Positions 1 through 48,118 of a stretch of DNA of 48,118 nucleotides are shown here, piece by piece. The stretch is from an uncultured Fluviicola sp. (lineage in GTDB: Bacteria; Bacteroidota; Bacteroidia; Flavobacteriales_D; Crocinitomicaceae). A program made the position numbers and the translations under genes. The notes below the pieces were generated by a model. The model was not told where the DNA came from and did not search any database. It worked only from the letters and a program-made list of their open reading frames with translations. Positions within the stretch are counted from its first letter, which is position 1; each line of letters begins with the position of its first letter. The stretch lies in contig CAJVYC010000020.1 in NCBI GenBank assembly GCA_913009205.1, positions 1 to 48,118 of the forward strand, read 5' to 3'.

Positions 1-20
1 TTTGTTAAAAAATAAATCAG

Positions 21-512
21 ATGACACAAGTTGGAATTATCATGGGAAGCACATCGGACATGCCGGTAATGCAAGAAGCAATGGACGTGTTAAAGGAACT
101 CGGAATTGAATTCGAGGTTAACATTGTGTCGGCGCATAGAACTCCTGAGTTAATGTTCGACTATGCTAAATCGGCGCATACTCGTGGATTGAAGGTAATC
201 GTTGCAGGTGCGGGTGGGGCAGCTCACTTACCTGGAATGACCGCATCATTAACGCCACTTCCTGTTATCGGAGTTCCCGTTAAATCAAGAAATTCAATCG
301 ATGGTTGGGATAGTATCTTATCTATTCTTCAAATGCCAGGTGGAATTCCAGTTGCAACTGTCGCTTTAGACGGCGCGAAAAATGCAGGAATTTTAGCAGC
401 GAAAATAATTGCTTCCGCAAACCCAGAAGTATTGAAAACGATGCTTAGTTATATGGATGAGATGAAAGAAAAGGTTTTGAATAACGCGGCGGAGATTAAT
501 ACTTTTAAATAG
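21..512 (+). CDS. purE: N5-carboxyaminoimidazole ribonucleotide mutase PurE
   Basis: Cytoplasmic class I PurE of de novo purine synthesis; it converts N5-CAIR, made by PurK, to CAIR. The 163-residue length is normal for the family. Visible family motifs are MGSTSD near the N-terminus (phosphate/substrate loop), SAHRTPE around residues 37-43 and GAGGAAHLPGM around residues 63-73. The ATG at 21 is the only sensible start. The gene lies at the window edge, so a purK partner upstream is possible but not visible. It converges with the NamZ-like gene across a 57-bp gap that holds a hairpin. Identity is very secure from motif order and length. Confidence 0.97.
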   Translation: MTQVGIIMGSTSDMPVMQEAMDVLKELGIEFEVNIVSAHRTPELMFDYAKSAHTRGLKVIVAGAGGAAHLPGMTASLTPLPVIGVPVKSRNSIDGWDSILSILQMPGGIPVATVALDGAKNAGILAAKIIASANPEVLKTMLSYMDEMKEKVLNNAAEINTFK

Positions 513-535
513 TTAGGAGTTCAGAGTTATGAATG

Positions 536-559
536 AGGAGTTAAAAGCTTTCCACTCCT
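536..559. terminator. hairpin between convergent purE and namZ-like genes
   Basis: AGGAGT (536-541) pairs with ACTCCT (554-559) around a 12-base loop and is followed on the plus strand by a T-rich run (AGTTTATTTTT). It sits between two convergent stop codons, which suits a terminator. The stem is only 6 bp, so support is modest. Confidence 0.35.
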
Positions 560-569
560 AGTTTATTTT

Positions 570-1844
570 TCATTCATCACCTAATCCATAAATCAAGTAC
601 TTCTCCCGAATCAACTTATACGCATCCAGATCTTCTTTCCACGTTTCACGGATTTGATCTTCCGTCATGCCCTTTTGAACTTGTCCTAATAAGACACCAT
701 TTCCAGCTAACAAATGAAACATATCTTTTTTCTTTCCGAGGAACATATCACCTTTCATATAATTGTTTGCCTCAATTAAGAAGCTTAAATCTATCTTGTA
801 CATTTGCAAATTCATACTGTCCACATTCAAATCAAAACCATAGCACTTTTTACCCTTGTGTTTTGGGTATTTAGCTCCGAGATTGGGTTTAGGTGTAAAG
901 TTAAACTCCAAAGAGTCTGGGAAGTTCGGATGCCCAAACCGCTCAAAAGGGCCATCTGTACCTCTTCCAATTGTTACGTCCGTAGCTTCCAATAAACACA
1001 AACTTGGGTAAACACTTATCGATAGTTGCGACCTCAAATTAGGCGATGGTGGAATTTTAACCCGCCAACGGTATGCATGGCTGTACAATTTACTGCACGG
1101 AATTACTGTCAAGTCACATTCAACTTCACCTTTAAGCCACTTCTCCCCGTCTATCATCTTTCCATATTCGCCAATCGTCATGCCATGCACAATTGGTACA
1201 GGATGCATTCCAACAAACGATTTGTATTTGGTATCTAAAACTGGTCCATCTACGTAATGACCATTTGGATTCGGACGGTCTAAGATCATTAATGGAATGT
1301 TATTTTCTGCACATGCTTCCATTACATAATGCAATGTAGAAATGTAGGTATAGAAGCGAACTCCTACATCTTGAATGTCAAACACAACAATATCCAATCC
1401 TTCCAATTGACTGTCATAAGGTTTCTTATTCTTTCCATAAAGCGAAATGATCGGAAGCCCTGTTTTTTCATCTTTTTGATTCCCAACAAGTTCACCTGCG
1501 TCGGCATCTCCTCTAAATCCATGCTCTGGTGAAAATACGCGAATTACGTTAATCCCACTCGCGATCATAGTATCAACCAGATGCGTCTCATCAACCATTG
1601 AAGTTTGATTTCCAACAATCCCCACTTTCTTTCCCTCCAACATAGGCATGTATGTTTCTGGATAAGATGCCGCAGTAATTGTTGGTTCTTTAGGAAGAAT
1701 CTTAACAGGAGGATCAGTACTTGGAATTGTAGCTTCGGCCTGTTCACATGAAAAAATCAAAAGAATGAAAATACTTTTCAAGCACAAATCCTTTGTGTAA
1801 TTTAGCCAAAAACCAAGATTAAGTTTGTCGTACGAATATTTCAT
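570..1844 (-). CDS. NamZ-like exo-beta-N-acetylmuramidase (DUF1343), lipoprotein
   Basis: DUF1343 / NamZ-family protein of about 424 residues, predicted to release N-acetylmuramic acid from peptidoglycan fragments outside the cytoplasm. Family landmarks visible are VGNQTS, FSPEHGFRG, SLYGKNKKP, VFDIQDVGVRFYTY, ILDRPNPNG and GRGTDGPFE. The N-terminus carries a short lipoprotein signal (ILLIFSC) before a Pro/Thr linker. The start is uncertain. The ATG at 1844 would give about 34 residues before the lipobox Cys and overlaps the divergent permease gene by 20 bp. In-frame TTG codons at 1787 or 1781 would give a compact lipoprotein signal and no overlap. Function is by family similarity; substrate is inference. 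Confidence 0.88.
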   Translation of the reverse strand: MKYSYDKLNLGFWLNYTKDLCLKSIFILLIFSCEQAEATIPSTDPPVKILPKEPTITAASYPETYMPMLEGKKVGIVGNQTSMVDETHLVDTMIASGINVIRVFSPEHGFRGDADAGELVGNQKDEKTGLPIISLYGKNKKPYDSQLEGLDIVVFDIQDVGVRFYTYISTLHYVMEACAENNIPLMILDRPNPNGHYVDGPVLDTKYKSFVGMHPVPIVHGMTIGEYGKMIDGEKWLKGEVECDLTVIPCSKLYSHAYRWRVKIPPSPNLRSQLSISVYPSLCLLEATDVTIGRGTDGPFERFGHPNFPDSLEFNFTPKPNLGAKYPKHKGKKCYGFDLNVDSMNLQMYKIDLSFLIEANNYMKGDMFLGKKKDMFHLLAGNGVLLGQVQKGMTEDQIRETWKEDLDAYKLIREKYLIYGLGDE

Positions 1845-3525
1845 ATCTAAGAAAACCCTAAAGAGTGTCGTACAAGGTAAGAAAGTTTCCAAACCTATTG
1901 TACGCATATCGATTATAAGTATAGCGCTGGCGGTTATCGTTAACTTGATTACCATTGCTGTTGTCACAGGGTTTCAACAAGAAGTGCGCCAAAAAGTAAG
2001 CGGGTTCGGATCTCATATTTTTATCATGGGAGCAAGCGAGGGAAGTATTTACGAAAGTGAACCGATTCAGAAAGATCAACCTTTCATTAAAAGCATCAAA
2101 AGTCTGAAAGGAGTAAAAACTATTTTTCCAGTTGGATACAAGCCCGTTCTTTTTCAATCCAAAAAAAATGAAATAAAGTACACGCTTCCAAACGGAAAAG
2201 ACACGAGTGAAATTCAACAAAATGTCTACGGAACGGTTCTGAAAGGAGTGAATGACGAATACGACTGGTCTTTTTTTAAGGACAATATGGTGGAAGGGAA
2301 AATCCCTGTTTTTGGTGATTCAATCTCCAACAAAATTTTGATTTCCAAAAAGTTAAGTGACAATCTTAATTTCACAGTTGGCGATACAGTCAATGCTTAT
2401 TTCGTTCGAACGCAACCGGTTATCAACCAATTCGTTGTTTCAGGGATTTACGAAACGGGGCTGGAAGAGCTTGACAAAAAAATCGTGATGTCCGATTTAA
2501 GAACTGTGCAAAAATTAAACGATTGGGGCATTCTTATTACACCAGAGCTTGACGATACCTTAAATTTAGATGGCAATATCACAGTTCGTCTCAATATTAG
2601 TGGTGGAAATGGATCCTATCTATGTAACTGGGGAGGAACGGGGTTTTCAGGAACAACCGCCATAAGTCTTTGGCCATACAAAGACACAACATACAGAATT
2701 ATTGCCACAGATTATTGGGCCGGGATAAATCCTTCTTTGGAAGAATCAGCAATTCCGGATACTGCTTACATTAAAGTCACGGTAGCAGGAGATCCATTCA
2801 GCGACTGCGATTTTGAAATGGATGAAAACGGTGAATTAAAACGGACCTATCTTAACCAAACAGGATCGAAATTTTCGCTGAAAGCGTCGTCTAAAACAGT
2901 CACTTTTGAGATGATAGAGGGCAACGGAAGTTCGCACAATTATGTCGGCGGGTTTGAAATCAACGTTAAAAAGTGGGGAGATTTAGATGCAGTCACACGA
3001 GGTATTGAAAAAAAAGTAGAGTTTATACCAACGCCTTACAACGAAATGCTCCAAGTAACAAGTATTAAAGACAACCAGAGAGATATATTCGTCTGGCTTG
3101 GCTTCTTGGACATCAACGTAATTATCATATTGTCATTGATGATTATCATCGGTATAATCAACATGGGATCTGCTTTGCTTGTTCTGATCTTAATTCGTTC
3201 TAATTTCATTGGAATGATGAAATCAATGGGGGCAACAAATTGGAAGATTAGAAAGATCTTTTTAATTCAAGCAGGATTTTTAATTGGCCGAGGAATGCTG
3301 ATTGGGAATGTCGTTGGACTTGGGATTTGCTTTGCACAAAGTCAGTTTGGTATTATTCCATTAAATCCCGAAGTCTATTATTTGAGCCAAGTCCCAATTG
3401 AACTGAACGTTTGGCATTGGCTGATATTGAACATCGCCACGCTTTTCGTTTGTTTGATATCACTGATTTTACCGAGTATTGTGATTACGAGAATCAATCC
3501 TGTGAAGGCGATTAAGTTTGATTGA
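1825..3525 (+). CDS. LolC/LolE-like ABC transporter permease (FtsX family) with inserted domain
   Basis: Inner-membrane permease of the MacB/FtsX/LolCE type, usually linked to lipoprotein release or envelope export. One span lies at about residues 24-48, then a periplasmic region, then three C-terminal spans (about 430-460, 480-503, 525-550) ending ITRINPVKAIKFD, a typical FtsX C-terminus. At 566 residues it is about 150 longer than the usual 400-420. The excess lies at residues 234-373, between the family motifs LNDW and VGGFEI, which are adjacent in ordinary homologues, and looks like an Ig/PKD-type beta domain. The only in-frame start before the conserved YEYFI is TTG at 1825, because an in-frame TAA lies at 1798-1800. 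The ATPase partner is not in the window. Confidence 0.85.
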   Translation: MSYEYFISKKTLKSVVQGKKVSKPIVRISIISIALAVIVNLITIAVVTGFQQEVRQKVSGFGSHIFIMGASEGSIYESEPIQKDQPFIKSIKSLKGVKTIFPVGYKPVLFQSKKNEIKYTLPNGKDTSEIQQNVYGTVLKGVNDEYDWSFFKDNMVEGKIPVFGDSISNKILISKKLSDNLNFTVGDTVNAYFVRTQPVINQFVVSGIYETGLEELDKKIVMSDLRTVQKLNDWGILITPELDDTLNLDGNITVRLNISGGNGSYLCNWGGTGFSGTTAISLWPYKDTTYRIIATDYWAGINPSLEESAIPDTAYIKVTVAGDPFSDCDFEMDENGELKRTYLNQTGSKFSLKASSKTVTFEMIEGNGSSHNYVGGFEINVKKWGDLDAVTRGIEKKVEFIPTPYNEMLQVTSIKDNQRDIFVWLGFLDINVIIILSLMIIIGIINMGSALLVLILIRSNFIGMMKSMGATNWKIRKIFLIQAGFLIGRGMLIGNVVGLGICFAQSQFGIIPLNPEVYYLSQVPIELNVWHWLILNIATLFVCLISLILPSIVITRINPVKAIKFD

Positions 3526-3527
3526 TT

Positions 3528-3554
3528 CTTGAACAAAAAAATGTCGTTTTCAAG
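3528..3554. terminator. weak bidirectional hairpin between convergent genes
   Basis: CTTGAA (3528-3533) and TTCAAG (3549-3554) form an inverted repeat, with an A7 run and a T4 run in the loop. It lies exactly between the convergent stop codons at 3525 and 3557. Plausible terminator, short stem. Confidence 0.35.
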
Positions 3555-3556
3555 TC

Positions 3557-5065
3557 CTACTCCGTTACCAATTCAACAAATTGAAAAGGAAAATACTTGT
3601 CTTTATTCGCCGCATCCTCCTCGTAAGTAGGACCGCCAACAACAGTTTTTTCAACGACTATATTAATCTGATCAGCGTACTTCTTTTTGAAGTAACTCAT
3701 TAGATCGTACTTCATGTTTTCCGCCCTTACTTTCGCCAATTTCTCATTCGTACCAAACGTAGCTGTCGGAACTTGAGATGCTGAAGAAACAATTCTAATT
3801 GTCACCTTCGCGCGGCCTTTTTTGAAGTCTTTTTCAATGCTTCTCACGAACTTTCTAAGCTCTCCTTTTGAAACAGATAACTTGTTCTTGTTGTATCCGA
3901 AATTGTGTTTGAACTCGTAATTTTCGTAATCCAAAACAAGAACAGGATCGATAAGCATTGGCGGCTCTTCAACGAAACAAGAGGTTGAACTCACTTGTCC
4001 AGCGGCATCTGTAACCGTTACACTATATTCTCCTTTCGAAAGCTCCAAGGCGTCTTCTGTGATTGCACCATTCGACCATAAGAAGGTATATGGAGCGGCA
4101 CCACTTTGAATCATCAAATCAATAGAACCATCAGCTCCTTTATAGATTGTTGCTGGTAGTGATGAACATTCGATCTCCAACGGTGGCGGCATGAATATTT
4201 CAATAAAGTAAATATCACTTCTTTCATCATCTCTGTTGCTTGACCAATAGGCTTGCTTTCCTGAATAACTAAAATAAGCATCGAATTTTGGTGAGTTAAT
4301 TCTCGATCCAAGGTTCTTGGGCGCTGACCAATCCGACCAACCTCCTTGCTTAACTGAATAGAAGATATCTGCATCGCCTTCACCTCCAAATCCATTGCTC
4401 GAGAAGAACAAAGTATCTTGAGATTTTGACAAGAACGGTGAAATTTCAAATCCAGATGAGTTGATTGCAGTCCCCATATGAACTGGTGAAGACCATTTCT
4501 CTCCTGACTTGGTAGAAACATATAAATCTTCCTCTCCTTTGGTTCCTGGACCTTTATAGGATATGATTATAGCATCTTCTTTTTCGTTTACATGGAATCC
4601 GTAAAAATCACCATCAATATCCAACCCTTCTATAACCATTGGTTCAGGCACCGACCAGTTCCCCCTTTCATTCTTGGAAAAAGAGATTCCTTTGGTTTGA
4701 TCTTTTTTACCATCATATGCATTTAATAAATACATTGAACTGCCATCACTGCTTAGACCAACAACAGCATTATTAAATTTATTATTGAGTGATTTTATTC
4801 TTTCGCTAGCCGAGTAGGATTCATCATCTTGCTTGGTACTTTTCCAAATATCTTGATCGTTAGCATCTCCTTTATTGGCCTTATTAAATGTTCGAACAAA
4901 ATAGAGCGTTGAACTGTCCTTAGAGAAAACGGGAATGCTTTCTTCCGATTCGACACTATTTATCGTACCTTTTAATTTTACAGGCTCGCTATAATCCCAA
5001 AATTGCGCATTAGCTGTCCATGAAAATGAGGCAGCCATAACATATAGTAAAGTCGTTTTTTTCAT
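3557..5065 (-). CDS. PorE-like PD40/WD40 repeat protein with SprB-type repeat
   Basis: Exported 502-residue protein with a Sec signal ending near ANAQF. Residues about 30-290 are PD40/TolB-like beta-propeller repeats (for example ISPFLSKSQDTLFFSSNG, then YFSYSGKQAYWSSNRD). Residues about 298-368 resemble a SprB/PKD repeat (PYTFLWSNGAITEDA, GEYSVTVTDAAGQ). The C-terminal ~115 residues have the spacing of an OmpA-like peptidoglycan-binding domain but with weak motifs. This layout recalls the T9SS accessory protein PorE. It is last in a four-gene minus-strand operon, 20 bp after the PorP/SprF gene, which supports a role in secretion or anchoring of the large surface protein. Exact role is inference. 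Confidence 0.75.
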   Translation of the reverse strand: MKKTTLLYVMAASFSWTANAQFWDYSEPVKLKGTINSVESEESIPVFSKDSSTLYFVRTFNKANKGDANDQDIWKSTKQDDESYSASERIKSLNNKFNNAVVGLSSDGSSMYLLNAYDGKKDQTKGISFSKNERGNWSVPEPMVIEGLDIDGDFYGFHVNEKEDAIIISYKGPGTKGEEDLYVSTKSGEKWSSPVHMGTAINSSGFEISPFLSKSQDTLFFSSNGFGGEGDADIFYSVKQGGWSDWSAPKNLGSRINSPKFDAYFSYSGKQAYWSSNRDDERSDIYFIEIFMPPPLEIECSSLPATIYKGADGSIDLMIQSGAAPYTFLWSNGAITEDALELSKGEYSVTVTDAAGQVSSTSCFVEEPPMLIDPVLVLDYENYEFKHNFGYNKNKLSVSKGELRKFVRSIEKDFKKGRAKVTIRIVSSASQVPTATFGTNEKLAKVRAENMKYDLMSYFKKKYADQINIVVEKTVVGGPTYEEDAANKDKYFPFQFVELVTE

Positions 5066-5085
5066 TTTTTGGTTTTCAGAAATGA

Positions 5086-6075
5086 TTATCTTCCTAACAT
5101 TATCCCTAAGATTAACTCATGTCCACCAAAAGAGTATTTGTTGAATTTGGACAATGACATATCGAAAGAATACCCGAATTTGAATTTATTACTAATCACA
5201 CCTCCAAGACCGACCACAACTGCGTCTGCATGCCGGTAAGAAGTACTTAACCAAAATCGCTCATTATATTCGAGTTGAACAGCCCCTTCAATGGTAAGAG
5301 GAGCCCGAGGCATATACTTTATCAAAGCTGATGGCATTAAAGATAAATTATCGTTTAATGGAATTTTATATCCTGCAGTAAAATTAAAGTGCATATTCGG
5401 ATCAAAATTCACTGTTCCCGAGCCAAACTTTACCATATCTCTGGTTAATTGGTCTGCAGAAATGCCGATATACATGTCATTAGAATAGAAATAAAACCCT
5501 GCACCGATATCCAAAAAATTTAAACTACTTTGATTTGCAATAAATGCATCGTACTCAGAGTCATTGATTGATGGACCTGTATAACCAGGCATCGAAGTTA
5601 AAACAGTCGCTCTATCTTGCAAAAACATACTATTCGAAAGTCCAATCTTAGTTCCAAATGACAAATTGTGCTTTCTTGTAACCGGTAAATGTATAGCGTA
5701 TGTACCTGCGAATGAAATTTTTCTAAATGCACCATACTGGTCCGTAATAAACTGACCTCCTAGCGCATGTTTTAATTTTCCGGTATTAACCTCAGGAGCT
5801 ATGATTGGCCCATTACTGGTTCTCAATGAAGGATTATAACGAGCTTTATTCCTAGTAAGAACGGTTGATCCATAAGCATACGCCGTCATTGGTGCATTAG
5901 AAAAACCCGCCCATTGATATCTTCCACCAATGGTAATGTCGGTAAAGTCATACATTCCCGCTGCACCAGGATTTACCATAAATTGATTTCTATTGTATTG
6001 ACTATACTGCGGAAGCTGTTGTCCAAATGTTACCGATGTCAATCCAATTGCAGCAACTACTAATAACTTTTTCAT
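5086..6075 (-). CDS. PorP/SprF family type IX secretion outer-membrane protein
   Basis: 329-residue outer-membrane beta-barrel with a Sec signal ending VTFGQQ. The motif QLPQYSQYNRNQFMVNPGAAG right after the signal is the PorP/SprF hallmark, and the C-terminus ends in a barrel-like strand (HELILGIMLGR). In Bacteroidota these proteins pair with a T9SS cargo carrying a type-B (gliding-motility-associated) C-terminal domain, and exactly such a protein is encoded immediately upstream. The ATG at 6075 lies 2 bp from the stop of that gene, so co-translation is likely. Confident family call; cargo pairing is inference from adjacency. Confidence 0.92.
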   Translation of the reverse strand: MKKLLVVAAIGLTSVTFGQQLPQYSQYNRNQFMVNPGAAGMYDFTDITIGGRYQWAGFSNAPMTAYAYGSTVLTRNKARYNPSLRTSNGPIIAPEVNTGKLKHALGGQFITDQYGAFRKISFAGTYAIHLPVTRKHNLSFGTKIGLSNSMFLQDRATVLTSMPGYTGPSINDSEYDAFIANQSSLNFLDIGAGFYFYSNDMYIGISADQLTRDMVKFGSGTVNFDPNMHFNFTAGYKIPLNDNLSLMPSALIKYMPRAPLTIEGAVQLEYNERFWLSTSYRHADAVVVGLGGVISNKFKFGYSFDMSLSKFNKYSFGGHELILGIMLGR

Positions 6076-6076
6076 C

Positions 6077-8494
6077 TCAATTATTTAATATTAAAGTAAC
6101 TGTACCCTTTGCGCTTTCATTATTCTTATCATTGAATTCAATGATGTAATAATAAGAACTCACGGGCTGTAATTCACCTTTATATGATCCATCCCAAGGA
6201 TTTAAATCATACTTACCAGGCTCAGATTCATAAATCAAACTACCCCAACGATTATAAATTTGAACGACATTGTTCGGATAAACATTATCTAAGTTAAGGA
6301 TTTCCCATACACTATTGGGGTATCCTGCAGGAGTAAAAGCAGTAGGAATAAGAATATCACATTCTTCAACAGTAATTACAACTATACTTAGTGGTCCTTC
6401 ACAACCGTTCATCGTTTCCGATACATAGTATGAATTTACTCCGACTAGATCATATGGCTGCATTAATGAGCCAACTCCTATTAAAGAGCCGGCTTCATCG
6501 TACCATTTAAAGATTCCTGCTCCACCATTAGCCGTCATATCATCAAAGAAATCAGAACTACAATAAGTAATATCTGTTCCAGCATTAGGAGCAAAAGGCA
6601 AACTATATGCCGTTACTTGTTGCACTAAATTTGATGGACAAGCGCCAGTCGTAGTATACATTACACCGTAAATTGTTCCAGGAGTTCCACCAGAAATCAA
6701 TCCTGTGGTAAGGTCAATGATTGCACCATCGCCTGGTGCATTTGTAAATGTAAATGTTCCACCTGAAAGTCCCGAAACAATTGCTGTTGCCCCGTCGCAT
6801 GTTGGTGTTAAAACAAAAGCCGGATCATCTTGGGATGTGACCGTTACTAACTGAGTAGAAGTTAACCAACAAACCCCATTCGTTGTGTACAAAACATCGT
6901 ATTGAGTTCCAGAAGTACCACTAGTAATTTCGCCTGTCACAGGGTCAATTACAGCTCCATCTCCAGGCGGAGTATTAAATAAAAATGTTCCGCCTGCAGT
7001 TCCAGAAACAACAGCGATACCACCATCGCAAGTTGCCGTCATGGCGAATGTAGGATCATCCAAAAGAGCGAATGAATTTATTGTAACAGGAATATCGTAA
7101 TTAGGACATGTTGAACTCGACACTTGAAGTGTATAATTCCCAGCGCAAAGACCTGTTGCTCCTAATGAGTTTTGTCCGATTGGGTTCATTAAGTTATCAA
7201 ACCATTCATAAGAATAAACTCCATCTCCTCCTGCGATAAAATCTGCAACAGAGGACCCATTACAGGCCAATGGACACGTCTCGTCTATTTCAAGAGTGCC
7301 ACCAGATAATGGTGCTAACAATTGAATAAACTGAGTATATGTAGATGCGCATTGTGGATCTGAAACAGTTGCCGTGATTGCATATGTTCCCGGAATATTA
7401 TAAAACTCTGGTGCAGGGCTGCTTCCTATGGAAGTATTACCGTTCCCAAACGTCCAACTCGGCGGATTTCCAATACTATTGTCTGTAATTGTAACTGACA
7501 TATCAGGTCCACAAACTACAGATGGTGAAACAGTGAAATCAGCTACTGGAGCAATTTGAGCAGTAGTTCCATTTGTAAAACCAAAATCAAGATCACCAAT
7601 TGTTCCTGAAAAGATGTCAACCATAATAGAATACGTCTGACCAGCAGTAACAAAATACTCGCCACAATATTCACCACAGGCACCTACAGACACATCTGTC
7701 GGACAGGCAACGCAGCTTATACCGTCGTTCATCCCAACTGGACTGCCGTTCGCGAGGTCGTAACTGTAATTACAAGCTACTAATGAACCTGGACATCCTA
7801 AGGTTGTATTGTACATAGCCCAATCCAATTCATTTGCGTTTTGTGGAGTCGCAGTCCATTCAATTGTTCCTGAAACAGTGCAAGTAAATGTAAACCAAAC
7901 GTCTCGATTCACCGCTGCCCAGAAGCAAGAAGGAAAAGTGCCAGTCGATCCCATAACAGACATGTCAACTGTAGTTGTTGTTCCAATAGCACATATTGGT
8001 ATTGCTATAGAGCAAAAATTTCCTCCGACAGGATTAGAAGCGTAAGAATCAATGCACAGTTGGAAGTTTCCCTCTATTCCTGAGTTTGACATGACACCGA
8101 TCCAAATTTGAGTTCCTGGAGCAAACCCCCAAGAAGCATTGACCGCATTAATTCCTACTGAAGCATTGCAAATTTCTAAAGTTCCCCCACCAAACTGCGC
8201 AGGGCATCCACCAGAATAAATTACAATTTCACAATTTGTCAATCCCAAAGAGTTAATTGTAAAGTCATTGTTTGCTCCAGTCGCTGTATATGTATACCAG
8301 ACCTCGTTCACTGAAGTAGCATTACACCCTCCATACAAGAAATTCGCTGACGTTGCGCCAAGGGTAGTTCCATTAACGCAAACTGAACCACCTATTAATG
8401 CAATTGGCGTTGCTGTCGCACAGAAATTACTTTGTCCGTAACTCGTTCCAATTAAGATGAAGCAAGCTATAATTGTTTTTATAAAATTCTTCAT
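6077..8494 (-). CDS. T9SS type-B sorted surface protein with PKD and repeated beta domains
   Basis: Secreted protein of 805 residues. A Sec signal (ending GTSYGQ) is followed by two N-terminal beta domains with paired Cys, a PKD domain (PVADFTVSP to about 80 residues later), a SprB-like segment, and two near-identical ~78-residue repeats starting DDPTFAMTATCDGG and DDPAFVLTPTCDGA. The C-terminal ~85 residues form a gliding-motility-associated (type-B) sorting domain: PTAFTPAG, VQIYNRWGSLIYES, NPWDGSYKG. The ATG at 8494 is preferred over an upstream alternative start at 8515 because it begins the signal peptide. Expected to be secreted by T9SS and attached or released with help from the adjacent PorP/SprF protein. 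Ligand unknown; adhesion is a guess. Confidence 0.9.
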   Translation of the reverse strand: MKNFIKTIIACFILIGTSYGQSNFCATATPIALIGGSVCVNGTTLGATSANFLYGGCNATSVNEVWYTYTATGANNDFTINSLGLTNCEIVIYSGGCPAQFGGGTLEICNASVGINAVNASWGFAPGTQIWIGVMSNSGIEGNFQLCIDSYASNPVGGNFCSIAIPICAIGTTTTVDMSVMGSTGTFPSCFWAAVNRDVWFTFTCTVSGTIEWTATPQNANELDWAMYNTTLGCPGSLVACNYSYDLANGSPVGMNDGISCVACPTDVSVGACGEYCGEYFVTAGQTYSIMVDIFSGTIGDLDFGFTNGTTAQIAPVADFTVSPSVVCGPDMSVTITDNSIGNPPSWTFGNGNTSIGSSPAPEFYNIPGTYAITATVSDPQCASTYTQFIQLLAPLSGGTLEIDETCPLACNGSSVADFIAGGDGVYSYEWFDNLMNPIGQNSLGATGLCAGNYTLQVSSSTCPNYDIPVTINSFALLDDPTFAMTATCDGGIAVVSGTAGGTFLFNTPPGDGAVIDPVTGEITSGTSGTQYDVLYTTNGVCWLTSTQLVTVTSQDDPAFVLTPTCDGATAIVSGLSGGTFTFTNAPGDGAIIDLTTGLISGGTPGTIYGVMYTTTGACPSNLVQQVTAYSLPFAPNAGTDITYCSSDFFDDMTANGGAGIFKWYDEAGSLIGVGSLMQPYDLVGVNSYYVSETMNGCEGPLSIVVITVEECDILIPTAFTPAGYPNSVWEILNLDNVYPNNVVQIYNRWGSLIYESEPGKYDLNPWDGSYKGELQPVSSYYYIIEFNDKNNESAKGTVTLILNN

Positions 8495-8498
8495 CGTT

Positions 8499-8879
8499 CT
8501 AATTGTTAGTGTCAAATGAAGTTACAGTCTTCATCAAGTCCAATTTTACATAAGCTGAATTAATAGTGCTCTTTGGCAAAATTTTGATTCGAATTTGATC
8601 ATTGTACTGAATATACATAATCTCAGTATTGTGGCGATTCAACTCAATTTGATCGATAATTGTAATATCAATTTCACTCAATCTACGACCTTTTATGATT
8701 TCGAATTGGAAACTTCCAATCGCTTTATCCCATTTCTCTTTAGGCGTATCTTTTGGTGATTTGATCGTCTCGGAATTAGAGCCTTTCATGAATTTAGAAA
8801 TTGAATTTTCATTAAAAACTGAATGCGAGTATTGCGAAAAAAACAAAACACCAAAGACAACTAGAAGATATCTTTTCAT
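8499..8879 (-). CDS. small exported protein, first gene of the T9SS operon
   Basis: 126-residue protein I do not recognise. It has a clear Sec signal (MKRYLLVVFGVLFFSQYSHS) and a mature part rich in charged residues and beta-prone segments, without Cys or known motifs. It precedes the large surface protein by 4 bp and shares its strand, so it probably belongs to the same transcript. A role as a periplasmic helper of the surface protein is only a suggestion from position. Confidence 0.7.
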   Translation of the reverse strand: MKRYLLVVFGVLFFSQYSHSVFNENSISKFMKGSNSETIKSPKDTPKEKWDKAIGSFQFEIIKGRRLSEIDITIIDQIELNRHNTEIMYIQYNDQIRIKILPKSTINSAYVKLDLMKTVTSFDTNN

Positions 8880-8963
8880 TGCGGTAATGTGTTAGAGGTG
8901 ATTAAAGTAATAAACTGCAAGTTATAAATTGGAACTTAAAATTTTAACTTACAAGTAGTTACC

Positions 8964-8971
8964 CAAATGTA
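8964..8971 (-). promoter_or_regulatory. candidate -7 box TACATTTG for the T9SS operon
   Basis: On the minus strand this reads TACATTTG, an exact match to the Bacteroidota -7 consensus TAnnTTTG, 85 bp upstream of the ATG at 8879. I see no TTG at the usual distance for a -33 box, so this is tentative. Confidence 0.35.
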
Positions 8972-9065
8972 GAAAAAAAAACAACTCTATAAAGTAGGAC
9001 ACCTTAAAATTGAACAAATACCTGTTTATCAGGGACTAAATCTAGTTAACAATTATTAAACACTA

Positions 9066-9644
9066 CTACTTCATGCAATCGCATGCGTCGTCAAATACAA
9101 ACTTTACGTTGGGCAGTCGTTTTTGCCATGACTCCTGAAAACTGGCGCCGAAACGAATACCACTCAAATCAATTTCCTCGATGTTTTGCATCCTCTCAAA
9201 GCTTTCTGGAAGACTCGAAATTGGATTGTCGTATAAATCGATGTATTTGATTCCCGCGAGGTATTCAATACAACTCGGTAAAGTGCCTAGAAAATTTCTA
9301 TTTAGGATAAGTCGTTCCAAACTTTTCATTCGGCACAGTTCATTCGGCATGCTTGTAAACTTGTTCTTTTCGAGATTCAAAATAGTGATATTACTCATAT
9401 CACCGATAAAATTTGGAAGCTCTCGAAGTTTATTTTTACTTAAGTCAAGGTGGATTAAGTTTTGAAATTTAGAGAGTTCTTCTGGAACAGAGTCCAATCT
9501 CATTCTTGATAGGCTTAAACCGCAAATTGTATCAGCGTCATACATCCAAGGAAGTTCTTCCCATTTATAAATTTCATACTTTTCTGATTGCGCAAAAGCA
9601 CAATTACAGACCAGAAATAAAATAATCGCGGATAGAAACTTCAT
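9066..9644 (-). CDS. leucine-rich repeat protein, exported
   Basis: 192-residue protein with a Sec signal (ILFLVCNCAFAQ). Five or so LRR units of about 23 residues follow, with the pattern LxxLxLxxNxLxxLP, for example LIHLDLSKNKLRELPNF, ILNLEKNKFTSMPNE and LERLILNRNFLGTLPS. It ends with a Cys pair (DACDCMK), perhaps a capping disulfide. The start lies inside the 3' end of ribF (41-bp overlap), so the two may be translationally linked. LRRs mediate protein binding; the partner is unknown. Confidence 0.85.
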   Translation of the reverse strand: MKFLSAIILFLVCNCAFAQSEKYEIYKWEELPWMYDADTICGLSLSRMRLDSVPEELSKFQNLIHLDLSKNKLRELPNFIGDMSNITILNLEKNKFTSMPNELCRMKSLERLILNRNFLGTLPSCIEYLAGIKYIDLYDNPISSLPESFERMQNIEEIDLSGIRFGASFQESWQKRLPNVKFVFDDACDCMK

Positions 9645-10545
9645 CTTTATTCAGTTGTTCTTTCAAATCAAAAACGGATTCAAACTTGTATTCGTCACGG
9701 AATCTCGTCAATAACTGTACCGTAACGTATTGATCATAAATGTCTTTATTAAAATCAAATATATGAACTTCGATGGATACAGGATTAAAATCTGACACCG
9801 TTGGTTTCGTGCCAATATTCAGCATTCCTTCTTTTATAGAGCCGTCTTGAAGCAAAATATTCACTGCATAAACTCCTGCTTTCGGTAACAATTTAACGTC
9901 ACTTTCAATGTCAATATTCGCTGTAGGAAAACCAATCTGTCGGCCCAGTGCCAGTCCTCCTACTACTCTTCCATGCAACTCAAACGGTTCTCCTAAAAAA
10001 GCAGAGATTCGATCTGTTTCTCCATTTAAAATGGCATTTCGAATTTTGGTTGAGCTTACATTTACATCATCAATTTCCAAAGCAGGAATTTCAATAACTT
10101 CAAATCCATAGATATCGCTTACGCTTCTCAAGAAATCGATTGATCCTTCTCTGTTTTTTCCAAACTGATGGTCATATCCTATTACAAGCTTCTTAACGTG
10201 CAATTGATTCACTAAGAAATCCCGAACAAACTCAAGAGCTGTCAATCGTGAAAATTCTTTAGTGAAAGGATGAATAATAATATTTTTTAAGCCAAAGCGT
10301 CTCAATTTATCAATTTTCTCGACTTGCGTTTGTATTAACTTTAAACCATGACTTTCAGGATAAAGCACCATCCTTGGATGCGGATAAAAAGTGAAAAGAA
10401 CGGATTCTCCTCCCACAGCCTTCGCTTCCTTATTCAATTGGTTAATAATCTTTTGATGGCCGATATGCACACCGTCGAAAGTCCCAATGGTTAGGACAGG
10501 GTTAGGAATTTTTTCAAGTTGTTCGAATCCTTGGAAGACGTTCAT
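9604..10545 (-). CDS. ribF: bifunctional riboflavin kinase / FAD synthetase RibF
   Basis: Cytoplasmic enzyme that phosphorylates riboflavin to FMN and adenylates FMN to FAD. Its 313 residues are normal. The N-terminal nucleotidyltransferase domain shows GTFDGVHIGHQK (residues about 22-33, the HxGH signature) and STKIRNAI near residue 165. The C-terminal flavokinase domain shows GRQIGFPTANI near residue 200, with the PTAN motif. A TTG-N18-TAAATTTG promoter lies just upstream. It is followed by the LRR gene with a 41-bp overlap. Very secure. Confidence 0.96.
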   Translation of the reverse strand: MNVFQGFEQLEKIPNPVLTIGTFDGVHIGHQKIINQLNKEAKAVGGESVLFTFYPHPRMVLYPESHGLKLIQTQVEKIDKLRRFGLKNIIIHPFTKEFSRLTALEFVRDFLVNQLHVKKLVIGYDHQFGKNREGSIDFLRSVSDIYGFEVIEIPALEIDDVNVSSTKIRNAILNGETDRISAFLGEPFELHGRVVGGLALGRQIGFPTANIDIESDVKLLPKAGVYAVNILLQDGSIKEGMLNIGTKPTVSDFNPVSIEVHIFDFNKDIYDQYVTVQLLTRFRDEYKFESVFDLKEQLNKDEVSIRDYFISGL

Positions 10546-10565
10546 TCAAATTGTAATGCTTGCAG

Positions 10566-10594
10566 CAAATTTAACATTCCCTACCAATTTTCAA
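10566..10594 (-). promoter_or_regulatory. candidate promoter of ribF (TTG-N18-TAAATTTG)
   Basis: Reading the minus strand, TTG (10594-10592), an 18-base spacer and TAAATTTG (10573-10566) fit the Bacteroidota sigma-70 pattern TTG/TAnnTTTG. The box ends 20 bp before the ribF ATG at 10545, and the -33 box sits in the 3' end of the mini-lipoprotein gene upstream. Confidence 0.55.
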
Positions 10595-10835
10595 TGCAGT
10601 CGTACTGATGTTCCTGTAAGTATTCCAATGCTTTGTCATCGTGTTCGAATTTCTTTCGAATCGTTTTCTTTAATTTCCTACACTGTCTTGAGCGTCTTCT
10701 ATTTTGACCTTTTCCTTCTTTCATACATTGGCAATACTCATCCACATCCTCTTGTATTGATGATGGCTCATTGCATTGGGTAAGGATAAAAAATGCTGCC
10801 AACAGAATGAAAATGACTCCAAATTTCTTCCTAAT
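10581..10835 (-). CDS. small Cys-containing lipoprotein, paralogue 2, probable ATT start
   Basis: Unrecognised small lipoprotein, about 84 residues. In frame upstream of the first ordinary start codon (TTG at 10802) lies an obvious lipoprotein signal, RKKFGVIFILLAAFFILTQC, which TTG initiation would cut off. The open frame instead begins at ATT 10835-10833, overlapping by one base the TAA of the upstream gene (TAATT, the equivalent of a TAATG junction). The mature part carries EDVDEYCQC and a second Cys cluster. It is clearly related to its upstream neighbour (EDVEEYCKC), so the two are a tandem duplication. Function unknown. ATT initiation or a mutated ATG is inference. Confidence 0.65.
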   Translation of the reverse strand: MRKKFGVIFILLAAFFILTQCNEPSSIQEDVDEYCQCMKEGKGQNRRRSRQCRKLKKTIRKKFEHDDKALEYLQEHQYDCIENW

Positions 10836-11038
10836 TATTTCTCTGGTGATCTGTATTTTCTAATATTTTCAATAATATATTCAGCCTCTTCGGGCGAATT
10901 TCCATGTTTCTCCTTCATTGCTTCGGTAATTGGAATGAACGCTCGTAAATCATAATTATTTTTCACGTTTTCCACACACTTGCAATATTCTTCTACATCT
11001 TCTTCCACAATTGTAGTTGAACAACTGGAAATCAGCAC
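10835..11038 (-). CDS. small Cys-containing lipoprotein, paralogue 1, start uncertain
   Basis: Small lipoprotein paralogous to the next gene (shared EDVxEYCxC). Given here from GTG at 11038, but the lipoprotein signal is visible upstream in the same frame (RFKTYWFAIFTVVLISSC, reaching back to about 11071), bounded by a TAG at 11089-11087. No ATG, GTG or TTG lies in that upstream part; ACG (11080) or ATA (11050) are the only near-start codons. Either a very rare start is used or the gene is decaying. It lies divergently from the suf operon promoter region. Confidence 0.55.
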   Translation of the reverse strand: MLISSCSTTIVEEDVEEYCKCVENVKNNYDLRAFIPITEAMKEKHGNSPEEAEYIIENIRKYRSPEK

Positions 11039-11097
11039 TACTGTAAATATAGCAAACCAATAAGTTTTAAACCTTAACGTATAACCCTAATTTTTAT

Positions 11098-11128
11098 TTG
11101 CAACAATACCACAAATTAGGTATTTTTG
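11098..11128 (+). promoter_or_regulatory. promoter of the suf operon (TTG-N20-TATTTTTG)
   Basis: TTG at 11098-11100, a 20-base spacer and TATTTTTG at 11121-11128 match the Bacteroidota promoter pattern. The sufA ATG is 45 bp downstream. No obvious IscR-type operator is recognisable. Confidence 0.65.
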
Positions 11129-11172
11129 CAGTGAGAAATAGTTTTATTTATAATTGTTCTAAATAAAGAAAA

Positions 11173-11496
11173 ATGATAACTGTAACAGACTCAGCTAAAA
11201 AACAAGCCTTACGTCTCATGGAAGACGAGGGGCAAGATGGATATTTCATTCGCGTTGGTGTTGAAGGAGGAGGGTGTTCTGGATTGATGTACAAATTGGA
11301 CTTCGATAATGAACGCAAGGAAACAGATAAATCGTTTGAAGACAACGGAATTGAAGTTGTTTTAGACAAAAAAAGTTTTTTATACCTCGTTGGAACGACT
11401 CTTGATTTTTCGGGAGGATTGAACGGTAAAGGCTTCGTATTTGTAAACCCAAATGCAGATAGAACCTGCGGATGTGGTGAATCATTTTCAATATAA
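11173..11496 (+). CDS. sufA: SufA/IscA-type iron-sulfur carrier
   Basis: 107-residue A-type carrier protein (HesB/IscA family) that receives Fe-S clusters from the SufBCD scaffold and passes them to client apoproteins. The three conserved cysteines are in GGGCSG (residues about 34-39) and the C-terminal CGCGESF. It is first in a sufA-B-C-D cluster, 8 bp before sufB, which favours the name sufA over iscA or erpA. Very clear family. Confidence 0.93.
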
Positions 11497-11504
11497 TCGG
11501 AATT

Positions 11505-12959
11505 ATGTCAAATTATACAGAAAACGAATTAGCAAAAGATCTTGAAGACCAAGAGTACGAATTTGGTTTTACCACAGATATTGAATCTGACAAGATCCCA
11601 AAAGGACTTAGTGAAGAGGTAATTCGATTTATTTCTGCCAAAAAAGAAGAGCCACAATGGTTACTTGACTTTAGGTTAGACTCTTTTCGTAAATGGAAAG
11701 AAATGATCGAACCTGAATGGGCGCATGTTCATTATGCGAAACCAGACTTTCAAGATATAAGTTATTATTCTGCTCCAAAACAGACTAAAAAGTACGAGAG
11801 TTGGGACGATGTTGATCCAGAGATGAAGGAAACCATGAAAAAGTTGGGAATCTCTATGGAAGAGCAAAAACGACTTACTGGAACGAATGTAGCAGTTGAC
11901 TTCGTTATGGATTCCGTTTCTGTTGCAACTTCATTCAAATCGAAACTTAAAGAACTTGGAATTATATTCTGTTCATTCTCTGAAGCAGTTCAAGACTATC
12001 CTGAATTGGTTCGAGCGAACATGGGAACGGTTGTTCCATCGACAGATAATTTCTATGCGGCTTTAAATTCTGCTGTATTTACGGATGGTTCATTTTGCTA
12101 CATTCCGAAAGGAGTTAGATGTCCAATGGAACTTTCAACGTATTTCAGAATTAACGAAGGGGGAACGGGTCAATTTGAAAGAACACTTGTTGTTGCTGAC
12201 GAAGGAGCTTACGTTTCTTACTTAGAAGGTTGCACAGCACCTCAGAGAGATGAGAATCAATTGCACGCAGCAGTTGTTGAGTTGATCGCAAAGGATAACG
12301 CCGAAATAAAATATTCAACGGTTCAAAACTGGTATCCTGGAGATAAGAATGGTGTTGGTGGAATTTTCAACTTCGTTACGAAGCGTGGAATCTGCGGAAC
12401 AAATTCTAAAATTTCATGGACGCAAGTTGAAACGGGATCTGCCGTGACATGGAAATACCCTTCGTGTATTTTGAAAGGTGACAACTCAATTGGAGAATTT
12501 TACTCTGTTGCCGTTACCAATCATTTTCAACAAGCAGATACTGGAACGAAGATGATTCATCTAGGTAAAAACACCAAAAGTACGATTATCTCTAAAGGAA
12601 TTTCGGCTGGTAAATCACAAAACTCTTACCGCGGATTGGTTCAAATTCACAAAGGAGCAACAAACTCTAGAAATTTCTCTCAATGCGATTCTTTGTTGAT
12701 GACAGATGAATGTGGAGCTCATACGTTCCCGTATATCGAGTGTAAAAATAGTTCATCAAAAATAGAACATGAAGCAACTACTTCTAAAATTGGAGAAGAT
12801 CAAATTTTCTATTGTAAGCAAAGAGGTATTGGCGAAGAGAAAGCGATTAGCTTAATCGTGAATGGATATTGCAAAGAAGTATTAAATCAGCTTCCAATGG
12901 AGTTTGCCGTTGAAGCACAGAAATTACTATCGATTAGTTTAGAAGGATCGGTAGGGTAA
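11505..12959 (+). CDS. sufB: Fe-S cluster assembly scaffold SufB
   Basis: 484-residue scaffold subunit of the SufBC2D complex, cytoplasmic; usual length is 470-495. Typical segments are [13 protein letters not shown] near residue 60, the beta-helix core and the C-terminal [22 protein letters not shown] with conserved Cys and acidic residues, followed by [22 protein letters not shown]. Its ATG lies 8 bp after sufA. A 155-bp spacer with odd repeats separates it from sufC. Very secure. Confidence 0.97.
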
Positions 12960-13114
12960 AATTTATAGTTCGAAAGCTCGATTATTTGATTTTTCGAAAG
13001 TTCGACGGTTCGACGAAGAGAGTAATAAGTTTAGAGTTTAGATAAATTATTGAATCATTCGAGCAATCGAAATCCTAAATCCTAAATCCTAAAAATCGAT
13101 ATAAAAGAAAGACA
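12960..13114. repeat. repeat-rich spacer inside the suf operon
   Basis: Non-coding 155 bp between sufB and sufC. It contains near-repeats TTCGAAAGCTCGA, TTCGAAAGTTCGA and GTTCGACGAAG, followed by three tandem CCTAAAT-type units near 13075-13094. The vocabulary (TTTAGA, CCTAAAT) recalls the intergenic block at 23979-24140. No RNA family recognised. Confidence 0.5.
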
Positions 13115-13867
13115 ATGATTAAGATAAATAATTTACACGCGAAAATTGAGGGAAAGGAAATCTTAAAAGGATTGAACCTTGAAGTAAAAGCGGGAGAGAT
13201 TCACGCGATTATGGGACCAAACGGTGCTGGGAAAAGTACGTTGGCTTCTGTATTGGCAGGTAGAGAAGAATATGAAGTAACCGAAGGCTCTGTTGATTTC
13301 GATGGTGCAGATTTGCTTGAAATGGACACTGAAGATAGAGCTCGTGAAGGTTTGTTCCTTGCTTTTCAATATCCAGTTGAAATTCCAGGTGTTTCAAACG
13401 TCAATTTTTTGAGAACTGCGATTAACGAAACGAGAGAACACAAAAAAGAAGATCCGATTTCAGCGAAAGATTTCATGGCTATGGTTCGTGAAAAGTCTGC
13501 GCTTGTTGAGCTTGATGCTAAATTGGCTTCTAGAAGTGTGAATGAAGGATTCTCTGGAGGTGAGAAAAAACGAAACGAGATCTTTCAAATGGCAATGTTG
13601 AATCCAAAGTTGGCTATTCTTGATGAAACAGATTCAGGATTAGATATCGATGCATTACGAATTGTAGCGAACGGTGTTAACACATTGAAAAGTGACAAAA
13701 ACGCGACAATTGTTATTACACACTACCAAAGACTTTTGGATTATATTATCCCGGATTTTGTACACGTACTTTACGATGGTAAAATTGTAAAAACGGGAAC
13801 AAAAGAACTTGCTCTTGAATTGGAAGAGAAGGGATACGATTGGATTAAAGCAGAATTAGCGAACTAA
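13115..13867 (+). CDS. sufC: Fe-S assembly ATPase SufC
   Basis: 250-residue ABC-type ATPase that drives the SufBC2D scaffold. Walker A GPNGAGKST (residues about 34-42), the SufC-specific Q-loop region FLAFQYPVEIPGVSN, signature SGGEKKRNE (near 147) and Walker B LAILDETDSGLD are all present. No membrane segment, as expected. Last base of its stop is at 13867, 3 bp before an alternative TTG and 12 bp before the sufD ATG. Confidence 0.97.
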   Translation: MIKINNLHAKIEGKEILKGLNLEVKAGEIHAIMGPNGAGKSTLASVLAGREEYEVTEGSVDFDGADLLEMDTEDRAREGLFLAFQYPVEIPGVSNVNFLRTAINETREHKKEDPISAKDFMAMVREKSALVELDAKLASRSVNEGFSGGEKKRNEIFQMAMLNPKLAILDETDSGLDIDALRIVANGVNTLKSDKNATIVITHYQRLLDYIIPDFVHVLYDGKIVKTGTKELALELEEKGYDWIKAELAN

Positions 13868-13879
13868 GAGTTGATTGAA

Positions 13880-15151
13880 ATGAGCATGATTGCAGAAAAT
13901 AAAAAAGAGTTCATCTCACGTCTTTCCAAAACTTCGATCTCGATTCCAGAAGAATTGAAATCGTTAGCTGGGGCGACACTAGAGAACACAGACCTTCCAA
14001 CAACTCGCAACGAGCATTGGAAATACACGCGTGTTGCGAAATTGTCTAAGATTGACTTTAATAACAGCGCCGGAAACGTTCAAAACATTGAAGATTTTAT
14101 AATAGACCCAACAAAAGCGACATTTGTTTTTGTGAATGGTCATTATTCTACTGAATTTTCTTCCACTAAAATTCCGGAAGGCGTTACTGTTGAATTGTTA
14201 AGCAATTCAGGAATGACATCTAGTATTATTAAGAATGAAGGCGAAGTGTTTAATGCACTAAACACAGCTCATTTGATAGATGGCGCATCAATTACCATAA
14301 CTAACAAAGCGCAAGTTGAAACACCAATTCAAGTGATTCATATTCTTGATGGGAACGAACAACTTTCAAATTTCAAGACGGTTATTAATGCTGGAGCTTT
14401 TTCAAAAGCGAATATCGTTGAAGGGTTCTTTGCGACTAAAGGAAGCGAAAAATCATTTGCGAATGTTACATCTGAAATTAAAGTTGGAGCAAATGCTTTC
14501 TTGACTATTGACAAGGTTCAATTCGAGAACGAAGCATCATTCCATATTAGCACAGAACAAATTGAACAAGATAAATATTCAACCTTTACAATCAATACAA
14601 TTACTTTAAACGGTGGATTGGTTCGAAACAACTTGAATGTTGATGTGATCGGAGAAAATTGTACAACGCATTTGAATGGCGCTTACATCTTAAAAGGAAA
14701 ACAACACGTCGATAATCACTCAATTATGGATCATAAGGTTCCTAATTGTGAGTCGCATGAGTTGTACAAAGGCGTAATGGATGAAAATTCGACAGCTGTA
14801 TTTAACGGTAAGGTTTACGTTCGTAAAGACGCACAAAAAATCAATGCTTTTCAATCTAATCGAAACGTTCTTCTTTCGGATAGCGCAGCGGTCAATTCGA
14901 AGCCTGAGTTAGAAATATATGCGGATGATGTAAAGTGTTCTCACGGATCGACTACAGGACAATTGGACGATGATGCGATCTTCTATTTGAGAGCAAGAGG
15001 TTTGTCTAGAAGGGCTGCAACTCAATTACTGGTTTCTGCGTTTATTACAGAGATAATTGATCATATTGAAAATGAAAACGTGAGAGCGTTCACATTCAAC
15101 TTATTAAAAAAACGATACGGTTGGGACATTACTCCTGAAGATTTTCATTAA
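13880..15151 (+). CDS. sufD: Fe-S assembly protein SufD
   Basis: About 423 residues, homologue of SufB and third partner of SufBC2D. Conserved parts are NEHWKYTRVAKLSK near the N-terminus and the C-terminal VKCSHGSTTGQLDDDAIFYLRARGLSRRAA, which contains the conserved Cys and His. ATG at 13880 is preferred; a TTG at 13871 would add three residues. Its last 23 bp overlap the convergent HEAT-like gene. No sufS cysteine desulfurase follows, so sulfur delivery must be encoded elsewhere. Confidence 0.96.
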   Translation: MSMIAENKKEFISRLSKTSISIPEELKSLAGATLENTDLPTTRNEHWKYTRVAKLSKIDFNNSAGNVQNIEDFIIDPTKATFVFVNGHYSTEFSSTKIPEGVTVELLSNSGMTSSIIKNEGEVFNALNTAHLIDGASITITNKAQVETPIQVIHILDGNEQLSNFKTVINAGAFSKANIVEGFFATKGSEKSFANVTSEIKVGANAFLTIDKVQFENEASFHISTEQIEQDKYSTFTINTITLNGGLVRNNLNVDVIGENCTTHLNGAYILKGKQHVDNHSIMDHKVPNCESHELYKGVMDENSTAVFNGKVYVRKDAQKINAFQSNRNVLLSDSAAVNSKPELEIYADDVKCSHGSTTGQLDDDAIFYLRARGLSRRAATQLLVSAFITEIIDHIENENVRAFTFNLLKKRYGWDITPEDFH

Positions 15152-15677
15152 AATCCTTAATTGCAATAGCGATTTCGCTTAACAATTCTGCCTTTTGCTC
15201 GTCTCTTGGCGGGTTACTTTCAATGTAGTTTTTTAGGTGCAACTGGCATTCTAGGATATTCTCTTCCATAAATGGACCTTCGAGGTTTTCTATAATCGTT
15301 AGGCAATCCAACGTTTCTAGGAACGTTCCTGTAGTTGCTATAAGCACGAAATCATCGATATAATCGCTAAAGTCGACCTTGGTATTCCAAATTGTAGAAA
15401 GCACTGTTTGACGAATTGGTAAATAATGTTTGTCTTCGATAATATCCATTACATCGGCACAAACGCTCGTATCCTTCAAGCTGCTTAACAATTCAATAAT
15501 TTCAGTTTTGTTCTTTTCAGAAACTCCTGCCATTAATTTATCAGCCAAAGGTTTAATAAAAGAAACATCCCCATGCGCTTCAAGTGACTTGACTGCCTTA
15601 GTGACTTTTTTCGAATCCGTAGAATTCAAATCTTCAAGAATTTTCGTGATTTTGTTTTCTTTTGTTTTATCTGCCAT
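15129..15677 (-). CDS. HEAT-repeat-like cytoplasmic protein
   Basis: 182 residues, almost wholly helical, no signal peptide. Two-helix units such as NSTDSKKVTKAVKSLEAHGDVSFIKPLADKL fit HEAT repeats; the family is common and uncharacterised in Flavobacteriales. It is convergent with sufD and overlaps it by 23 bp. A -7 box (TATTTTTG) sits 16 bp upstream of its ATG. Likely a protein-interaction scaffold; function unknown. Confidence 0.75.
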   Translation of the reverse strand: MADKTKENKITKILEDLNSTDSKKVTKAVKSLEAHGDVSFIKPLADKLMAGVSEKNKTEIIELLSSLKDTSVCADVMDIIEDKHYLPIRQTVLSTIWNTKVDFSDYIDDFVLIATTGTFLETLDCLTIIENLEGPFMEENILECQLHLKNYIESNPPRDEQKAELLSEIAIAIKDFNENLQE

Positions 15678-15693
15678 TACCTCAATTTTTCCA

Positions 15694-15701
15694 CAAAAAT
15701 A
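15694..15701 (-). promoter_or_regulatory. candidate -7 box TATTTTTG for the HEAT-like gene
   Basis: Minus-strand TATTTTTG, exact TAnnTTTG match, ending 16 bp before the ATG at 15677. No convincing -33 TTG at normal spacing. Confidence 0.45.
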
Positions 15702-15765
15702 CTAAAAAGCTAAGGTTTGACTTCATGAATAAATTCGTAGTTTAAATTTTTTTCATCCAATTGAA

Positions 15766-15773
15766 TATCTTTG
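15766..15773 (+). promoter_or_regulatory. -7 box TATCTTTG directly before a start codon
   Basis: TATCTTTG ends at 15773, only 5 bases before the ATG at 15779. Transcription starting the usual few bases downstream would give a leaderless or nearly leaderless mRNA. Confidence 0.5.
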
Positions 15774-15778
15774 TCTTT

Positions 15779-16732
15779 ATGAAGTTGAGATTCCTTCTTG
15801 TATTAACTGTCGCAAGTTTAATTCTTTCAGGATGTTATGTGGAAAATGTATCCTCATCGAAGAATAAGATATTGGTTATTGCTTCTGATTATTTATACGA
15901 GCATGACACTTTAATATTTAGTGATTTCGCGAAGAAGGAAAACATTCGAATCATCATTAAGCACATCGATACCCCAAGTTTGGTGGGCGAAATCCAAGGT
16001 AATAAATACGCGCATGGTATTGATTTGGTAATGATGAAATCTCTTTACAATGTCTACAACTTAAGCCGCACAGATATTTTTCATTCTATAAATCATATCA
16101 AAGAAAAGAACAGAGCGCTGGCTCGATTTATGTCGACAGAGTATAAATACATTGGAATTGGAATTGATCCTTACGTTTGTGTTTCCAATCCAGATACAAC
16201 TGCTGTCATTAGCACATATAACGATTTAAAAAATACGCAGTTCGTAAATACGTTAGTTGAAGATGAATTGATTCCAATGCTTGCTCCATTGATGAGTAAA
16301 TTCAATAAAGTAGAATCATATGAATGGATGGAATCAGTCTTTAAAAATGAACTTCCAATCAAGGAATTGAACACGATAAATGCCCAATCGACCCCGGTGA
16401 TTCTTACAACATTTGAAAATTATTCAAGTAATTTTAAAGGTGATTCCATTTTTTCGAGGTACTCAGATTTATCATTCCCAAATTCGAGTTCTTCTGGAAC
16501 GTTTTATAACATGAGAACGGCTTGTATTATTGCGCAGGCAGAACATTTCGGGGCAGTATCTACATTCCTTAACTTCTACCTTTTACCGCAGAATAATAGA
16601 CGCCTTAACGACGAGCTGAAAACGCTGCCGATTAACGACAGTGGAAGAGATATATTGCTCTATCGGGTTAATTCGGATGAATTAATGCAGTACTACTCAA
16701 TGTTTAAACGAATATTAAATCGGCTTAAATAA
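15779..16732 (+). CDS. lipoprotein resembling extracellular solute-binding proteins
   Basis: About 317 residues with a lipoprotein signal (LTVASLILSGC). The mature part (ILVIASDYLYEHDTLIFSDFAKKENI..., HGIDLVMMKSLYNVYNLSR) has the alternating alpha/beta look of type-2 periplasmic binding proteins of the iron/spermidine type, a weak resemblance by eye. No ABC permease or ATPase is adjacent, so a transport role is unproven. The ATG at 15779 is chosen because it starts the signal peptide; an upstream TTG at 15761 would overlap the promoter box. Confidence 0.7.
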   Translation: MKLRFLLVLTVASLILSGCYVENVSSSKNKILVIASDYLYEHDTLIFSDFAKKENIRIIIKHIDTPSLVGEIQGNKYAHGIDLVMMKSLYNVYNLSRTDIFHSINHIKEKNRALARFMSTEYKYIGIGIDPYVCVSNPDTTAVISTYNDLKNTQFVNTLVEDELIPMLAPLMSKFNKVESYEWMESVFKNELPIKELNTINAQSTPVILTTFENYSSNFKGDSIFSRYSDLSFPNSSSSGTFYNMRTACIIAQAEHFGAVSTFLNFYLLPQNNRRLNDELKTLPINDSGRDILLYRVNSDELMQYYSMFKRILNRLK

Positions 16733-16915
16733 TTCACTAATTCTTTGATGATTCGGCGTATTTCGACAGGCTCGTTAATACCATTCTACACAGAAGTTGA
16801 ATTCTAACGAAAATCTATTTGACCAGAATTACCGATAAGTGCAAGTCTCTCAATAGAATACCACTAGAAAACTAAGTAGTATTAATTGTAAGGTATTATA
16901 ACTTGGTTTGTTCCT

Positions 16916-17503
16916 TTGAATATTGAATTACTTTTGAGAGTTTTGATGAAACTTTTTTTCAATGAAGTTTATAAAAACAATTTATTGAGCTTACAGAAAG
17001 ACCCTTATCTCACTAAAGAAGGAGTAGGAAGAATGAATTTCACATCCTCTAATTACTTGTCTAGAGTAAAAATATTCCTGACTTTATTTGTTGCTTTAGT
17101 AATTGTCGCATTGGCAGTTATCATTGCCAATGCCGGAGTTACGTATAAAACATTAATTACAGTTCTTGGAGCTTTAATATCGTCTTATTTAATTGTCTCC
17201 TATATTTGTTCGCACTCACAATCGGCCTCTTTAAAAAGGGATACTTTGATTTTTAACTCCATAAAAAAGAGAAGTTCAGTCGTGTCGGTGGGTAGTGTTA
17301 GCAAAGTGAAATCACGCTGTTTTTTTGGTTTGTGCTCCACTTTTATTCATTATAAAATCGATGGTAGAGCAAATTGGATTTTCATCCTAACGCCTGAAAT
17401 GCAGACTTCTCCAGAAAAAGTGATTAACCAAGCTTTGGAATTGAAGAGGGAAAATAAAAAGGCAAATCATAAGCCGGGTTCTGTAATCACGCAACACGCG
17501 TAA
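16916..17503 (+). CDS. small membrane protein, C-terminus overlaps rnpB
   Basis: Unrecognised protein with two adjacent transmembrane segments (IFLTLFVALVIVALAVIIA and LITVLGALISSYLIVSYI), followed by a basic cytoplasmic domain of about 95 residues. The start is unclear: TTG at 16916, ATG at 16946, or ATG at 17033, which has AAGGAG-like sequence upstream and puts the first span close to the N-terminus. The final 14 codons (after residue ~180) lie antisense over the 3' end of the RNase P RNA gene, so the true C-terminus is fixed by RNA sequence. Confidence 0.65.
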   Translation: MNIELLLRVLMKLFFNEVYKNNLLSLQKDPYLTKEGVGRMNFTSSNYLSRVKIFLTLFVALVIVALAVIIANAGVTYKTLITVLGALISSYLIVSYICSHSQSASLKRDTLIFNSIKKRSSVVSVGSVSKVKSRCFFGLCSTFIHYKIDGRANWIFILTPEMQTSPEKVINQALELKRENKKANHKPGSVITQHA

Positions 17504-17857
17504 CGTCTATCATTTATCTAGCCTCGCCCTCACGGACGAGATCAATCGACCCACCCTTCTCAACAATCCGAAGATATTAGAACGAGCAATTCTAAATTTG
17601 AGATTTACATGGTCTTTCAACACGTAAGGTTTACCTCGCAAACATTGTCACCAACGCTCCGGTGAGCTCTTACCTCACCTTTTCACCCTTACCTTAGCAT
17701 AACTAAGGCGGTATATTCTCTGTGGCACTATCTGTTACAGTCAAAGCGAACTTCTCCTGCACCTTCCCGTTAAGAAGTACGTTGCTCTATGTAGCCCAGA
17801 CTTTCCTCCCTCTCCCTCGACAAACCGAAAGAAACAGCGATAGACTGATTTGCCTTT
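17458..17857 (-). ncRNA. rnpB: RNase P RNA (bacterial type A)
   Basis: Catalytic RNA of RNase P, matures tRNA 5' ends. On the minus strand the 5' core GAGGAAAGTC lies at 17808-17799 and the 3' core ACAGAACCCGGCTTAT at 17484-17469, in the right order. The P1 helix is visible as a perfect 12-bp pair: AAAGGCAAATCA (17857-17846) with TGATTTGCCTTT (17469-17458), followed by a T-run that can terminate transcription. Length about 400 nt is normal. Ends were set by the P1 helix. Its 3' end overlaps the convergent membrane-protein gene by about 46 bp. Confidence 0.95.
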
Positions 17858-17860
17858 CGA

Positions 17861-17868
17861 CAAAAATA
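17861..17868 (-). promoter_or_regulatory. -7 box TATTTTTG of rnpB
   Basis: Minus-strand TATTTTTG ends 3 bases before the first P1 nucleotide at 17857, the right distance for the -7 box of a transcript beginning at the mature 5' end. It lies in the gap after the T9SS type-A gene. Confidence 0.6.
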
Positions 17869-17876
17869 CATTTAAA

Positions 17877-18959
17877 TTACTGTTTAATGAATGTTGACTG
17901 CGCTAACTTTACTCCTGAAAAGATTACGATGGAATAGGCTCCATTGCTTAAGCTTCCAACTTGTATAGATTCTGACACATCCAAAACGCCTTGATTGACG
18001 ATCGATCCTAGTGCATCAACAATTGCAAAAGCTGATCCTGGTTCCATTCCAACGACCTTCAATTCATTAATTACAGGGTTTGGATAAAGCTCAACTTCAA
18101 TGGTCTTTTCATCGATTCCAACAAGAGCAGGATCAAAACTATCACGGAATTCAATACTCGAAACAGTTTCCGTTCCTCCGAAATCAGAAGTTTCAATTCT
18201 AAGAAGTGGTTCCAATTGTCCGTCAGCCAACCATTCGTAGATATAGATATCTGGAATTGCCAATGGAATCGTAATAGGTGCACCGAATACTTCCATTGCC
18301 AGTGAATCTACTTCAGTGATCGTGTGCTTAACTCTAAGAGCATCAAAAGTTCCATAAGGCGTTGCAACAGTTCCCCAACCGTCAACCTCAGACTCTCTAG
18401 TTCTGTATTGAACCCAAACGATATCTTGAATTGGGTTCAAGTCAATTTTTGTATACCCTCTAGATGAATATGTGTTTTGATACATCAATGGAAATTCATA
18501 TCTCATTTCAATCGTATCCGATCTAAAAGGAATTTCTGTTCCATCAATCGCAATAGCAATTCCAACAGATGTAATTGCCGAGCTTGATGCTTTAGAAAAT
18601 TGAAATAAGTCTGTGATGTTAACGGGTAAAATTCCACCCAATTGATCTAAGGGAAGATCATCATTCGGTAAAAAATAAGAGGCTTGATGATCGGTTCCAG
18701 CGAATTGTCCGTAAATAATATTCACCAAAGCAGAAGCATTGGACAAATTTTGGAACTCATACAATTCTTGACTTTCTGCAATCAAGCCTGAATAATCCCA
18801 ATTCCAATTTGCACCAGTAGAAGAAAAATCAATACTAGCGTCTGTTGCACTACTCATGCGAACAGTATCATCTGCATCTGCAAAATCCGATTGATCTATA
18901 AAGATTTGTCCAAATCCTAGAAAAGGAAGGAAGGCAATAGTAGCAGTTAAGAATCTCAT
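17877..18959 (-). CDS. exported protein with T9SS type-A sorting domain
   Basis: 360 residues. Sec signal (ATIAFLPFLGFGQ), an unrecognised mature domain of about 265 residues, and a C-terminal type-A sorting domain starting VELYPNPVINELKV and ending LSNGAYSIVIFSGVKLAQSTFIKQ, which directs secretion through T9SS. It is the last gene of the ECF sigma operon, 39 bp after the lipoprotein gene. It may be a cell-surface effector of that signalling unit; this is inference. Confidence 0.85.
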   Translation of the reverse strand: MRFLTATIAFLPFLGFGQIFIDQSDFADADDTVRMSSATDASIDFSSTGANWNWDYSGLIAESQELYEFQNLSNASALVNIIYGQFAGTDHQASYFLPNDDLPLDQLGGILPVNITDLFQFSKASSSAITSVGIAIAIDGTEIPFRSDTIEMRYEFPLMYQNTYSSRGYTKIDLNPIQDIVWVQYRTRESEVDGWGTVATPYGTFDALRVKHTITEVDSLAMEVFGAPITIPLAIPDIYIYEWLADGQLEPLLRIETSDFGGTETVSSIEFRDSFDPALVGIDEKTIEVELYPNPVINELKVVGMEPGSAFAIVDALGSIVNQGVLDVSESIQVGSLSNGAYSIVIFSGVKLAQSTFIKQ

Positions 18960-18998
18960 CTAGCTAATTTTAATACAAATCTAATGATTCATTTGAGA

Positions 18999-20090
18999 CT
19001 AATTGATCTCTAAGCCAAATACGGTTGCAAATGTCACAGCAACCATCTTTTCGGTAACTAGCTCCATTACAACAGCGTTAACTACACCTGAAACTTTGTA
19101 AACATCATTTCCTTCGGCGTTCTTACCATAAAATTCTACTCCGGTAATTGCCAAAGACGAATTTTTATTATTCGCATATTCAGACAAATAGGTCTTGCCA
19201 TCCGACTTGACCGTCAATCGGATATTAAAATCTTGATTTGGACCTTCATACGTCGAAGACATCTCCATGATAGAGAAACTTTTCGCTGAATAGACATTAT
19301 TTTCTCCGTCAATTATAACTGTCTTTTCACGAACAGTGCCATTGTCAAAATGAACAATTGCCTTCAACCGAGTAGATTCAGGATTTAATTGATGTCCTCC
19401 TATCGATTGACTTGTATAGACTGATGCATCATCAACAAACCATTCAACGCTCTCAACAGCAGCATCTACAGCTGAAATACTTGCATTAATATATCCTCCT
19501 TGCTGTCCTGATTGAAAATCGTATTGAATAGAAAAGTTTGCACTTCGCTCGTATCCAACAATAATATCCTCACATAAGTTATTGATATCGCCATTTGCAA
19601 AAGAAATAAACGCACAAACGCTGTACTTTCCCGGCTCCCTTATCTCAACTTCATCGGTACCAGCAAATGTATTATTGATGTACCAATCTACTTTTGCTAT
19701 TACTTGATTGCTTCCAAGCATCGATTTCGATAAAACAAGCAGTGGATGACTACTGTGAATGGCAAATGTTGGAACGGTGTTCTGAATTTCATCTACCGTA
19801 ATATGGCCAGGTTTATCAACCAATCCATCAAAGATGCCTAGTTCCAATGAAAAATCACCGTTACTAAGCTCCCCTGAAAAGAGATTAACTCCATTGATCA
19901 TCTCGGTACTAGTATGCATAAATGCGTTATCATCTCCTGCAACTAAATCAAATTCCATTCCAGCCATGATCCCACTCAATGTAAAGACAGGGTCATTTGC
20001 TTCGGGTAAATTAATCACCTCTTTAGTACAAGACCCAAGAGACGAAATCCCAACAGCACAAAGCAAAAAATATGTATTTACTTTTCTCAT
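18999..20090 (-). CDS. lipoprotein of the ECF sigma operon
   Basis: 363 residues with a lipoprotein signal (LLCAVGISSLGSC). The body is beta-rich, with at least two Ig/PKD-like stretches (SVEWFVDDASVYTSQ; KVDWYINNTFAGTDEVE). No catalytic motif seen. Its ATG overlaps the TGA of the repeat protein gene (ATGA, 20090-20087), so translation is coupled. Unknown function; probably acts at the envelope with its neighbours. Confidence 0.75.
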   Translation of the reverse strand: MRKVNTYFLLCAVGISSLGSCTKEVINLPEANDPVFTLSGIMAGMEFDLVAGDDNAFMHTSTEMINGVNLFSGELSNGDFSLELGIFDGLVDKPGHITVDEIQNTVPTFAIHSSHPLLVLSKSMLGSNQVIAKVDWYINNTFAGTDEVEIREPGKYSVCAFISFANGDINNLCEDIIVGYERSANFSIQYDFQSGQQGGYINASISAVDAAVESVEWFVDDASVYTSQSIGGHQLNPESTRLKAIVHFDNGTVREKTVIIDGENNVYSAKSFSIMEMSSTYEGPNQDFNIRLTVKSDGKTYLSEYANNKNSSLAITGVEFYGKNAEGNDVYKVSGVVNAVVMELVTEKMVAVTFATVFGLEIN

Positions 20091-21868
20091 TTCTTTCTAA
20101 AAGTCAATGTTTTTCTAATATATATCTGACCATCAATAGGAAGTATATTATTCACTCCATTAATGAAACCTTCGTTTATTGATGGCATTAATTCAACTCC
20201 TATATTCCCACCCAAACTAATTGAAGGTGAAACTATGAACACATACCCAATTGTTGGTTTAACTCCGAACCTATGAAGCCCGTCCATGAATCCAAACAAG
20301 TCTCTTGATTCGTTGTAATCATTATCAAAAGCAAACTCCGTTGTTGATGATCCAACTTCTTCAATATGAACTCTAGAACTCATAACAAATGAAGGACGAA
20401 CACCTAAGTCAATTCGATGTCTTCCTAAGTTGTAGCCAACTCCAATCATTGCTTCGAGTGTATACATCTGTTTGTAATCAATTTTGAATTGGTATACATC
20501 CGATCCAAATCCATACACCTTAGCCGTTCTGTTTAAGACAAGGTCGTCGTGGTTCTCTACAAGAGCATTCACCCCGAAGTTAAATGTCAAGTTCGCTTTG
20601 TGCACTTCCATTCCAATACCGACTCCAAATGAATTTGAAATTTGATCTGAAGGAATAACCAATGATTGGGACAATCCACCTGTTCCTTGTATATAAGCCA
20701 CTGCAAATGCTCCTCTATTGCACATCAGCGGAGAACCTGGCAAAGGCGCCTGTAATGACGAAGAAAGGTCTAAAGGATCTTGAGAACTGTATGTAAGTCT
20801 AAATTCTTCTTCTGTTTCAATAGTAGTTTCTGCAGTTGCTAATTGATCTACCGACAAAGGTTGAGAGGAAATAACATCCTCAGGATTGTTTGATTCGCTT
20901 CCATTAAGAATGGCAGGATTCGCAGTGTTTTCTATAGGCTCAACTAAATTGACATTTCTTGGAGCTCCGTTCGTTGAAGGTGTGCTAGTATTCGGATCTA
21001 TTGAAAGTGTATTTAAGTCTTGACCTATTAGAATCACATTGGTTGGTGGAGTCGATAGTGTAATTGGTGTTTGAGTTAAAACTGGACTTCCAACTGGTAA
21101 AGTAGTGCCCGACATACTCAAAATTCCATCTCCATTACCTCCAGAATTCACCGGTGAACTTTGTACTAAATTTACAGAAGATCCTAATTTGGTTGGATTC
21201 TCAACTTTAGATTGAGAATTTGAAACCTTATTATTACGCGTTTCAATTTTATTTGAATCTGCTGTTACTGTTTTTGAATCGGTAACTGAATTTGCATTCA
21301 TAAATGCCATAACTCCAAGCACACCTGCAAATGAATATGCAGTTACGAACCAAAGGAAGTCTGGTCTGCGTTGTCTGCGGATTCTTCCTTTGAATTCTTC
21401 CCAATACGAAGGCTTGTATTCAAAGGCAAGATCACCTGCGCTTTCCTGATACAGCTGGTCAATTCCGTTGTCTGATAAAACAGCATCTGTAGGAAACGAC
21501 GCATTGAAATCTTTCCAATAAGAGTCTTTATAATCAAATACCAACCCTGCCGCTCCTGCCGCATACATCGCATCAATTTCAACATCTGTTAAAGCTGGTT
21601 TTGGCGAATCTGAAGCCGCTCCATTTGGAAGCGATGCATTGAATTCATTCCAATAATCGTTTTTGTAATCAAAGACAAGACCAGCTGAACTTGCAGCATA
21701 CATACTGTCAATTGCAGTATCCGACAAAGGCGCTTTGGCTCCATCGGCATCTTGTACTTTGGAAAGATGGGCGTCAAATTCATCCCAATAGCCTTTCTTG
21801 TACTCAAAAGCAAGACGTTCGGAACTTTCCGAATACAATTTGTCTATATCTTTATCTGTCCATTTCAT
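20087..21868 (-). CDS. repeat-bearing single-span protein with beta-barrel-like C-terminus; putative anti-sigma component
   Basis: 593 residues from the ATG that overlaps the sigma factor stop (ATGA at 21868-21865). The N-terminal cytoplasmic part holds four repeats with the pattern IDxLYxxSAxxLxFxYKxxYWxEF; the YW pairs fall at residues 27, 72, 117 and 155. A transmembrane segment follows at about 171-190, then a long Ser/Thr/Asn/Pro-rich linker to about residue 370. The C-terminal ~210 residues have barrel-like alternating strands and end TLTFRKK. The layout (cytoplasmic part, inner-membrane span, periplasmic linker, barrel) fits an anti-sigma/sensor partner of the ECF factor. No standard anti-sigma fold recognised. 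Confidence 0.72.
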   Translation of the reverse strand: MKWTDKDIDKLYSESSERLAFEYKKGYWDEFDAHLSKVQDADGAKAPLSDTAIDSMYAASSAGLVFDYKNDYWNEFNASLPNGAASDSPKPALTDVEIDAMYAAGAAGLVFDYKDSYWKDFNASFPTDAVLSDNGIDQLYQESAGDLAFEYKPSYWEEFKGRIRRQRRPDFLWFVTAYSFAGVLGVMAFMNANSVTDSKTVTADSNKIETRNNKVSNSQSKVENPTKLGSSVNLVQSSPVNSGGNGDGILSMSGTTLPVGSPVLTQTPITLSTPPTNVILIGQDLNTLSIDPNTSTPSTNGAPRNVNLVEPIENTANPAILNGSESNNPEDVISSQPLSVDQLATAETTIETEEEFRLTYSSQDPLDLSSSLQAPLPGSPLMCNRGAFAVAYIQGTGGLSQSLVIPSDQISNSFGVGIGMEVHKANLTFNFGVNALVENHDDLVLNRTAKVYGFGSDVYQFKIDYKQMYTLEAMIGVGYNLGRHRIDLGVRPSFVMSSRVHIEEVGSSTTEFAFDNDYNESRDLFGFMDGLHRFGVKPTIGYVFIVSPSISLGGNIGVELMPSINEGFINGVNNILPIDGQIYIRKTLTFRKK

Positions 21869-22434
21869 ATCACCATTCGCTGATTCTGATTCTCCAACCG
21901 TTCTAATTTCTCTCTGAGTGATTTTCTCGCTGTCGACAAGTGCCACTTTGATGTCCCTTCAGACATTTCCAGTAATTCACCAATCTCCCTATGAGAATAC
22001 CCTTCAATTAAATACAGGTTGAAAACTTTAGCAGTAGTTCCAGGTAGCTCTTTTACGAGCATCATTATATTTTCATATCCCAAATTACTTTCAGCGTCAT
22101 TATCGTGTCCTTTTGAGTGAAAATCAAGTTCTCTCTCATTGTCGCTTTTGGTTATTTGCGTATTGTATTTCTTATTCTTTCTATACTCGTCAATCAGGGA
22201 ATTCACCATGAGTCGTTTGGCCCAGGCGTTGAAATTAATTCCTTCATCTACCTTTTTTAAGCCATTAAGAATTTTGAGGAAACCGTTGTTGTATGCTGCA
22301 CGCGCATCTTCTTCATTCTTATTGTATCTGAAGCATACGGGCATAAGCATTGTGAAACAATACTCATACATGAGATTGATCGTTTTTCGATCATCACTAT
22401 TACAGGATTTTATTATTTCTGGTGTGATGTCCAT
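21865..22434 (-). CDS. ECF-type RNA polymerase sigma factor
   Basis: 189-residue ECF sigma factor from the ATG at 22434 (a TTG at 22461 would add nine residues). Region 2 runs from LMYEYCFTMLMPVCFRYNKNEEDA to FNAWAKRLMVNSLIDEYRK. Region 4 with its helix-turn-helix is ELPGTTAKVFNLYLIEGYSHREIGELLEMSEGTSKWHLSTARKSL, given here in part: GYSHREIGELLEMSEG. It is the first gene of a four-gene operon and overlaps the next gene by 4 bp. Likely activates its own operon; target promoter not identifiable. Confidence 0.93.
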   Translation of the reverse strand: MDITPEIIKSCNSDDRKTINLMYEYCFTMLMPVCFRYNKNEEDARAAYNNGFLKILNGLKKVDEGINFNAWAKRLMVNSLIDEYRKNKKYNTQITKSDNERELDFHSKGHDNDAESNLGYENIMMLVKELPGTTAKVFNLYLIEGYSHREIGELLEMSEGTSKWHLSTARKSLREKLERLENQNQRMVI

Positions 22435-22604
22435 TCGATTCTTTAACGGTCTTATTTTCAATATTTTATGTAATTTACATAATTCACGTCGCTTCTCTCC
22501 TCTTCTTCCGAATTAACTTTCCAGTAATATAACGACCTGCATTGGCAAAAGGTTGGAAATCATCAAGAAATTGTGAAATTTGGTGATTGAATGAATTGAG
22601 AACT

Positions 22605-23078
22605 ATGAAACTCCACATTTTAAGACATGCAAAAACTGAGTATTCCTCTCCTTCTGGACATGATATTGATCGCAGGCTGCAACCGCTTGGAATTAAGCAA
22701 GCCTCCTTGTTGAGGGATTATTTTGATTCCCTCACTTCTATAGAGGAAATATGGTGCAGTGATGCTCAGCGAACACGTCAAACTTCAGATATTCTTTTAC
22801 AAGCGATACATCCAAAACCGACTTATCACGTTGATTTGTACTTGGCTTCAAAACAGGACATTCTTCAAAAAATCTGGAATTCTGATTCGAATAAAGAACT
22901 CTTAATTATTGGCCATAATTTTGGCATCTCAGATTTGGTCAGTTACTTCACTCAGGACCGCATCGACTTGCGCACTGGCGAATACATTTGTTTGGAATTC
23001 CATTCAGATTCTTGGGCAAAAACTTCAATGGGAACTGCTATTGTCCTTGATCAGTATCGTCCGGAGGTTTCTTCTTAG
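22605..23078 (+). CDS. sixA: SixA-like phosphohistidine phosphatase
   Basis: 157-residue histidine phosphatase. The RHG-type motif LRHAKTE lies at residues 5-11, the second catalytic His in IIGHNFGISD near residue 108. This short branch acts on phosphohistidine in HPt or PTS-type proteins (SixA); the real substrate here is unknown. ATG at 22605 is chosen because it starts the core strand MKLHILRHAK. The last 41 bp overlap the convergent rhomboid gene. Confidence 0.88.
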   Translation: MKLHILRHAKTEYSSPSGHDIDRRLQPLGIKQASLLRDYFDSLTSIEEIWCSDAQRTRQTSDILLQAIHPKPTYHVDLYLASKQDILQKIWNSDSNKELLIIGHNFGISDLVSYFTQDRIDLRTGEYICLEFHSDSWAKTSMGTAIVLDQYRPEVSS

Positions 23079-23904
23079 GTTCTTTGTAATGGTAGATTAC
23101 TCTTAGCGGATCAAGTGATTGACGTTGTTGCTCTTGAAGGTTATATTGTTCTTGTTGTTGGCGGCGTTGTTCTTCAATTTCTCCTGCCATTCCCTTTTTC
23201 ATTTCTTCAATCTGCTCTTGTCGTTGTCGCTCCTGCGCAACTTTCTCTCTCCAAATCCCCTCGAGGTCAGGTGGCTCTATTCCCAATTCCTTTTCAATCT
23301 CATACATGTATTTTGGCGATTGCGGACCTTGCTTTCTATAAATTATTGCCAAAGAAACTCCTACGACCAAACCTGACAGGTGGCCTTCCCAAGAAATCTG
23401 GGGGTCGGTTGGAAAAATGCCCCACAATAACGAACCATAAATGAAGACAACGAACAGGGAAATCGCTTGAAGCGGAAGGTATTTACGAACGACTCCTGAG
23501 ACAAATAAGAAACCTACCATTGCATAAATAACCCCACTCATCCCGATATGATAGCTATTATTATTTGCGGCAAACAGCCAAACTCCAATCCCAGTAGCTA
23601 ACCAAGAAATCACGAAGACCTTCCATGCGATTTTTTGATAGTAATAAATTATTGCACTTAATAAAATTGCCGTCGGAAGTGAATTATTAATAATGTGTTC
23701 GAAGCCTTCATACGCATGAATCAAGGGCATGAAAAATATTCCTGGAACGGTTGATACCTCGCCGGGCATCACCCCATATTGGTAAAAGTAAATGAAAGGA
23801 AATAAATGATCTGCCCAGTAAACAAGCCACATTGCAACCAGTAATAACACTGGATAAATGATTGCTTCACTTGTCGAACCGAATTGATGATTGCTTCTTT
23901 TCAC
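23038..23904 (-). CDS. rhomboid family intramembrane serine protease
   Basis: 288 residues, six hydrophobic segments. The catalytic Ser is in HIGMSGVIYAMVG (GxSG) and the catalytic His in SWEGHLSGLVVG, spaced as in rhomboids. After the membrane core comes a cytoplasmic tail of about 90 residues with a Gln/Glu/Arg-rich coiled-coil-like stretch. Substrates unknown. Its 3' end overlaps sixA by 41 bp. Confidence 0.9.
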   Translation of the reverse strand: MKRSNHQFGSTSEAIIYPVLLLVAMWLVYWADHLFPFIYFYQYGVMPGEVSTVPGIFFMPLIHAYEGFEHIINNSLPTAILLSAIIYYYQKIAWKVFVISWLATGIGVWLFAANNNSYHIGMSGVIYAMVGFLFVSGVVRKYLPLQAISLFVVFIYGSLLWGIFPTDPQISWEGHLSGLVVGVSLAIIYRKQGPQSPKYMYEIEKELGIEPPDLEGIWREKVAQERQRQEQIEEMKKGMAGEIEEQRRQQQEQYNLQEQQRQSLDPLRVIYHYKEPKKKPPDDTDQGQ

Positions 23905-23978
23905 GACTTTATATTTGTCAAATGTTATGCCTTTGTTGGAAGTGTGACAGAGTGGCAGGTTTTTCGGAGCAGCTGCAC

Positions 23979-24140
23979 CTTTTGGATATTAGAATTTAGA
24001 TGTTAGATTGCTAGTTCCTTAACTTAGGTAAGTAGTTAGAATTTAGGTCTTAGACGTTAGCGAGGCTTAAACCTTGGATTTACTAGTATTAGTTAGAATA
24101 TCATTCAAATCATAACCGTCTAAGATCTAAAATCCAAAAG
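23979..24140. repeat. intergenic block bounded by inverted repeats (MITE-like?)
   Basis: The 302-bp gap between the rhomboid and DUF2480 genes holds no gene. CTTTTGGAT (23979-23987) and ATCCAAAAG (24132-24140) are perfect 9-bp inverted ends, and similarity continues inward (TTTAGATnTTAGA on both arms). Inside, GTTAGAATTTAG repeats directly (23989 and 24036 region). No transposase. Could be a small non-autonomous element or a rearranged intergenic repeat. Confidence 0.45.
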
Positions 24141-24194
24141 GGAGTTTACGACTGATCCAACACTCAAAAGTAAGGAACGAACGTCCCAAATGCC

Positions 24195-24202
24195 TATCTT
24201 TG
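24195..24202 (+). promoter_or_regulatory. -7 box TATCTTTG directly before the DUF2480 start
   Basis: TATCTTTG ends 4 bases before the ATG at 24207, the same arrangement as at 15766. Suggests a leaderless transcript. Confidence 0.5.
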
Positions 24203-24206
24203 TTCC

Positions 24207-24710
24207 ATGGAAGAAATTGTAAACAAAGTCGTGAATAGTGGGTTAATTTCGATTGACTTAGGTAATTATAAACCAAACGTAGCGATTGAAGGAATTGATA
24301 TCACTGATCAATTGTGGCAGGGGCTTGTGTTAAAGGAAAAGGACTTCCGTGTTTGGATCAAGGAAAATGATTGGTCTAAATTCGAAAACAAAGCCGTTTA
24401 CATTCATTGTTCAGCGGATGCAATAGTTCCTACTTGGGCCTACATGTTGATTGGATCTCAATTGGAAAAAGTTGGATCTCATTATATCGTTGGTAGCGAG
24501 AATGATTTGGAGAAAAAACTTATTCTTGATCGCATCAAAGAGGATGACTTGGAGAAATTCAAAGAAGGACGGGTTATTATTAAGGGCTGCGCTGACATTT
24601 CAACTCCTGAATATGCGATGGTTGAATTGGTTCGACATCTTCAGCCTGTTGTGAAAAGCATCATGTATGGAGAGCCTTGCTCAACCGTTCCAGTTTTTAA
24701 GCGGAAATAA
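24207..24710 (+). CDS. DUF2480 family protein
   Basis: 167-residue cytoplasmic protein of a family found almost only in Bacteroidota. Recognised from family-typical segments: GLVLKEKDFR, HCSADAIVPTWAYMLI, VIIKGC, and the C-terminal VVKSIMYGEPCSTVPVFKRK. No known function; conserved Cys and His suggest metal binding, which is a guess. The 3' end overlaps the convergent deacetylase gene by 14 bp. Confidence 0.85.
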   Translation: MEEIVNKVVNSGLISIDLGNYKPNVAIEGIDITDQLWQGLVLKEKDFRVWIKENDWSKFENKAVYIHCSADAIVPTWAYMLIGSQLEKVGSHYIVGSENDLEKKLILDRIKEDDLEKFKEGRVIIKGCADISTPEYAMVELVRHLQPVVKSIMYGEPCSTVPVFKRK

Positions 24711-25308
24711 TATCGAATTCGAGTCCCTTTGATTTAATTATCGCTACCAATTCAGGCAATAGATTTTTCAACCGTTCTTGTGATTTAATATTATCATGAA
24801 CGACTAGAACATCTCCTCCTTTAATTTTTTGTGCCTTGTTAAGTATTAATTCAATTGGCACATTGGAATCGTAGTCATACGAGAGCCACGACCACATAAT
24901 AATTTTATATTTTGCTCTAATGCTCTTAGAATAAAACATAGGCAACCTGCCGTAAGGCGGTCGAAATAAATTAGAAGAAATCAAAGTACTCGCCTCTTCA
25001 ATTGACTTTAAATAGTCTTGTTCAGAAACTTCTGTTCCTTTTTCATGATGCATTGTGTGGTTCCCAACAGCATGTCCTTTTTCGATAATCGTTGATAGCA
25101 AGTCGGGATGCTTTTTAACATTTGCTCCAACGCAAAAAAAAGTGGCTTTGATACTATGTGAATCAAGAAAATCGAGAATCCAAGGAGTTAGATCAGAAGT
25201 GGGGCCATCGTCAAAAGTTAAATACACTTTATTGGATGAAGAAAAACCCCAAACCCTTCTGTGAAAAATCCACTTGAAGGTATTTGGGGTTTTAAAATAT
25301 TTAATCAT
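24697..25308 (-). CDS. polysaccharide deacetylase family protein (NodB fold)
   Basis: 203 residues, carbohydrate esterase family 4. Motif 1 TFDDGP, motif 2 NHTMHH (metal-binding His pair) and motif 3 FRPPYGR are intact, and VLVVHDN supplies the late catalytic His. No clear signal peptide, so the site of action is uncertain. Likely removes acetyl groups from peptidoglycan or another N-acetylated glycan. Its ATG follows directly on the TAA of the DUF2723 gene, so they are co-transcribed. Confidence 0.9.
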   Translation of the reverse strand: MIKYFKTPNTFKWIFHRRVWGFSSSNKVYLTFDDGPTSDLTPWILDFLDSHSIKATFFCVGANVKKHPDLLSTIIEKGHAVGNHTMHHEKGTEVSEQDYLKSIEEASTLISSNLFRPPYGRLPMFYSKSIRAKYKIIMWSWLSYDYDSNVPIELILNKAQKIKGGDVLVVHDNIKSQERLKNLLPELVAIIKSKGLEFDIISA

Positions 25309-28300
25309 TTATTGTTGACCAGGAAAGGGTGCTGGTACTTGACTTCCTCCTGCAGGTGTTCCTTGTCGCTGAGGAGCAGCTTTTTCAGGTGCTTTCAAAT
25401 AACCGTTGCTATATCCCATTGCATTGAATTGATCTTCGATGGTGAATAATTTATTCGCCGTTGGCCCTGCAAGAGTTCCACGATTCACAACTTCTCCTCT
25501 ATCATTCGCCAATGCTTCAATTTTTGTAAGCATTGAAGGCCTAATCGTATTGAACACTTCTTGTAATTTAGCATTAATACGCTTAGCTAATTTACCATTT
25601 GGATCTCCATATTCAGGTTCATTTAAAGCGCTATACATTTTAAAGTAAGCTTCTATAGCAGAATACATATCCTTCATGTTATGCTCGGTATGAGAAGTAA
25701 TTGCAACATTCGCTTTATCGTAATAGTTAATAATTGACTCCAATTGATCACAAACTATCTCTCCTAAACGAGCCGCCTCTTTTTTATCACCAGCAAGCAG
25801 CAATACCTCAACGTATTCGTGCAACACACCGTCAGAATAAGAAGGATATCTTTGTCCTGTAACCTGATCTTTGTAAGGCAAATAACCGGTAACATTCGGT
25901 TCACCATAATCAATAATGAACTCAGCTGGCATTACTTCCAATGATTTCTTGATTAAGGCAATAGCACGTTTTCTATAATCAGCCTTTTGAGCATCTGAAA
26001 GTTGACCAGGAAGAAGAATAGAATCATTACCAGAACTTGGATATCTATCTGCATTAGCAGCAGCAATAGCATAGTCTCTTCCCAATCTAAGGAAATGACT
26101 TCTGTATTGAACCGTGTGCCTTCTAGTATAATAATCCGTAAGAACATCAGGGTTATTCATTTCTCCATAATGGTAGTTATTCATCATGTTATTGTACATT
26201 TTCTCACGATTTATGATTGTTCCTTGCGCAACCAATGCCGTCAATTCGAATGCCATACCGTTTTGCTTAACGTAACCGTTTCTAGCAGAACCATCCAATC
26301 CTTTGTAAAGCGCATCGCCAACTTTCGAAGCTCTTGGAGACGAGAAGTAAATCGGACGTTCCCAATGATTGTTTGCAATAATATCCAGCATCATTACCTG
26401 CTCTCTTGTCAAACCTCCAGCGTCGAATTTGAAACGAATTTCATCTACACATTGGCTCAACTGATCTTTAGTAACAACGTTAGATTTTAATAAATTCTCT
26501 TTATTCACTGGGTATACAAACTCTGAACTAGGGAAAACTCTCAACGTTTGAGTATTGAATGTTACCATGTTATCGTCATTTCTAACGAATGCCATAGCAT
26601 CTTCCAAGTTGGTAACATCCCATCCGTCTTCGAAATCAAAAAGCATTTTTTGGAATTCTCTGATTCTATTTTCGTCGGGTATTGTGACAAGTCCATTTTT
26701 AATAGCATCAAAAATTTCGTATCCCGCAGTCAACTTGGTGTAAGCTGAACCGCCCACATCCTCTCCAACAGGTTTACCTATCAATTGAATGACTTGACGA
26801 ATTCGCGAATTGCTTGGATCTTTAGAAGTTAATCCACTTAACAAAGAGGGAGCATTAGCTGCCATTTTCTGAGCTGCTGCTCTTGTAGCTGCTGGATTTT
26901 GTTTCGCTCTCATTCTAACGATTCTTTCCACAACGTCCCCTTTGGCTCCGTTGTACAACAAATTGAATACATCAGTGAACAATACTTGATCTGTTCCACC
27001 TGCATTCATCAAAATTTGATCTTCACGGAATTTGATCGGTAGAGCTTCAGATTCGTATGCTTTCATTTTCATTTGATCGGTGTACCAATCCGTTTGCATC
27101 AATGATAAATTACACACTCTAATGCTCGTAAACTTACCCTCAACTTCTTGCATATACCAAAGTGGGAAGGTATCGTTATCTCCATTGGTAAACAGGATTC
27201 CGTTGTCTTGACACGAACTCAAATAGTTGTAGGCCAAATCATGTGCAGATGTTTTTAAACTTCTGTCGTGATCATCCCAACCTTGAACGGCCATTATTAA
27301 TGGAACGCAAAGTGTCAATAGAACGGCGACGGATGCTCCTTGGGTATGCTCCTTAAGAATGGATCGTAAACCAATCATTGCCGAAATGACAGCAGCTCCA
27401 AGTCCAAAAATAATCAACCATGAAACTGTTGAAGGCATTCCAACTAAAGAACCTCCAGAATCCATTATCGCGAACAGTACAAGCCCTACACCACCAATAA
27501 TCCCCATTTTTGTAAATTCTTTCGAACCAAAGGATTTGAACGCATCATAAAGTGCATAAACTCCAATTCCAATCCACATTGTAAAGAAATAGAAAGATCC
27601 TGCGAAGGCATAATCACGTTCTCTTGGTTCTAGTGTTTTTTGATTCAAGTAAACGACAATTGCGACACCTGTGAACAGGAACGCGAGGAATACCACAAAA
27701 GCGTCTTTCGGCGCTCGGTAGAAATGAAAGAACAGTCCTATCAGTCCTAAAATCAACGGTAAGAAGAAGAATGAATTATTTGCAGGGTTTTCTTTCGTGA
27801 AATATGGTGCTGCGCTTTGGTCGCCTAAACGAGCGTCATCAACCATGCTAAATCCAGATTTCCAGTTACCACGCATGGATCCACCTCTACTTCCTTGAAT
27901 ATCATTTTGCCGACCGGCGAAATTCCATAAGAAATAACGGGTATACATCCAATTTACTTGATATTTAAAGAAGAAACTGAAATTTTCTCCTGCTGTCGGT
28001 AGACGGTTTTGATCCTTTCCAACTTGAGGGTGATCTACATAATCTATACCTAAAGCATTGGCATCTGCCATAATTTCTTTGGAGAGTTCATCGTTTGCAT
28101 TGTAGCCTGACCACTCCTTATAAGAATCGACCCGTGCTTGGTCTTGCGTCCAGTACATCCTTGGAAAGAACATTGTCTGAGAATAAGTAGGGATTGCATT
28201 CTCTCTATTGCTCGCATTGGACTCAAAATAAGTCTCTTCAACAATAGCGCCTTTCTTTTTGGCATATTCCGTAGCTAGTTTTTCATCTTTAAAAGCTTTG

Positions 28301-29514
28301 ATAACAGCTCCATCTTTGGACACAACAAATCTCCTTAGATGAATCGGTGATTGATCATCCCATAAGTTGTCGTCGCTGTGTGCAACCCAGGTTTTCTTGT
28401 CTCCACGGAGGTCCCATTTCCCTCCATTTTCTTTGGAGTTCCATGCGTTACCAAACAACAATGGTGCGGATCCATATTGATCACGCTTTAAGTACGAGTG
28501 AAAAGTTACCAAGTTCTCAGGATCATTTTCATCCAATGGTGTGTTGGCATTGGAACGAATTACAATTACTGCAAATGAACCGTATCCAATCATCAACAGA
28601 ACCAATCCCATCACCGATGAATAAACTATTCTGTTTTGCTTTCTTCTTGAATATCTTAGTAAGAAAACGAATAAAATTATAATTCCGGCGAAGAAGAAAA
28701 TTGTCCCTGAATAGAACGGCAAACCAAGTGTCGTAACGAACCCAATTTCGAAACTAGAAGCAAGAGCGATCGACCCTGGTATAACTCCTTCTTGGATAAA
28801 TACTAGTACAATCAGGGCTAGAATTCCAACTAGAAAAATTCCTTTCACATCGACCTTATCACTGTATCTAAAGTAGATAATAAAGGAGATTGCAGGAACA
28901 ACAAGAATACCCAAAAGGTGAACTCCAATTGCCAATCCAAGAGTAAACATAATAAAAAGAAGCCAACGATCGGGAGAAAATCCGGTAGGGTTTAGCTTAC
29001 CGTTTTTGATCTCCATCATTTCTTCATCCCACTTGAGAATTGCCCAAAATATTAAAGCTGTAAACAGAGATGACATTGCATACACCTCACCCTCAACGGC
29101 TGAGAACCAAAATGAATCTGAGAATGTATAGGCCAATGCGCCGACGATTCCACTACCTAGAATGGCAACTTTATCGCCTGGTGTTAGTTCTTTTTTGTCT
29201 CGTAAAGAAATCTTTTTGACAAGCAATGTGATAGACCAATACATAAAAAGAATGGTCGCTGAACTCGAAACCGCTGACAATCTATTGATCCAAACAGCTA
29301 CATTTTCAGGATCTGCAAAGAAGGAAGACAATCTTCCTAGTACCATAAAAAGCGGTGCGCCTGGAGGGTGACCAACTTCAAGTTTATATGCTGCTGTAAT
29401 ATACTCACCGCAATCCCACAAACTTACTGTATCTTCAATGGTAATAAAGTACACTGTTGTGGCGATCAGAAATACCAACCAGCCTAGATAATTATTTATT
29501 TTCTTGTAGTTCAT
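25309..29514 (-). CDS. DUF2723 multi-span membrane protein, putative glycosyltransferase
   Basis: 1401 residues, very long. The N-terminal ~450 residues have many membrane segments and the DUF2723 signature [24 protein letters not shown] near residue 30, with acidic residues reminiscent of protein O-mannosyl transferases (GT-C fold). More spans lie at about 580-750, then a soluble ~600-residue C-terminal region ([20 protein letters not shown], typical of the family) and a Pro/Gln-rich tail. Such proteins are typical of Bacteroidota; involvement in protein or lipid glycosylation is inference. Followed without gap by the deacetylase gene. Confidence 0.88.
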   Translation of the reverse strand: [1401 protein letters not shown]

Positions 29515-29686
29515 TCTTTGTCAGTTAAATTAGACTTGGTTTTTTTCAATAACCTTTTGCTTCAATTAAAGCAACCACGAATTTAAAAATATATCACGAG
29601 CTATTTCGCTAAGAAAAGTGAAAAGTTGACAAAATCATATAACGAGCTGTTTTTTAGCGACTCATGATTTTTTTTAAATATATTGT
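29515..29686. other. AT-rich non-coding leader, no gene seen
   Basis: Between the DUF2723 start and the tRNA promoter I see no open frame. Two similar stretches, CACGAGCTATTTCGCTAAG near 29597 and AACGAGCTGTTTTTTAGCGA near 29642, form an imperfect direct repeat. Presumably contains the DUF2723 promoter, which I cannot place. Confidence 0.4.
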
Positions 29687-29716
29687 TTGACGATTGAAAT
29701 TTTGTTAGTAGATTTG
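29687..29716 (+). promoter_or_regulatory. promoter of tRNA-Gln (TTG-N19-TAGATTTG)
   Basis: TTG at 29687-29689, a 19-base spacer and TAGATTTG at 29709-29716 fit the Bacteroidota consensus exactly. Just after it lies a GC-rich hairpin (CCCG-CAA-CGGG, 29719-29729) followed by T5. Confidence 0.6.
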
Positions 29717-29816
29717 CCCCCGCAACGGGCTTTTTGATAAAATTAAGCGGTTGTAAAATTGAGCTAAGTGTATTCTAGGAAGTATCGGAAAGCATTACAT
29801 GTAAACTCAATCAAAT

Positions 29817-29889
29817 TGTCCCATGGTGTAACTGGCAACACGTCTGTTTTTGGTACAGAAGAGTCTAGGTTCGAGCCCTAGTGGGACAA
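29817..29889 (+). tRNA. tRNA-Gln (anticodon TTG)
   Basis: 73-nt tRNA. Acceptor stem TGTCCCA / TGGGACA, anticodon stem TCTGT / ACAGA with loop TTTTGGT (anticodon TTG, reads CAA), T arm CTAGG-TTCGAGC-CCTAG. Discriminator base A; CCA is not encoded. Followed closely by a terminator. Confidence 0.96.
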
Positions 29890-29891
29890 CA

Positions 29892-29932
29892 AAAAGCCTT
29901 GCAATCATTAGATTACAAGGCTTTTCTTTTTT
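29892..29932 (+). terminator. intrinsic terminator after tRNA-Gln
   Basis: AAAAGCCTTG (29892-29901) pairs with CAAGGCTTTT (29916-29925) and is followed by CTTTTTT. Strong stem and T-run directly after the tRNA. Confidence 0.8.
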
Positions 29933-30120
29933 CTACTAAAAATAGCGAAACAAAGTATCATTAAACTTTTCGCTTCACTTGATTCAAATTTCTTGAGACT
30001 CCCTTCAAAATTTATCTATTGATATTAGGGTTACACCAAAATGGATCTATTGGTTTATTAAAACTTTTCCTTTCGACAGACGAGACTAAATTCTAATGTT
30101 TAAAAAAATAAAGGAAGATC

Positions 30121-30492
30121 TTAACGCCTCCCTAAACTTTCAAAAAGCATTGTGGCAGTGGCTGGATTTGTAGCAAGTGGAACATCGTATACATCACAAA
30201 TTCGCATTAACATAAAGATGTCGGGTTCATGAGGATGCTTCTCAAGTGGATCACGAAAGAAGATAACCATATCGCATTTTCCTTCTACTGCTCGTGCTGC
30301 AATTTGCGCATCACCCCCTAAAGGTCCAGACTTAAACTTAACTACATCGAAACCTGCTTTTTCAACTTTCATTCCGGTGGTACCTGTTGAGACTAAAGAA
30401 ATGTTGTTGTTTTTTAAGACCTCTTTTTGCTCATTTAAAAATTGCACCATTTCGGCTTTTTTACCATCATGCGCTATAATTGCTATTTCCAT
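30121..30492 (-). CDS. mgsA: methylglyoxal synthase
   Basis: 123-residue cytoplasmic enzyme that turns dihydroxyacetone phosphate into methylglyoxal and phosphate. Family motifs IAHDGKKAEM (N-terminus), STGTTG (phosphate binding), SGPLGGDAQI with the catalytic Asp, and FRDPLEKHPHEPDI are all intact. It is third in the symporter-isomerase operon, 23 bp after the isomerase gene. The link suggests an overflow bypass that relieves sugar-phosphate build-up during rapid glucose uptake (inference). Confidence 0.95.
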   Translation of the reverse strand: MEIAIIAHDGKKAEMVQFLNEQKEVLKNNNISLVSTGTTGMKVEKAGFDVVKFKSGPLGGDAQIAARAVEGKCDMVIFFRDPLEKHPHEPDIFMLMRICDVYDVPLATNPATATMLFESLGRR

Positions 30493-30515
30493 TTCAAATT
30501 ATTTTTGTCTAAGAT

Positions 30516-31496
30516 CTAATTTTTTGCTAATTCTGATTTCAAAAAATCTATTATTTGAACCTCCGTAACATCCACTCCTTTTTCCTCTGCCTTCAACAAT
30601 GAAAACCAATCAAGAAGATGAATTAAATACAGCGTTTGCTGAACTAAACCTAACCCAATTGCATCAACGCTTGTTATTGAATCAGTTTGCTTCTCAATAA
30701 TCTTATTCGTTATATCTAAACGCTTTTTATTTGCCTCATTTTCAAGATCACTTCGAATGAACATTACAAATAAATCCTTTGGCTCTGAGGCCCATCCAAC
30801 GATTTCATTGTGGTTCATTTCAGGAACGACATTGAAAAAACTAAGGGCTTTACTGTTTTCATTTATCTGTTGACAAGCACGTAACAAGGTTGGACGAAAA
30901 GATTCTTCGCTATAGAATAAAACTTGTTTTGACTGACTCCTTTTCAGCAATTCACCTGCTAAAGATTCAATTTCAGCTTGTTCATACTGCAATAAATGGA
31001 TTGATTTTACAACCTCTGCCTTAAGAGAAGTGGATACCAAATTGCATTGTTCAAAGATTTCCACAAGCTGAACCAACGAATAGGCCAATGCAGAACGAGG
31101 AGGTAATCCTCCAGGAATTTTAATGCAGTGTTTGCTATTTTCGCGAAGAACATCTTCCAAAATTCCTCCACTGCTAACACCAATAATATTGGCATCCCTG
31201 TCCAAAGCATCTTGAAGTGCAGAAAGCGTCTCTTCTGTATTTCCAGAATAGGAACATACAATAACTAGTGAATCCTTATTGACGTATCCAGGAAGGGTAT
31301 AATTATGACACGTTTCAACTGGAAAATTTCCGTCCAATCGCACCCATTGTTTAATAATCTCTCCTCCAATTCCAGACCCGCCAAGGCCACAAACTACGAC
31401 ATTCTTTATTTCGCTAGGAATGCTTATTGAGTAACCCTTTGAGATCTTAATGCTTTCTAATAATTGGTTCGGGAACTGTTTAATTAAATTTCTCAT
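30516..31496 (-). CDS. bifunctional phosphoglucose/phosphomannose isomerase (SIS type)
   Basis: 326 residues with two SIS domains, like the PGI/PMI enzymes of archaea and some bacteria. Motifs: VVCGLGGSGIGGEI (residues 33-46), CSYSGNTEET (near 82), PPRSALAYS and FFNVVPEMNHNEIVGW with the catalytic Glu and His. It interconverts glucose-6-P or mannose-6-P with fructose-6-P. Encoded 24 bp after the SGLT symporter gene and before mgsA. Confidence 0.9.
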   Translation of the reverse strand: MRNLIKQFPNQLLESIKISKGYSISIPSEIKNVVVCGLGGSGIGGEIIKQWVRLDGNFPVETCHNYTLPGYVNKDSLVIVCSYSGNTEETLSALQDALDRDANIIGVSSGGILEDVLRENSKHCIKIPGGLPPRSALAYSLVQLVEIFEQCNLVSTSLKAEVVKSIHLLQYEQAEIESLAGELLKRSQSKQVLFYSEESFRPTLLRACQQINENSKALSFFNVVPEMNHNEIVGWASEPKDLFVMFIRSDLENEANKKRLDITNKIIEKQTDSITSVDAIGLGLVQQTLYLIHLLDWFSLLKAEEKGVDVTEVQIIDFLKSELAKN

Positions 31497-31520
31497 TTGT
31501 TTTTTTCTATTGTACTGTGT

Positions 31521-33173
31521 TTATTTCCAGAAAAGTGCATAAAGTGCAACTAGACATAGTATTATGGCGAACGCTCCAATGTTAAATCCGCGAGACGTAT
31601 TAAAGGTGGCGGAATTAATTTCGATTCCTTTTTCATCATCAGCACCTTTGTTTTGAAGGAGACTTACGATAGCAATCACTGTCATTGAAAGAAGCGTTGT
31701 TATTCCCATTTGATGTAAGAATGGCAAATCGACGAACAAGGAACTATCAATCCAACCTTTCGGTCCAATTTTAAAGTACATTGCTATTGGAATAGAGCTC
31801 AACACCCCAACAATTGCCGCTCGACTCGTCGCCTTTTTCCAGATTAAACCAAGCATAAATACAGCTAAAATCCCTGGACTGACTACCCCGGTATATTCCT
31901 GTATAAACTGGAATGCCTGATCAATACCACCCAATAAAGGCGCAATGATTGCTCCCAATAATAATGCACCAGCCGCACTCAATCGTCCTATTCGAACAAG
32001 TTCTTTGTCGCTCGCATTTTTATTAAAATACGGCTTGTAAATATCCATTGTAAAAATGGTCGAAGTTGAATTCAACATCGAGGCCAGAGACGATACAATT
32101 GCAGCAGTAAGAGCAGCAAAAGCTAATCCTTTTAGACCTACAGGAAGAATTTGCAACAACCAAGGATATGATTTATCCGGACTATCAATTGTTGGAATAT
32201 TCTGTTGACCAACTTCTCCAAGACTACTCATTACCTCTGGATCATGCGTCATAACATAGGCTGCTATTCCAGGGATCACAACAATCAATGGAATAATTAA
32301 TTTAAGTCCGGCGGCAAGCATGATCCCTTTTTGAGACTCCTTCAATGATTTCGCTGCCAATGTTCGTTGGATGATATACTGATTGAATCCCCAGTAATAT
32401 AAATTAGCAACCCACATCCCACCTACTAAAACGGCAATTCCAGGCAAGTTTGAGTATTCAGGATTCGATTCATCTAGAATCATCGCAAATCGGTCTGGAG
32501 CTTCGTGGTAAATTTTGGTTAACCCAGCAAAAAAACCTTCTCCACCAGAAACGGCATTGAGCGCGAGATAAGTTGTCAGCAATCCACCAAAGACCAAGAA
32601 AACAACTTGAACAACATCCGTCCAAGCAACTGCAGACAAACCACCGTACAATGAATACGAAGCAGCAAAAAGTGAAAGACCAATAACACCATAAATCATT
32701 GGGATCCCCATAATTGTTTCAAGAGCCAAAGAACCTAAATATAAAACCGATGCAATATTTACAAAGACATATAGCGAAATCCAAAAGACAGCAAGGATCG
32801 TTTTTAACTTCTCTGAAAATCGTTTCGCAACAAATTCTGGAATCGTGTAAAGTCCCTTTTCAATGAAAATGGGCAGAAAATATTTCCCGACAATTAGAAG
32901 TGTCAATGCTGCCATCCACTCATAAGAAGCAATAGCAAGCCCAACTTTATAACCTGAGCCTGACATTCCAATAAATTGCTCGGCGGAAATATTAGCAGCT
33001 ATCAAAGAAGCTCCTACTGCCCACCAAGGCAATGATTTACTAGCCAAAAAATAATCTTCGGCACTTTTAACTTCTCCCTTTTTTGTGCGAGAAACCCACA
33101 GTCCTATCCCTAATATTAAACATGCGTACAATGCAAAAACGAGGTAGTCAATAAATTCAAATTGATTATTCAT
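31521..33173 (-). CDS. SGLT-like sodium/sugar symporter (SSS family)
   Basis: 550 residues, about 14 membrane segments, sodium:solute symporter (SLC5) fold. SGLT-like segments include SAEDYFLASKSLPWWAVGASLIAANISAEQFIGMSGSGY (shown in part: AANISAEQFIGMSGSG), GGLSAVAWTDVVQ and WGFNQYIIQRTLAAKS. Context (glucosidase, kinase, isomerase, zwf operon) makes glucose or a related hexose the likely substrate. First gene of a symporter-isomerase-mgsA operon, with two operator candidates upstream at 33280 and 33451. Confidence 0.92.
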   Translation of the reverse strand: MNNQFEFIDYLVFALYACLILGIGLWVSRTKKGEVKSAEDYFLASKSLPWWAVGASLIAANISAEQFIGMSGSGYKVGLAIASYEWMAALTLLIVGKYFLPIFIEKGLYTIPEFVAKRFSEKLKTILAVFWISLYVFVNIASVLYLGSLALETIMGIPMIYGVIGLSLFAASYSLYGGLSAVAWTDVVQVVFLVFGGLLTTYLALNAVSGGEGFFAGLTKIYHEAPDRFAMILDESNPEYSNLPGIAVLVGGMWVANLYYWGFNQYIIQRTLAAKSLKESQKGIMLAAGLKLIIPLIVVIPGIAAYVMTHDPEVMSSLGEVGQQNIPTIDSPDKSYPWLLQILPVGLKGLAFAALTAAIVSSLASMLNSTSTIFTMDIYKPYFNKNASDKELVRIGRLSAAGALLLGAIIAPLLGGIDQAFQFIQEYTGVVSPGILAVFMLGLIWKKATSRAAIVGVLSSIPIAMYFKIGPKGWIDSSLFVDLPFLHQMGITTLLSMTVIAIVSLLQNKGADDEKGIEINSATFNTSRGFNIGAFAIILCLVALYALFWK

Positions 33174-33279
33174 AAGCCTGTTTTGAATGGTTTAGTAATC
33201 GTTTTCTTTAGTGCAGAAATCACAAATTGAGTTGGTATCAAATTGTCCCTTCTGATGGGAAAGATATAATTAATTTTTG

Positions 33280-33300
33280 TTATTGTACAAGATACCATAA
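33280..33300. promoter_or_regulatory. operator candidate A of the sugar regulon
   Basis: TTATTGTA-CAAGA-TACCATAA: two 8-base half-sites in inverted order with a 5-base spacer, 7 of 8 positions symmetric. It lies 107 bp upstream of the symporter ATG. Same geometry as sites at 33451 and 37681. Confidence 0.6.
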
Positions 33301-33450
33301 CTAAAATGTGGAATGTTCTTGAAAAACACCATGTTTGAAATGGCTCACTAACGATTGTAACTTGTGATACATATTCAAAAAGAATCATTTAGTCCTTAAT
33401 TGTTTTCGCGTATCTTTCTTGTTAATTAGAGATTTAAGCTAACAATTGTA

Positions 33451-33471
33451 TTATTTTATAAAATACCATAA
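33451..33471. promoter_or_regulatory. operator candidate B of the sugar regulon
   Basis: TTATTTTA-TAAAA-TACCATAA, same 8-5-8 layout; the right half is identical to site A, the left half matches the inverse at 6 of 8 positions. Confidence 0.5.
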
Positions 33472-33529
33472 CATGGTTAATTGAATGAAACTAACGTTTT
33501 ATAAAATAGGACTCAGGACTTAATTTCCT

Positions 33530-33613
33530 TTGTTGGCTCTGCTTTTCATGCATTCATCTTATGCACAAGCCAATAAAGTTGAGATCGTTAAAATTTACAT
33601 TTTGAAGGTGTAA
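33530..33613 (+). pseudogene. possible remnant of an exported protein gene (signal peptide only)
   Basis: The plus-strand frame encodes LALLFMHSSYAQANKVEIVK, which looks like the end of a Sec signal with an AXA-type cleavage site and the first mature residues. It stops at 33611-33613, inside the 3' end of the convergent regulator gene. No ordinary protein follows. Operator B lies about 60 bp upstream, as expected if a regulated gene once started here. May also be chance. Confidence 0.3.
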
Positions 33614-34293
33614 TTTTCTGTTTTTACAAGCTCCTCATAGCTGTCGTTATCAAACATGTAAAGATTCGCTGGCCTGTGCTTAACATTTTTTTGTTTCACG
33701 TGCAAGTTAACGAGTGGAATTGACTTTATTTTCTTTCTGAAATTCGCCTTATCCATATTTGTGTCAAACGTGTAATCAAAAAGTTGCTGCATTTCGTTGA
33801 GCGCAAATTTCTCTGGAAGTAAATCGAAGCAAACAGGTTCACTTTTCAATTTATGCTTTAAAATTTCATAGGTTGAAGCTAATATCTCATTGTGATCAAA
33901 AGCCAACTTCCCAATTTCGTTGATTGGAACCCATCTCAATTCATCTGCCCAAGAAGCCGCTTTCGCTTGAATGTCGTCTATTTGTACCAAGGCGAAATAA
34001 GCGTTGGTAATAACGCGCCCTTGCGGGTGACGGTCTGGTTTTCCAAACGTACGCCCTTGATGCAAAAGAACTCCTTCTAGACTTGTCAATTCTGTTAGAA
34101 TTCTTGTAGCCGCGTCTGGCAAATCTTCTTCCGGATACAATAGATCTCCAGGAATGGCCCATTCACCCATATACGGCTCCATCGCACGCTTAATAAGCAA
34201 TACTTTTAATTGGCCATCTTGGAATCCAAAAATGATACAATCTAAAGAGAATGAATACGAAAAAAACTTATCAAACTTAATTTTATACCCCAT
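33595..34293 (-). CDS. NUDIX-type transcriptional regulator (NrtR/AraR-like)
   Basis: 232 residues: an N-terminal NUDIX-fold domain (residues about 12-140) and a C-terminal winged-helix region of about 80 residues. The Nudix box is degenerate (GDLLYPEEDLPDAATRILTELT lacks the REXXEE core; shown in part as AATRILTELT), so it is a ligand sensor rather than a hydrolase. Proteins of this layout in Bacteroidota, such as AraR of Bacteroides, regulate sugar genes. It sits inside the glucose/glucoside locus, so it is the best candidate to bind the 8-5-8 inverted repeats. Effector, possibly a sugar or sugar phosphate, is unknown. Confidence 0.85.
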   Translation of the reverse strand: MGYKIKFDKFFSYSFSLDCIIFGFQDGQLKVLLIKRAMEPYMGEWAIPGDLLYPEEDLPDAATRILTELTSLEGVLLHQGRTFGKPDRHPQGRVITNAYFALVQIDDIQAKAASWADELRWVPINEIGKLAFDHNEILASTYEILKHKLKSEPVCFDLLPEKFALNEMQQLFDYTFDTNMDKANFRKKIKSIPLVNLHVKQKNVKHRPANLYMFDNDSYEELVKTENYTFKM

Positions 34294-34396
34294 TCAAAAT
34301 TATTTTTTTTGTGAAACTCGATATTTACAGGAGTTAAAACAATACCATAATTGCGGTATTTTAAATCCTGTAAATACCCCATTCAAAACTATTTTA
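34285..34396. repeat. 22-bp direct repeats flanking a long hairpin at the regulator start
   Basis: ATACCCCATTCAAAA-n-TATTTT occurs at 34285-34306 and again at 34374-34395 with a single mismatch. The first copy covers the regulator start codon and its first codons, the second the end of the glucosidase gene. Between them lies the hairpin at 34324-34374. Looks like a duplication of the regulator's 5' end or the footprint of a small insertion. Confidence 0.6.
34324..34374. promoter_or_regulatory. hairpin between glucosidase and regulator genes
   Basis: Perfect 9-bp arms TTTACAGGA (34324-34332) and TCCTGTAAA (34366-34374) enclose a second inverted pair, AATACC and GGTATT. The inner part includes TACCATAA directly followed by TTGCGGTA, half-sites like those of the regulon operators but back to back. 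It may be a terminator for the glucosidase gene, an autoregulatory operator of the regulator, or both. Confidence 0.5.
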
Positions 34397-36674
34397 ATTC
34401 AAATTTAGTTAATAATTCCCCAATAGAAACTTCGAAGTCTCCTGGTTCAGAAACCCAGTTACCCGACGCGTCAACAAATTGCAAATATTCCTCCGATAGA
34501 ACGAATTTAACTGTTGCCGTCTCCCCTATTTTTATAGCTACTTTATCAAATCCCTTCAATGATTTCCCTGTTGGAATAACTGAAGCGAAAAGGTCAGAGA
34601 CGTACAATTGAACAATCTCCTTTGTGTCCATCTTTCCTGTGTTTGTTACATCCACTTCGATAATTAGTGAATCAGATCCTGAAATCGATTCTGAACTTAA
34701 ACGCAAGTTTGAATATTCAACGGTACTATAACCCAATCCAAAACCAAAGTCCCATTGTGGGTTGTAAGCTTTAAAATGATTTGATTTAGAACGTGCAACG
34801 CTTCTTGGGTGATCATAAAATTCTATCACACCGTCGTATTTTGGATACGTATATGGTAAATTACCACTAAAGTTTTCTTCGCCAAACAGTAGCTTTACTA
34901 GAGCATCTGCTCCGTAATCGCCTGGCAAATAAGCTTGAACAATTCCGTCCGCACCATCAACGATATCGCGAATAACTCTTGGTCTTCCTTCTACCATAAT
35001 TAATACCACCGGTTTCCCCGTTGCATATGCAGCTTTGGCAAGTTCCAATTGTTGTGAATCTAGATTTAACGATCTAATATCTCCGGGCTTTTCAGTACTC
35101 GGATATTCTCCAAGGCAAAGGACAATGACATCACTTTTACCAGCTTTCGTTTTGAAATCTTCCATTTCGACCAGTCGCGTTGCTTCGAAGTCTTTATCGA
35201 GATACAACTCCGCGCCTTGAGCAAACGAACAATTTTCAGCGCCCAACTTCTCAGTGAATGCTTCTCGTATCGTTTTGGCTCCAACCGTGTTAAAATTAGT
35301 ATTTGCGCCCTGCCAAGTATGAGTCCATGCACCGTTTAAGAAAATTAGATTATCAGAAGTTGGTCCAGCAATCAACACCTTAGAAGAAGATGAAAGTGGA
35401 AGTACACCCCCTTCATTTTTCAATAGCGTAATTGACTCTAAAGCGGATTCTAGTGCAATTGCTTTGAATTTATCACTTCCAAAATCAGGGTATTTCTTCA
35501 ATTGATTCATTTTTTTATCAAAAAGACCTCCCATCATTTTTACGCGAAGAATACGTCGAACCGCATCGTCAAGTCTTTCATTTGTGACATCTCCATTTTC
35601 AACAGCCTTTATCAAAAGGCTACAATACTCTTTGTAATGCGGATTGTATGGAACCATGCTCATATCAACGCCAGCATTAATAGCACTAATAATTGCTTGA
35701 TAATTATCTTCCGCAGTTTGATGCACATTGTTCAGAAAGATAAAGTCTTCCCAATCAGAAACCGCAAATCCTTGGAATCCCCAATCTTCCTTGAGTGTTT
35801 TTGTAATTAAATTATAGTTTATATGTCCTGGAATTCCGTTGACCGCACCACTATTAATCATCACAGTCAATGCTCCTTCATCGACAGCTGCTTTAAAAGA
35901 TGGTAAATACAATTCTTTCATGTATTTCTCTGGAATCCATGCAGGCGTTCGATCACGGCCACTAGTTGGATTACTGTATCCGACAAAATGCTTCATACAT
36001 GCAATTACATGTTTTGAGCCGATTCCTCCTTTTCCTTGGTATCCACAAATAATCGCTTTTCCCATTTCTGAAACTAAGAATGGATCTTCTCCTAACGTCT
36101 CAAAGTTTCGTGACCATAACGGCTGCCTTCCTAGATCGAGCACAGGAGAGAAGTTCCAATGAATTCCAGAAGCTCTAGTTTCGTAGGCCGTTACTTCACC
36201 GAATCGCATTGCTATTGAAGGGTTCCAAGTTGCAGCCAATCCAATTTCTTGAGGAAACAAGGTTCCTCCAACTGTATAGTTTACGCCATGAATAGCATCA
36301 ATTCCATAAATAATTGGAGCTTTAACTTCTCCATTTTTAAAAGGCGCATGAACTTGGCTGATTACATTGTCCCACATCTCTAAATCAAACGTATGCCAGC
36401 TGACATTTAGAATTGAACCAATTCCATATTCGTTAATTGCTTCCTTGAGCTTAACCGGATCAATTTGTCCTGGAGCTTCAACCTTTCCATCTTTATCTCT
36501 TACAAATAAAGCGTCCAATGTGATTTGACAAGTCTGCCCTACTTTCTCTTTTACGGACATTGACGAAATAATTTCTGTAATTCGATCTTCAATCACTGGA
36601 TCGGATTTCACTTGAGCAAAGGCTGTAAAACTAAATACAATTAGAAGTACAGCTATAAAATTTATTTTCGGCAT
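34389..36674 (-). CDS. glycoside hydrolase family 3 beta-glucosidase (BglX-like)
   Basis: 761 residues with Sec signal (AVLLIVFSFTAFAQ), hence periplasmic or surface. GH3 layout: catalytic domain with the nucleophile Asp in GFAVSDWEDF, KHF and GRDRTPA motifs, then the C-terminal alpha/beta sandwich (ITLLKNEGGVLPL) and a fibronectin-III-like domain near the end. It should release glucose from beta-glucosides and so feed the symporter and kinase of this locus. ATG at 36674 begins the signal; a TTG at 36680 is less likely. No T9SS sorting domain. Confidence 0.93.
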   Translation of the reverse strand: MPKINFIAVLLIVFSFTAFAQVKSDPVIEDRITEIISSMSVKEKVGQTCQITLDALFVRDKDGKVEAPGQIDPVKLKEAINEYGIGSILNVSWHTFDLEMWDNVISQVHAPFKNGEVKAPIIYGIDAIHGVNYTVGGTLFPQEIGLAATWNPSIAMRFGEVTAYETRASGIHWNFSPVLDLGRQPLWSRNFETLGEDPFLVSEMGKAIICGYQGKGGIGSKHVIACMKHFVGYSNPTSGRDRTPAWIPEKYMKELYLPSFKAAVDEGALTVMINSGAVNGIPGHINYNLITKTLKEDWGFQGFAVSDWEDFIFLNNVHQTAEDNYQAIISAINAGVDMSMVPYNPHYKEYCSLLIKAVENGDVTNERLDDAVRRILRVKMMGGLFDKKMNQLKKYPDFGSDKFKAIALESALESITLLKNEGGVLPLSSSSKVLIAGPTSDNLIFLNGAWTHTWQGANTNFNTVGAKTIREAFTEKLGAENCSFAQGAELYLDKDFEATRLVEMEDFKTKAGKSDVIVLCLGEYPSTEKPGDIRSLNLDSQQLELAKAAYATGKPVVLIMVEGRPRVIRDIVDGADGIVQAYLPGDYGADALVKLLFGEENFSGNLPYTYPKYDGVIEFYDHPRSVARSKSNHFKAYNPQWDFGFGLGYSTVEYSNLRLSSESISGSDSLIIEVDVTNTGKMDTKEIVQLYVSDLFASVIPTGKSLKGFDKVAIKIGETATVKFVLSEEYLQFVDASGNWVSEPGDFEVSIGELLTKFELK

Positions 36675-36743
36675 AGTCAATAATTAGTATGGATTGTATA
36701 TAGAAGTCACCGCCGTATAAACGAGCAGATGCAAGAATAAAAA

Positions 36744-37631
36744 TTAATTCAATTGTCTTTTATTTTCAGTAGTAACTGCGCTTGCGACAAAACTTTGTTG
36801 CTTCAAATGGTATTTCACAAGCCTGTCCAATGGTCTGCGAATAATTACACCAATTTGGATCTCATTCTTGGCGCAAACAGCCTTAAGTTCATCCTGCAAC
36901 AAACTTGCAATTGACCCAACGAAGTTAACTTTAATCTTCTTGTAATCATCGTAACACTTAACATGTATGTCGATAAATTCTTGGAAATTCTTTTCAATTA
37001 ACGCTTGAGCATAACTCAATTTTTTGTGACGAATAAGAACTGGCATAACAGATGAAATAAAAACATTCGCATTTGGTTTCATGTATACACTTTCGTTAAT
37101 TACCGCTTTTGACATTCCCATTTGCGTCAGTTCCTTAGCCATAGGCTCGGGAAGTTTGTGGTATAAAAAATCGGCAAGGATTCTTTTTCCGAAATGACAT
37201 CCACCTCCTTCATCACCAAGTATATAGCTCAATGCAGGAACAACTTCACTTACATTTTCGCCATCAAAATAGCAAGAGTTCGAACCTGTTCCAAGGATTC
37301 CTGCAATTAATGGCTTCCCCTCATAGCAAGCATATGCTGATGCGGCCAAATCATGATTAACGTATACTTCTGCCCTTGTAAAAAACGCTTTCAGTGCACC
37401 TTCTATAATGGCATTCATCTCCAGCGAGGAACAACCAGCGCCATAAAAATAAATTTTCCTAATCTCTGATTTGATCAGATCTAATTCAAGATGATCGTTT
37501 AATTCGATTAAAATATCCTCTCGTGAATGATAGAATGGATTAAAGCCCTTTGTGCTATACACAGCTTCTTTACCATCGTTTACTAACATCCAATCGGCCT
37601 TTGTAGATCCACTTTCGACAACTAAAATCAT
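36744..37631 (-). CDS. BadF/BadG-type sugar kinase (GlcNAc kinase or glucokinase-like)
   Basis: 295-residue ASKHA-fold kinase. Phosphate loop 1 ESGSTKADW (residues 6-14), phosphate loop 2 GILGTGSNSCYF (near 112), and GDEGGGCHFGK. Bacteroidota proteins of this type are usually called N-acetylglucosamine kinase, but the divergent zwf-pgl-edd-eda operon and the glucosidase next door suggest glucose as substrate (inference). A TATATTTG box (37664-37657) lies 25 bp upstream and an operator candidate overlaps its -33 region. Confidence 0.85.
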   Translation of the reverse strand: MILVVESGSTKADWMLVNDGKEAVYSTKGFNPFYHSREDILIELNDHLELDLIKSEIRKIYFYGAGCSSLEMNAIIEGALKAFFTRAEVYVNHDLAASAYACYEGKPLIAGILGTGSNSCYFDGENVSEVVPALSYILGDEGGGCHFGKRILADFLYHKLPEPMAKELTQMGMSKAVINESVYMKPNANVFISSVMPVLIRHKKLSYAQALIEKNFQEFIDIHVKCYDDYKKIKVNFVGSIASLLQDELKAVCAKNEIQIGVIIRRPLDRLVKYHLKQQSFVASAVTTENKRQLN

Positions 37632-37656
37632 GAATTTATAAAATGTTGAATTTAGT

Positions 37657-37664
37657 CAAATATA
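37657..37664 (-). promoter_or_regulatory. -7 box TATATTTG of the kinase gene
   Basis: Minus-strand TATATTTG fits TAnnTTTG, ending 25 bp before the kinase ATG. The region about 20 bp upstream, where the -33 element belongs, is occupied by operator candidate D. Confidence 0.55.
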
Positions 37665-37680
37665 ATAAAAAAAGATTTTC

Positions 37681-37701
37681 TTATGGTACTATTTACAAAA
37701 A
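37681..37701. promoter_or_regulatory. operator candidate D between kinase and zwf
   Basis: TTATGGTA-CTATT-TACAAAAA, the same 8-5-8 layout; its left half is the exact inverse of TACCATAA of sites A and B, its right half matches at 6 of 8. It lies between two divergent -7 boxes and covers the -33 regions of both, an ideal place for a shared repressor site. Confidence 0.6.
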
Positions 37702-37706
37702 GTACT

Positions 37707-37714
37707 TAAATTTG
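37707..37714 (+). promoter_or_regulatory. -7 box TAAATTTG of the zwf operon
   Basis: TAAATTTG fits TAnnTTTG and ends 23 bp before the zwf ATG at 37738. Confidence 0.55.
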
Positions 37715-37737
37715 ATTTAAATCATTCAACACAGAAT

Positions 37738-39201
37738 ATGAGTTTCCGACAATCTATTCCAAACGAAATAACACCATTTAATCTAGTAATATTTGGTGGT
37801 GACGGTGATCTCTCTAAACGCAAAATCATCCCGGCTGTATTCCATCGATTTGCAGACAAACAGATCAAGGTAGACTTTACAATTAGATGTATTTCAAGGT
37901 CTCTGAGCGACGAAAAAGCATTTAAAAAAATGCTTAAGGAATTCATTCAACTCGATTTAAAAGATAAGGACAATGATAAAGTAATCGATGATTTCTTGAA
38001 ACGCGTTGGGCTTATGACGATTGGAAAGAATGACACCGAATCATACAGCGAACTAAAAGCAGACCTTGATAAAACAGAAGAATATCAGAACGTTTATTAT
38101 TTCTCGGTTCCTTCAGGAGCGTTCTCTGAAATCTGCAATACACTGAAGGATTCAAAACTAATTAATGCAAAAAGCAAAGTTGTTTTGGAAAAACCATTGG
38201 GGCATGATTTAAAATCAAGCAGAGCGATAAATGATATTATTTCGGCCGCTTTTAAAGAGGAACAAATATTTAGAATAGATCATTACCTTGGCAAAGAGAC
38301 GGTTCAAAACTTAATGGTCTTGCGTTTTGCAAATCATTTGTTTGAGCGCGCCTGGAATGCAGAAAATATTAAAGACATACAAATTACGGTAGCAGAAAGT
38401 TTAGGCGTGGAAAAGCGTGCAGGATATTACGATAATACTGGTGCCCTGCTTGACATGATGCAAAACCATTTACTGCAACTACTCTGCCTTATAGCAATGG
38501 AGCCCCCGTCAAGTTTAAATCCAGATGCTATTCGAAATGAGAAAGTAAAGGTCCTTCAATCACTTCGTCTTTTTGACAAAGAATCGATTAAAAAGAATGT
38601 GGTTCGCGGTCAATATACGAGAGGTGCAAATGATGGACAGAAATTAAATTCGTATCTTGAAGATATTAAGCAGTACAATTCTGAAACGGAAACTTTTGTT
38701 GCTATAAAAGCACATATTGATAATTGGCGGTGGAAAAACACTCCGATTTATTTAAGAACGGGAAAGCGCATGAAAAGACGCTATTCGGATATTGTAATTA
38801 ACTTCAAGGAGCTTCCGCATAATATTTTTCCAGAATCAAAACACCCCCTTCAAAACAAGTTAATTATTCGCTTGCAACCTGAAGAGCGCATTGAATTGGT
38901 TCAATTGAGTAAAATTCCAGGACCAGGTGGATATCGTTTCAAACCGATCGCGCTCAAACTGGACTTTATAGATTCATTTCAAGACCGCATGCCTGGTGCA
39001 TACGAACGCTTGATAATTGATGTAATTCGTGGCAATCAGACCTTGTTTATGCGTCATGATGAACTAGAAGCTGCATGGATATGGATTGAATCAATAACGA
39101 AGTATATGAAAAAAGAAACTCCGCTTTCATTGTACGAATCTGGGACTTGGGGACCTGGAGACGAAATTCTTGATGAAAACACAAAATGGCAAACAAAATA
39201 A
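37738..39201 (+). CDS. zwf: glucose-6-phosphate dehydrogenase
   Basis: 487 residues, normal length. N-terminal nucleotide-binding motif FGGDGDLSKRK (residues about 18-28; the more usual form is GASGDLxxRK), substrate motif RIDHYLGKE near residue 179, and the cofactor-region NHLLQLLCLIAMEPP. It oxidises glucose-6-P to 6-phosphogluconolactone, the entry of the Entner-Doudoroff route here. First gene of zwf-pgl-edd-eda; pgl follows after 2 bp. Confidence 0.97.
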   Translation: MSFRQSIPNEITPFNLVIFGGDGDLSKRKIIPAVFHRFADKQIKVDFTIRCISRSLSDEKAFKKMLKEFIQLDLKDKDNDKVIDDFLKRVGLMTIGKNDTESYSELKADLDKTEEYQNVYYFSVPSGAFSEICNTLKDSKLINAKSKVVLEKPLGHDLKSSRAINDIISAAFKEEQIFRIDHYLGKETVQNLMVLRFANHLFERAWNAENIKDIQITVAESLGVEKRAGYYDNTGALLDMMQNHLLQLLCLIAMEPPSSLNPDAIRNEKVKVLQSLRLFDKESIKKNVVRGQYTRGANDGQKLNSYLEDIKQYNSETETFVAIKAHIDNWRWKNTPIYLRTGKRMKRRYSDIVINFKELPHNIFPESKHPLQNKLIIRLQPEERIELVQLSKIPGPGGYRFKPIALKLDFIDSFQDRMPGAYERLIIDVIRGNQTLFMRHDELEAAWIWIESITKYMKKETPLSLYESGTWGPGDEILDENTKWQTK

Positions 39202-39203
39202 AA

Positions 39204-39878
39204 ATGAACATAAACGTATTCCAAAAAGAAGGTAAGCTAATTGATGCCGTTGTTGGTTCTCTAATTTCAGATTTAGAGCAATCTATACAATCCTATGGAA
39301 CAGCGAACTTACTTCTTTCAGGCGGAAGTACGCCAGGCCCGATTTATAAGGCTCTGGATCAAAAATGTGCATTTCTTAAGGATCTTAAAATCGGCTTAGT
39401 AGATGAACGCTTTGTGGCTCCCAATATTGAGTTTAGCAACGAGCGGTTAATCAAATCTTGTTTTACGAAGTTGCCAAGTGAACGCTACGAAATTGAAGGA
39501 ATGGTTCACGATATCGAAGACGAAGTCAATAATATTGAACTTCTAAAAACAAAGTACCACGATTTCATTGAAAGAACGGACGTTGTAATTCTAGGAATGG
39601 GACCTGACGGACATACGGCTTCCATTTTCCCGAATGATCTTCAATCCGATAAGGTACTGTCCAGCAATGAAAAGAGCGTTTTTAGCACCAAAGCTCCTAA
39701 TCATCCTGAGCAGAGAATAACGTGCAGTCTTGACATGATTACAAATGCATCATCAATATACCTGATCATTTCAGGAGATGAAAAATTAAACGTTCTTAAA
39801 AGCAATGACCTTTCGTTACCCATTCACGTTGTTCTCAAAAAGAGAAACGACATTAAAATCTATTTTCTAGCAAAATGA
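39204..39878 (+). CDS. pgl: 6-phosphogluconolactonase (DevB/SOL type)
   Basis: About 224 residues. Motifs LLLSGGSTPGPIYKAL (sugar phosphate binding), VDERFV, and LGMGPDGHTASIFPND with the catalytic His are intact. Hydrolyses the lactone made by Zwf. ATG at 39204 just after the zwf stop is preferred; an ATG at 39186 inside zwf would add six residues. The stop overlaps the edd ATG (ATGA at 39875). Confidence 0.93.
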   Translation: MNINVFQKEGKLIDAVVGSLISDLEQSIQSYGTANLLLSGGSTPGPIYKALDQKCAFLKDLKIGLVDERFVAPNIEFSNERLIKSCFTKLPSERYEIEGMVHDIEDEVNNIELLKTKYHDFIERTDVVILGMGPDGHTASIFPNDLQSDKVLSSNEKSVFSTKAPNHPEQRITCSLDMITNASSIYLIISGDEKLNVLKSNDLSLPIHVVLKKRNDIKIYFLAK

Positions 39879-41671
39879 TACATTCGAAAATAAAAGAAGT
39901 TACAGATCGAATTATTGAAAGAAGTAAGGCTTCTAGAGATTCTTATTTGGAAAATACACGTATTAATTTTGACAAAGTTCGCGGCAGAAACCACTTGAGT
40001 TGTGGAAATCTGGCCCATGCATTTGCAGGTTGCGCCCCCTCCGATAAATCAACGATTGCAGAAGGAATCGAGCCGAATATTGGAATTGTTACAGCATATA
40101 ACGACATGCTTTCGGCACACAAGCCTTACGAGACGTATCCAAATGAAATACGCAAATACGCCAACAATTTTAACGCAACCGTTCAAGTTGCAGGCGGAAC
40201 TCCGGCCATGTGCGATGGTGTTACACAAGGACAACCGGGAATGGACCTTTCACTTTTAAGTCGTGATGTTATCGCACTATCCTCTGCTATAGCCCTTTCT
40301 CACGATATGTTTGACGGAGTTATGAATATGGGGATTTGCGACAAAATTGTCCCTGGATTGCTGATTGGAAACTTGAGCTTTGGTCATTTGCACTCACTGT
40401 TCGTTCCGGCAGGACCGATGCCTACAGGTATTTCAAACGAGGAAAAAGCAAGAATTCGTCAGGAATTTGCGGAAGGAAAAATTGGAAGAAAAGAATTGCT
40501 AAAAGGTGAGTCTGACTCTTACCACTCTCCAGGAACTTGCACGTTCTACGGAACTGCGAACAGCAATCAAATGTTGATGGAAATCATGGGACTGCAATTG
40601 CCGGGTTCTAGTTTTGTTAATCCTGATACGGACATGCGAAGAGCTATGAATAAAGAGGCGGTTCGTATTCTCATTCAGAACATTAGAAATAAAGATTATG
40701 CTAGCACGATTGGTCAAATTGTAGATGAAAAATGTATAGTAAACGGCATCATTGGATTATTAGCTACAGGTGGTTCAACGAATCACACCCTGCACATAGT
40801 AGCAATGGCAAAGGCCGCTGGAATTATTATCAACTGGGATGATTTTTCTGATCTTTCAGAAGCCATACCGTCTATTGCACGTGTTTATCCAAATGGAGCA
40901 GCGGATATTAATCACTTCCATGCTTCGGGTGGAATGGCCTTTGTGATCAAAACATTACTGGATGGAAATCTTCTTCACGAAGACGTAAATACAATTGTTG
41001 GAACTGGATTATACAAATATACGCTTGAACCAAAATTGAAAGACGGCACAATCCATTATGAGGACGGTCCAACAGCATCTTTGAACGAATCGATTATTCG
41101 ATCCGCTCAAGATCCATTTCAGAAGACAGGTGGTTTGAGAGTTTTGAAAGGAAATCTTGGTGTTTCAGTTATCAAAACCTCTTCTGTTGCTGAAGAACAT
41201 AGAATTGTTGAAGCTGAAGCGATTGTTTTCGACGATCAAGACGATTTAATAACAGCATTTCAAGCAGGTGACTTAGATCGCGATTTTATCGCTGTCATTC
41301 CCTTTCAAGGTCCGAAACAAAAAGGTATGCCTGAATTGCATAAACTCACTCCTTCTTTGTCAATTCTACAAAAGAAAGGATACAAGGTTGCGTTGGTTAC
41401 AGACGGAAGAATGTCTGGTGCTTCTGGAAAAGTTCCCGCAGCAATTCATTTAAATCCCGAAGCGGCTCAGGGCGGGGTAATTGGTTTAATTCGGACTGGA
41501 GATCGATTGATTTTAGACGCCGAAAAAGGAACTTTGAATTGCTTGGAAGAAAATCTAGAAGCACGCCCAGCGCGGCATGTTGAGTACAACGACTTGTCAC
41601 ATGGAAGACAATTATTTAGAAATCTTCGTGCCCTTATTTCATCAAGTGAGGAAGGAGCAGGTATAATTTAA
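39875..41671 (+). CDS. edd: 6-phosphogluconate dehydratase
   Basis: 598 residues, IlvD/Edd family with a [4Fe-4S] cluster. Cluster cysteines in GGTPAMCDGVTQGQ, MGICDKIVPG and SPGTCTFYGTANSNQ; the last, with TANSNQM, is typical of Edd rather than IlvD. VTDGRMSGASGKVPAAIH lies near the C-terminus. Makes KDPG from 6-phosphogluconate. ATGA overlap with pgl and 6-bp gap to eda. Its cluster could be supplied by the suf system in this window. Confidence 0.97.
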   Translation: MIHSKIKEVTDRIIERSKASRDSYLENTRINFDKVRGRNHLSCGNLAHAFAGCAPSDKSTIAEGIEPNIGIVTAYNDMLSAHKPYETYPNEIRKYANNFNATVQVAGGTPAMCDGVTQGQPGMDLSLLSRDVIALSSAIALSHDMFDGVMNMGICDKIVPGLLIGNLSFGHLHSLFVPAGPMPTGISNEEKARIRQEFAEGKIGRKELLKGESDSYHSPGTCTFYGTANSNQMLMEIMGLQLPGSSFVNPDTDMRRAMNKEAVRILIQNIRNKDYASTIGQIVDEKCIVNGIIGLLATGGSTNHTLHIVAMAKAAGIIINWDDFSDLSEAIPSIARVYPNGAADINHFHASGGMAFVIKTLLDGNLLHEDVNTIVGTGLYKYTLEPKLKDGTIHYEDGPTASLNESIIRSAQDPFQKTGGLRVLKGNLGVSVIKTSSVAEEHRIVEAEAIVFDDQDDLITAFQAGDLDRDFIAVIPFQGPKQKGMPELHKLTPSLSILQKKGYKVALVTDGRMSGASGKVPAAIHLNPEAAQGGVIGLIRTGDRLILDAEKGTLNCLEENLEARPARHVEYNDLSHGRQLFRNLRALISSSEEGAGII

Positions 41672-41677
41672 GACATT

Positions 41678-42244
41678 ATGTTACAGAACAATATAGAGGC
41701 GCTTTTAAAAGCAAACCCACTGATTCCAGTTGTTACAATTGAAAGTTTAGATGAGGTAGATGTGGTTTATGAAAAGTTAAGCTCACAAGGAATCAATTGT
41801 GTAGAGATTACACTGCGAACAGAAATCGCTTGGGAAGCAATTGCACTTTTTAAAGAAAAATACGGTCCCGCTTTTAAAGTTGGAGTTGGGACAATAATTT
41901 CTCCAGATGATATTCTCAAATGCGTAAAATTAAAGGTTGACTTTATGGTAAGCCCTGGACTCACCTCATCGATGATTCAACAATTTGATTTTAGCGGAAT
42001 TCCTTTTCTCCCTGGCGTTTCAACACCAAGTGAAATCATCAGAGGAATTGACATGGGATGGCGTGTATTTAAATTCTTCCCTGCTGATTTATTCGGTGGA
42101 GCAAAAGCCCTAAAAGTTTACGGCAACATTTTCAAAGACGTTTCCTTTTGCCCAACTGGAGGAATTAATAAAGACAATTATCAAGAATATTTGGATTTAA
42201 AGAATGTCATGGCTGTTGGTGGATCATGGTTAACAAGCGACTAA
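41678..42244 (+). CDS. eda: KDPG aldolase, C-terminally short
   Basis: 188 residues, class I aldolase that cleaves KDPG to pyruvate and glyceraldehyde-3-P. The catalytic Glu is in VEITLRTE (near residue 45) and the Schiff-base Lys in RVFKFFPAD (near 129); the phosphate loop PTGGI and AVGGSW follow. It ends eight residues or so after PTGGI-linked strands, at VGGSWLTSD, while usual enzymes run 20-25 residues further as a final helix. I could not find that helix in another frame. The active site is complete, so it may still work. Confidence 0.92.
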   Translation: MLQNNIEALLKANPLIPVVTIESLDEVDVVYEKLSSQGINCVEITLRTEIAWEAIALFKEKYGPAFKVGVGTIISPDDILKCVKLKVDFMVSPGLTSSMIQQFDFSGIPFLPGVSTPSEIIRGIDMGWRVFKFFPADLFGGAKALKVYGNIFKDVSFCPTGGINKDNYQEYLDLKNVMAVGGSWLTSD

Positions 42245-42597
42245 ACCATGAGAAATAGCAAATTTGAAATGAAAAATGACGCGCTAATTCAATATCTGAA
42301 CGAGCATCGCTCTTGAAATGGATTGCCTTTATGTCTAATTTAAAACCCAACTCAATGCGCACAAGCAAATCTAGAATCGAAAGATTTGGACTAAAAAAAT
42401 GGGACCGTCTATCATTGCGCGAACAAGTAAAATTATCTATTTGGCGAACAATGCTTCTTGAGCATCGCAACGCTGAAAATTACTATAAGGGCGAGGATTA
42501 AATGATTGTATTTCAGTTACAATTCTGAGAAACAGACTCTAATTTGTCAAAAAAAGCAGAATTTATTTAAATTCATAGCTATAGTCATAAATAAAAT
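42245..42597. other. gap after eda, no convincing gene
   Basis: Mostly non-coding. Contains a short frame starting ATGAGAAATAGC at 42248 that ends in ...YLNEHRS at 42316, and a 62-codon frame at 42313-42501 (separate entry); the two share the string GAGCATCGC. May be debris of a lost gene. Confidence 0.35.
42313..42501 (+). CDS. short open frame of doubtful status
   Basis: 62 codons, very basic N-terminal half and a C-terminal part (RLSLREQVKLSIWRTMLLEH) that reads like a coded helix. No signal peptide, no relatives recognised. It could be a small protein or a fragment of a decayed gene. Confidence 0.25.
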   Translation: MKWIAFMSNLKPNSMRTSKSRIERFGLKKWDRLSLREQVKLSIWRTMLLEHRNAENYYKGED

Positions 42598-42708
42598 ATG
42601 CATATTTTTATACGTAAAATACTGACTTTGAGAGTACTAGTATTATTCTACGCTATAATAATAGGTTTTGGTTCATCGTGTACGAATTGCACCCCTTTTT
42701 CCGTCTAA
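42598..42708 (+). CDS. 36-residue lipoprotein
   Basis: The frame ATG 42598 to TAA 42708 encodes a basic start (MHIFIRKILTLR), a hydrophobic core (VLVLFYAIIIGF) and a lipobox GSSC, followed by only nine residues with a second Cys (CTNC). Strong form for a mini-lipoprotein, entericidin-like in size. It ends 14 bp before the DsbA-like gene and is probably co-transcribed with it. Confidence 0.5.
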   Translation: MHIFIRKILTLRVLVLFYAIIIGFGSSCTNCTPFSV

Positions 42709-42722
42709 CAAAAAAACAAGAT

Positions 42723-43376
42723 ATGAATAAAGGTACAATCCAAGTTGATGTTATTTCTGATGTAGCCTGTCCTTGGTGCTATGTTGGAAAACGACGCTTA
42801 GAAGAAGCACTCAAAGAGTGGAAAGGCATTCCTGTCGAAGTTAAGTGGCACCCTTACCAATTAGATCCTACAATGCGGGAAGAAGGAATGGATCGAGACA
42901 CCTATTTGACCAACAAATTTGGCAGCATTGATCGTGTTCAAGACATGACAGACCGATTGACCGAGACTGGGAAAACGGTTGGAATTGAATTTAATTTTGG
43001 TGACAATTGGCTCGCAGTTAACACAATGAAAATGCATCAGTTGTTGAATATTGCATGCGAAGAGGGATTCGGAATCGAAATGAAAGAACGTTTCTTGGCA
43101 GCTTATTTTGAGGAGACTCAACATTTAAATAAGCCTGAAGTTTTATATGCAATCGCTAAAGAATTTGGCTGGAATCAAGAAAAGGTAGATTCAATTATCA
43201 ACGATAAGGAAATTGAAAAAGCTGTAATAAACGAGATTGCCCATTATCAACAGCGTGGTGTTTCAGGTGTTCCATTTTTCGTGATTAACGATGAGTTCGG
43301 AATTAGCGGTGCTCAACCAGTCGAGGCTTTTTTAGAAGCATTTCAATCTATTAGCCCGGTTCAAGAGGGAAAGTAG
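42723..43376 (+). CDS. DsbA family oxidoreductase (FrnE-like)
   Basis: 217 residues, thioredoxin fold with helical insertion. Active site CPWC in DVACPWCYVGKRR near the N-terminus; cis-Pro in GVSGVPFFVIND near the C-terminus. No signal peptide, as usual for the cytoplasmic FrnE branch, linked to oxidative stress or isomerisation of small molecules. ATG at 42723 is chosen; an upstream start at 42678 would add unrelated residues and overlap the mini-lipoprotein. Confidence 0.92.
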   Translation: MNKGTIQVDVISDVACPWCYVGKRRLEEALKEWKGIPVEVKWHPYQLDPTMREEGMDRDTYLTNKFGSIDRVQDMTDRLTETGKTVGIEFNFGDNWLAVNTMKMHQLLNIACEEGFGIEMKERFLAAYFEETQHLNKPEVLYAIAKEFGWNQEKVDSIINDKEIEKAVINEIAHYQQRGVSGVPFFVINDEFGISGAQPVEAFLEAFQSISPVQEGK

Positions 43377-43460
43377 AAGTGTTCAATTATTAAATGTAAA
43401 TAGTCAATAATTAATCAATTGCATAAGTTAAACCGTCTCTTTTAATACAACAACTCGATG

Positions 43461-43690
43461 CTACTTAAGAACATTAACGTGTCCAATTACCTCCATCCTT
43501 TCATCCGATGTTAAGGTCTTGAAGTCAATTTTCCAAATATAACTTCCATCTTGAACGGGCTTTTTAGAAACATTGGAAACTCCGTCTCAGCCTTGTTCAG
43601 AATTGTGTGACTCCCAAATCAATTGACCCCACCTATTGTAGATGTAAAATAATCGCAATAGGTCCAAAAGATGACATCTTAAATTTCAGA
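43461..43690 (-). pseudogene. remnant of a T9SS type-B (gliding-motility-associated) C-terminal domain
   Basis: Minus-strand translation gives FYIYNRWGQLIWESHNSEQG, then an in-frame TGA, then DGVSNVSKKPVQDGSYIWKI and a normal end (IGHVNVLK, stop 43463-43461). In intact domains the stop position is Trp (GWDG), so TGG has become TGA. Nothing upstream encodes the N-terminal part of a cargo protein. Clear relic of a lost surface-protein gene. Confidence 0.8.
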
Positions 43691-43739
43691 TACACTTATT
43701 ATAGTATTTTTAGCGTTACATCATCAAACTTTAAAACCT

Positions 43740-44705
43740 ATGAACAAATTACTAGCTATCATATTATTTATTTTCACAATTAATGTGTCTAACTCTCAAA
43801 ATACAGTAACGAATCCAAGCTTTGAAAATTATTCAAATTCCTTTTGTGGAATCCAATCACCTGGAGACTTTAATCAAATAATGATTGACTGGATTAGTCC
43901 AACTGCCGCTGCACCCCAAGTGTTTTTTACAACAATTGAAGACACTTGTTACAACTTTCAACCCTTAAGCCAATACATTGGCCCATTGGGTTTAAAAGGC
44001 AACCAAACGCCACGTACTGGCGATGTAATGGTTGGTCTTTGGTCGTATACCATATCTGGACTCAACCAACGGCACTACGTGCAAAACGCGTTAACAAGTC
44101 CGATGGTAGTTGGCAATACTTATATCGTTGAATTTTATGTTTCCTTGGCGGATTTCATGGAATTGGCCATTGACAAAATAGGTGCGCACCTTTCTGTAAA
44201 CCAAATATCTTCCGGCACGGATACTCCATTGATTTATGCGCCTCAGGTCGAATCAAGTGCATTTATTGATGATGCTACAAATTGGGTCTTAGTATCAGAC
44301 ACAATCATAGCCCAAGAAGCTTATTCTTACATCACTATCGGTAATTTTAACGATGACAATTCAACAAATACAATGGTAAACCCATCCGGTTCTGGGGCAC
44401 CAGGAACTTACGGGGCACTTTATTTTATTGATGATATTAGAGTTGAAGAGATTGACGTTACTGAATTAGTCAAAATTGAAGATGATCGGTTTCAAATTTA
44501 CCCAACTAACGTCACGGATGAGTTGAATTTAAAAATCAAAAATGATTCTTGGGTTGAAATTCATAATTCATTTGGTCAGCTCGTTTTTTCTGAGAAATTC
44601 GAGAATGGTCAACGAAAAATAGATGTATCTGGCTTTTCAAAAGGCACCTATATTGTTTCCGCTAAAAGCAAATACGGGACAATTTCGCGTAAGATTATTA
44701 AATAA
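43740..44705 (+). CDS. exported protein with T9SS type-A sorting domain
   Basis: 321 residues. Sec signal (ILFIFTINVSNSQ), then a jelly-roll/carbohydrate-binding-like domain starting VTNPSFENYS and ending GALYFIDDIRVEEI, typical of secreted Bacteroidota proteins. The final ~75 residues form a type-A sorting domain (FQIYPTNVTDELNL ... GFSKGTYIVSAKSKYGTISRKIIK). Secreted by T9SS; ligand unknown. Confidence 0.87.
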   Translation: MNKLLAIILFIFTINVSNSQNTVTNPSFENYSNSFCGIQSPGDFNQIMIDWISPTAAAPQVFFTTIEDTCYNFQPLSQYIGPLGLKGNQTPRTGDVMVGLWSYTISGLNQRHYVQNALTSPMVVGNTYIVEFYVSLADFMELAIDKIGAHLSVNQISSGTDTPLIYAPQVESSAFIDDATNWVLVSDTIIAQEAYSYITIGNFNDDNSTNTMVNPSGSGAPGTYGALYFIDDIRVEEIDVTELVKIEDDRFQIYPTNVTDELNLKIKNDSWVEIHNSFGQLVFSEKFENGQRKIDVSGFSKGTYIVSAKSKYGTISRKIIK

Positions 44706-44732
44706 TCGCGCGTTAAACTCTACCTTACCAAA

Positions 44733-45602
44733 ATGGCTAAATACGACGATGTATCTTGGCACTTTGACGGTGCTAAATTCCCTAAGGGCGAACCTATAGA
44801 ACTTGGAGCAACCCATATTGGTATGTTCTTTAAATGGTGCGCAATTAACAATTTAATTTCAGAAGAACACACCCAACGCAATTCAGAAGAATTGAAGCAA
44901 GTGCGCACTGGTCAACTATCGGGAAGGGATTTCGTTATGGACTTTTGCGACGGCGTACTTGGAAGTGATGACCTCACCGAAACTGGAAATAGATTTGCGG
45001 AAGATTATTACAACGACAACACGGACTTCGGAAAGAAATGTGCTGAGTATTCAGGTGATTATTGCCGCGCGATTGACCAAGGACGGGAACACGGTGAAAT
45101 TTACGAATTCGAAGATAATCCATTCAATTTCGATGCCGTTCAGAGTATTGTAGACGACCGTTTTAATGAGTGGAAGGTTTATGACGTGGTTAGAGATTTA
45201 AAGCAATTCATCGAGAACGAAAATCTTGAGGACGCTGATAACCAATACGCGCTGGGTCAGTTTTATACAATTGGTTACCCGACTAGCGCACATAAAAAAA
45301 CGGCTTATGGATGGTTTCAAAAAAGTGCAGATCAAGGCCATAAAGAAGCTGAATACCGTGTTGGTCTTTGTCATTTTAAAAGTCAAGGTGCGAAATTTGA
45401 TCAAGATCTAGGATGCGAATGGTTTCTTAAAAGTGCTGAACAAGGAGTGGCAATAGCTTGCTTTTACTTAGGGCAGGCTTATCATTACGGAGACGGAAAA
45501 GAAGTGGACAAAATTGAGGCTGCAGCCTGGTACTCCAAAGCGCTGGCAGGGGGTGTTATTAGCGCTAAAGATCAATTGGAATATATTAATGGCAAGGCTT
45601 AG
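44733..45602 (+). CDS. DUF7832-like N-terminal domain fused to Sel1 repeats
   Basis: 289 residues, no signal peptide. The N-terminal ~150 residues (YDDVSWHF, GATHIGMFFKWC, LSGRDFV, FAEDYY) match a widespread uncharacterised domain I know as DUF7832. Residues about 165-285 are three Sel1-type TPR units: ALGQFYTIG..., AEYRVGLCHFKSQG, CFYLGQAYHYGDGKEVD. Sel1 proteins act as binding scaffolds; some DUF7832-type proteins sit near contact-dependent toxin loci, but no toxin is seen here. Confidence 0.8.
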   Translation: MAKYDDVSWHFDGAKFPKGEPIELGATHIGMFFKWCAINNLISEEHTQRNSEELKQVRTGQLSGRDFVMDFCDGVLGSDDLTETGNRFAEDYYNDNTDFGKKCAEYSGDYCRAIDQGREHGEIYEFEDNPFNFDAVQSIVDDRFNEWKVYDVVRDLKQFIENENLEDADNQYALGQFYTIGYPTSAHKKTAYGWFQKSADQGHKEAEYRVGLCHFKSQGAKFDQDLGCEWFLKSAEQGVAIACFYLGQAYHYGDGKEVDKIEAAAWYSKALAGGVISAKDQLEYINGKA

Positions 45603-45651
45603 ACTTGAACATTTGAAACAATAATCTGTGCAGAAGAGAAATTGATCCATT

Positions 45652-45960
45652 ATGAACAGTATCCTTTTGACGTCCCTATTAATAGCTTCATTCGTATAAA
45701 CGACTCCTGAAAATTCAATTGACCGCATAGAAGAAATCAAGATTCATGTTATCAACAAAGCCCCAGTTGAAGGGGTTTACATTCCAATTTTTAAAATCTA
45801 TAGAGAATTAGCGCCATTGGATTACTTGGATGGGCGTTCTGAAGAAAGTTCAGTTCCATGGGATGCCATTTTAATTATGGTCACTGCTTTAGTCATTGTT
45901 GGAGTTGTTTTGTGCCAGATAGAAAAGCGGAGAAGAGAAGTTGATGAAAGAAGTTATTGA
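45652..45960 (+). pseudogene. small membrane protein gene with in-frame TAA after the signal
   Basis: A 103-codon frame runs from ATG 45652 to TGA 45960, broken only by TAA at 45697-45699. The part before is a signal peptide (MNSILLTSLLIASFV), the part after a soluble segment and a C-terminal membrane anchor (AILIMVTALVIVGVVL) with a basic tail. Frame continuity indicates a recent nonsense mutation (TAA instead of, for example, CAA), or less likely readthrough. Confidence 0.6.
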
Positions 45961-45999
45961 AAATAATTTCCGACTGAAATAACACTCAATAAAACAATT

Positions 46000-46035
46000 T
46001 AGCTTAAAAAGCACAACTCAGAGTAGGCTTTTAGC
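46000..46035. terminator. imperfect hairpin before the recombinase gene
   Basis: AGCTTAAAAAGC (46000-46011) and GCTTTTAGCT (46026-46035) can pair around a short loop. It lies 40 bp after the broken membrane-protein gene. Terminator or structured recombination-associated sequence; weak. Confidence 0.3.
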
Positions 46036-46097
46036 TGCCCATCTTCAATTTAACGACAACTGATACTTGCGAAAATTAAAATTTGTTTACAAGGTCT

Positions 46098-46135
46098 ATT
46101 CGACATACATTCGACAGTAATCGGTTATTAACCGA
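46098..46135. repeat. direct repeats and palindrome upstream of the recombinase
   Basis: ATTCGACA occurs at 46098-46105 and 46109-46116 (11-bp period), followed by a 15-bp palindrome TCGGTTA-T-TAACCGA at 46121-46135. The cluster ends 31 bp before the recombinase ATG, so it could be an arm-binding site, an operator, or the left attachment site. Confidence 0.5.
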
Positions 46136-46166
46136 ATAAGCATCTTTTCTGAAGGATTTTTGTTGC

Positions 46167-47312
46167 ATGAATAGTACGAAAAAGAACATTGCATTGAAAC
46201 ATCTTCTAATAGATGGTAAGAAGCAAATCGGTCTCAAGTTTTATCCTGACAAAGTTATTCAAGCTTTAATAAAGGAACTGCCAAGTGCAGCTTGGAGTAA
46301 TAAATTTGGAATGGTTTATACTGCAAACACTTCCGAAAATTTTAATTTAATTTTTTCACTTTTTAAAGGAGTTGCATGGATAAACCTTTCCTCATTCTCA
46401 ACAAAAAGAAATCTAACTAATGAGAATCAACTAATAACTGTTGATTCATATCGAAATAGAAAATTAGCTTTGGGTTTTAAACCTTGTCCGGAAGCATTTC
46501 TTCAAAAACTTGAGTTGAAACGATATTCTATGAATACTGCTCGTACATATATTGCAATGTTCGAGCGTTTTATAAATGCTCACAATGAATCTGATTTGCT
46601 TTCTATCAATGAAGAGCAAATTCGTCTCTATTTACAGGGGATGGTTCAAGAGAAACGTTCTGATTCTTACATTAATCAAATGATAAATAGTATTAAGTTT
46701 TTCTATGAGGTTGTAATGGAAATGCCAAATCGATTTTATTCAATTGAGAGACCGCGTAAAAAAGAGAGCTTGCCTAAAGTAATTAGTACTGAGGAAGTTC
46801 AATCGATAATAAAAAACACGAATAACATTAAACATAAGTGCATCGTAAGTTTGCTGTATTCTGCAGGATTGAGAAGAGGAGAGCTATTAAATTTAAAAAT
46901 TGAAGATATAGACAGTAAACGTATGGTGATTAACGTGAAGAATGGTAAAGGTGGGAAAGATAGAATCACGATCTTAAGTCCTAGTGTTTTAGAAGAATTA
47001 CGTTTTTACTATAAAGTATGGAAACCAAAAATATATTTATTTGAAGGTGAAAAGGGGGCGAAATATAGTGGAACTAGTGTTTTAAGAATAATTCAAAAGG
47101 CAGCAATAAAAGCTGGATTAAAGAAAAGAATATCTCCACATGTTTTACGGCATAGTTTTGCAACTCATTTATTGGAATCTGGAACTGATTTACGATACAT
47201 TCAAGTATTGTTAGGGCATAGCAGTACAAAAACAACGGAAATATACACCCAGGTTGCCACAAATAATATAAGAAGCATTATAAGTCCAATAGATTCTTTA
47301 AATTTGAGTTGA
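46167..47312 (+). CDS. tyrosine recombinase/integrase, Bacteroidota type with extra N-terminal domain
   Basis: 381 residues. An N-terminal ~90-residue domain (IGLKFYPDKVIQALIKELP, AWINLSSF), then a SAM-like core-binding domain (ELKRYSMNTARTYIAMFERF) and the catalytic domain. Catalytic residues: Arg in AGLRRGELL, Lys in GKGGKDR, HVLRHSFATH (His, Arg), LGHSS (His) and Tyr in TTEIYTQV. It lacks the extra helix between patches II and III that defines integron IntI enzymes. It is intact, and is followed after 9 bp by a 32-bp palindrome and a cassette-like gene. The region looks more AT-rich than the metabolic genes. Confidence 0.93.
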   Translation: MNSTKKNIALKHLLIDGKKQIGLKFYPDKVIQALIKELPSAAWSNKFGMVYTANTSENFNLIFSLFKGVAWINLSSFSTKRNLTNENQLITVDSYRNRKLALGFKPCPEAFLQKLELKRYSMNTARTYIAMFERFINAHNESDLLSINEEQIRLYLQGMVQEKRSDSYINQMINSIKFFYEVVMEMPNRFYSIERPRKKESLPKVISTEEVQSIIKNTNNIKHKCIVSLLYSAGLRRGELLNLKIEDIDSKRMVINVKNGKGGKDRITILSPSVLEELRFYYKVWKPKIYLFEGEKGAKYSGTSVLRIIQKAAIKAGLKKRISPHVLRHSFATHLLESGTDLRYIQVLLGHSSTKTTEIYTQVATNNIRSIISPIDSLNLS

Positions 47313-47321
47313 ACCCATAGT

Positions 47322-47353
47322 GTGGATAAAGTGCACTAGTGCACTTTATCCAC
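47322..47353. repeat. perfect 32-bp palindrome, candidate recombination site
   Basis: Two 16-bp arms without mismatch: GTGGATAAAGTGCACT (47322-47337) and its exact reverse complement (47338-47353), nine bases after the recombinase stop. No T-run follows, so it is not a standard terminator. Directly next is TTGTTAGCAACAA. Confidence 0.75.
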
Positions 47354-47354
47354 T

Positions 47355-47365
47355 TGTTAGCAACA
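47355..47365. repeat. left inverted box TGTTAGCAACA of the cassette
   Basis: Exact reverse complement of TGTTGCTAACA at 47926-47936. GTTAGC resembles the GTTRRRY core of attC/attI sites, though position six is C. Confidence 0.5.
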
Positions 47366-47379
47366 ATAACCAATTACAA

Positions 47380-47922
47380 TTGAAAAAAATAAACCTAACA
47401 TCATTATTTCTGATTTTTGTTTTGTGTGCATGCACAAATGAAATCAACAAAACCACGGATGATATTTCTAAGGAAATAATTGAGGTAGTTCCAGAAAATC
47501 AAGAGTTATTTAATCTGATACTTGAAAAAGATAGTCTACTTTTTCAAGTAGGCTTTAATCAAATAGATACTTCACAAGCCGCAGCTTTGACCTCTCAAGA
47601 TTTTGAATTTTATCATGATGAACACGGAGTAACTGACACAAAAAATGCGTTTGTTAATAATATTAATGGCATTAGAGATTTACCATTTAAAACATGGAGA
47701 ATTTTAGTCAAAGAATCTATGGAAGTTTTTCCTTTATATAAAGACAATAGTCAAGTCCTTTATGGTGCAATTCAAAACGGGACTCATGATTTCTATCAAC
47801 AAAATGAGGGTGAAGATGCGCAAAAAACAAATACTGCTCGATTTACTCACTTATGGATTATTGAAAATGGGGATTGGAAATTAAAACGGGTACTTAGTTA
47901 TGACCATCAGGTTCCAAAATAG
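47380..47922 (+). CDS. lipoprotein with NTF2/DUF4440-like fold, cassette gene
   Basis: About 180 residues from TTG at 47380, which begins a clear lipoprotein signal (KKINLTSLFLIFVLCAC). A GTG at 47320 would start inside the palindrome and is unlikely. The mature part (ALTSQDFEFYHDEHGVTD, FTHLWIIENGDWKLKRVLSYDHQ) matches the NTF2-like/DUF4440 pattern. No promoter box is seen between the palindrome and the gene, and it is bounded by inverted 11-bp boxes, as in a gene cassette. Ligand or reaction unknown. Confidence 0.75.
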   Translation: MKKINLTSLFLIFVLCACTNEINKTTDDISKEIIEVVPENQELFNLILEKDSLLFQVGFNQIDTSQAAALTSQDFEFYHDEHGVTDTKNAFVNNINGIRDLPFKTWRILVKESMEVFPLYKDNSQVLYGAIQNGTHDFYQQNEGEDAQKTNTARFTHLWIIENGDWKLKRVLSYDHQVPK

Positions 47923-47925
47923 GAC

Positions 47926-48118
47926 TGTTGCTAACATTAGCTAAAAAAATATAGGGGGGTCGTCTATAAATTGCTAGTTTGGCACCTTGAATATATAACG
48001 CCAAATTTTTGATTTGGTTTTTAACAATTATATACTAAAAACAAAACGCAAAATTTGGCTATGAGAAACTGGAAACCGAGCACTTACACTCTCCCCTACA
48101 TTTCTTAGCCCGAGCGTT
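47926..48118. repeat. right boundary of the cassette: TGTTGCTAACA plus hairpin-rich DNA
   Basis: Begins 4 bp after the stop with TGTTGCTAACA (47926-47936). The rest is non-coding and folds readily: TTTGGC (47978-47983) with GCCAAA (48000-48005), and CCAAAT-TTTTG-ATTTGG (48001-48017). The window ends ...GAGCGTT, where an attC-like GTT core could lie. Candidate attC-like site, incomplete at the window edge. Confidence 0.4.

Follow-up and report, generated by a model that had tools for sequence, protein, structure and literature searches.

Three 21-bp palindromes in a 48,118-nucleotide stretch of DNA from an uncultured Fluviicola sp. (the window) are very probably the binding sites, as predicted from sequence, of a sugar-sensing repressor that co-controls β-glucan breakdown, glucose import and glucose catabolism. 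One joint explanation, to which we assign a probability of roughly 0.78, is that the sites are operators of a Nudix-fold repressor of the NrtR/AraR type, encoded at 33595-34293, which would be released by a sugar and would govern a pathway-wide regulon. The operator, its conservation, its overlap with the zwf and kinase promoters and its link with the regulator clade all emerge from comparison of related genomes.

Results

The window contains three transcription units that together would lead from β-glucans to central carbon metabolism. On the minus strand, a vSGLT-like sodium/glucose symporter (31521-33173; PDB 2xq2, E = 5e-236; PF00474) is followed by a bifunctional phosphoglucose/phosphomannose isomerase (30516-31496; TIGR02128, above cut-off) and the methylglyoxal synthase mgsA (30121-30492; TIGR00160, above cut-off). 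Also on the minus strand are the regulator (33595-34293), a GH3 β-glucosidase (34389-36680; the best NCBIfam model, exo-beta-1,3/1,6-glucosidase, scored below its cut-off) and a sugar kinase of the GlcNAc/MurNAc-kinase-like type (36744-37631; PDB 1zxo, E = 3e-49; 8oqk, 9e-46; 8ow7, 2e-45), which had no Pfam or NCBIfam match and whose substrate, judged from its context, is presumably glucose. The Entner-Doudoroff operon (37738-42244, plus strand) diverges from the kinase and comprises zwf (37738-39201; TIGR00871), pgl (39186-39878; TIGR01198), edd (39875-41671; TIGR01196) and eda (41678-42244; TIGR01182), with all four genes above NCBIfam cut-offs.

A first-pass annotation of the window had proposed that 21-bp sites at 33280, 33451 and 37681 share the form TTATGGTA-N5-TACCATAA. 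Indeed, a scan allowing three mismatches returned these three sites and nothing else in 48 kb, whereas 100 dinucleotide shuffles of the window gave a mean of 0.33 matches and never reached three. None of the sites, to which no strand is assigned, matches the pattern exactly. Predicted operator 1 (33280-33300; TTATTGTACAAGATACCATAA, 1 mismatch) lies 106 bp from the symporter start, ahead of the symporter-isomerase-mgsA operon; predicted operator 2 (33451-33471; TTATTTTATAAAATACCATAA, 2 mismatches) lies 277 bp ahead of the same start and 123 bp beyond the regulator gene; and predicted operator 3 (37681-37701; TTATGGTACTATTTACAAAAA, 2 mismatches) lies between the divergent kinase and zwf promoters. 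The proposed arrangement, two sites before the symporter operon and one between kinase and zwf, was therefore confirmed. Operators 1 and 3 score 18.2 and 19.4 bits, and operator 2 is a weak site with a poor left half (10.3 bits). A half-site in the gap 34294-34388, considered as a separate operator of the regulator gene, sits in a hairpin resembling an inserted repeat and was not counted.

Across the source genome (G000; 2.82 Mb), four places matched the original motif with at most two mismatches, three of them being the window sites. With three mismatches allowed, 26 places matched versus 43 for a reversed control; the loose pattern is thus at background level genome-wide, and a refined matrix was required. 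This last count is what would be expected if the sites were chance A+T-rich palindromes, a reading that we rejected and consider practically negligible, because the sites are conserved and the shuffles never yielded three; the information profile and the model ranking described below are likewise contrary to it.

Operator 3 is embedded in two promoters. Motifs of the form TAnnTTTG, the flavobacterial -7 box that occupies positions -12 to -5 (PMC9723704), were placed for zwf (TAAATTTG, 37707-37714, plus strand, starting at the sixth base behind operator 3) and for the kinase operon (TATATTTG, 37657-37664, minus strand). Under that numbering, operator 3 spans roughly -38 to -18 in the zwf promoter and -49 to -29 in that of the kinase, which bears out the suggestion that it overlaps the -33 region of both. 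In 11 of the 12 zwf promoters, among them that of the source genome, a TAnnTTTG box begins 2-6 bp past the operator (background, 3.4% of random 27-bp stretches), so that the operator covers the -33 region, the position of a repressor. Within 20 bp, the same box was found downstream of none of the 7 symporter sites and at 1 of the 34 sites behind the regulator gene; a repressor position is accordingly established for zwf and the kinase only, and we infer repression at the symporter promoters and at the sites behind the regulator gene. The lack of a box within 20 bp downstream of the symporter sites would also fit a regulator that activates some of its targets, for example the symporter, with its sites 106 and 277 bp upstream. 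We regard such activation as unlikely, given that AraR of Bacteroides thetaiotaomicron (BtAraR) is an apo-repressor that binds DNA in the ligand-free state and is released by L-arabinose (PMC4666351).

A NUDIX-type regulator had been placed in the middle of the locus, and domain analysis agreed. The 33595-34293 product has an N-terminal Nudix-like domain (PF00293), in which the box GDLLYPEEDLPDAATRILTELTSLE lacks REUXEE, the core of the Nudix catalytic motif (PMC4666351), and so is a broken catalytic box, and a C-terminal NrtR/AraR winged helix (PF21906, E = 1e-16; PF19368, E = 1e-10). It matched BtAraR (PDB 5bs6) at E = 5e-47, and apo BtAraR was also the best PDB fold for its AlphaFold model (14 sequences; pLDDT 86; TM 0.82, aligned over 229 columns). 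Judged by sequence and modelled fold, the regulator is a member of the NrtR/AraR superfamily. In a 48-row tree, which took in 25 of the 36 clade-A loci (others were omitted for size), the close regulator clade formed one group (support 100/99), and its kinship with two marine loci (L011 and L025) was weakly supported (82/83).

Residues at the DNA surface distinguish this clade from AraR. In all 25 clade rows the helix that reads DNA has the sequence [DN]KANFRKK, versus DKRNFRKR in BtAraR, and the AraR contacts Lys179, Arg180, Asn181, Lys184, Lys204 and Arg205, described as absolutely conserved in AraR orthologues (PMC4666351), correspond to K, A, N, K, H and R. Specifically, Arg180, which intercalates in the AraR-DNA complex (PMC4666351), is replaced by Ala183 (Ala in 25/25 clade rows), and Lys204 by His206.

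The predicted ligand pocket gives a more mixed signal. The AraR sugar residues R34, R86 and H131 are present as R36, R88 and H134 (25/25 clade rows), and Phe49, which in AraR packs against C5 of arabinose (PMC4666351), is Leu51 (also Leu in 25/25), a substitution that could leave room for the C6 of a hexose. The R36, R88 and H134 equivalents, however, are kept in paralogues too, and SoNrtR, which binds ADP-ribose, has spatial equivalents of the AraR sugar residues except Arg34, to which its Arg41 corresponds (PMC4666351). For these reasons their retention only weakly suggests binding of a free sugar, and our confidence in the joint explanation, as in the more tentative proposal discussed below, was lowered because they proved less specific than first supposed.

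A possible, though less probable, alternative is that the regulator binds the sites but responds to a phosphorylated intermediate (glucose-6-P, 6-phosphogluconate or KDPG) or to a nucleotide such as ADP-ribose. Precedents exist in the KDPG control of Entner-Doudoroff genes by HexR (PMC5489143) and in the sensing of ADP-ribose by NrtR proteins, and SoNrtR has two of the three sugar residues of AraR (PMC4666351). Against ADP-ribose, the SoNrtR contacts Arg98, Lys76 and Asn43 are replaced by Gln91, Leu69 and Met38 (by AraR-SoNrtR equivalences), and the regulator scored 136 bits with the NCBIfam NtrR model, whose cut-off is 400. The apparent loss of these contacts would be stronger evidence than the retained sugar residues, and free glucose is our best guess for the effector.

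To place the operator in a wider context, relatives were compared across the family. Among 240 Crocinitomicaceae genomes, 147 had a relative of the regulator at E 1e-25, and the close clade (≥57% identity) occurred in 99 of those, the source genome included; 36 clade-A loci were analysed, 35 of them from other genomes. The sites proved to be conserved upstream of orthologous genes, with counts that are not independent, as the loci are related by descent: 33 of the 35 other genomes had the original motif (≤3 mismatches) in the ~300 bp that follow the regulator gene, and all 6 symporters examined had it upstream; it preceded zwf in 8 of 11 other regulator-bearing genomes, or in all 11 examined when scored as TTATNGTA-N5-TACNATAA (≤2 mismatches). 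The two genomes without a site in the ~300-bp interval were G124 and G143, the latter having one further on, ahead of GH16 and the symporter. Where the symporter lies 9.4 kb from the regulator (G122), two sites recur at the same 171-bp spacing as in the window. Spacers of 1-4 and 6-9 in place of 5 gave counts of 0 or 1 in the same regions, and shuffled half-sites 1 at most. Information content was high within the site and low in the flanks, which diverge among relatives.

These alignments yielded the refined palindrome TTATTGTA-N5-TACAATAA (majority consensus aCTTATTGTA-N5-TACAATAAGt), so that the corrected half-site is TTATTGTA plus outer AC/GT; in relatives, the fifth position of the half-site first put forward is mostly T, not G. 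Beyond the clade, the two marine loci, in which the regulator lies beside zwf, combine the helix DKANFRKK with 1-mismatch sites upstream of zwf. Among homologues outside the family (L010, L012-L016 and L018), a site with ≤2 mismatches near the regulator was absent except in L012, where one lies at 9915, just before the regulator.

Site abundance also varied with the presence of the regulator. Sites with ≤1 mismatch numbered 92 versus 36 for the reversed control in 16 regulator-bearing genomes, compared with 28 versus 70 in 16 genomes without the clade (Fisher P = 1.3e-10), a set that includes two genomes (G125 and G130) that carry just a paralogue; exact sites, among the matches listed, numbered at least 13 in the former and 0 in the latter. 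The sites thus follow the regulator clade, and the refined motif exceeds random density in the genomes that bear it, both in line with the first-pass proposal. No intergenic site with ≤2 mismatches was found at any of the 13 paralogue loci (L135-L147; the one such match, in L144, is inside a gene), none within 150 bp of the second zwf of G126, which lies beside a paralogue, and none before zwf in G135, which lacks the regulator. In G136, a genome 83% complete, a site with 2 mismatches precedes zwf although no regulator was detected at threshold. Of 34 genus genomes, 7 have the symporter, and each of these belongs to the 12 with the regulator (P = 1.5e-4).

This distribution bears on whether a HexR-like, KDPG-sensing repressor of the RpiR family might bind the sites, with the Nudix gene a mere neighbour. 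At its core the majority consensus reads TTGT-N7-ACAA, like that of Pseudomonas HexR, a KDPG-responsive regulator with TTGT-N7-8-ACAA as its recognition sequence at the zwf, edd and gap promoters, and the targets overlap (zwf, edd, eda, gap and glucokinase; PMC5489143). Nevertheless, the sites track the Nudix clade, the source genome has no match to HTH_6 (PF01418), and HTH_6 was above cut-off in 0 of 18 regulator-bearing genomes (one weak match in G059, 23.8 versus 28.3 bits), while the same search gave matches in 12 of 14 control genomes, 8 of them above cut-off. A HexR/RpiR binder, rejected on the basis of these 18 genomes, is very improbable.

Finally, we assessed how far the predicted regulon extends, using a model built from 30 sites chosen from 43 of other genomes (source genome and its nearest relative excluded) to scan the 2.8-Mb genome, with 150 of 2977 first-pass candidates scored. 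The zwf/kinase site ranked 3rd and the symporter site 4th of the 150, and the weak site at 33451 fell outside the best eight. Rank 1 (C31:10865) lies 46 bp before a secreted protein gene without assigned role, and rank 2 (C1:33005) where a second NrtR-type gene begins, with GAPDH after it. Rank 5 (C26:13458), which has a spacer of 6 and perfect 10-bp arms, immediately precedes the probable SusC start in a SusC-SusD-PKD-GH16 run, and rank 6 (C26:20137) stands before the point where the next secreted gene, CBM48-like, probably begins (C26 genes were named by BLAST to Pfam-annotated relatives). Rank 7 (C11:33445) is inside a gene and rank 8 (C8:54374) ahead of a secreted protein gene. As a general variant, spacer 6 was rejected, as 14 forward versus 21 reversed-control places in 14 genomes gave no excess; the perfect-arm site before SusC (core G000:C26:13461-13482) is kept as a probable operator.

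Relatives showed a similar range of targets, with sites before GAPDH (G126, G140, G132 and G143; the corresponding site of G054 lies within the called frame), mgsA (G069), SusC (G126 and G140), a GH16 gene (G069), MFS sugar transporters and a GH2-like gene leading an operon without assigned function. Sites also precede E1-type dehydrogenase subunits in G059 (PF00676) and G140 (PF02779/PF02780), which we read, from their domains, as pyruvate dehydrogenase. Several 1-mismatch sites in relatives fall within genes or precede ones that have no obvious tie to sugar. Within the partial annotation, the genes identified behind sites were mostly sugar, secreted or central-carbon genes, and none was named as an NAD gene. 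The originally proposed regulon of glucosidase, SGLT uptake and Entner-Doudoroff genes was thus supported by comparison but drawn too narrowly: the predictions support a wider set that takes in the SusC-SusD-GH16 locus and GAPDH here and E1 subunits in two relatives.

Discussion

We infer direct binding, repression, release by a sugar and the identity of that sugar, in the following scheme. When the signal is absent, a regulator dimer would sit on TTATTGTA-N5-TACAATAA over the -33 region and keep RNA polymerase off both the kinase-glucosidase-regulator operon and the zwf-pgl-edd-eda operon, and the symporter-isomerase-mgsA operon would be held down from two sites. As β-glucans are hydrolysed and glucose enters, a sugar, most likely free D-glucose, would bind the Nudix pocket, the winged helices would turn and the repressor would let go. 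With the SusC-SusD-GH16 locus and the GAPDH operon included, the regulon would run from β-glucan capture to glyceraldehyde-3-phosphate.

How polysaccharide capture is coupled to central carbon flow in non-gut Bacteroidota is poorly known. Among open-licence PubMed Central papers on laminarin loci and on sugar regulators of the Nudix/NrtR type, we found no published description of such a regulon. New here are the corrected consensus, its family-wide conservation, the paralogue and absence controls, the wider regulon, the link to the Ala-for-Arg replacement and the parallel with HexR; together, the regulator, its predicted operator and its predicted targets form one testable set. More tentatively, and with somewhat less than even confidence, we propose that a free-glucose-sensing Nudix repressor took the place of HexR as master switch in much of the family, reached the HexR core independently, was re-aimed by loss of the intercalating arginine, and extends to outer-membrane β-glucan uptake, secreted GH16 enzymes, GAPDH and, in some species, pyruvate dehydrogenase.

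Each known system shares some of these features. NrtR of NAD metabolism (Shewanella and Synechocystis) is of the same family and fold, but its ADP-ribose contacts are not kept here, and the neighbours identified are sugar genes. XylR of Bacteroides (BT0791), compared by description only, is likewise a Nudix-type sugar regulator of the NrtR family in Bacteroidota and serves a different pathway, that of xylose (PMC3878776).

HexR of Proteobacteria governs the same kinds of gene (zwf, edd, eda, gap and glucokinase) through the same core, which is found here on the corresponding promoters, yet it is an unrelated protein, with an HTH and a SIS domain and KDPG as its signal, whereas the regulator here has a Nudix fold and neither HTH_6 nor SIS. 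Outer-membrane polysaccharide uptake, part of the predicted regulon here, is not among the HexR targets named in the available part of PMC5489143. We read this as convergence, in which an unrelated protein fold seems to have replaced HexR and to use the same operator core, although the likeness of two short, A+T-rich cores may also be due to chance.

The closest system is BtAraR (BT0354; PDB 5BS6/5DDG/5DEQ), which has the same degenerate Nudix domain and winged helix, the same Arg/Arg/His sugar site and 21-bp semipalindromic operators of the same geometry, with GT-N7-AC equally far from the centre; in both, two sites precede the main operon and PUL genes are among the targets (predicted here). 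The two differ in that AraR lies among arabinose genes and recognises GTGT-N7-ACAC before them (PMC4666351), whereas the regulator here lies among glucose and β-glucan genes, its sites read TTGT/TGGT, and Arg180, Lys204 and Phe49 have given way to Ala183, His206 and Leu51. The sugar residues of AraR are thus retained without its set of DNA contacts or its operator before arabinose genes. Relative to AraR, the aligned sequences indicate that the half-site letters have changed and the geometry has been kept alongside the Ala-for-Arg replacement, providing a natural test of an AraR fold that would read DNA without the intercalating arginine.

The gene mgsA, which encodes methylglyoxal synthase (window 30121-30492; L246, one of the loci compared, 3552-3986), is a travelling companion of the glucose regulon: symporter and isomerase genes are followed by mgsA in all seven genomes of the genus that have the symporter, and in the Crocinitomicaceae genome G069 mgsA has its own operator site in front. 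The operator also precedes a gene for a GH2-like TIM-barrel protein of ~450 amino acids in three loci (L242 1995-6899, L237 6443-7897 and L241 2389-3777), with 0 mismatches in L242 and L237. In L242 this gene is followed by genes for proteins of 616 and 562 amino acids, neither of which had a Pfam match at E 1e-6, and gene runs of similar size are present in many loci of the clade of close relatives of the window regulator.

Two further features lie at the ends of the regulator gene in the window. On the forward strand, a signal-peptide-like, stop-interrupted frame (33485-33613) starts 13 bp past the operator at 33451 and extends into the 3' end of the regulator gene; it may be what is left of a gene for a secreted protein. 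The equivalent place in another family genome, G143, holds a GH16-like secreted gene divergent from the symporter, to which the window frame may or may not be related. Between the glucosidase and regulator genes, which are separated by just 4-5 bp in loci L116-L119, the window carries an insert (34285-34395) that looks like a small mobile element, with 22-bp direct repeats on both flanks (spacing 89), 18-nt inverted arms inside and a second copy of 66 bp elsewhere in the same genome (G000:C9:87597-87662; 98%), adjoining a frame that we read as Rep-like.

The same genome holds a second NrtR-type gene, between a strong operator and the GAPDH gene (L165 9009-10827, equal to G000:C1:33008-34826), which is very diverged, has no Nudix match and has Val where Lys179, a DNA-contact residue in AraR (BT0354) numbering, would be. 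Paralogous Nudix regulators (L135-L147) adjoin a kinase gene, and those aligned have the recognition helix DKRNFRRK; neighbours of the paralogue at L135, the locus tested, also include GH13 and GH65 genes, and the L145 paralogue adjoins zwf-pgl-edd-eda.
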